A stretch of DNA of 32,725 bases from Desulfonatronospira sp. (GTDB taxonomy: Bacteria > Desulfobacterota > Desulfovibrionia > Desulfovibrionales > Desulfonatronovibrionaceae), in NCBI GenBank assembly GCA_007125075.1, contig SLDX01000086.1, forward strand, positions 1 through 32,725, read 5' to 3'. A model generated the notes under the pieces. It was not told the origin of the DNA, made no database searches, and worked only from the letters and a program-made list of their open reading frames with translations. This document shows, piece after piece, positions 1 to 32,725 of the stretch. How positions within the stretch are numbered: position 1 is the stretch's first letter; every line of letters begins with the position of its first letter. Both the position numbers and the translations under genes were made by a program.

Positions 1-763
1 CCGCGGCAGCCACCAGAACAATAGTGGCCCCGGCGGTCAAATCCAGATAATATGCCAGCCAGATTCCGGTCTGAGTAAAAATGATGCTGATGATCACTGC
101 CAGAAACATCATCTGTTTCAATGAATTGGAATATTTTTCGGCAATATACGCTGGAATTGTCAAAAGGGCAATCACCAGAATCAAACCCACAACCTGGATG
201 CTCATGACCACAGATAAGGCCACCATGATCAGAAGAAGGAAGTAAAGCCGGGTTACGGGAACACCCATTGCTCTGGCAAATTCCTCATCATGAGACATGA
301 TCAGAAAATCCTTGTAGAAGATGAAGATCAAAGAGGAGATGACCACAATCATGCCGGCCATGGTCCATAGAGCATAGGTTGGAACCAGCAGAATGCTTCC
401 GAAAAGATAGCTCATCAGATCAACCCGGTATCCAGGGGTGAGGTCCAGGAGAATGATGCCCACAGACATGCCCACAGCCCAGATGACCCCGATAACCGTA
501 TCCGCACGGTGTTTGCGGGCGCTGCTGACCAGGCCCATGATCAAAGCCGAGATCAAAGCAGCCAGGCCCGCTCCAAGTCCCGGGGCAAAGCCTGCAAAAA
601 AGGCCAGTCCGATTCCTCCATAGGAGGCATGTGCTATGCCGCCGGAAATAAACACAATCCTGTTGACCACCACCATAGTTCCGATGATCCCGCAGGCTAT
701 GCTCACCAGTAAGCCCGCCATCAGGGCATTGCGCATAAATTCGTATTCAAGGATTTCGAGCAT
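1..763 (-). CDS. znuB: ZnuB-type zinc ABC transporter permease (3' end cut off by window edge)
   Basis: The reading frame opens at the ATG on the minus strand (MLEILEYEFMRNALMAG...) and stays open for 254 codons to the left edge, so the C-terminus is missing. It is very hydrophobic, with about seven membrane segments visible, and carries ABC-3 family features such as GGIAHASYGGIGLAFF early on and the HDEEFARAMGVP stretch in the loop that docks the ATPase. ABC-3 permeases carry zinc or manganese across the inner membrane. It starts two bases after the stop of the ATPase gene, so the two are probably translationally coupled in a znuA-znuC-znuB operon. Zinc is favoured over manganese because the partner binding protein has a long histidine-rich loop and a Fur-family regulator diverges from the operon. 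Small overlapping frames on the plus strand here are shadows. Confidence 0.93.
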   Translation of the reverse strand, partial: MLEILEYEFMRNALMAGLLVSIACGIIGTMVVVNRIVFISGGIAHASYGGIGLAFFAGFAPGLGAGLAALISALIMGLVSSARKHRADTVIGVIWAVGMSVGIILLDLTPGYRVDLMSYLFGSILLVPTYALWTMAGMIVVISSLIFIFYKDFLIMSHDEEFARAMGVPVTRLYFLLLIMVALSVVMSIQVVGLILVIALLTIPAYIAEKYSNSLKQMMFLAVIISIIFTQTGIWLAYYLDLTAGATIVLVAAA

Positions 764-765
764 GA

Positions 766-1524
766 CTAGTGTTTTTTGAGCACTCTGTGAGGTATGTGGC
801 CATGGGCTATCAGCTCGACAGGGCAGTGATAGACTTTTTCGAGCATGTCCTGGGTGATCTCGGCCGCGTGATGATAGTAAAGATGTCTGTTGATGCAGGC
901 CACAGCCTTGACATGGCTGGAAAGCACAGAAAGATCATGGCTTATAACCACTATTGTGGTGCCTTTTTCATTCAGCTCCTTAAGCAGGGAATAAAGCCGG
1001 GGATGAAAAGCCTGGTCCACAGCGGCAGTGGGTTCGTCCATGAAGAGTATTTCAGGGCGGCCGGTCAGGGCCCTGGCTATAAGCACTCTTTGCCGCTGGC
1101 CGCCGGATAAAGTGTCCATGGGTCTTTTTTCATAATCAAGCATACCGACTTCATTTAAGCACTGGCGGGCGATCTCCATGTCCCGGCTGGTAAATCTCTT
1201 CCACCTTCCCAGATGTCCCACCCGCCCCAAAAGGACCGCGTCCAGAACATTTATGGGAAACTTTTCCGCCTTGGCCATGCTTTGAGGCACGTAACCCAGA
1301 AGATGGGGCAGATGTCCCGGTGGATGTCCCATAAGCCGGACTTTGCCATGGCGGTAGGGGAGTATGCCCAATAAAATCCTGATCAAAGTGGTTTTGCCGC
1401 CGCCATTGGGCCCGAGCAAAGCCAGAAATTCACCCTTGCTCACCTGCATCTCTACATCTTCCAGGACCAGGTGATTATTGTAGGCAAAGCTTAGATTGCG
1501 GATATCTATAACAGGATCCTGCAT
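766..1524 (-). CDS. znuC: ZnuC-type zinc ABC transporter ATP-binding protein
   Basis: This is the ATPase of the zinc importer. From the start used here (MQDPVIDIRNLSF) the protein has 252 residues: Walker A GPNGGGKTT at 38-46, Q-loop Gln81, signature LSGGQ at 139-143, Walker B ILFMDEP at 159-165 and switch His196. The frame remains open upstream to 1623, but that extension overlaps znuA and is not part of the ABC fold. The ATG at 1524 has an AAAGG motif about 12 bases upstream and lies 16 bases after the znuA stop, so I prefer it. ATP hydrolysis on the cytoplasmic side drives transport through ZnuB, whose gene starts two bases downstream. The C-terminal tail contains several histidines, common in metal-transport ATPases. 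Confidence 0.93.
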   Translation of the reverse strand: MQDPVIDIRNLSFAYNNHLVLEDVEMQVSKGEFLALLGPNGGGKTTLIRILLGILPYRHGKVRLMGHPPGHLPHLLGYVPQSMAKAEKFPINVLDAVLLGRVGHLGRWKRFTSRDMEIARQCLNEVGMLDYEKRPMDTLSGGQRQRVLIARALTGRPEILFMDEPTAAVDQAFHPRLYSLLKELNEKGTTIVVISHDLSVLSSHVKAVACINRHLYYHHAAEITQDMLEKVYHCPVELIAHGHIPHRVLKKH

Positions 1525-1540
1525 GATTTCAGAATGCCTT

Positions 1541-2539
1541 TTACTGAGAACTGCCAGCGGCTTGTGCGATTTTTTGTGCAACCGCAATGAGATTCTTATC
1601 CCATTCTTCCGCCAGCGGGTCAATGACGGCAGTCTGCCCGTTTATGGCTTTAGCAATTGTTTCTGCGCTGCGTTTGGAGAACTGCGGAGATACGAAAACA
1701 ATTCTAATGTCTTCTGCAACAGCGGTGTCGATAAGTTCCTTGAGATCAGCCGGCTTGGGCTCACGGCCTTCAACTTCCACCGGCACCTGAACAAGTCCGT
1801 ATGCCCTGGCAAAATAACCCCAGGCGGGATGAAAAACCATAAACCTGCTTTCCGGAGCAACGTCCCTGAAGATGGTCTTGATTTCCTGGTCCAGTGACTT
1901 CAGCTCTTCGATGAATTCAAGATAATTGTCCCTGAAATAGTTCTCTTTGTCCGGCCGGGCTCCGGCCAGAGACTGGAAGATGTTTTCGGCAATGAGCATG
2001 GCCGTATCTGGTGCCAGCCAGACATGCGGGTCAAGGCCGTTATATTCGTGCTCATGGTGGTGGTGATGTTTATGGTCTTGATTATGACCATGGTTATGTC
2101 TACGATCTTGCCCGTGGTTATGGCCATGATTATGGTCATGGGCGCAACTTTTGGTCATGGCGATCTTTTCTATTCCATGGTCTACGGGAGCGATTTCAAG
2201 GTCTGAATGCAGGGATTCAATCCTGGGCAGCAAAGCCTTTTCATACTCGACACCGATGGTCATATATATATCCGCTGAACCAAGTTCCCTGACCTGGGAA
2301 GGTCTGGGCTCGAACGTATGCGGACTGGCTCCGGCAGGTAAAAGAACCGTGGTCTGGACCAGATCTCCACCGATCCGCTCTAAAAAGTATTTTTGAGGCG
2401 CAATGCTGACAATAACCTGCAGCTTGTCTTGACCTGCCAGGGCCTGACCGGATAAAAACACGCCAGGATGAACGATGAAACAAAAAAACAAGAAGCAGAG
2501 ACAATGAAAGCAGGACTTTATGTATAAATATCCAAACAT
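1541..2539 (-). CDS. znuA: ZnuA-type periplasmic zinc-binding protein with His-rich loop
   Basis: Solute-binding protein of the cluster A-I (metal) family, 332 residues. The first ~36 residues form a hydrophobic export signal ending near QALAGQ. The mature part shows the expected metal ligands: His74 in ASPHTFEP, His172 in DPHVWL, the later VFHPAWGYF histidine, and an acidic residue in the C-terminal DPLAEEW motif. Between the first two ligands, residues 134-164 hold an unusually rich run of 15 histidines with Asn, Asp and Gly, the charged flexible loop typical of zinc- rather than manganese-binding members. It is the first gene of the znuACB operon. A good ribosome site (GGGGAGG, 7 bases from ATG) and a promoter overlapped by a Fur/Zur-like dyad lie just upstream. 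Confidence 0.95.
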   Translation of the reverse strand: MFGYLYIKSCFHCLCFLFFCFIVHPGVFLSGQALAGQDKLQVIVSIAPQKYFLERIGGDLVQTTVLLPAGASPHTFEPRPSQVRELGSADIYMTIGVEYEKALLPRIESLHSDLEIAPVDHGIEKIAMTKSCAHDHNHGHNHGQDRRHNHGHNQDHKHHHHHEHEYNGLDPHVWLAPDTAMLIAENIFQSLAGARPDKENYFRDNYLEFIEELKSLDQEIKTIFRDVAPESRFMVFHPAWGYFARAYGLVQVPVEVEGREPKPADLKELIDTAVAEDIRIVFVSPQFSKRSAETIAKAINGQTAVIDPLAEEWDKNLIAVAQKIAQAAGSSQ

Positions 2540-2571
2540 CTTGAAACCTCCCCGGTTCGTGATTATTCATT

Positions 2572-2606
2572 AAAATGATAATAGATTCTCAATTTCATCC
2601 GGTCAA
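2572..2606 (-). promoter_or_regulatory. znuA promoter overlapped by a Fur/Zur-type dyad operator
   Basis: Read on the minus strand, TTGACC (2606-2601) and TATTAT (2583-2578) are separated by exactly 17 bases, each one mismatch from the sigma-70 consensus. An inverted repeat covers the -10: on the plus strand TGATAAT (2576-2582), two bases, then ATTCTCA (2585-2591). Extended to 2572-2595 the 11-base arms pair at 9 of 11 positions. TGATAAT/ATTATCA-like halves are the known form of Fur-family sites. A repressor here would block znuA transcription when metal is plentiful. The assignment is inferred from sequence. Confidence 0.62.
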
Positions 2607-2613
2607 GCAGGTT

Positions 2614-2642
2614 TTGAAAATTTATATTGGCGTGCGAATTAT
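2614..2642 (+). promoter_or_regulatory. Putative promoter of the Fur-family regulator gene
   Basis: TTGAAA at 2614-2619 is followed after 17 bases by AATTAT at 2637-2642 (4 of 6 matches to TATAAT). This would give a leader of about 30 bases before the ATG at 2682. The znuA operator lies about 20 bases upstream, so one bound repressor could affect both directions. Confidence 0.4.
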
Positions 2643-2681
2643 TGAAAATATTGAAAACATATTTTGATTGATGAGAGAAGA

Positions 2682-3056
2682 ATGAAGCACAATACACAGC
2701 AAAGAGAAGCCATCCTAAAATGTCTGAAGTCAGCTCGCGGCCCGCTGAGTCCCCGTGAAATCCTTGAAGCAGCAGGCAGAGAGGTTCCTGGGCTTGGTGT
2801 TGCAACTGTTTACCGAAATTTGAAGCTGCTGGTTCGCGAAGGTCTGGCCACTGAAATCGTACTACCTGGACAGGGTTCACGGTACGAGATATCCGGCCTG
2901 GCTCATCATCATCATTTTCAGTGCCGTGACTGCCGGATGGTGTTTTGTCTGGAAGGCTGTTCTAAAGGGATCGACTCACTGGCCCCTGCCGGCTTCATTC
3001 TTGAAGAGCATGATATTGTTCTTTATGGCCGCTGTGCGGAGTGCAGTCATGGATAG
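2682..3056 (+). CDS. zur: Fur-family metalloregulator, probably zinc repressor Zur
   Basis: A 124-residue Fur-family protein. The N-terminal winged helix includes the DNA-recognition segment VATVYRNLKLLVREGLATE. The C-terminal half has the HHHHFQCRDC metal and dimerisation segment plus a second cysteine pair (CAEC) near the end, giving the two-CxxC structural zinc site of the family. The frame can be read from a TTG at 2664, but the ATG at 2682 follows a GAGAGAAG ribosome site and gives a typical N-terminus (MKHNTQQREAILKCL). Divergent placement from znuACB and the dyad in their shared promoter region argue for Zur. PerR or Fur cannot be excluded from sequence alone. Confidence 0.87.
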   Translation: MKHNTQQREAILKCLKSARGPLSPREILEAAGREVPGLGVATVYRNLKLLVREGLATEIVLPGQGSRYEISGLAHHHHFQCRDCRMVFCLEGCSKGIDSLAPAGFILEEHDIVLYGRCAECSHG

Positions 3057-3298
3057 TGCCGGGCGTCAGGAGTCAGCCTCCGGCCTCTCCGAGCTGTAGG
3101 CTCTCCGAGCAGGAAGCCATAGGGCCTACGGCCCGGCGGGGAGTCAGGTGGTTCAGAATTATGTATTACGGATTATGGAGAAGAGGGTCAGTAAATCAAG
3201 TAGCTGCCAGCATTTAACTTAACTCAAAATTTGAACTCGGGGCTTTTTGCAGATTCATCTGAAAAAACTTAGTCCGTTTTCATTTGGATGAGTATACT
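3057..3298. other. Convergent intergenic region with short repeats
   Basis: No gene is seen. It holds a 10-bp direct repeat CTCTCCGAGC at 3085-3094 and 3101-3110 and a perfect small hairpin GGGCC-TAC-GGCCC at 3122-3134. Near 3231-3251 is a TTGAACTCGGGGCTTTTTGCA motif that partly resembles one at about 6461-6485. The region separates the convergent regulator gene and dctM. No convincing intrinsic terminator was found. Confidence 0.5.
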
Positions 3299-4606
3299 CT
3301 AACCTCGAAAAAGCCCAGGCAGGAACAGGGCCAACTGCGGAAAAGCAGTCAATATGGCTATGCAGATGAAGATGCACAACAGGTAGGGCCACACTCCCCT
3401 GAAGATGGTCACAACAGGAGTGTCCTTTACTATTCCGGCCACCACATACACGTTTGCGCCTACGGGAGGCGTTATCACCCCCATGCCCACAACCAGGACG
3501 ATGATCACCCCGAACCATATGGGATCAAAACCCAGGTTCATGGCCACCGGGTAGAAGATTGGAATGGTGAGCAGAATCAGAGCCAAAGCATCAATAAAGC
3601 ATCCCAGAATAAGATAGATCAATAAAATGACCACCAGCACAGCTACAGGGTGGATTGGAAGATCTCCAGCCCATACGGCAACAGTTGTGGGTATGTTGGT
3701 AACTGCCAGAAAGCGTCCGAATATTGTAGCTGCAGCCACAAGAAACATGATCATGGCTGAAATTCGTATGGAATCACGCAGAGAGTGCAAAAAACCTTTC
3801 CAGCTGATTTGTCGTCTGAGTACAGCTATGCATAAAGTAGCTGCCGCTCCGACTCCTCCTGCTTCTGTCGGGGTGAAATAACCTAGAAAAAGACCGCCTA
3901 TGACCACCAGAAAAATGATGATCACTTCGACGCCGCCGTTCAGTACGGCTTTGAGCTTGGCTTTTAAAGCTACTTCCGGCCCGGAGGGCGCCAGCGCGGG
4001 GTTGCGCACTGCCCGGATATAGGTGGCCAGCATGAATAGGAGCATAAGCAGTATGCCCGGGATTATTCCGGCAAGAAACAGTTTGGCTATGGATTCGCCG
4101 GTAGCTATACCGTAAAGGATAAAGATAACGCTTGGAGGTATCATAATCCCGAGGATGGCTGAGGAAGCCACCACTGATGTAGCCAGAGAGCGGTCATACT
4201 TGTATCTTTTCATTTCCGGGACCGCAACCGCGCCCATGGTTGCCGCAGTGGCAGTTGTTGAGCCGCAGATGGCTCCGAAGGCCGTACTGGCGCCGATGGT
4301 TGCCAGGGCCAGTCCGGCAGGCAGTCTGCCGACTACCTTGTAGGTTGCATCGTAGATCCTGCTGCTGATTCCCGCATGGTATGCGATATAGCCCATCCAC
4401 ACAAATAAGGGGACCACAATCAGCGAATATGAGGCAAAAGTGCTGTAAATGGTCGAAGCAGCTATAGACATGGCCGCTTCCATGGATATCATATATGCAT
4501 ATCCGCCCACCCCGACAACTATCATAACAAAAGCTACAGGCATCCTCAGGGAGATGAGCACAAAAACCAGAAGAATGCCGGTTAAACCAATTTCAAAAGG
4601 GCTCAT
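3299..4606 (-). CDS. dctM: TRAP transporter large permease subunit (DctM)
   Basis: 435 residues, almost entirely hydrophobic, with about 12 membrane segments as expected for the DctM subunit, which forms the ion-coupled transport core. Family features include the N-terminal MSPFEIGLTGILLVFVLISLR region, the SSAILGIMIPPSVIFILYG segment and the C-terminal GVITPPVGANVYVVAGI motif. Its start overlaps the end of dctQ by four bases (ATGA), so the two are co-translated. TRAP systems use a sodium or proton gradient, not ATP, to import substrates delivered by the binding protein. Family membership is clear; substrate specificity is not. Confidence 0.95.
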   Translation of the reverse strand: MSPFEIGLTGILLVFVLISLRMPVAFVMIVVGVGGYAYMISMEAAMSIAASTIYSTFASYSLIVVPLFVWMGYIAYHAGISSRIYDATYKVVGRLPAGLALATIGASTAFGAICGSTTATAATMGAVAVPEMKRYKYDRSLATSVVASSAILGIMIPPSVIFILYGIATGESIAKLFLAGIIPGILLMLLFMLATYIRAVRNPALAPSGPEVALKAKLKAVLNGGVEVIIIFLVVIGGLFLGYFTPTEAGGVGAAATLCIAVLRRQISWKGFLHSLRDSIRISAMIMFLVAAATIFGRFLAVTNIPTTVAVWAGDLPIHPVAVLVVILLIYLILGCFIDALALILLTIPIFYPVAMNLGFDPIWFGVIIVLVVGMGVITPPVGANVYVVAGIVKDTPVVTIFRGVWPYLLCIFICIAILTAFPQLALFLPGLFRG

Positions 4607-5100
4607 GTCTTCCTGCTTCCCTGAATTGCTGCGATTATGCTTTTTAAAAGATCGACGAACACAGTCAGAGCAAGCATGAGTAAGCCAAAAGCCACAAGAT
4701 AATAGACAGGGAAAAGAGGTATATCCAGTGAGGCTGTGGACAGGCTTCTTCTATGGACCATGGCCGCGTACTGCAGAAGACCCCAGCCGATAAGGGCGAT
4801 GACTGCCAGAGATACTGCATTTGTTATGCAGTCCACCGCACTCTGCACGCGAGGCGGGAAACTGTCCACCAGAAGACTGACCATGACATGGCCTCTATTG
4901 ACAGCGCAATAGGCAAGGCCCAGGGAAAGTATGATCGCTCCAAAGATTTCAACAAGTTCATAGCTGCCGGTCAGAGGTTTCCACCAGGCGCGCATGATGA
5001 TGTTGGCCACGATGACCAGCATGACCACGACCAGTGCTATTTGAGCCAGTTGCGCCGTGCGCAGGGACAGAATATAAACGATTTTTTCCAACCGGTCCAT
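4603..5100 (-). CDS. dctQ: TRAP transporter small permease subunit (DctQ)
   Basis: 165 residues with four predicted membrane segments (about 20-40, 55-75, 92-115 and 132-155), the normal size and topology of DctQ. The sequence includes MRAWWKPLTGSYELVEI, where DctQ proteins usually carry a Trp/Gly-rich segment between helices 1 and 2. It sits between dctP and dctM, overlapping dctM by four bases. The gap to dctP is 129 bases and contains an intrinsic terminator, so dctQM is probably expressed at a lower level than dctP. The ribosome site before the ATG is weak. Confidence 0.9.
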   Translation of the reverse strand: MDRLEKIVYILSLRTAQLAQIALVVVMLVIVANIIMRAWWKPLTGSYELVEIFGAIILSLGLAYCAVNRGHVMVSLLVDSFPPRVQSAVDCITNAVSLAVIALIGWGLLQYAAMVHRRSLSTASLDIPLFPVYYLVAFGLLMLALTVFVDLLKSIIAAIQGSRKT

Positions 5101-5170
5101 GTTCTTTATATTTTTTAAAAGGGTGAAAAGAATAACTTATTGATTATCGTACAAGCAGGTCGGGGTGCAT

Positions 5171-5214
5171 AAAAAAATGGCTTCCCCCGGGTTGATCACA
5201 ACCAGGGGGAAGCC
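5171..5214 (-). terminator. Intrinsic terminator after dctP
   Basis: On the minus strand a ten-base stem GGCTTCCCCC / GGGGGAAGCC (outer arms at 5214-5205 and 5188-5179) encloses a further GGTTG/CAACC pairing and is followed by seven Ts. It begins 16 bases past the dctP stop. It lies inside the dctPQM operon, so partial read-through is likely needed for dctQM. Confidence 0.88.
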
Positions 5215-5229
5215 AGGCTGATTGGTAGT

Positions 5230-6303
5230 TTAGTAACCGGAATACTTCTCAGAGTATTGCTGATCCAGTTCTCTTATGATCTCAACCGTTTTTCTGCCGG
5301 GCAAACCCCTGTCTTCCCTTCTTTTAATCCAGTCTTCCACTACAGGTTCGATGCGTTCCAGCCATTTTTCTTCTTCTTCAGCTTCCAGTTCATAGACATC
5401 AATGCCGTGTTCTTCCATTCCGTATTCCAGTCCGGCACGGGTGTGTTCAGCTCTGAGCCTGCCGTATTCATAGGCAAATTCGTCGTTTAGTTCCTCGAAC
5501 ACTTCCTGGATGTCCGCGGGCAATGAGTTCCAGGTGTTTTTGTTCATAATCTTCATAAAGACCACATTGTATAAAAAGGGTGTCTTGGTCACATGATCAA
5601 CAACTTCAGCCAGCCTGAATCCTCTCAATGTGTCATTGGGAGCCAGGATGCCTTCAACAAGACCCTGGTCCAGAGCCAGATAAGCCTCTGACATGGGCAT
5701 GGAGTGAGTGACCGCGCCCAGTCTTTCCAGCGGCGGAACAGTGCCGCCCACTGCCCTGATTTCCATGCCGGACAAATCATTCAGATTGCGTACCTGCTTT
5801 TTGCTCATTACATCTCCGGGTCCTGTAGCCCAGAAAAAAAGCACTTTCACGTCTTCATACTCATCAATGCCCAGATCCTGTTTCAGTCTCTTATAGCCCT
5901 CATTAACTGTTATAGAGGCGGAAACCGCATTGATGTTTTCGTATCCGGGCAATTCAAAAGCTTCGGTCAGAGGAAACATGCCGGGAGTATAAGAAGGACA
6001 TGTTGTCCCGATGTCTGCCACTCCGACCGCTACTCCGTTGAAGATTTCCCTGGCTCCAAGCAGGGCCTCTCCCGAATGCAGATTGATTTTTACCCGTCCA
6101 TCGGTTCTTTCCTCCACCTCTTCAATCCAGGCTCTATGCCCTTCGGATACCATGAAATCAGTAGCGGGCCAGAAGGTGGCCAAGGATAAGTTAAAGGTTT
6201 GGACCGGCTGATCAGCTTCATCCAGCTCCTGACCGCACCCGGACACAAGAGGCAATAAAAAAATCAACACAATTCCGGCCGCATAATAAAGTTTACCCTT
6301 CAT
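5230..6303 (-). CDS. dctP: TRAP transporter substrate-binding lipoprotein (DctP)
   Basis: 357 residues. The N-terminus is a lipoprotein signal with lipobox LVSGC, so Cys23 is probably acylated and the protein membrane-anchored. The mature part is a DctP fold: NLSLATFWPATDF opening strand, the GVADIGTTCPSYTPGMFPLTEAFELP region, and MEIRAVGGT containing the arginine that in characterised family members binds the substrate carboxylate. An organic acid is therefore the likely ligand, but its identity cannot be read from the sequence. The ribosome site GGGAGGA precedes the ATG. It is the first gene of dctP-dctQ-dctM. Two copies of GCAGGCTGT lie 59 bases apart upstream and may be regulator sites. 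Confidence 0.93.
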   Translation of the reverse strand: MKGKLYYAAGIVLIFLLPLVSGCGQELDEADQPVQTFNLSLATFWPATDFMVSEGHRAWIEEVEERTDGRVKINLHSGEALLGAREIFNGVAVGVADIGTTCPSYTPGMFPLTEAFELPGYENINAVSASITVNEGYKRLKQDLGIDEYEDVKVLFFWATGPGDVMSKKQVRNLNDLSGMEIRAVGGTVPPLERLGAVTHSMPMSEAYLALDQGLVEGILAPNDTLRGFRLAEVVDHVTKTPFLYNVVFMKIMNKNTWNSLPADIQEVFEELNDEFAYEYGRLRAEHTRAGLEYGMEEHGIDVYELEAEEEEKWLERIEPVVEDWIKRREDRGLPGRKTVEIIRELDQQYSEKYSGY

Positions 6304-6557
6304 CCTGTGTTCCTCCCTTGAACAGCTTGAAAACCATGTTGAATGCCTTTCCGACAGCTGGACTGCCGTTGCAGGCTGTTTGGAAATTTTTTCTTCTGTT
6401 ATTTAAAGAATTAAAGATGTATATACAAAGCAGGCTGTCTTGTAAAATGCGCAATTAAGCAACCTTAAGTTCGAGGCTTTTTTGCATGCATATTTTTGAG
6501 CTTTTTCTGCTTTATATTTCAATAGTTTAATATACACTGCCCATTTTAGGTCTCTGG

Positions 6558-7775
6558 TTAATATTTTTTTAATTCAAAAAGTTTTTTGGATTGCGTGGAA
6601 ATAATGTGAAAGTATCTGTCTTGAGGAGTGTAGATATAAGGTACGTCTTCTTTGCGCCGGTACAGGAAATGAGCCAGGATCATTCTGTTTACAGCCTGAT
6701 GACCAATTATCATAATATAAGTGGCGATACCGCTTAAATATATGGCCTTTTTCAATCCCCGATCGACACGTTCCTTAAGGGTGACATAGCCTTCGCCCTG
6801 AGGGTAGATGTAATTGTACTTGTCACAGGTTCTGGCATGAAATATTTGAGGCATGTTCTTGCGGATTTCTTCATAACACATGCATTCACAGATACCTGCA
6901 TCTATTTCGTTGAATTCTTTCAGCTCCAGGAGTTTAGTTTTCTTCTGCATCCTGGTTATGGGCTGTGCGGTTTGAATGGTTCTTTTTTTTGTACTGGTGT
7001 AGATATTGGGAATGTTTGAGTTCTGAAAATGTCTGGCCAGAGCTTCAGCCTGATTCCATCCATTGGAAGTAAGCTCGGAATCTCCTCCGATTCTGCTTTC
7101 CAGATTGAAATAACTTTCGCCGTGCCTGACCAGAAAAAGGTTTTTTACCCAGTCCGAAACCAGAAGATCCCTGATCTGAATGTTGCAGAATATGTTCTCA
7201 GTGATCTTTTCCCTAAGGATCTGGTTGTTCAGGGAATCCAGAATATAATAATTGCGCTCTTCATCAAGAGGCTTTGCAATGTGTGCATAATAGAAGATAC
7301 GTTTCTCAAAGCTTTCAAATGCGTTCTGAAAGTTCAGGCGGGCGAATTCCGGCTGTTCGGTTTTTTTGGTAATGCTGGCCTTGAGAATTTCTTCATCTTC
7401 ATTGATGCATTCAACAAAAAGGACAGGGTGTTCAGAAAGCATGGATTGAATCTTTCTGCGGCGCTTGAGGCTGACATTGGTAGCGTCTAGAATAGCCACC
7501 TGTCCATTGTTTTGCAGATACTTTCGCGCGTTTTCAATGTTGATCAGGGCGATTTTTTCTCTTAGCCTGACATTTTCCTCGTTCTCAGGGTTATAGAAAT
7601 CAGGATTGGAGGAATTTCTGCTTAAAAGTTTGCGCCGCAGATCGCCGTTGTTGAATATGCGCACCTTTATGCTTTCTTTTTTCAGGCCCTCCCTAAGTTT
7701 GGAGGCTACTGTGGATTTGCCTCTGGCAGGCAGTCCCACCATGGCAATATACAATTTATCCAAATACTTTTGCAT
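6558..7775 (-). CDS. Bifunctional 6-phosphofructo-2-kinase / fructose-2,6-bisphosphatase-like protein
   Basis: 405 residues with the two-domain order of the eukaryotic PFKFB enzymes. The N-terminal kinase has the P-loop GLPARGKS (14-21), FNNGDLRRKLL (41-51) matching the FNVGxYRR region, and ILDATN (95-100) for Walker B. The C-terminal phosphatase belongs to the histidine phosphatase superfamily, with LVRHGES (215-221, catalytic His218), RIGGDSELT, the NEIDAGICE acid motif (289-297), DKYNYIYPQGEGY and a second catalytic histidine in IGHQAVNR (His359). All key catalytic residues of both halves appear present, so it could make and destroy fructose-2,6-bisphosphate in the cytoplasm. It diverges from a cardiolipin synthase gene. 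An alternative is a general kinase/phosphatase fusion acting on another substrate, but the match to PFKFB-specific motifs is strong. Confidence 0.9.
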   Translation of the reverse strand: MQKYLDKLYIAMVGLPARGKSTVASKLREGLKKESIKVRIFNNGDLRRKLLSRNSSNPDFYNPENEENVRLREKIALINIENARKYLQNNGQVAILDATNVSLKRRRKIQSMLSEHPVLFVECINEDEEILKASITKKTEQPEFARLNFQNAFESFEKRIFYYAHIAKPLDEERNYYILDSLNNQILREKITENIFCNIQIRDLLVSDWVKNLFLVRHGESYFNLESRIGGDSELTSNGWNQAEALARHFQNSNIPNIYTSTKKRTIQTAQPITRMQKKTKLLELKEFNEIDAGICECMCYEEIRKNMPQIFHARTCDKYNYIYPQGEGYVTLKERVDRGLKKAIYLSGIATYIMIIGHQAVNRMILAHFLYRRKEDVPYIYTPQDRYFHIISTQSKKLFELKKY

Positions 7776-7958
7776 TTTTGCATTGTATCTTCACCTCTGA
7801 ATGTGTCAAGTTCTTTAGTGATGCATTTATGTCAGCTGTGCACAATAAAAGCGTCATTCCACCGCTAAACAGACTTGATCCCTGTGAGATATTCTGCCAA
7901 TAACATTTATTACACAAGCGGTCTTATCTCTTATGCCCGGCGAAAGAAAGCCGTGACT

Positions 7959-7964
7959 TATAAT
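7959..7964 (+). promoter_or_regulatory. Putative -10 box of the cardiolipin synthase gene
   Basis: A perfect TATAAT lies 57 bases upstream of the start codon at 8022. No good -35 box is present at the standard distance, so an activator or another sigma factor may be involved, or the match may be chance. Confidence 0.33.
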
Positions 7965-8021
7965 CAGGACCCTTCGTGAACACTGGAACTCTTAAACGGG
8001 CTGTATGCCTGGTTCAGAAAA

Positions 8022-9467
8022 ATGCAACTGTTTGACTGGCTGATAGTTGGAATAATCCTTTTTATAAATTTCCTGGCAGCTGGGCACGCCCTTCTGTACA
8101 AGCGAGATCCCAAGGGTGCATGGGCATGGATCGTAACCTGCCTTCTGGTTCCGACAATAGGACCCATCCTTTATTTTCTGCTGGGCATCAACAGGGTCAA
8201 AACCAGGGCCAAGAAGCTCAAGTGGTACTGGCCTCACTGGGATACAGACCTGGCCAATGCAGGACAGCGGCTGCGAAATACCAGAAAATCGGTGCGTGAT
8301 TTTGAAATATCTCCGGATTTCGATCAGCTGGCCCAGCTGTCTGAGGCTTTGACCAACCGTCCTTTGTTCAAGGGAAACAAGGTCAAACCACTGTACAATG
8401 GAGAACAGGCTTATCCGGAGATGCTTTCAGCCATAGATCAGGCTGAGGAAAGCATTTATTTGGAGACATTTATTTTTGATACCAGCAATACCGGCGTGCA
8501 GTTTGTCCAGGCCCTGTCCAGGGCCAGGAATAGAGGCCTGGATGTCAGGGTGATAGTTGACGGTATCGGGGAATATTATTCATGGCCCAGAATCGGGAAA
8601 ATTCTAAAAAGGGCTGAAATTCCATTTACCAGATTTTTGCCGCCCAGACTCTATCCCCCTTCACCGTTCATCAATTTGAGAAATCACAGAAAGATTCTGC
8701 TGATCGACAACAAGTGCGGATTTACCGGAGGAATGAATATCGGAGAAAGACATCTGACCACCAAACAGGACAATCCCAAACGCCAGCAGGATGTGCATTT
8801 TACGTTTTCCGGGGCGGTGGTCAATCAGATGGAAGAAGTTTTTCTCGAGGACTGGGGTTTTTGTACTGGAGACTACAGCAGAGCTCCCAGGCAACAGGTG
8901 GCCCGCTTTGACCACGGAGAAGCGGTTTGCAGGACGATTACAGTGGGCCCCAATCAGGATTTGGACAAACTGCGCATCCTGCTTGCAGGCGTGGTATCAC
9001 AGGCAAAAAAACGGATACTGATCATGACCCCTTATTTTCTGCCCTCGAAGGAGCTTATCGGCGCTCTGCAGACAGCAGCTCTCAAAGGGCTGGAAGTAAA
9101 CATAGTTCTGCCAGCGGCCAACAACCTGCCTTATGTGCACTGGGCCTCCAGAAATATGCTCTGGGAGATTCTGCAATGCGGGGTCAGAGTATTTTATCAG
9201 CCACCTCCATTTGCCCATTCCAAGCTTTTTCTGGCTGATGATTCCTATGCACTGATCGGTTCGGCAAATATTGATCCACGCAGCCTTCGCCTTAACTTTG
9301 AAATGGTCGTGGAAGTTTACGATACAGATCTGGTAAGCATGCTCTCCGGTCATGTCCGGGAGAGGATCAGCGCATCCCACGAGACTACATTGGAAGAAGT
9401 GGACAGCCGGTCTCTGCCGGTGCGTGCCAGGGACTCGCTGTGCTGGCTGTTCAGCCCTTATCTGTAG
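8022..9467 (+). CDS. cls: Cardiolipin synthase (phospholipase D family)
   Basis: 481 residues, the usual length of bacterial ClsA. Two N-terminal membrane segments (about 5-22 and 35-57) include the family-typical KRDPKGAWAWIVTCLLVPTIGP stretch. They are followed by two phospholipase D motifs: HRKILLIDNKCGFTGGMN in the middle and HSKLFLADDSYALIGSANID near the C-terminus, each with the HxKxxxxD core. Cardiolipin synthases of this type condense two phosphatidylglycerol molecules into cardiolipin plus glycerol at the inner membrane. The gene is monocistronic or followed by the small DUF1805-like gene 68 bases later. The ribosome site is weak. Confidence 0.94.
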   Translation: MQLFDWLIVGIILFINFLAAGHALLYKRDPKGAWAWIVTCLLVPTIGPILYFLLGINRVKTRAKKLKWYWPHWDTDLANAGQRLRNTRKSVRDFEISPDFDQLAQLSEALTNRPLFKGNKVKPLYNGEQAYPEMLSAIDQAEESIYLETFIFDTSNTGVQFVQALSRARNRGLDVRVIVDGIGEYYSWPRIGKILKRAEIPFTRFLPPRLYPPSPFINLRNHRKILLIDNKCGFTGGMNIGERHLTTKQDNPKRQQDVHFTFSGAVVNQMEEVFLEDWGFCTGDYSRAPRQQVARFDHGEAVCRTITVGPNQDLDKLRILLAGVVSQAKKRILIMTPYFLPSKELIGALQTAALKGLEVNIVLPAANNLPYVHWASRNMLWEILQCGVRVFYQPPPFAHSKLFLADDSYALIGSANIDPRSLRLNFEMVVEVYDTDLVSMLSGHVRERISASHETTLEEVDSRSLPVRARDSLCWLFSPYL

Positions 9468-9535
9468 CGATCAAGTAATAAACATTTCTGAGCAAATTTA
9501 AATATAAGATTTTATTTTCTAAGAAGGAGATGGAC

Positions 9536-9826
9536 ATGGAAGGCTGTCATCAAATGGAAATAAACGGCAGGATCTGCAGCTATGTGGAGTTTTCTACGCC
9601 GAAGACCAGAATTCTTGTCCTGCGTGGAGAAAAGGGGCTGCTTGGCTGCGGATATCTGAACATGAGTGTGGCTGCCAGGATCGACGAGGCGCTGGCTGTT
9701 GTCAGGGGGGTGCAAAGCATTGATGATATGCTCTCAGCCGAAGTGCGCCTGGTCAGTCCCGCAGCCAGGGATCTGGGAATCAAACCTGGAATGACCGGGC
9801 TTGAGGCCATGAAGATTCTGGCATGA
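9536..9826 (+). CDS. DUF1805-like small protein
   Basis: 96 residues. An in-frame ATG at 9530 directly abuts the AAGGAG at 9524-9529, so translation more likely starts at the ATG at 9536, six bases after it. The protein resembles the DUF1805 family (YunC-like), with the pattern of a strand-rich start, then GLLGCGYLNMSVAARIDEALAVVRGV and SIDDMLSAEV. The family has no established function to my knowledge. A Cys-Gly pair (GCGY) in a conserved turn is the most notable feature. It is convergent with gltB with only 20 bases between their stops. The C-terminal AARDLGIKPGMTGLEAMKIL suggests a small helical cap. Confidence 0.75.
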   Translation: MEGCHQMEINGRICSYVEFSTPKTRILVLRGEKGLLGCGYLNMSVAARIDEALAVVRGVQSIDDMLSAEVRLVSPAARDLGIKPGMTGLEAMKILA

Positions 9827-9846
9827 ACCTGTTTATAACTAAATTT

Positions 9847-12800
9847 TTATTCAGCTGTTTTTACTTTAAGGGGTCTGGGCACAATAGCCACAAATCGCTT
9901 GCGGGCATATTTCAACAGTTCTTTTACGGCTGCCGCCTCTTCCAGCTGCAGGCTTTTTTCCAGTTCTTGAATATATGGTGCAAGAAGTTCGTGAATATCC
10001 CTGAGTCCCTGGTCGGAAACAGGACATAACTCCACGTGCGCCCCCCTGGCCAGGCGTAGCAGAACAGAATTCCGGTTGAAGCCGAATTCCGGATACAGAC
10101 ACTGATAGATCACCCCGCCAGTCATGCCTGAACAGATCCACGGACCTGGATCTCCCAGGACCACTGCTCTTCCTCCGGTCATATATTCAAAGGCAAAACC
10201 TTTGAGGTGGGCACGCACTGCGAGATTGCCCATATCGTCTTGAACAGGGGCCGTGATTCTGCCTCCAAAAACAACGTCCGCGCCTGAAAGGCGCACACAG
10301 GCCCTGGAATCGGCCATGTTCTGGATCATCAGCAGGCCGCCTATGGCTCCATAACCAAAACTTTTTCCGGTGGAGCCGTCGATATGCCTGCCCTGATGGT
10401 TGCTTCCCTTGAACACGCCAAGACTCCCGCCACAGCAGCCCTTGGCCGCTCCGTCCTGTGATCCCCCCTCCACGATCACTTCAAGGTGATGAGTGCAGAA
10501 GGCGCTGAGTCCGTTGCCCGGTATGGAGGCTCCCAGCCGCAGGCGGGCCTTGAGATCTCTTCTATCCGGAAAAGTTCGCTGCATGGCTCCTGCCAGATAG
10601 GTTCCAACCGCCCGATCAGAACTGTGCACTTCATCTTCAGAAAAGCGGACCAGTGTCTCTTCTTTCCTGAAAAGGTTCATGGCCAGATCGGAAATCATTT
10701 TTGTTAAATAATTAAGTGGCTTGCGAAATACATGGCTGTAAGTTGAATTTGCCTGATTTAAAGATGGACTTGAGGATCTGATCAGTTCGCTGAGATCTAC
10801 TTTTTCCTGTCCAAGGGTTTGTACCAGAAGATCTGTGCGACCCACAAGATCCTGGAGTCTGGATACGCCCATACGGGCAAGGCGCATGCGCAGCTCATCG
10901 CCTATTGCTCCCAGAAGCCTGGACAGATTTTCAGCTTCAGCTTCTGTCTCGCGAGGCCAGAAGCCTTTTACTCCTTTGCCTTCGGCTTCTTCTCTGGTGG
11001 TCATTTGAGTGGAAATGCCCATGGGACAGCGGTCCAGATGACAGCGCCTGCAGCTTACGCACCCTATGCCCATAAGAGTCACAGTGCCAAGACCAACTCG
11101 ATTGGCTCCGAGAAGGATAAGCTTGAGCACTTCGTTCCCGCTGCGCACTCCTCCGTCGCACCAGATTTCAACATTATGTCGCAGTCCGGATTCCTTCAGG
11201 GCCCGGTGAGCTTCACTCACCCCGATCTCCACAGGCAGTCCTACGTAACGCTTGGAATGTTCTCTGGCTGCTCCGGTACCGCCCTCATAACCGCTGATAT
11301 TGACAATATCAGCTCCTGCCTTGGCTATGCCTACGGCAATGGTCCCCACACCCGAAGTTACCGGAATCTTCACCGAAATTCTGGCATCGGGATGGGCGGT
11401 CTTGAGTTCGGTGACTGTCTGGGCCAGATCTTCAATGGAATAGATGTCATGCTGATTGGAAGGTGAGATCAGAGTAATTCCAGGTTTGCATTTACGAGCC
11501 ATGGCCACCATTTGGGAGACTTTGGATCCGGGGAGGTGTCCGCCTTCACCGGGTTTGGCTCCCTGGCCGATTTTGATCTCCAGGTAGTCTGCAGAATTAA
11601 GCAGCCCCATATAAACACCAAAACGTCCGGATGCGATCTGCTGTCCCCGGTTGCGGCGGAACATGCCCAGCATGTCCGGAATCTCCCCGCCCTCACCATT
11701 AATGCAGATTATATTCGCCTTTTTCGCGGCCAGAGCATAGGACCGGAAGGAATTCTCACCCTGGGAACCAAAGGACATGGCCGCAATAATCAGAGGAAGA
11801 TCATGCCGGCCAATGGACAGGTCTATCTGGTCCTGGGTCAGCCATTTTTCCCTGTCAGCCTGCTTGATGCTTAGAAGGTGCCGCAGACCAGCCGGCTGTT
11901 CGTTCTCAAGTTTCTCCAGAAATTCGGCCATTTCCGCGTAGCCGGTCTTGCCCAGGGCCACTTTGCGCAACACTCTGCCCACCCTGGGATTGCGGGAGAC
12001 TTCTGAGTGCAGCTCTTGATGCTTTCCTGCGACGGCTTTTTCAAGACGCAGGACGCATTGTCGCTCGATAGTTTCCAGGCTGAGTCCTGATTTTTCCGAA
12101 GCGCAAAAATTTGAAGTCGAAAGCATGCGGGAAAGATCATGGGTAAGGCCTATGGTGGAAAAAATTCTGCCGTAGCCGCAAAGCTCATGAATGCCCATGG
12201 TGGACATTACTTTTTCCATGCCGGCCTGCAGGACGTGCATGGTGTTTCTTACCGCCTTGACCGGAGCCAGCTGCTCATGGGAAAAATCTGCGGCGATACG
12301 CCACAAAAGGTAAGGATTTAGGGCATCCGCTCCCAGACCGAGCAGAACCATAATGTCGTGCAGGTTGCGCACTGCTCCCGAACGTACAATTATGGAAGCT
12401 TTCCGGCGCAGGCCGGATCTTGAAAGTTTTTCGGCAACACATGCAGTGGCCAGGGCTGGATCGATAAATACGCGGTTGTCCTCAAATGCTCGGGAATCAT
12501 CAAGGAGGATGAGCATGCACCCGGAGACAGCTTTCTTACAGGCTGCAGCAGCCATGGAATCGAGAGCTTTTTTCAGGTTTTGTCCAGGCACGAAAGTAGC
12601 GTCGATCACTGCGGTCAGCCGGGGATCGCGGCCCTGGCCGGAAAAAAAGGCTGTCACCTCCTCCAGCAGAGCTCCCTTGAACTCTCTGGCCAGCTCCTGC
12701 TCCTCAGGCAGGTCAACAAGGCCTTCAAGACCGCGACCTCCCAAAAGAAGAGGGGTCTCAAGCACCAGTCCCAGGGGCGGGATTCTGTCCTTTTGATTAA

Positions 12801-14436
12801 GATCAGGCTTTGCTCCAAGAACGACTCGTGTGGAAAAATGCTCGGCCTCTCTTTGGTGGTCAATAGCCGGATTGGTAACAACAGCTACATTCTCTTTGAA
12901 AAAATCCGCCACATTGGGGAGAGCTTCGGGCATGATGCAGGCAAGAGGGCCGGTATGGCCCATGGAACCAATGGCTTCCCTTCCTTCCAGAGCCACACGC
13001 TTGCGTATACTCAGATCGTATTTTTGCCATCCCAGAGCGGCAAGAAAAGCATGCCGCACCAGGTGATCCGCTTCTTTAAGCTTCAGGCTTTGTGTCTTGA
13101 GCATCAGCTTATCGGTAAAAAAGCAGGGAGGATAAGGACATTGTCTGGAGCCTGATTCAGGTGCGCGGTAAAGATAGGAAAGTTTTTCCAAGGCGTTTTC
13201 CCTATTGAGCATAAGCTGTACCAATTGCTCCTGATAGGCATGGTAATCCAGCACCTGAGCCTTGATTTCTCTTCCGGTGCGGATGGCTATCTTCTCTCCT
13301 GGTCCAAGTGGTCTTGGATCGCGCACATTGTCTTTCAAATCCACAACCCCTTTTTCCGAAGACAGAAAATAGTGGATTTCACTTTCTCCGAACCAGAGGG
13401 GGCGAAGTCCCAGTGCATCCACGCTGCCCAGACAGTTTTCTCCGGACCTGGCTACGATGGCTGCCGGTCCCTGTGCGGAACATGGAAAGAACCAGCGGTA
13501 ATAAGAGTAAAGCCGGCGCAGTTCTTCCCTGTAAGCGTCAGCCATGCTGTTGACCGGCGGAAAGACCATTTCCAGCGCTTCCGTGATATCCAGTCCGTGA
13601 AGATGAATCAGGCCTTCAATGATTCGATTCAGGTTCTGGGAATCGCTGCCGCCCTTAGCCAGTTTAATATCCATCATTTTTGCAGTGGATTCCAGCCGTT
13701 CTATGGTGTTGATCTCTCCGTTGTGCCCCAAAAGGGAAAAGGGCTGGGAGCGAAGAACTGTAGGGAGGGTATTGGTGGAATAACGGCTGTGGCCGAGGGT
13801 CATGATTGAGCGCATCTCAGAATCGCGCAGCTCAGGATAAACCTTGGTCAGCATGTCCGGCACACCCTGCAGCCTGTACACGGCACAATCAAGGCTCAGT
13901 GAAGAGGTTTCAAGCTTCCCGGGCAGTTCTTCCTCCAGCCGCATCTGGGTCATAAAAAGCCTCCGGGCGGCTGCGGCCCGGGACTTATCCGCAACAATAC
14001 CCGCCACCTGCCAGAAAAGCGGGGCTTCCCTGGAAGCTCTGGGTCCCAAGGCTTCGTTTCTGGAATTGCCGCAAACTTCGGTCAAAAGGTCGAATCCGGC
14101 TTCATTCATCAGCTTTCTGGCGGTCGTTTTGATGTTTTTCCATGAATCCCGCTGCTCAAGGGGGAGCAGGAAATGGCCCAGAAAAAAGCCCAGGCTTTCG
14201 GACAGGTAAGGATTTAATCCGGCTACGGTCAAACGTCTGCTCCATACTTGCCGGGGTATATCAGTGGAAACGCCGCAACCGTCTCCTTCTCCATGAATAT
14301 CACCGGAACGGTGACCCATTTTGCGCAGGGCATCAATTGTTTGCACAATATTGGCATGAGTGGAACGGCCCTCTTTGTTCACCAGGGCTATTACCGCACA
14401 CGCGTCGCGTTCTTGTATCCTTGGTGTTGAAAACAT
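9847..14436 (-). CDS. gltB: Glutamate synthase large subunit (GOGAT)
   Basis: 1529 residues from the start chosen here. The class-II glutaminase domain needs a cysteine freed at the N-terminus. With the ATG at 14436 (MFSTPRIQERDAC) that cysteine is residue 13, after a 12-residue propeptide, and an AAGGAA ribosome site lies just upstream, so I prefer this to the ATG at 14472. Domain order is complete: glutaminase, central domain, FMN-binding synthase with VKIPVTSGVGTIAVGIAKAGADIVNISGYEGGTG, and a [3Fe-4S] segment GCVSCRRCHLDRCPMG that fits the C-x5-C-x4-C spacing plus one extra cysteine. A C-terminal beta-helix follows, beginning near GCCGGSLGVFKGSNHQG. It makes two glutamates from glutamine and 2-oxoglutarate. 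No gltD is adjacent, so the electron donor (ferredoxin or a remote GltD) is unknown. Confidence 0.95.
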   Translation of the reverse strand: MFSTPRIQERDACAVIALVNKEGRSTHANIVQTIDALRKMGHRSGDIHGEGDGCGVSTDIPRQVWSRRLTVAGLNPYLSESLGFFLGHFLLPLEQRDSWKNIKTTARKLMNEAGFDLLTEVCGNSRNEALGPRASREAPLFWQVAGIVADKSRAAAARRLFMTQMRLEEELPGKLETSSLSLDCAVYRLQGVPDMLTKVYPELRDSEMRSIMTLGHSRYSTNTLPTVLRSQPFSLLGHNGEINTIERLESTAKMMDIKLAKGGSDSQNLNRIIEGLIHLHGLDITEALEMVFPPVNSMADAYREELRRLYSYYRWFFPCSAQGPAAIVARSGENCLGSVDALGLRPLWFGESEIHYFLSSEKGVVDLKDNVRDPRPLGPGEKIAIRTGREIKAQVLDYHAYQEQLVQLMLNRENALEKLSYLYRAPESGSRQCPYPPCFFTDKLMLKTQSLKLKEADHLVRHAFLAALGWQKYDLSIRKRVALEGREAIGSMGHTGPLACIMPEALPNVADFFKENVAVVTNPAIDHQREAEHFSTRVVLGAKPDLNQKDRIPPLGLVLETPLLLGGRGLEGLVDLPEEQELAREFKGALLEEVTAFFSGQGRDPRLTAVIDATFVPGQNLKKALDSMAAAACKKAVSGCMLILLDDSRAFEDNRVFIDPALATACVAEKLSRSGLRRKASIIVRSGAVRNLHDIMVLLGLGADALNPYLLWRIAADFSHEQLAPVKAVRNTMHVLQAGMEKVMSTMGIHELCGYGRIFSTIGLTHDLSRMLSTSNFCASEKSGLSLETIERQCVLRLEKAVAGKHQELHSEVSRNPRVGRVLRKVALGKTGYAEMAEFLEKLENEQPAGLRHLLSIKQADREKWLTQDQIDLSIGRHDLPLIIAAMSFGSQGENSFRSYALAAKKANIICINGEGGEIPDMLGMFRRNRGQQIASGRFGVYMGLLNSADYLEIKIGQGAKPGEGGHLPGSKVSQMVAMARKCKPGITLISPSNQHDIYSIEDLAQTVTELKTAHPDARISVKIPVTSGVGTIAVGIAKAGADIVNISGYEGGTGAAREHSKRYVGLPVEIGVSEAHRALKESGLRHNVEIWCDGGVRSGNEVLKLILLGANRVGLGTVTLMGIGCVSCRRCHLDRCPMGISTQMTTREEAEGKGVKGFWPRETEAEAENLSRLLGAIGDELRMRLARMGVSRLQDLVGRTDLLVQTLGQEKVDLSELIRSSSPSLNQANSTYSHVFRKPLNYLTKMISDLAMNLFRKEETLVRFSEDEVHSSDRAVGTYLAGAMQRTFPDRRDLKARLRLGASIPGNGLSAFCTHHLEVIVEGGSQDGAAKGCCGGSLGVFKGSNHQGRHIDGSTGKSFGYGAIGGLLMIQNMADSRACVRLSGADVVFGGRITAPVQDDMGNLAVRAHLKGFAFEYMTGGRAVVLGDPGPWICSGMTGGVIYQCLYPEFGFNRNSVLLRLARGAHVELCPVSDQGLRDIHELLAPYIQELEKSLQLEEAAAVKELLKYARKRFVAIVPRPLKVKTAE

Positions 14437-14489
14437 TTTATTCCTTGGAAGTACAGGTGTAATGTCACGCAAATGCCGACGAAGAACAT

Positions 14490-14518
14490 TTCATATTCAA
14501 GTACTCACTTTTTGGCAA
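14490..14518 (-). promoter_or_regulatory. Putative gltB promoter
   Basis: On the minus strand TTGCCA (14518-14513) and TATGAA (14495-14490) are 17 bases apart, with five and four matches to the sigma-70 hexamers. The leader to the gltB ATG would be about 45 bases. Confidence 0.4.
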
Positions 14519-14580
14519 CAATTCCGGCAGGAAAATCAATATTGCAAAGATGTCAAACATGCTGAAGGTGCTTGTATAAA

Positions 14581-14609
14581 TTGACAATAGTCATGAAACT
14601 TAATAAATC
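14581..14609 (+). promoter_or_regulatory. Putative promoter of the NSS transporter gene
   Basis: A perfect TTGACA at 14581-14586 is followed after 17 bases by TAAATC at 14604-14609, only three matches to the -10 consensus. The start codon is about 90 bases downstream. Confidence 0.33.
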
Positions 14610-14696
14610 GAATCCAGACTTTTATGTGCCGGCCTTTGGACATTATTGGATTTATTTTTTTAAGGTGAATCACCATACTAAAAAAGGGGGTTTTTC

Positions 14697-16055
14697 ATGC
14701 AAAGTCCGATTGAACGCGAAAGCTGGGCCACACGAATAGGTTTCATTCTGGCGGCCTCTGGGTCTGCCGTGGGTTTGGGCAATATCTGGCGTTTCCCTTA
14801 CATGACCGGAGAACACGGTGGAGCGGCCTTTCTGATCATTTATCTTGTTGCCATCATTCTTATCGGCTATCCGGTCATGGTCAATGAAATCATTGTCGGA
14901 CGCAAGACCAATCGAAATCCCATAGGCGCGTTCAAGGCTCTTGCCCCCAATACTCCATGGTGGCTGGTCGGTGCGCTGGGCGTCTTCACCGGCTTTGTCA
15001 TCCTTTCTTATTATTCAGTAGTTGCAGGCTGGTCTCTGGCTTATGTGTACAAGGTAGTCATCTCCACGACCACACCTGATGTCGAGCATGCGGATGTCTT
15101 TATCGGACACATAACCAGCGTCTGGGAACCCATTTTCTGGCATGCCGTGTTCATGGCTCTGACCGTGGGCATTATTGCCGGAGGTGTGGTCCGGGGAATT
15201 CAGAAGTGGGTGACAGTACTCATGCCGGCCATCATCGTTCTGCTTATCATACTTATTATAAGGGCCGTGACTCTGCCTGGAGCCGGAGAGGGTCTTAGCT
15301 ATTACTTAAGACCTGACTTCGGAGAAGTCACATCAAGAACTTTTCTGGCCGCAATCGCCCAGGCGTTTTTTACTTTGAGTCTGGGCATGGGCGCGATCAT
15401 CACTTACGGCAGTTATCTTAGAGGAAGACATGAAATTCCGGGCAACGCAGCCTCAGTAGTCGGCCTGGATACTGGAATCGCCATTCTGGCCGGCTTTGCA
15501 ATATTTCCAGCGATTTTTGCTCTGGGCTTTTCCCCGGCTGCAGGTCCGGGACTGGTATTTATCACTTTGCCTGCCGTGTTTGCGGAAATGCCTCTCGGGG
15601 TGCTCTTCGGCATCCTGTTTTTTGTACTTCTAAGTATAGCCGCCCTGACCTCGGCCATTTCACTCCTGGAAGTCGTCACCGCCTGGCTTATCGATGAAAA
15701 AGGCTGGAGCCGCAAACAGGCGGCCGTTATCATGGGAGTAATTATTTTTGCTGTCGGCCTGCCCACCACATTGGGATACAGCGTGCTCAGCGGAGTGACT
15801 TTTCCAGGCCTGGGCACCGATCTTCTGGATACTTATGACTGGTTCGCCAACAGCATCTTTCTGCCTCTGGGTGCGCTTCTGACCGCCATTTTCGTAGGCT
15901 ACATCTGGGGAGCAAAGAATGCCATCGAGGAAGGAAACAGGAACGCCCGTGTGATCAGACTGGGGAACTGGTGGGGCTTTCTCATCCGTTACGTGGTCCC
16001 GGTACTGATCGCGGTGATCATGATAATGGGGATTTATGATACTTTCAGCGGATAG
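14697..16055 (+). CDS. Sodium-dependent transporter, NSS (SNF) family
   Basis: 452 residues with about eleven membrane segments, the size of prokaryotic neurotransmitter:sodium symporters such as LeuT, TnaT and MhsT. The N-terminus WATRIGFILAASGSAVGLGNIWRFPY is the family signature that forms the unwound part of helix 1 and contributes to the sodium and substrate sites. Further landmarks are FTLSLGMGAIITYGSYL (helix 6 region) and LTSAISLLEVVTAWLIDE (helix 8, sodium 2 site). It is predicted to import an amino acid or related amine with sodium. A ribosome site AGGGGG precedes the ATG. It diverges from gltB, a loose functional match through amino-acid nitrogen. Substrate unknown. Confidence 0.93.
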   Translation: MQSPIERESWATRIGFILAASGSAVGLGNIWRFPYMTGEHGGAAFLIIYLVAIILIGYPVMVNEIIVGRKTNRNPIGAFKALAPNTPWWLVGALGVFTGFVILSYYSVVAGWSLAYVYKVVISTTTPDVEHADVFIGHITSVWEPIFWHAVFMALTVGIIAGGVVRGIQKWVTVLMPAIIVLLIILIIRAVTLPGAGEGLSYYLRPDFGEVTSRTFLAAIAQAFFTLSLGMGAIITYGSYLRGRHEIPGNAASVVGLDTGIAILAGFAIFPAIFALGFSPAAGPGLVFITLPAVFAEMPLGVLFGILFFVLLSIAALTSAISLLEVVTAWLIDEKGWSRKQAAVIMGVIIFAVGLPTTLGYSVLSGVTFPGLGTDLLDTYDWFANSIFLPLGALLTAIFVGYIWGAKNAIEEGNRNARVIRLGNWWGFLIRYVVPVLIAVIMIMGIYDTFSG

Positions 16056-16083
16056 ATAGAGTCGAGCTTATTTGAAAAACTTT

Positions 16084-16113
16084 GCCCCCGGCCTGGAAAA
16101 TCAGGCCGGGGGC
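16084..16113. terminator. Bidirectional-looking intrinsic terminator hairpin
   Basis: GCCCCCGGCCTG (16084-16095), a six-base loop and CAGGCCGGGGGC (16102-16113) form a perfect 12-bp GC-rich stem between the convergent transporter and FKBP-methyltransferase genes. The T-runs on either side are short, so termination efficiency is uncertain, but position and stability fit a shared terminator. Confidence 0.72.
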
Positions 16114-16145
16114 AAATACTTTGCTGCTTCAATTTTCTTAGAACA

Positions 16146-17351
16146 TCAGATTTTATAGCCTCTGACCACGTAAATCGGATCACTGATCCAGGTTTGATCT
16201 ATGTGTGGATCATCAACCGGACGCTGCCAGTTTCTGATGCTCATAGTCTTCAGTCCTTTTAATTTTTCCGTGTGTAAAAACAGGTCCAGAACAAAACCCA
16301 TTCTTTCAAATTCATGCAGTTCCTGCCACAGCCTGGTCACCTTGGGAGGAAACCACCTGTTGGAAAAGCTGATCATGAGGATTCCTCCAGGCTTCAGTAC
16401 TCTGGCTGATTCCTGGATGACATGGTACGGCCTTGTCAGGTATTCCACTGAAAGACTGCATATAACTGCTTCAAAAGTTTCATCCGGAAAGGGCAGTTCC
16501 GGATATCTGTTTAAATCATGCACCAGATGAGAATCAAGATCAGGGTTGGCTTCCATCTCAAGGGCATTAAGCCCCAAACCGGTGACCTTGACTTTCAGTT
16601 CTCCGGGCAGATGTGAAGTGACACTGCTCATAAGATCCAGCACATGCATTCCGGGCTTGAGTTCAAGGCCGTATTCATCAGCCAGTAATGTACCTGCCTG
16701 AGAGTCTATATGCTCAACAAACCTTGGCTGATCGTAAAATTTGCGGTCATCTTCCTGGTCAGTACGCTCAAAGTCTTTATCACCTGCAAAATCTGTAGGT
16801 TTTGAAGCCATCCTGGCCTGCATTCCAGGACCTTTTCCAAGAATTTCTTCCATCCAGTGGTTCATTCTTCCTCCGACCTCACATTCCTTTCGGGCCACAT
16901 CTTCCACCCTGGCTGTAACTTGAATTTCATGGTCTGCCAGGGGATGGGCGCAATCAGCTTTGAGTATTTCATTTTTTGCTGAGAGTATGCGACAAGGTCT
17001 CATATCCTGCGGAAAAAAATGTCTTCCTCCCAGAAGCCCCCTTGGAAAGAACCTGCCCTTGCGCGGATACACAGGTTTTCCAAGAAATCTGCGGTGTATG
17101 AAATCACTGGTATCGGCACGGATGACATCTTCTTTTTTTCGAGAAGGCACAGCTTGCCCGTGTCCATAGCTCAGAGTCGTTTTCTCGCCGCTTGAGAGAC
17201 CCGTCAGCGCTTCTTTCATTCCGGGAGGAAAAATATCTCTCCAGAAGTTAACCTTTTGAGCCATGAAACTTTCCTGATGAACAGCTTCATTGCTCTTCCA
17301 TGATACATCAAAGATTATTGATGCCAGGCAGTCATTATTCAGTCTATGCAT
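16146..17351 (-). CDS. Fusion protein: SlyD/FKBP-like domain plus SAM-dependent methyltransferase
   Basis: 401 residues. The N-terminal ~155 residues look like a divergent FKBP/SlyD fold: FPPGMKEALTGLSSGEKTTLSYGHGQA corresponds to the 'GLE-AL-GM--GEK' strand-helix, and LKADCAHPLADHEIQVTARVEDV (HPLAD at 136-140) to the NHPLAG motif of SlyD. The C-terminal half is a class I methyltransferase with VLDLMSS (237-243) for motif I, FEAVICSLSVEYL (283-295) and LKPGGILMISFSNR. The DLMSSxxSHLP form of motif I is one I recall from plant and cyanobacterial methyltransferases of unknown substrate. A start at 17264 (MAQKVNFW, with AGGAA six bases upstream) is a real alternative; the upstream ATG has AAGGAG but only three bases of spacing. 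I keep the longer form because FDVSWKSNEAVHQE looks like the first strand of the fold. Confidence 0.82.
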   Translation of the reverse strand: MHRLNNDCLASIIFDVSWKSNEAVHQESFMAQKVNFWRDIFPPGMKEALTGLSSGEKTTLSYGHGQAVPSRKKEDVIRADTSDFIHRRFLGKPVYPRKGRFFPRGLLGGRHFFPQDMRPCRILSAKNEILKADCAHPLADHEIQVTARVEDVARKECEVGGRMNHWMEEILGKGPGMQARMASKPTDFAGDKDFERTDQEDDRKFYDQPRFVEHIDSQAGTLLADEYGLELKPGMHVLDLMSSVTSHLPGELKVKVTGLGLNALEMEANPDLDSHLVHDLNRYPELPFPDETFEAVICSLSVEYLTRPYHVIQESARVLKPGGILMISFSNRWFPPKVTRLWQELHEFERMGFVLDLFLHTEKLKGLKTMSIRNWQRPVDDPHIDQTWISDPIYVVRGYKI

Positions 17352-17441
17352 TGTCTCCTTCTTTGCTCACCCTGAATTGGGTTCATAGATTAATAAAATA
17401 ATCTTATTAATTATTATTCTTAAGTAATTTGTCAATAATTT

Positions 17442-17894
17442 TCAACTAAATATCTCTGAAATAACCTGGCGACGAAATTCAAATATTTCTTCCAGCCTTG
17501 GACGGATTAATAAGGCGTGCAAAGGAAGAGAAAGTCTGGAGAATGGAAGGACGTAATGCACCACATCGGTCATTTTTACACCTTCCGGAACCGTGTGGAA
17601 GATATGCTGATGGTGCCAGAAACGGTACGGGCCCAGACGCTGTTCGTCCACAAAAAGTACGGGCTTTTGCACGTGAGTTATTTCTGTAAGCCAGCGCATG
17701 GGAATTCCTGCAAGGGCTTTGATTTCATATTCAATGAGCATGCCGGGATACATTTCGCCCCCAGGGATGCAACGAATCTCGAAGCAAAGCCATTCCGGGG
17801 TAATGCGCCCCAGATTATGCGGTTTAGAGAAAAAATCCCAGGCCTTGTCAATGTTTACAGGCAGAACCTGAACATAATGCAAGCGATGGATCAT
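17442..17894 (-). CDS. SRPBCC (START/Bet v1-like) ligand-binding protein
   Basis: 150 residues with the layout of the SRPBCC cyclase/dehydrase superfamily: opening strand HRLHYVQVLPVNIDKAWDFFSKPHNLGRITPEWL, then a string of amphipathic strands (MLIEYEIKALAGIPMRWLTEITHV, FVDEQRLGPYRFWHHQHIF) and a long C-terminal helix (RPRLEEIFEFRRQVISEIF). Such proteins bind hydrophobic ligands in a deep pocket; the natural ligand cannot be told from sequence. It lies upstream of the FKBP-methyltransferase gene on the same strand with a 90-base gap, so they may be co-transcribed. A TTGACA-like box on the minus strand near 17435-17430 could also start transcription of the downstream gene separately. Ribosome site weak. 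Confidence 0.85.
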   Translation of the reverse strand: MIHRLHYVQVLPVNIDKAWDFFSKPHNLGRITPEWLCFEIRCIPGGEMYPGMLIEYEIKALAGIPMRWLTEITHVQKPVLFVDEQRLGPYRFWHHQHIFHTVPEGVKMTDVVHYVLPFSRLSLPLHALLIRPRLEEIFEFRRQVISEIFS

Positions 17895-18342
17895 AAAGCA
17901 ACCAGCCTTTTGTTCCAGATATTGTTTGATTATCCCGTTTTACCTGAGGGTATTAATTAAGAGATTTAATGCTGTTGTGTCATTGGGTCATTATTGTGCC
18001 AACCTTCGAGTCCGGACATCTTTTTTTTTATAAACTACTGATATTTAGTGCATATTTACTGTCATGTCCATGTTAGAGCCTTTCATGACCCCTTTTAATG
18101 TGTCACGGCACATATATTGGAAACTGCGGGGTTGTTTTTTGCAGGCTTGTCAACAATTCCAGATGTAGAAAAATAGACAGGATCCGCTTTTTTGGAGGAA
18201 TATGGAACGTGTTTTGCTAAGGAATTAATTTGAAACAAACTTACCATTGTGATCAGCTTTTAAAAGTTCAAATCATGTATCTGTCAATCCTGGCAGCTTA
18301 ATTATTTTAAAAACAAAAAATAATTCAAATGGAGGTGTGCTT
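17895..18342. other. Intergenic region upstream of the dksA-like/rpoH pair
   Basis: About 450 bases with no convincing protein gene. It should contain the promoters of the divergent SRPBCC gene and of dksA-like/rpoH. I could not fix a convincing -35/-10 pair. An eight-codon reading frame (18202-18228) follows a GGAGG only three bases before its ATG, so it may be a chance leader. Several AT-rich tracts occur. Confidence 0.5.
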
Positions 18343-18696
18343 GTGACCCAGAATCAATTGCAGGAATTCCGATGGTCTCTTGAAGAGCTTTTAAGGGATT
18401 CCATGAATAAGATTGAGAACATCTGCGGATTTTTGAGTCAGAAATCCCAGTCATGTTTCGTTGAAGATTCAAGGGGATTACTGGAGCTTGACAAGAAACG
18501 CCTGCTTGCTCTGGCCGATCTGGAGGGACGCATGGTTGGTGAGATTCATCAGGCCCTGAATCGGATGGACCGGGGAAGTTACGGGATATGCGTGGCATGC
18601 AAGGGTCAGATCAGCCTGCGCCGTTTAAAAACTTATCCCACTGCAAGATTCTGTACCCAGTGCAAGAAGCTGGTAGAAAATGGCATTACGAACTAA
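18343..18696 (+). CDS. DksA/TraR-family C4 zinc-finger protein
   Basis: 117 residues, beginning with GTG at 18343: a GGAGG at 18331-18335 lies seven bases upstream, whereas the in-frame GTG at 18337 would sit almost on it. The N-terminal half is a helical, coiled-coil-like region (LQEFRWSLEELLRDSMNKIENI through ADLEGRMVGEIHQALNRMDRG). The C-terminal half carries a four-cysteine zinc finger with Cys83, Cys86, Cys104 and Cys107 (GICVACKGQISLRRLKTYPTARFCTQCK). The family binds RNA polymerase through the secondary channel. The DxxDxA tip motif of true DksA is not evident, so this is better called DksA/TraR-like. Its stop lies 16 bases before the chosen rpoH start, suggesting a stress-regulation operon. 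Confidence 0.87.
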   Translation: MTQNQLQEFRWSLEELLRDSMNKIENICGFLSQKSQSCFVEDSRGLLELDKKRLLALADLEGRMVGEIHQALNRMDRGSYGICVACKGQISLRRLKTYPTARFCTQCKKLVENGITN

Positions 18697-18712
18697 ATCT
18701 CGGGACAATTTC

Positions 18713-19570
18713 ATGTCCATGGATGTCTTATCGATATACAGACGTCAACTCAGCAATTTTTCCGCCCTGGGAACAGAAGAGGAGTTCGAGCTGGCCAGGC
18801 GCTTCAGAGATCATAATGATCAGGAAGCTGGATATCTGCTTGTTTCCGCGCATTTAAGGCTTGTGGTCAAGATTGCTATGGAGTTTCAGCGCAAATGGAT
18901 GAAGAATGCCTCGGATCTTATTCAGGAAGGCAATGTCGGACTTATCAAGGCTCTGAACAAGTACGATCCGGACAAGGGCATAAAGTTTTCCTACTACGCC
19001 TCTTTCTGGATCAGGGCTTATATATTCAAGTTCATCATGGACAACTGGCGCATGGTCAAAGTGGGCACCACGCAGGCTCAGCGCAAGCTTTTCTATAACC
19101 TGGGCAAGGAAAAGCAAAGACTTGAATCATTGGGTATGACTGCAGACGCGGAAGCCATTTCCCAGAACCTCAATGTTTCTGAAACTGATGTGGTGGAAAT
19201 GAGCCAGCGAATGGATCACCGCGACCTGTCTCTGGATATGCCTTTGAATGACGATCCAAATGCCACCCCGATAAATATAATTCCCTCTGTTGATGAAGGG
19301 GTGGAGGACAGGCTGGTACTCAAAGAGGCTTCCCAGCTGCTTAGAGAAAACATTAAGGAACTGAGTCCTCAATTGAACGAAAAAGAGAAAGATATAATCG
19401 AGCTCAGACTTCTGGCGGAAAACCCGATAACTTTGCGTGAAATTGGAGAAAAATACGGGTTCACCCGCGAAAGGGCCAGACAGATTGAAGCGGGAGTATT
19501 GAACAAAGTCAAAAAATATATGCAAAACAACATCAGTGACTTTTCCAGGGCATGGCTGGAAGATTCTTAG
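18713..19570 (+). CDS. rpoH: RNA polymerase sigma-32 factor (heat shock), RpoH
   Basis: 285 residues from the start used here, almost the length of E. coli RpoH (284). Sigma region 2 is clear in SDLIQEGNVGLIKALNKYDPDKGIKFSYYASFWIRAYI. It is followed by QRKLFYNLG (about 123-131), the RpoH box that separates sigma-32 from other group 3 and 4 sigma factors. Region 4 has the helix-turn-helix TLREIGEKYGFTRERARQIE. An upstream ATG at 18680 would overlap the DksA-like gene by 17 bases and has only a weak ribosome site; the ATG at 18713 follows GGGA by seven bases and gives the family-like N-terminus MSMDVLSIYRRQL. RpoH directs polymerase to chaperone and protease promoters. Confidence 0.92.
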   Translation: MSMDVLSIYRRQLSNFSALGTEEEFELARRFRDHNDQEAGYLLVSAHLRLVVKIAMEFQRKWMKNASDLIQEGNVGLIKALNKYDPDKGIKFSYYASFWIRAYIFKFIMDNWRMVKVGTTQAQRKLFYNLGKEKQRLESLGMTADAEAISQNLNVSETDVVEMSQRMDHRDLSLDMPLNDDPNATPINIIPSVDEGVEDRLVLKEASQLLRENIKELSPQLNEKEKDIIELRLLAENPITLREIGEKYGFTRERARQIEAGVLNKVKKYMQNNISDFSRAWLEDS

Positions 19571-19920
19571 TCTTCTGGAGAATGAACGGACCGGCCACCC
19601 GCCAGGCAAGCATAACGATATTGACAAACTCCGGCATATCCATCAAATGTTTAATCCAGTCTATTAAGTAAAATGCGGGCTGCTGATCCACTCAACCTGG
19701 TGCAGCCTGAAATACTGAAAAAGTCTTTCCATCCCTAAGTACATATTTCTGCAATAAGCCAGGATTTCTAACTTTGAATTTGATTCCTGGCTGAAAAACT
19801 TTTAATTGTTTTTATTGCCTGAGTTCTGGATTCTGCGCCAAATGTGACAGTAGAATTCCTTGCAGGCGCAAATTGTACACTTCTCCGGCACCAAGACGAT
19901 AAAAATGCTTTTTAATTCTG
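19571..19920. other. Intergenic region after rpoH
   Basis: No gene is supported. It contains a weak hairpin, AGCCAGGA (19757-19764) and TCCTGGCT (19785-19792) with a 20-base loop followed by an AT-rich stretch, possibly a poor terminator or mRNA structure. A 29-codon frame at 19582 has its ATG one base from the only ribosome-like motif and was not accepted. The trmO promoter must lie in the downstream part but was not identified. Confidence 0.45.
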
Positions 19921-20406
19921 ATGAAAATAGAATTTGAACCGATCGGATTGATTCATTCACCATTTAAAGACCTGCAGGGTATGCCCGTTCAGCCTGCTGG
20001 AGCAGCCGGGGTCAAAGGGACCATAGTCATCAACAATGAATACCGGGAAGGGCTGAAGGATCTTGAAGGTTTTTCGCACATAATTCTTCTGTATTTTTTT
20101 CACCGGTGCAGAGAATTTTCTCTTCAGGTCGTCCCGTTCATGGATACCAGGCCTCGAGGTCTGTTCGCCACCAGAGCCCCGAAAAGACCAAATCCCATAG
20201 GCATTTCCGTGGTCCTTCTGGAGAAGATAACAGATGCTGTCCTTTACATCCGGAATGTGGACATCCTTGACTGCACACCACTTCTGGATATTAAGCCTTA
20301 TGTTCCGGAGTTCGACATTCCATCAAATGACGGCTTTCGCGTCGGCTGGCTTGAACATGTCAAAAAAGACGTAGAGTTTAAAAGATCAGATGGAAGGTTT
20401 AAGTAG
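19921..20406 (+). CDS. trmO: tRNA N6-threonylcarbamoyladenosine methyltransferase TrmO-like (TsaA/YaeB family)
   Basis: 161 residues, a complete TsaA/YaeB domain. The opening strand FEPIGLIHSPF, the central LKDLEGFSHIILLYFFHR and the signature DTRPRGLFATRAPKRPNPIGISVVLL are characteristic. The later ILDCTPLLDIKPYVPEFD completes the beta-barrel. In E. coli TrmO uses S-adenosylmethionine to methylate t6A37 of certain tRNAs, fine-tuning decoding. E. coli TrmO has an extra C-terminal domain; this short form lacks it, as many bacterial and archaeal members do, so tRNA specificity could differ. The ribosome site before the ATG is weak. Confidence 0.88.
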   Translation: MKIEFEPIGLIHSPFKDLQGMPVQPAGAAGVKGTIVINNEYREGLKDLEGFSHIILLYFFHRCREFSLQVVPFMDTRPRGLFATRAPKRPNPIGISVVLLEKITDAVLYIRNVDILDCTPLLDIKPYVPEFDIPSNDGFRVGWLEHVKKDVEFKRSDGRFK

Positions 20407-20921
20407 TTCAATGTTCAACCACGCGAAGCGCGTGGCAGGCCGACGCGAGACGCGTGACAGGTGTTCTAAATTTTAAGTACTTTCCAGTCCCAGCCTCCCA
20501 GCATTTCAATCCGCCTGTTTTGCCTCCGGTTCGTGAGACCCGAGCCCACGGGTCAGAGTGTCTTCTTCCTTCTTCTTGCTGACCTCTGCCTTCTGACCTC
20601 TGACATCTGACTTCTGACGTCTGATCTCTGAATATGCATCCCAGCCTCCAAGTCACACCAGGGTGTGATCTCCGTTTCGCTCCTACACTTTTACCCCGTT
20701 GAATGTTGCGTCAGCGACCCTGCGTAGCAGGATTTAACCGGGGCCGGCATTCCAGATTTTTTAGCTTTTGAAAAATACAGTTACGAAGGATAAGCATCTT
20801 TATGCTCACCTTGAAAAGAGCAGACACAGTATTAAAATGAGTCTAAGCCGCGTGTTATTAAAAACTCCCTTTGAATCTCGATAGCAGATTTAAATCGCCT
20901 GGCAAACGCTCTCCGGGCTGA
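20407..20921. other. Hairpin-rich intergenic region
   Basis: About 515 bases without a gene. It contains five short perfect inverted repeats: CCACGCG-AAG-CGCGTGG (20419-20435), ACGCG-AGA-CGCGT (20443-20455), GACCCG/CGGGTC with a six-base loop (20537-20554), TCACACC-AG-GGTGTGA (20653-20668) and CCTGC-GTA-GCAGG (20719-20731). It also holds a heptanucleotide tandem repeat described separately. An open frame on the minus strand through it is just translated repeat. The layout suggests several inserted or decayed repeat units. Confidence 0.65.
20578..20633. repeat. Heptanucleotide tandem repeat, consensus TCTGACN, eight units
   Basis: Eight consecutive 7-base units are readable: GCTGACC, TCTGCCT, TCTGACC, TCTGACA, TCTGACT, TCTGACG, TCTGATC and TCTGAAT. 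The seventh base varies while TCTGA is nearly constant. A TTC-rich tract precedes it. The array is noncoding and lies between trmO and the permease gene. Confidence 0.9.
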
Positions 20922-21989
20922 ATGGAAAAGCAAATGGCGATGATTTTGGAAATAATCTCTATCTCTCTGGCCACGGCTCCATGGCTTCTTTTCGGTCTGT
21001 TCCTTGCCGGACTTATAAAGGCTGCCATACCTCAGGAATTAATGAAGAAATGGGTGGGCGGCAGTGGCATTGGGGTTATAACCCGTTCAGCTGTGATCGG
21101 TGCGCCGTTGCCTCTTTGTTCCTGCGGAGCCATTCCAGTAGCATTGTCCTTGTATCGCGGAGGAGCAGGCCGGGGTCCTGCTACGGCTTTTTTGATAGGC
21201 ACCCCGGGTATAGGGGTTGATTCAATATTGATCACTTACGCCCTGCTTGGACCGCACATGGCATTGATGCGTGCTCTGGGAGCGGTGATTACAGCCATAT
21301 GTACCGGGCTTCTGGTGTCATCCACAAAGACTTCTGCTCCGGATATAAACAGCGAACAACTACGATGTCCTGATAGATGCGGTCCAGGAACATGCACCAG
21401 CCCCTGGTCTGAAACTGAAAAAGAAAGACCTGAACCGTGGGCAGCCAGGATTCGCCATGGAATGATCTACGCATTTTCTGATCTTTTGGATGACATAGGA
21501 ATATGGATACTTGCTGGTCTGGTGGTTGCCGGCCTGATAGTTGCCTTTCTTCCGCCTGAAGTTCTGATTGACTACGGAAGCGGCCTTCTACCCATGCTCT
21601 TGATGGCAGTGATCGGGATTCCTCTTTATATCTGCGCTGCAGCTGCAACACCTGTTGGAGCAGGCCTGCTCCAGGCCGGAGTTTCGCCGGGCACCGTACT
21701 TGTGTTTCTTCTGGCGGCCCCGATAACAAGCATGGCCACGCTGGGAGTTTTGCGCCGTGAGCTGGGCAAAACTGCTCTGGCATATTATCTCTCAGGTATT
21801 TTGTTGACTTCCATAATGCTGGGCATGGCCGCAGATCAATTTATCCTTTTTGCCGGCATCGATGTTATCGCTCAAAGCAGGAAAGTCAGGGAACTCATCC
21901 CTGAGTGGTTTGAATGGACCGCTTTGATCATTCTCATCTCACTGACCATAAGAGCCCGTATAAACTTTACCAGGCTGCGGCCGTTTTAG
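20922..21989 (+). CDS. Permease of the SO_0444/ArsP-like family, probable Cu/Zn (or metalloid) efflux
   Basis: 355 residues with about eight membrane segments in two halves. The family hallmark APLPLCSCGAIPVALSLYRGGAGRGPATAFLIGTPGIGVDS is present, including the conserved CxC (Cys66, Cys68) in a re-entrant or helix region. A related inverted motif in the second half reads IPLYICAAAATPVGAGLLQAGVSPGTVLVFLLAAP. A central hydrophilic loop carries a small cysteine cluster CPDRCGPGTC (Cys149, 153, 158), suited to binding soft metals. SO_0444-type members are annotated as Cu/Zn efflux transporters, ArsP members as organoarsenical exporters. Which applies here is undecided. No metallochaperone or regulator is adjacent. 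Confidence 0.82.
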   Translation: MEKQMAMILEIISISLATAPWLLFGLFLAGLIKAAIPQELMKKWVGGSGIGVITRSAVIGAPLPLCSCGAIPVALSLYRGGAGRGPATAFLIGTPGIGVDSILITYALLGPHMALMRALGAVITAICTGLLVSSTKTSAPDINSEQLRCPDRCGPGTCTSPWSETEKERPEPWAARIRHGMIYAFSDLLDDIGIWILAGLVVAGLIVAFLPPEVLIDYGSGLLPMLLMAVIGIPLYICAAAATPVGAGLLQAGVSPGTVLVFLLAAPITSMATLGVLRRELGKTALAYYLSGILLTSIMLGMAADQFILFAGIDVIAQSRKVRELIPEWFEWTALIILISLTIRARINFTRLRPF

Positions 21990-22321
21990 ACGGAATTCTA
22001 TTCAAATGTAAGTTGCAGTGAGAAATTGTACGAATCCAGTGAAGATGAAAGTATAGTGAACCGCTTGTGCTCTATTTTATTGATATTTTTAGTTGCTGAA
22101 AAATTCTTTAATTATTGAATGTATTTTTAAATAGTTGAAATTTTTTATTAGAGAAAACTTAGAATATAAAAGTTCATCTAAAAAGAAACGCCTGCATCTT
22201 GCTGATTAGTATTATTGCTTGGACTTCAACTCATTGACAACTTAATAGGGCTTGCTTATTTAAAATTGAGAAGTGTATTTTTAGTTAATGATCAGATCTT
22301 AGTGCTGAAAGGAGGTTCATT
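21990..22321. other. AT-rich intergenic region
   Basis: About 330 AT-rich bases with no gene. The permease stop is at the left and the small unknown gene follows at the right. Apart from the putative promoter at 22234-22262 I see no structured element. Confidence 0.5.
22234..22262 (+). promoter_or_regulatory. Putative promoter of the small unknown gene
   Basis: A perfect TTGACA at 22234-22239 is followed after 17 bases by TATTTA at 22257-22262 (3 of 6 to the -10 consensus). The start codon is about 60 bases downstream. Confidence 0.38.
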
Positions 22322-22543
22322 ATGTGGGTATGGGTAGCCAGATGGCTTAAAAAAGAAGGTAATCTTGAAGCGGTAAAAAAAGACGCGGAAGCAGTCAGTA
22401 AACACTGGCAGGAAGTGGCTCTGGACGTAGGGCTGGATCCGGAAAAAAATGTTACGATCGCCGAAGGAGACAAGGAAGTAAGGGTCGGGATCAGCGAGGA
22501 AATGGATTTGAAATTCCGGGAAGAACCTGGAGAATGGCGTTAA
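22322..22543 (+). CDS. Small uncharacterised protein (73 aa)
   Basis: I do not recognise this protein. It is 73 residues long and starts with an aromatic stretch MWVWVARWLKKEG, followed by a charged helix-like part (NLEAVKKDAEAVSKHWQEVALDVG) and a strand-like end (KNVTIAEGDKEVRVGISEEMDLKF). A strong ribosome site, AGGAGG eight bases before the ATG, makes it a real gene. It has no signal peptide and no cysteines, so it is likely cytoplasmic. It is followed by a long palindromic repeat and then the DsrC-like gene, so an operon with the latter is uncertain. Confidence 0.72.
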   Translation: MWVWVARWLKKEGNLEAVKKDAEAVSKHWQEVALDVGLDPEKNVTIAEGDKEVRVGISEEMDLKFREEPGEWR

Positions 22544-22885
22544 TAGTTAAGGGCTGCCGCTCGACGTAAATGTCCAAGCAGTATTCTGAAGGTAAGTTCA
22601 GACTCAGATCTATTGCTGTACAAAGCTGTCCATTGAGTTGGAAACCGTTGTTGATAAAAATCGTTTTCATTAAGAAATTTTCTTTTTGATATCCTAACTG
22701 CCTGTTGAAAAAATCGTAATTGAACAGGCCGTTCAAAAATTCCAAGTGCAAGAAGCAAAAAAAGTTCAAGGTAGATGCGTATTTAGACATACGTGAGAGC
22801 TTGAACTTTTTGAAGCGACGCAGCAATTGGAAGATTTTCAACGGCCTGCTAACTGAGTAACCGAAGCCTAAGGAGAAGAAGCAAA
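22544..22885. other. Intergenic region holding the long palindromic repeat
   Basis: About 340 bases without a gene. The right half is the imperfect palindrome at 22700-22849. An open frame on the minus strand across it mostly translates the repeat and was rejected. AAGGAG at its right end is the ribosome site of the DsrC-like gene. Confidence 0.55.
22700..22849. repeat. Long imperfect palindromic intergenic repeat (about 150 bp)
   Basis: The outer arms ACAGGCCGTTCAAAAA (22724-22739) and TTTTCAACGGCCTGCT (22834-22849) pair with few mismatches. The inner arms AAAAAGTTCAAG (22759-22770) and CTTGAACTTTTT (22800-22811) are perfectly complementary, and a small inner CGTAT/ATACG pairing caps the structure. 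A side hairpin GCCTGTT/AACAGGC lies at 22700-22729. The whole can fold into one long hairpin. From memory it resembles intergenic repeats common in Deltaproteobacterial genomes; it may be a REP/MITE-like element. Confidence 0.8.
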
Positions 22886-23248
22886 ATGCCGTTTTTAAAT
22901 GTTAAAGACAAGCAGATTGAAGTGGATGAAAAGGGTTTTCTGGTCAACCAGGATGACTGGAATGGAGATGTGGCCAAAGCGCTGTTGAAGCATCATAACG
23001 GTCCTGAACCCGACCCGGAGACTCTTGAAATTCTTCGCTTTATACATAACTACTATAAAAAATTCAGTGCTTTTCCAATCATGAAGGAAGTGTGCAAAAG
23101 GGTAGACCAGCCAAAACAATGCGTACAGGAACACTTTCTTGATCCTGCCCTGGCCTGGAAGGCGGCGGGACTGCCCAAGCCCGATACCATGTACACAGAA
23201 TCCCATGATGATGCGCACAAAATTTATAAAATCATAACAGCACAATAA
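22886..23248 (+). CDS. DsrC/TusE-family protein lacking both C-terminal redox cysteines (RspA-like)
   Basis: 120 residues. The family fold is clear: PFLNVKDKQIEVDEKGFLVNQDDWNGDVAKALLKHHN at the N-terminus, then a helical ILRFIHNYYKKFSAFPIMKEVCKRV and the final arm AWKAAGLPKPD. In canonical DsrC the arm carries two cysteines, one ahead of AGLPKP and the last near the C-terminus, which form the trisulfide with sulfite reductase. TusE keeps only the last. Here both are replaced (Trp-Lys before AGLPKP, Asp-Thr-Met after) and an ~18-residue tail is added. Homologues without both cysteines have been grouped as RspA, proposed regulatory sulfur-related proteins. AAGGAG lies ten bases before the ATG. 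It precedes an electron-transfer operon. Confidence 0.88.
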   Translation: MPFLNVKDKQIEVDEKGFLVNQDDWNGDVAKALLKHHNGPEPDPETLEILRFIHNYYKKFSAFPIMKEVCKRVDQPKQCVQEHFLDPALAWKAAGLPKPDTMYTESHDDAHKIYKIITAQ

Positions 23249-23319
23249 TCATATGCTGCAGAGATCAGGTCAGCTGCAAATTTTTAAAGTTAGATGAATT
23301 AACAGGATGATTTTTGCAA

Positions 23320-23685
23320 ATGTTCAAGAAATTTATTTATGCTGCAGTTTTACTGTTTTCTGTGTTAATTTTTTCAATGGGTTTTAACGCCGTTGATTCA
23401 AATAATAAAGAGGCTGAAGGTTTTATTGTCAACAAGGTGCTGGCAGCAGAAACCGAAGAGAGGGATATACAGTGGTTTAGAGATCAGTTGGGCATATCTG
23501 AACAATATATCGAAGAGCCTGACGGGATATGGGGAATGTCCTGGGCGCACTTTCTGACCATGCTCATTCTGGTTCTCTTTGCTTTGGGCGCACTGGTGCT
23601 GTTTGTCATGCAGCAGAAAAGAACCAGGGAAATTATGGAATCGATCAGAAAGGAGATGGAACATGGTGATGGAAATACAGGTTGA
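23320..23685 (+). CDS. Small membrane protein of an electron-transfer operon
   Basis: 121 residues from the ATG at 23320; a TTG at 23314 is a possible alternative because the AGGA motif is six bases before it and twelve before the ATG. The first ~20 residues are a hydrophobic signal or anchor (FIYAAVLLFSVLIFSMGF), followed by a short probably exported segment (AAETEERDIQWFRDQLGISEQYIEEPDGIWG). A second membrane helix follows (HFLTMLILVLFALGALVLFVM), then a charged tail. No heme or iron-sulfur motif is present. I do not recognise the family. It overlaps the ferredoxin gene by 23 bases, so it is translationally linked to it and may be an assembly or anchoring subunit. Confidence 0.75.
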   Translation: MFKKFIYAAVLLFSVLIFSMGFNAVDSNNKEAEGFIVNKVLAAETEERDIQWFRDQLGISEQYIEEPDGIWGMSWAHFLTMLILVLFALGALVLFVMQQKRTREIMESIRKEMEHGDGNTG

Positions 23686-23935
23686 ATTCAAGAAATCCGA
23701 AAAAATCGCACTTTGGTGTGACAGCCATGATAACCTTCTGGAAATGGCTGAAGAAAACGGGATAAAAATTACATCAGAGTGTGCCGCCGGCATATGCGGG
23801 TCATGCAAAGTCAAGCTGCTTGACGGGGAAGTGGAAATGGAGACACAGGAAGGCCTTGACGATGAAGACCTAAAAGAGAATATGATTCTTTTATGCGTGT
23901 CAGTGCCCTTGTCCAACCTCGTTCTTGATGTCTGA
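23663..23935 (+). CDS. [2Fe-2S] ferredoxin, plant/adrenodoxin-like fold
   Basis: 90 residues from the ATG at 23663, chosen because AAGGAG ends eight bases upstream; the longer open frame to 23579 runs through the neighbouring gene. Four cysteines are placed as in 2Fe-2S ferredoxins: Cys40, Cys45 and Cys48 in ECAAGICGSCKVKLL (C-x4-C-x2-C) and Cys78 in LLCVSVP. The preceding NLLEMAEENGIKITSEC matches the usual helix leading into the cluster loop. No signal peptide is seen, so it should act in the cytoplasm. Its placement between two membrane protein genes suggests it donates to or accepts electrons from the membrane b-type cytochrome encoded next. Cys19 is extra. Confidence 0.88.
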   Translation: MVMEIQVEFKKSEKIALWCDSHDNLLEMAEENGIKITSECAAGICGSCKVKLLDGEVEMETQEGLDDEDLKENMILLCVSVPLSNLVLDV

Positions 23936-23943
23936 TTTACAAG

Positions 23944-24657
23944 ATGAAAGAAAGACAGATAAATATCTTTCTTGCTGTATTCTTCATCATTCTTCTTATG
24001 GGATTTGTTGTCCACGAGAGCAGGACCTTTCCGGGCAGCGCACCTGGTCATGTTCTGGGCATTGCCGGGGGCATTTTCATGCTCATGGCTCTTCTTTATT
24101 CTTTTCGCAAGAGGTTTTTAAAGAAAAGAGGCAAACAGAATCCTATCAACAGGCACATCACCTATGGGCTGATAGGCTCTTCCCTGGTGATTACCCATTC
24201 AGGACACGCAGTTTCCAGCCTGATCGGCCTGCTCATCTTTTTGTCCGTAATGCTTGTCGTCTTAAGCGGCATTGTTGGTTATTATATGTTCAAAAGAGTA
24301 ACCAGAACCCTGAAGGACCATAAAAAGGATCATGAGCTTTTAAAGGCGCATCTCAGAAGACGAAGACATGAGCTGCTCAATGCCTGCAGGATCCAGGATC
24401 CGGAGGATTTGCAGGAAGTCACGCCACCCGTATGGAGGCTGAGGTTCCGTTCAGATATGATGGACGAGTGCGGACGCTGGATGGACGAGGTCAGAGTCCT
24501 GGCTGAAAAGGAGTATACCATAAAGTTTTTTGACCAGTTAAAAAGTATTTTCACCAAGTGGGTCAAGGTGCATCACACCATAGCCTTTCTTTTGTTCGCC
24601 CTGTTGATCGTTCATGTTCTGACCAATGTATATTATGGATTGCGCTGGCTGCCATGA
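23944..24657 (+). CDS. Cytochrome b-like integral membrane protein
   Basis: 237 residues with five hydrophobic segments (about 7-24, 34-54, 71-88, 90-113 and 212-234) and a 90-residue cytoplasmic or loop domain between the fourth and fifth. Histidines sit at or near membrane segments: His36 (PGHVLG), His71, His85 and His88 (VITHSGHAV), the HH pair at about 210 and a later IVHVLTN histidine. This is the pattern expected for a di-heme b-type cytochrome. The charged loop is rich in Arg, Lys and Glu (DHKKDHELLKAHLRRRRHELL). It starts eight bases after the ferredoxin stop and overlaps the heptaheme cytochrome by ATGA. I recognise no named subfamily; heme binding is inferred from histidine placement only. 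Confidence 0.75.
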   Translation: MKERQINIFLAVFFIILLMGFVVHESRTFPGSAPGHVLGIAGGIFMLMALLYSFRKRFLKKRGKQNPINRHITYGLIGSSLVITHSGHAVSSLIGLLIFLSVMLVVLSGIVGYYMFKRVTRTLKDHKKDHELLKAHLRRRRHELLNACRIQDPEDLQEVTPPVWRLRFRSDMMDECGRWMDEVRVLAEKEYTIKFFDQLKSIFTKWVKVHHTIAFLLFALLIVHVLTNVYYGLRWLP

Positions 24658-25277
24658 AAATAATATTTCTATACGTTGCCATATTTGCAGCAATTATTGG
24701 TTTTTCCGCATGGCTTTATTCTTATGATCAGGCTGCCAAGCCCGGCGGCTTAAGCAGTGCTCATGAATTTATCCATGAGTGCGAAACCTGCCATACCCCC
24801 TGGCAGGGCGTCAGTGATCAGATGTGCAGGTATTGTCATTTTTTTGATGACCCAATGGACTTGAAGCCGGAGATACGCTTCCACGTGGCGGAGAAACATT
24901 GCCTGCAATGCCATACTGAGCATCTCGGCAGGGGCGGGGACATAGCCAGGGTTGATCATACCCTTTTTCATCCTGATCTTTTATGCACGGATTGTCACTT
25001 CGATCCGCATCAGGGTAATTTCGGGGATGACTGCAGGATCTGCCACGGAATTACATCCTGGGAAGTTGAGGGCTTCAGTCATCCTCCGGCGGATAACAGA
25101 AACTGTCATCACTGCCACAAAGCTCCGGCATCTCATCATGCCCCGGAGTTGTGGGAACAGATCCTCAAAGGGCATCAGATTGTCATTGATCCGGATGAAC
25201 CTCCAGCAGTTGATGAGTGCTGGCAATGTCACACCACCCATCGCTGGGGACATCTGATGATGGATCATGATCTTTAA
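24654..25277 (+). CDS. Seven-heme membrane-anchored c-type cytochrome
   Basis: 207 residues. The N-terminal hydrophobic helix (residues 3-20) is probably an uncleaved anchor, with the rest in the periplasm. Seven CxxCH heme motifs are readable: CETCH (43-47), CRYCH (58-62), CLQCH (83-87), CTDCH (111-115), CRICH (127-131), CHHCH (151-155) and CWQCH (189-193), with many additional histidines for the second axial ligands. The gene begins inside the stop of the cytochrome b-like gene (ATGA). The likely job is to pass electrons between the membrane protein and periplasmic cytochromes such as the c3-like protein encoded opposite. The open frame extending upstream to 24558 overlaps the previous gene and was rejected. 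Confidence 0.88.
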   Translation: MKIIFLYVAIFAAIIGFSAWLYSYDQAAKPGGLSSAHEFIHECETCHTPWQGVSDQMCRYCHFFDDPMDLKPEIRFHVAEKHCLQCHTEHLGRGGDIARVDHTLFHPDLLCTDCHFDPHQGNFGDDCRICHGITSWEVEGFSHPPADNRNCHHCHKAPASHHAPELWEQILKGHQIVIDPDEPPAVDECWQCHTTHRWGHLMMDHDL

Positions 25278-25285
25278 ATTAAGAA

Positions 25286-25321
25286 GAAAAAAAACGCCTG
25301 CAAAGATGGACTTTGCAGGCG
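25286..25321 (-). terminator. Intrinsic terminator between convergent cytochrome genes
   Basis: CGCCTGCAAAG (25295-25305), loop ATGGA, and CTTTGCAGGCG (25311-25321) form a perfect 11-bp stem. On the minus strand it is followed by eight Ts, so it best terminates the c3-like gene at 25412-25867. It lies 17 bases after the heptaheme cytochrome stop and may slow that transcript too. Confidence 0.82.
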
Positions 25322-25411
25322 CTTAAGCAGGGAGGAGGACAAGGAATTTTTTAGATTTTTGGAAATAATTTGAAATTTTTTTTAAAAATCTACAGCAATT
25401 TTGCCTGTGAA

Positions 25412-25867
25412 CTACCTCATATGGCATCCAATGCAGGTGGTGGGAGCATCCATGGCCTGAGCGAATTCATCGTGCACGTGACAGCCGAGCCAGCACATGT
25501 GATGGTAGGCCTCTTCAAAATAGAAAAGGTCGTCCATATCACGTGTGGTCCGGGTCCCTGCGTAAACGTTCTCCGGATCAGGATCAGTGGCGGCTACATC
25601 ATGACATCCGAACTCCATGCATCCGATGTAATCGCCGGTATGGTGGCACTCCATACAGTCATAATCTATGTGTGAGTCATGGGAAAAAGGCACAGGGTTC
25701 AGCTTTTTCGGTCCATACTCCTCCTCATATTCCACCGGGGGATACATCATTATAAGATCAGGATAATCGCCTTCATGCTGATAGGTCAAACCGGCATAGA
25801 GGCTTGGAATGACCAGAAATCCCATTAACATGGCACACAACACGCCAATAACCACAGATCTTTTCAT
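25412..25867 (-). CDS. Tetraheme cytochrome c3-like protein with one unusual heme motif
   Basis: 151 residues. A cleavable signal peptide (MKRSVVIGVLCAMLMGFLVIPSLYAG) sends it to the periplasm. Four heme sites are readable: CMECH (71-75), CMEFGCH (83-89, the CX4CH form usual in c3), CWLGCH (125-130, a CX3CH) and CIGCH (145-149). Preceding His63 and His66 (FSHDSH) match the axial ligands of c3. Class III cytochromes carry electrons from periplasmic hydrogenases or formate dehydrogenases to membrane complexes. The third site, with three residues between the cysteines, is abnormal; the bases at 25478-25495 are unambiguous in the given sequence. A strong ribosome site AAGGAGGT lies upstream. It converges on the heptaheme operon. 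Confidence 0.85.
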   Translation of the reverse strand: MKRSVVIGVLCAMLMGFLVIPSLYAGLTYQHEGDYPDLIMMYPPVEYEEEYGPKKLNPVPFSHDSHIDYDCMECHHTGDYIGCMEFGCHDVAATDPDPENVYAGTRTTRDMDDLFYFEEAYHHMCWLGCHVHDEFAQAMDAPTTCIGCHMR

Positions 25868-26153
25868 TACTGCTTACCTCCTTATCAAATTAATATTATT
25901 GTCTTGACACCCGGAAGCCTTCAACAATCCAGTTCTGTGCTGAATGCTTGAAAACAGTTACGGCTTTTCCGGGAACAGCTTCCATAGACAGCCGGTTGAT
26001 ATTGATGAGGCTCAAGCCGGTCCTTATATAAAATTGCCGGCCCAGTGCTCCGGCAGGAATAGATCTTATTATGTTCAGATAAGCAGCATGGCTTGAATAC
26101 GGCTCTCATAAGCCATGAGCAATCCCCATGTCAAACAACTCTTTTCCATGATA

Positions 26154-27203
26154 TCATATTTCAGCGGCGATTCTGTCTCCCACCTGACTGGTGGTCATGC
26201 CCATCCGTCCTGCTGACTGACTGGACATGACAGGCAAAATTTTCATCACGGCGTCTTCAACTGTCTGGGCGGCCGTGTCTTCACCGAGTTCCGCAAGCAT
26301 CATCTGACCTGCCAGAATACCGGCCACGGGATTGGCTTTTCCAAGACCAGCGTATTTGGGTGCGGATCCTCCGATAGGTTCAAACATGGACACTCCCTGC
26401 GGGTTTATATTGCCACCGGCGGCAATGCCCAGTCCGCCCTGGGTGATGGCTCCAAGATCAGTGATGATATCTCCGAACATATTGTCGGTAACGATAACGT
26501 CGAACCATTCCGGGCTTTTGACCATCCACATGCAGGTGGCATCCACATGGGTGTAGTCAATTTCAACATCTGGATAATCCGCGGCCATTTTCCTGAAAAC
26601 TCTTTCCCAGAGGCCGAAAGCATAGGTCAGAACATTGGTTTTGCCGCAAAGTGTGAGTTTTTTTCTTTTTCTGCGGGAAGCAAGCTCAAAGGCATAGCGC
26701 AGGCAGCGCTCCACACCCATATACGTGTTCACTGATTCCTGAATGGCCACTTCGTGAGTGGTTCCCTCTCTGAGCAGTCCTCCGCCTCCGGAATACAGCC
26801 CTTCGGTATTTTCTCTGACCACGATGTAGTCTATGTGCTCAGGTCCCTTGTCCTTAAGCGGGCACTCCACGCCGGGATAGAGCTTGATGGGCCGCAGGTT
26901 GATGTATTGATCGAGGACGAAGCGGGTCCTGAGGAGAATGCCCTTCTCCAGTATGCCCGGTTTGACCTGGGGATGACCTATGGCTCCAAGGTAAATGGCC
27001 TGAAAGCCTTTGAGTTCTTCAAGCACCGAATCCGGCATGATCTCTCCGGTCTTAAGGTACCTTTCTCCACCAAGATCATAATTGTGCCAGTCAAGCTTGA
27101 AACCGTATTTTTCCCCCGCAGTATCAAGAACCTTTTTTCCTTCATGGACAACTTCCGGTCCGATGCCGTCTCCGGGGATCAGAGCAATTTTGTAACTTCT
27201 CAT
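26154..27203 (-). CDS. leuB: Isopropylmalate/isocitrate dehydrogenase-family enzyme (LeuB-like)
   Basis: 349 residues, a beta-decarboxylating dehydrogenase. The start IALIPGDGIGPEV is the nucleotide-fold opening, RTRFVLDQYINLRPIKLYPGVECPL and YIVVRENTEGLYSGGGG form the substrate site, and GLWERVFR followed by VIVTDNMFGDIITDLGAITQGGLG supplies the metal-binding Asp residues. The C-terminal GSAPKYAGLGKANPVAGI is close to the GSAP/GANP cofactor loop of LeuB. The most likely role is 3-isopropylmalate dehydrogenase in leucine biosynthesis. However, leuA, leuC and leuD are not adjacent, so isocitrate, homoisocitrate or tartrate dehydrogenase cannot be excluded. The ribosome site AAGGAG is ideal. 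It follows the MscS gene on the same strand with a 116-base gap. Confidence 0.85.
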   Translation of the reverse strand: MRSYKIALIPGDGIGPEVVHEGKKVLDTAGEKYGFKLDWHNYDLGGERYLKTGEIMPDSVLEELKGFQAIYLGAIGHPQVKPGILEKGILLRTRFVLDQYINLRPIKLYPGVECPLKDKGPEHIDYIVVRENTEGLYSGGGGLLREGTTHEVAIQESVNTYMGVERCLRYAFELASRRKRKKLTLCGKTNVLTYAFGLWERVFRKMAADYPDVEIDYTHVDATCMWMVKSPEWFDVIVTDNMFGDIITDLGAITQGGLGIAAGGNINPQGVSMFEPIGGSAPKYAGLGKANPVAGILAGQMMLAELGEDTAAQTVEDAVMKILPVMSSQSAGRMGMTTSQVGDRIAAEI

Positions 27204-27319
27204 TTATATCTCCTTAAGCACGTGTTTGAGATGGGATTCCAGAATAAAAATGATATTCCTTTTCAAGTTTGGTGCTTAAAGTCAAGTCTGGATTTTGCAT
27301 GGCTTTGTGTGAACAATTA

Positions 27320-29827
27320 TTATCCGGATTTTTTAACAGACTCATCTTCTGGCCTGGCAACAGCATCTTCCCTGGTGGCATTACTGTCGTCCCGTCCGGA
27401 TTTTTCTTTTTCCTTCTGCTCCTGTTCTTCTTCCTCGGACTGCTCTTTTTCCCTGACCACGTCCCTGGAAGCCTCTGACTCCGATGCATATTGAATCTCA
27501 GGCTCTGAGGCCTCCTCAGATGGTTTTTCAATTACTGTCCTGGCTGAAGGAAGGGTTTCCAGGGGCATTTGGGTCATGCGCATGGGCGGTGCCGCACCTT
27601 CTTTGTCTGTACCGAACCAGACGGTACGGTGAGGGAAGGGGATTTCGATGTCTCTTTCGTCAAAGATGCGCTTCACGCGCTCAAGAAAAGCCCGGCGAAC
27701 AGCAAACTGACGCATGGGCTGAGTCTTCATTCTGACCCGGATTTCCACGGCAGAGTCTCCAAGATTATTTAACCCGAACACCTCCAGATCACCGATGATG
27801 TCCGGTCCCAAGGTTTCATCCTGACGCAGTTCCAGGGCCACCTCCTGCAGGGCCTGGACCACCTCGTAGTAATTTTCACGGTAGGCCACCCTGGCGTCGA
27901 TCAGGGCATAGCCATAGTCCCGGTTATAGTTGAGTACTGTGGTCACGTCCCCAAAGGGTATCACATGTACCGTGCCGGTCAGGTCGCGCAGTGTGACTGT
28001 GCGTACCGTCAAATGTTCAACCGTGCCGGAATGGCCTCCGGCTTCCACCCAGTCGCCCACGGCTATGGAATCTTCAATAAGAATAAAGGCTCCGGTTATT
28101 ACGTCCCGGACCAGAGTCTGGGCACCGAAACCGATAGCCAGGCCTATCACACCGGCGCCAGCCAGCAGGGGGGCGATACTAACGCCCAGGTGGGAAAGAA
28201 CGCTCATACCGGCTACCAGGGCTATGGTGATGAGAATTACATTGCGCAAGAGCGGCAGCAGAGTCAGCTTTCGGGTGCTTCTTTTTTTCTCGTCCGGTTC
28301 TTCGCGTTCCTTGGCCAGAGATACTTCAATCCTGGCACTGATTAATTCCCAGAGCAGAAAAGCAGCTGTCAGGATAAATACAAGTATTAAAAATTCTGAA
28401 ATAATCGCTCCGCCCTGTGGAGTGAACAGCCAGCTTAGAGTTCCCAGTCCCCAGGTCTGCATGATGGAAAAGACGGCAACCACGTAGATGACCCATTTGA
28501 TGGTCAGGCTTAGAAGCGGCAGGTAGCGGTTGGCCCTGGCTTCCAGCTCGGGATGGTTCTGCTTGAGCTCTTCGCTGATTTTGAACAGATGCCAGGTGCC
28601 GCGCATGCTCAGGCGGACCAGAAAGGCAGCCAGGGCCACGATTAATATGGTCAGGATTACGGATCTGGCCAGGAAGTGAAAACCGCCTTCTATTTCCAGG
28701 GCCCAGGTGGCGTACATGCCGGTTATGAGCACTATGGCCAGGATATGCCAGTATTCAGCCAGACGCCCCCTGATGGAGTTGAAAATCTGAATTCGGTCGC
28801 AGAATGCTTTTTCCTTTTTTTCAGGAACCTTCTTCTCATCAGGTTTCTCGGGAGCGATCCGCAGCCAGCAGGTTACCTCTGAGCGGTTCTGAAGCACAAG
28901 CACCACAGCCATAGCCGCGATGATCAGACCCAGGAATTTAAGCAGGAAGGTGTACAGGCTGCCAGGAAGACCCATAAGCAGGGAAGCTTCAAGGATAAAA
29001 TAACCGTAAACTCCAAGACCGGCTACTCTGCGGACCCAGATATAAAGGTACTGCACTGAACCGTTATCCAGAGGCAGAATTCTCAGGGAAGGTACACCCG
29101 GCACCAGGACCAGTCTGGCCAGAGCCAGAATAACCCTGACCAGGATGTTGGCGTTGACCAGGGTTAGAGCAACCAGCTGTGTTCCGGTCCTGGGATCAAG
29201 AAAAGGAAGAAGTCCATAAGCCGCTGCCGCAAAGGCCGCGATAGGGATAAGCTCCAGTACGGTCCTGGCAATAAGAAAAAGTGCCCGCAAAGCTAAATTA
29301 TAGGCAACCTGATCTTCAATTGTTTTCCGGGACCCGGCCAGCAGGCGGCGCACTACCCTTTCGGCAAGAAACCCGGCCAGAAGAACAAGGATCACTTTGC
29401 CGGCCATTTCCGCCCAGGATCTCAATATTTCCGGGTCCTGAGCCTTTGTAACCAGCTCAACTCCCAGTTCGGGTACCTGGAGAAGATTGCTGCCCGCGTC
29501 CGCCAGAAGCTGGTTGACCTCCTGCATATGACTGGACATTATAGCCAGAAGCTGTCCGGCCAGTCCGCGGGGTTCCGGGTCTTCCACGACAGCGATGTCT
29601 TCGGCTTCATAAGCGGCAAGCAGAGTGCGCAAATCCTGTCTGAGCCGTTCAAGTTTCTGCGGATCCTCCAGATCCTGGAGCAGTCTCTCTATTCCAGAGG
29701 GTGAAATTTCCTGATTGTTGACTGATATGACCTGTTGCGCATTAGAGGGACAGATCAAGGCAATAAGGAAAAAAATTCCTAAGCATAAGGAAATCAGAAG
29801 ACGCAGCCTGATAGCTCCAGATGGCAT
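27320..29827 (-). CDS. Large MscS-family mechanosensitive channel
   Basis: 835 residues. An N-terminal signal (LRLLISLCLGIFFLIALICPSNAQQ) leads to a ~100-residue probably periplasmic helical domain, then multiple membrane segments between about 130 and 550. The MscS core follows: LLAGAGVIGLAIGFGAQTLVRDVITGAFILIEDSIAVGDWVE (near 550-592) with the glycine/alanine-rich pore helix and the start of the beta domain, then GTVEHLTVRTVTLRDLTGTVHVIPFGDV. The last ~70 residues are a highly charged low-complexity tail (SEEEEQEQKEKEK) outside the fold. Large MscS members release solutes on hypo-osmotic shock or sense ions. A GGAGAG ribosome site precedes the ATG. It reads away from the divergent mltC-like gene. 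Confidence 0.93.
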   Translation of the reverse strand: MPSGAIRLRLLISLCLGIFFLIALICPSNAQQVISVNNQEISPSGIERLLQDLEDPQKLERLRQDLRTLLAAYEAEDIAVVEDPEPRGLAGQLLAIMSSHMQEVNQLLADAGSNLLQVPELGVELVTKAQDPEILRSWAEMAGKVILVLLAGFLAERVVRRLLAGSRKTIEDQVAYNLALRALFLIARTVLELIPIAAFAAAAYGLLPFLDPRTGTQLVALTLVNANILVRVILALARLVLVPGVPSLRILPLDNGSVQYLYIWVRRVAGLGVYGYFILEASLLMGLPGSLYTFLLKFLGLIIAAMAVVLVLQNRSEVTCWLRIAPEKPDEKKVPEKKEKAFCDRIQIFNSIRGRLAEYWHILAIVLITGMYATWALEIEGGFHFLARSVILTILIVALAAFLVRLSMRGTWHLFKISEELKQNHPELEARANRYLPLLSLTIKWVIYVVAVFSIMQTWGLGTLSWLFTPQGGAIISEFLILVFILTAAFLLWELISARIEVSLAKEREEPDEKKRSTRKLTLLPLLRNVILITIALVAGMSVLSHLGVSIAPLLAGAGVIGLAIGFGAQTLVRDVITGAFILIEDSIAVGDWVEAGGHSGTVEHLTVRTVTLRDLTGTVHVIPFGDVTTVLNYNRDYGYALIDARVAYRENYYEVVQALQEVALELRQDETLGPDIIGDLEVFGLNNLGDSAVEIRVRMKTQPMRQFAVRRAFLERVKRIFDERDIEIPFPHRTVWFGTDKEGAAPPMRMTQMPLETLPSARTVIEKPSEEASEPEIQYASESEASRDVVREKEQSEEEEQEQKEKEKSGRDDSNATREDAVARPEDESVKKSG

Positions 29828-30053
29828 AAACTCTCCAGGGAAGCTGGTTAAAGATTTGAAAGAGTTTTCTCAGCGATGATCACGAGGCGGACCGGATGTC
29901 CCTGAAAAAGGCCTGGTACGCAGATCCAAAATTAAAGATTGCTCTTGTTTTTAGGTCGAGTACTTACAGGAAACAGTGGCCCTTGTAAATTATCCAAACA
30001 GGAAGGAACTTCGTTTCTGCTGAAACGAGTTTTGATCCATATCCTAACCAGGT

Positions 30054-31193
30054 ATGAACCGCAGAGAATTCATCAAGATATTGACCTTGGCTTCAGTGCT
30101 GCTTGGTGCCGGATGCAGACCCGCCCAGGTTCGCCAGGCCGTAAGCATCGGCGAGCAACTATCCAGAGGCTCTGTTTCCGAAGCGGTGAGTTCAGTCATT
30201 CCGGGCACCGGCGTGGCTGGATTGGACAGTCTGCTGCGCCGGCAGCTGCAGCAGATGATCGACAAGCTTTTTGAGGAATGGGGAGATGAAAAAGTAGCTA
30301 CAGAATCGGAATACGTCAAATACACCGATGAATATCAGACCCGGGCGGTGATCAATTTTCAAGCCGGGATGATCAGGGTGGAGACTGTAGAAACGGACAA
30401 TCCGGAGGCAAAACTCAAATCCGCTGTCATTCACACCCTGCTTACACCTGAGGATCCGACCAAAGTGGATCTGTTGTCGGACAAGCAGGTCGGAACAGGC
30501 CCGGAACCATTTTTATACAATGTGGTGGTTGACCATGAAAATCAGCCCATACGCTGGGAATGGCGGGCAACCAGGTTTGCGGAGCATCTGATGCGCACGG
30601 CTTATCAGAGTGACATCTACAATAACCGCAGACGTCACTTTGTTACCTTCAAAATGGTCAAAGATCACGATTTGGAGCAGAAAAGGCGTTATCAGGCCTA
30701 TGTGCTTCGTCAGTCCAGGCGTTTTGATGTGGAGCCTTCACTCATATATGCCATCATGGAGGTGGAGAGCAGCTTCAACCCTTATGCCATGAGTCACGTG
30801 CCCGCTTACGGTCTTATGCAGATCGTTCCTCATACTGCCGGACGGGATTCCCACCTCCTGATCTACAGCCGGGAAGGCACACCCACCAGGGACTATCTGT
30901 TTGTACCGGCCAATAATATCCAGATGGGCGCGGCATATCTGCATATCCTGTTTCAGCGCTATCTGGTTCGGGTCAGAGATCCCGGATCCCGGGAATACTG
31001 CGTCATCGCAGGCTACAATACTGGCAGCGGCAATGTCCTCAGGGCTTTTGATTCCGACCGGGACCGGGCCTTCAACCGCATCAACAGCATGAACAGCACT
31101 CAGGTATACAACCATCTGGTCCGCAACCTGCCTTTTCAGGAGACAAGAGACTACCTGCCCAAAGTTGTCCGGGCCAAACCCAGATATGCTTAG
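30054..31193 (+). CDS. mltC: MltC-like membrane-bound lytic murein transglycosylase
   Basis: 379 residues. The N-terminus MNRREFIKILTLASVLLGAGC combines a twin-arginine pattern (NRREFIK) with a lipobox (LGAGC), so it may be a Tat-exported lipoprotein. Residues 60-200 match the MltC-type N-terminal domain (EEWGDEKVATESEYVKYTDEYQTRAVINFQAGMIRVETV). The catalytic SLT domain follows: PSLIYAIMEVESSFNPYAMSHVPAYGLMQIVP with the catalytic glutamate in MEVESSF, then NNIQMGAAYL and VIAGYNTGSGNVLRAF. It cleaves peptidoglycan glycan strands to give 1,6-anhydro ends. The ribosome site is weak. It converges with the GTPase gene, only 30 bases between stops. Confidence 0.9.
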   Translation: MNRREFIKILTLASVLLGAGCRPAQVRQAVSIGEQLSRGSVSEAVSSVIPGTGVAGLDSLLRRQLQQMIDKLFEEWGDEKVATESEYVKYTDEYQTRAVINFQAGMIRVETVETDNPEAKLKSAVIHTLLTPEDPTKVDLLSDKQVGTGPEPFLYNVVVDHENQPIRWEWRATRFAEHLMRTAYQSDIYNNRRRHFVTFKMVKDHDLEQKRRYQAYVLRQSRRFDVEPSLIYAIMEVESSFNPYAMSHVPAYGLMQIVPHTAGRDSHLLIYSREGTPTRDYLFVPANNIQMGAAYLHILFQRYLVRVRDPGSREYCVIAGYNTGSGNVLRAFDSDRDRAFNRINSMNSTQVYNHLVRNLPFQETRDYLPKVVRAKPRYA

Positions 31194-31223
31194 CTGAGCT
31201 TGTAATCAGAGACCTTCTTATTG

Positions 31224-32579
31224 TCAGGGTTTAAGTTTTTCGTTCTTCTGCCCCATCCTTGAATAGTATTTTTTCAGATCTTCGCGGATGAATCGCCTGA
31301 CTTTGTTCAGGCTGCCCCTGGACTGTAGAAGATGTTGTTTCAGGCTTCGCTTTCTGAGCAGCTCAAGAACATGGTTTCTGACTCTTGACCATATGTTTCT
31401 GCGATAATCGCTGTCGAGGCTGACCAGGCTTTCCGGATTGTGCTGTGTCTGATTAAGCAGCCTCTTGAAGCGGAAACCGGAAAACCAGAACCAGCCAGAA
31501 ATGAGGGCCAGCAGGGCCAGGGTTGCAGGCAGGATCAGTTCTGTAGAGAAAAGTGAATCCGGCAATATGCCTTCAGTTTGATCGGGAAAATAGGCTTTGA
31601 TAAGGGCAAAGCTTGCAAGAAAAAGGACCAGAGCGGCAAGCAGGGCCCATTTGAAGGTGTTGGCCAGAAGCCTTCTGGTTTTTGTGGAAAAGCGGTACAT
31701 GCTTTCACAGACCATCTCCAGCTCTGCTGTTTTGCGGTCCACGTTTTCCAGAATGTGATTTACGCGCATGGACTGGGAACCGCTGATCTTCTTTTTCAGC
31801 TCCTCACGCTCCTGAGGCCATTCAGCGTGTTTTTCCTCCAGCCTGGCTTCTTTGGGCGAATAGGTCAGATAGATGTGCGGCATGTCTTTTCGCCCGGTCA
31901 TCTGGGAGATATTCCAGCAAAGCGACCCGTAAGAACGGATCAGGTCACTGACGTTGTCGCATTCATCTATGCGGCTTAAAACGAGCACCACCCGGTCTTC
32001 ACCTGCCCGCTCCGGAAGTATGTTGCGGATTACGCTGAAGTTTTCACGGATCGTTCCGGCCTTGTGCGGATCAAACATCATAATTATCATATCAGCCATA
32101 CCGGCCAGATCTCCGATGACATCAAGGTACCTGTAACCGCGATCCCGCTCCGTGGTTGAGTCGATCATGCCCGGGGTATCGATTATTGCCGAGTCTTCCA
32201 GCAAAGAAGAGGGGACATTTTTGAGACAGATATGGGAGATAAGGCTTTGTCCGTATGATTTCAGGCCGGTGAAGGGCAGCCTGGGATCATTTATCAGAGT
32301 GGACCCTGGAATCTCTTCAGGCAGGGAATTGCCTTCGTTGGTTATTACCGTAAAGGAGTCGTCCGTAGGCGCCTGTCCGGTGCGCTGCACCTCCATGCCC
32401 AGAAGTTCGTTGATCAGGGTTGATTTGCCGGAAGAGTAGCCGCCGATGACCAGAACCAGTGGTTTCCATTTCATGGAGGCTTCCAGCCAGCTGATATCCA
32501 TGTCGAATCCTGTAAATACCGGAGCAATGTTCTTTTTGATCTTATCGTGAATCTCGCGTTGAAATGCTTTATCATCCAT
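31224..32579 (-). CDS. EHD/dynamin-like large GTPase with two membrane segments
   Basis: 451 residues from the ATG at 32579, chosen because AAAGGA lies upstream; the first ATG at 32600 has no ribosome site. The GTPase domain has G1 GGYSSGKST (46-54), G2 APTDDSFTVI (Thr72), G3 DTPGM (124-128) and a G4-like LSRID (191-195). The order and wording (GxSSGKSTxIN, then FTVI, LPF-GL-SYG, RGY-YLDVI, MMFDPHK and R-YGSLCW) closely follow eukaryotic EHD and bacterial dynamin-like proteins. A helical region leads to two membrane segments at about 301-320 and 337-357 and a basic C-terminal helical tail. Such GTPases assemble on and remodel membranes. The cellular role here is unknown. Confidence 0.82.
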   Translation of the reverse strand: MDDKAFQREIHDKIKKNIAPVFTGFDMDISWLEASMKWKPLVLVIGGYSSGKSTLINELLGMEVQRTGQAPTDDSFTVITNEGNSLPEEIPGSTLINDPRLPFTGLKSYGQSLISHICLKNVPSSLLEDSAIIDTPGMIDSTTERDRGYRYLDVIGDLAGMADMIIMMFDPHKAGTIRENFSVIRNILPERAGEDRVVLVLSRIDECDNVSDLIRSYGSLCWNISQMTGRKDMPHIYLTYSPKEARLEEKHAEWPQEREELKKKISGSQSMRVNHILENVDRKTAELEMVCESMYRFSTKTRRLLANTFKWALLAALVLFLASFALIKAYFPDQTEGILPDSLFSTELILPATLALLALISGWFWFSGFRFKRLLNQTQHNPESLVSLDSDYRRNIWSRVRNHVLELLRKRSLKQHLLQSRGSLNKVRRFIREDLKKYYSRMGQKNEKLKP

Positions 32580-32725
32580 AAATTTTTTTTTCCTTTGCAT
32601 AGGACTTGAGCCGGCCGGGAAGGCAGGAGGCTTTGCGGGCTCATGTCCTTAATGCTTTATTTGTTTAACAAATATGCAGCCTCACCATGCTGACTGTTAC
32701 CCCTCATAAGACGAATGTCAATAAA
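32580..32725. other. Right-end noncoding sequence
   Basis: The last bases hold the ribosome site of the GTPase gene and AT-rich sequence running to the window edge. No gene is seen; the GTPase promoter may lie here. Confidence 0.4.

Follow-up and report, generated by a model that had tools for sequence, protein, structure and literature searches.

Several described systems resemble parts of the locus reported here. He et al. (2017) paired inner-membrane proteins with multiheme cytochromes in PCC3, PCC4 and 'other MHC' clusters, and proposed a quinone-linked, Fe(II)-related electron transfer (PMC5566968). CbcBA of Geobacter works near -0.2 V as an inner-membrane route of the bc type (PMC12307469). 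In FRE/NOX ferric reductases and NADPH oxidases (FRD fold), as in MsrPQ and its flavin reductase, cytoplasmic NAD(P)H and flavin feed a diheme b core, and the electrons are delivered outside. Copper-resistance islands have so far been studied as pumps, oxidases and chaperones, and we know of no described component of Cop, Pco or Cus that is a ferredoxin, a cytochrome b or a heptaheme cytochrome.

The window analysed here, a 32,725-nucleotide stretch of a Desulfonatronospira contig (SLDX01000086.1), carries four genes at 23320–25277. Our favored reading, held with moderate confidence, is that they represent a mobile module for transmembrane electron transfer from metal (mainly copper) resistance islands, in a form that is split and lacks the flavin part; it would export electrons in metal or redox stress. 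Like the inner-membrane proteins of He et al., the window's cytochrome b combines five helices, two H-x13-H pairs (helices 3 and 5), an SGxxG motif on helix 4 and a multiheme c partner, and a further redox protein often belongs to the cluster; it differs in lacking the first W of W-x3-H, on helix 3, and the accessible part of that paper reports neither a ferredoxin anchor nor a copper-island setting (PMC5566968). The module resembles FRE/NOX and MsrPQ in its predicted diheme b core, the cytoplasmic NAD(P)H–flavin feed of its fused forms and the proposed outside delivery, but it is built from separate polypeptides, has a [2Fe-2S] center between flavin and heme and would deliver to a heptaheme acceptor, and the window version has no flavin domain at all. 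Its cytochrome b scores 13.7 bits against Ferric_reduct (PF01794, cut-off 28), and the best E value among 21 members is 0.0051. Compared by description, Geobacter CbcBA/Cbc likewise joins a b-type cytochrome to a multiheme c at the inner membrane; to our knowledge, it has no ferredoxin or flavin partner.

A conserved four-gene core

All four core genes lie on the plus strand. The first (23320–23685) encodes a small membrane anchor protein of 121 aa, with a signal-like N-terminal helix, a periplasmic segment carrying the motif DIQWFRDQL...GIWGMSWAHF, a single membrane helix and a basic cytoplasmic tail. It overlaps by 23 bases the gene for a 90-aa plant-type [2Fe-2S] ferredoxin (23663–23935; Pfam Fer2, 57.9 bits, above the cut-off), which is separated by 8 bases from the gene for a diheme b-type membrane cytochrome (23944–24657). 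An ATGA overlap joins the latter to the gene for a membrane-anchored heptaheme cytochrome c (24654–25277), which contains exactly seven CxxCH motifs and matches Pfam Cytochrome_C7 above the cut-off (30.6 bits). A first-pass annotation, made from the sequence alone, had placed these genes, their overlaps and the gap exactly to the base, and the paired histidines and seven hemes that it noted are borne out by the motif counts.

The cytochrome b has five predicted helices, with predicted heme b ligands at His71 and His85 on helix 3 (codons 24154–24156 and 24196–24198) and at His210 and His224 on helix 5 (codons 24571–24573 and 24613–24615). Two H-x13-H pairs occur in 21 of 21 homologues, and the four histidines are invariant. 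S/TGxxG is found on helix 4 in 19 of the 21 (SGIVG at residue 108 in the window), and W-x3-H is present at His210 (W206) and absent at His71. Pfam matches to b561 and ferric-reductase families are sub-threshold, and no relative appeared in a search of solved structures; the AlphaFold model (two sequences) was too poor for a fold search (pTM 0.47). The heptaheme cytochrome matched only short c7/c3-like stretches among solved structures. Its seven CxxCH motifs and seven further histidines are invariant across 18 sequences, a pattern consistent with bis-His ligation.

Relative to L002, an 81% relative, dN/dS is 0.19 for the anchor, 0.16 for the ferredoxin, 0.16 for the cytochrome b and 0.10 for the heptaheme cytochrome, and the core open reading frames are therefore real and under selection. 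The core was kept in the 13 Desulfobacterota genomes read, and its gene order is retained in distant genomes. Together, these comparisons identify the four core genes as a conserved, selected unit. The earlier proposal that ferredoxin, b-type relay and heptaheme cytochrome belong to one unit gains from this conserved order, and its ferredoxin-to-b link is strengthened by an anchor–ferredoxin fusion described below. Three genomes (G016, G027 and G047) lack a ferredoxin gene next to that for the b cytochrome, a point against our favored reading, so the ferredoxin is dispensable at times or supplied elsewhere. Rfam gave no match within the window, and no relative was found on viral contigs.

Fused, copper-associated and porin-linked relatives

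Homologues of the module occur as a trio on more than 50 plasmids of Proteobacteria and Bacteroidota, and 26 matching records are typed as conjugative; an Emticicia match that resembles an alternative-complex-III cytochrome was excluded from the counts. The trio consists of a fused oxidoreductase, followed by cytochrome b and heptaheme c genes that overlap or abut in the same order as in the window; carriers include plasmid pSLPG of Sphingobium sp. SYK-6 and Alteromonas macleodii. Over their full lengths, the window's cytochrome b and heptaheme cytochrome are 26–33% and 31–36% identical to the plasmid copies. The fused protein comprises a periplasmic Met/His-rich part, a membrane helix, an FAD domain, an NAD domain and a C-terminal [2Fe-2S] domain, in that order (Pfam FAD_binding_6, NAD_binding_1 and Fer2).

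The window's ferredoxin aligns with the C-terminal Fer2 domain of the fused plasmid oxidoreductases, and a profile of seven anchor proteins matches each of the seven intact plasmid fusions tested along its periplasmic-membrane segment (E values of 5e-16 to 8e-6). The FAD and NAD domains are present in intact plasmid copies and in G605 and absent from the window and all split copies, and the split forms make up one side of a 100/100 branch. G631 encodes a 346-aa protein in which anchor and Fer2 are fused without flavin domains, which directly links the two by fusion. Judged by these alignments, the window's anchor and ferredoxin correspond to the two ends of the fused protein, now separate genes, and the flavin part between them has been lost. 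Met and His make up 8.7% of the periplasmic part in the fused proteins, against a comparison value of 5.0%, and the window's anchor protein has no such Met/His-rich domain.

Copper-resistance genes surround 13 of 14 sampled plasmid trio loci and 2 of 6 control stretches (P = 0.014), a comparison with few controls and a criterion of our own definition. In Desulfobacterota, genes near the module encode copper P-type ATPases, CusA/CusB, a CueO-like oxidase and Metal_resist proteins, and the metal-resistance gene close to the window's copy encodes an SO_0444 family Cu/Zn efflux transporter (20922–21989, plus strand; NCBIfam NF033936, 381 bits against a cut-off of 300). Islands and plasmids are a setting that the module has in common with Cop, Pco and Cus systems.

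Five of the 11 genomes with a split module also encode a putative beta-barrel porin, which otherwise turned up in one genome, with one further weak match, among about 730. In four of the five (G611, G666, G571 and G027), the porin candidate, 670–690 aa long and weakly matching MtrB_PioB, adjoins a DmsE-like cytochrome. This pairing recalls the MtrAB/DmsEF conduits, although the DmsE-like cytochrome has seven CxxCH motifs rather than ten and the conduit is absent from the window's genome, where neither PF11854 nor a profile of the relatives' porin finds a porin. In these relatives, split module, DmsE-like cytochrome and porin may together form a whole-envelope conduit.

The first-pass annotation had noted neither the relatives on copper islands nor the loss of the flavin domain nor the forms linked to a porin. 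It had called the system a candidate undescribed one and had not recognized it among the named complexes, and no NCBIfam model for Hmc, Tmc, Nhc, Ohc, Qrc, Dsr or Qmo matches the cytochrome b or the heptaheme cytochrome. 'Undescribed' is partly right: literature that joins copper resistance to multiheme (including heptaheme) cytochromes, to ferredoxin or to an FAD oxidoreductase yielded no description of the trio or its split form, but He et al. (2017) had already noted b-type/multiheme pairs of this build (PMC5566968). Papers on Alteromonas plasmids refer to metal resistance and to hydrogenase without describing the trio.

Proposed electron path and competing readings

In our favored reading, the reduced ferredoxin, co-translated with the single-helix anchor and held by it at the membrane, would hand electrons to the cytoplasmic face of the five-helix cytochrome b. 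They would then cross the membrane over two stacked b hemes (His71/85 with His210/224) and pass along the membrane-anchored heptaheme wire into the periplasm. The [2Fe-2S] center of the related plasmid systems would be fed by NAD(P)H and FAD domains of the same protein; the window version would need another reductase or a ferredoxin pool. In some relatives, the wire probably extends to the surface through the DmsE-like heptaheme cytochrome and the porin. We infer a complex with outward electron flow, whose likely role in copper or redox stress is a protective outlet, with metals or damaged components of the periplasm being reduced; because outward flow costs membrane potential, such an outlet is likelier than energy conservation. 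If so, an electron-export module on conjugative plasmids would be a redox arm of metal resistance, and where the split form comes with a porin of its own, electrons would have a direct route from ferredoxin to the outside without quinones. More tentatively, the module may represent a horizontally spread, undescribed family of transmembrane enzymes on copper-resistance islands that reduce metals in the periplasm (or at the surface), in which NAD(P)H or ferredoxin drives a diheme cytochrome b and a heptaheme wire, and which sulfate-reducing relatives would have re-plumbed to ferredoxin and their own DmsE-like/porin pair as a complete ferredoxin-to-surface conduit.

The cytochrome b could instead oxidize menaquinol and pass electrons to the heptaheme cytochrome, as in a Cbc-like menaquinol:cytochrome c oxidoreductase such as CbcBA, the ferredoxin being an accessory or an ancestral leftover. 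Both share the pairing of b-type and multiheme cytochromes, the hosts are anaerobic, the three relatives without an adjacent ferredoxin retain b and heptaheme cytochromes, and the porin-linked copies look like respiratory extracellular electron transfer. However, aerobes and G605 possess their own NAD(P)H–FAD–[2Fe-2S] feeder, which makes a quinol donor unnecessary, and the G631 fusion keeps the [2Fe-2S] input even without flavin, so we regard a quinol-driven module as unlikely. Electrons might also flow inward, from periplasmic H2, Cu(I) or another donor through the heptaheme cytochrome to ferredoxin or NAD+. Multicopper oxidases are frequent neighbors of the module, and the trio lies directly upstream of a [NiFe] hydrogenase operon in Alteromonas and Glaciecola and about 9 kb from one in Bradyrhizobium BTAi1. 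Yet none of the other neighborhoods read contains a hydrogenase, reduction of a low-potential ferredoxin would be uphill against the usual membrane potential unless driven, and electron flow in FAD–NAD–Fer2 proteins of similar build is usually outward from NAD(P)H; import thus seems to us quite improbable.

The first-pass annotation had drawn two flanking genes into the system, a DsrC-like gene as a possible link to sulfur metabolism and a c3-like cytochrome gene. Both are real genes at the positions it gave; they adjoin the core in the window and, beyond it, only in its close twin G004. The DsrC-like protein (22886–23248, plus strand) matches the DsrC/TusE superfamily at the level of fold (PF04358, 56.5 bits, cut-off 24.9; TIGR03342, 57.0 bits, cut-off 53.5), and its gene is present in 6 of 6 module-bearing family genomes against 2 of 12 module-free ones (P = 0.0015, a value that ignores relatedness), lying about 6 kb from the module in G013. 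A sulfur-carrier DsrC, however, is defined by C-terminal CysA and CysB (...CxxAGLPKPTGC...), and in all six orthologues Trp occupies the CysB position, CysA is missing and the 20-residue tail is different; a canonical DsrC ending CKMAGLPKPTGCV is encoded elsewhere in the window's genome. The orthologues are mostly located away from the module (not adjacent in G001, G002, G003, G015 and G016), and aerobes carry the module without a DsrC context. On the missing cysteines and unlinked orthologues we reject a sulfur link through this protein, which we place outside the module. We also exclude the c3-like tetraheme cytochrome (25412–25867, minus strand; Pfam Cytochrom_CIII, 42.9 bits, above the cut-off), a general family cytochrome whose paralogues occur throughout the family, on other contigs and in genomes without the module; HmcA and nine-heme NCBIfam models match it partially and far below their cut-offs. 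A sulfur-linked complex comprising both proteins is therefore highly improbable, and the electron-export module supersedes that misleading reading. The heptaheme and c3-like genes converge on a terminator-like hairpin (25292–25324, minus strand); as the minus strand carries its T tract, the hairpin would mainly end the c3-like transcript.

A four-gene core and its plasmid relatives

The window genome is a draft of 2.17 Mb in 149 contigs (97% complete), and on re-check the coordinates, overlaps and gene identities of the first-pass annotation were all correct. The core comprises a small membrane protein (23320-23685), a [2Fe-2S] ferredoxin (23663-23935), a cytochrome b (23944-24657) and a heptaheme cytochrome c (24654-25277), all on the forward strand. 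In the small protein, a signal-like helix precedes a periplasmic stretch and a single membrane helix; the tail is basic and should therefore be cytoplasmic. The cytochrome b carries an SGxxG motif besides its two H-x13-H pairs; the heptaheme protein has an N-terminal anchor, seven CxxCH motifs and seven further invariant histidines, as expected if every heme has bis-His ligation. Compared with a twin Desulfonatronospira MAG (SLAE01000194; cytochrome b 81% identical), the four core genes have dN/dS values of 0.10-0.19 and thus encode proteins under purifying selection.

Searches by tblastn matched 52 plasmid records for the cytochrome b and 53 for the heptaheme protein, from largely shared organisms, and the annotated neighborhoods of these matches contain a three-gene trio. 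The first gene of the trio encodes, in its intact form, a protein of 612-686 aa that combines NAD_binding_1, FAD_binding_6 and C-terminal Fer2 domains; the motif seen in the window's small protein recurs in its N-terminal part. The window therefore holds both ends of this protein as separate genes, with the middle absent (the split form). Genome G631 represents an intermediate state: its 346-aa protein joins anchor and Fer2, has no flavin domain and links the window's two small genes by fusion. The unrooted cytochrome b tree separates the 11 split forms from the ten others by a 100/100 branch, and in this tree flavin-domain loss is the simplest, though unproven, explanation.

Within the order, only 8 of 348 genomes, from three genera, encode a cytochrome b of this family at full length, as do five further genomes in a 395-genome phylum sample; this scatter points to horizontal transfer. 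Core gene order, proposed earlier as a check, is conserved in the split-form genomes with long enough contigs, the ferredoxin gene being absent between small protein and cytochrome b in three (G016, G027 and G047). In G666, an otherwise near-complete genome, the ferredoxin gene (L063, about 10180-10350, reverse strand) spans two reading frames, through either a frameshift or a sequencing error.

The first-pass annotation had called the system a candidate undescribed one. He et al. 2017 (PMC5566968) described five-helix membrane proteins with two H-x13-H pairs beside multiheme cytochromes, which makes the b/heptaheme pair one of a known kind; for the copper-island trio, the flavin-less split form and the dedicated porin pairing, we found no description in the open-access literature.

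Metal-resistance neighborhoods and a possible porin partner

Copper-resistance, multicopper-oxidase, copper-binding or heavy-metal P-type ATPase genes lie within 12 kb of the trio in 13 of 14 non-redundant neighborhoods, the Pontibacter one having RND pumps only, versus two of six control stretches elsewhere on the same plasmids (p=0.014, for a small sample and a criterion of our choosing). The Desulfobacterota copies agree: nearby genes encode copper P-type ATPases (G571, G666), a heavy-metal P-type ATPase (G013), CusA and CusB homologs (G611), a CueO-like oxidase (G027), Metal_resist proteins (G002, G571) and, in the window, an SO_0444 Cu/Zn efflux transporter. DUF1622 membrane proteins adjoin or neighbor the trio in several copper islands (L054, L055, L058, L059, L110, L113). 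Beside one module copy, a YHS metal-binding domain is fused to a lactate/malate dehydrogenase (L021:7163-8302); L018 and L020 have similar, fused-looking genes.

In G611, G666 and G027, a DmsE-like heptaheme cytochrome and a 670-687 aa beta-barrel candidate adjoin the module; in G571 both lie on another contig, with Cus-type genes. A porin profile gave strong matches in six of about 740 genomes, five of which carry the split module, a strong association (p about 1e-9, kinship ignored); the sixth is G035, a same-genus relative (85% completeness). Because the porin search found no module-type porin in the window genome, the window's version, as far as can be seen, ends in the periplasm. In G035, sigma-factor and Spy-like genes are also followed by a more distant pair, a 190-aa cytochrome b and a decaheme cytochrome (L023:8452-9941), which suggests that stress-linked b/multiheme pairs form a larger family.

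Proposed direction of electron flow

The order of domains in the plasmid protein favors outward flow, in which electrons would enter at the cytoplasmic [2Fe-2S] center and leave through cytochrome b and then the heptaheme protein. Ferric reductases and NADPH oxidases follow the same logic, to which the module would add a heptaheme wire. The main rival, a Cbc-like quinol oxidase, draws on the relatives that lack the ferredoxin; the second, electron import through the module, draws on hydrogenase operons beside the trio.

A [NiFe] hydrogenase operon directly follows the trio in Alteromonas and Glaciecola, and the Bradyrhizobium BTAi1 plasmid carries a hydrogenase about 9 kb from its trio (hydrogenase-linked loci: L056, 9309-24762; L117, 9306-24762; L060, 9490-24714). 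The trio is a possible electron partner of the oxygen-tolerant HynSL enzyme.

Flanking genes

The first-pass annotation had included two neighbors in one electron path with a possible link to sulfur metabolism, and we place both outside the module. The DsrC-like protein (22886-23248) has lost both sulfur-carrying cysteines, and a canonical DsrC is also present in the window genome. All six module-bearing genomes of the family have an ortholog of the DsrC-like protein, mostly away from the module, as do only 2 of 12 module-free ones. The ortholog in L107 adjoins a superoxide dismutase gene and a 73-aa gene, which also precedes the window copy. This Cys-less family has a conserved C-terminal tail, ESHDDAHKVYKLITAQ (window 22322-23248; L107:637-1347; L018:6945-7307). 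The c3-like cytochrome (25412-25867, reverse strand) has homologs in all 18 tested genomes of the family. It apparently binds heme through two CxxCH, one CX4CH (CMEFGCH) and one unusual CX3CH (CWLGCH), motifs also present in the twin.

Between the 73-aa and DsrC-like genes lies a 150-base palindrome-like repeat (22700-22849), in a stretch with a predicted RNA fold of -51.7 kcal/mol. With two further near-full copies (86%) on contigs C123 and C82 of the window genome, plus fragments, it is a small dispersed hairpin element.
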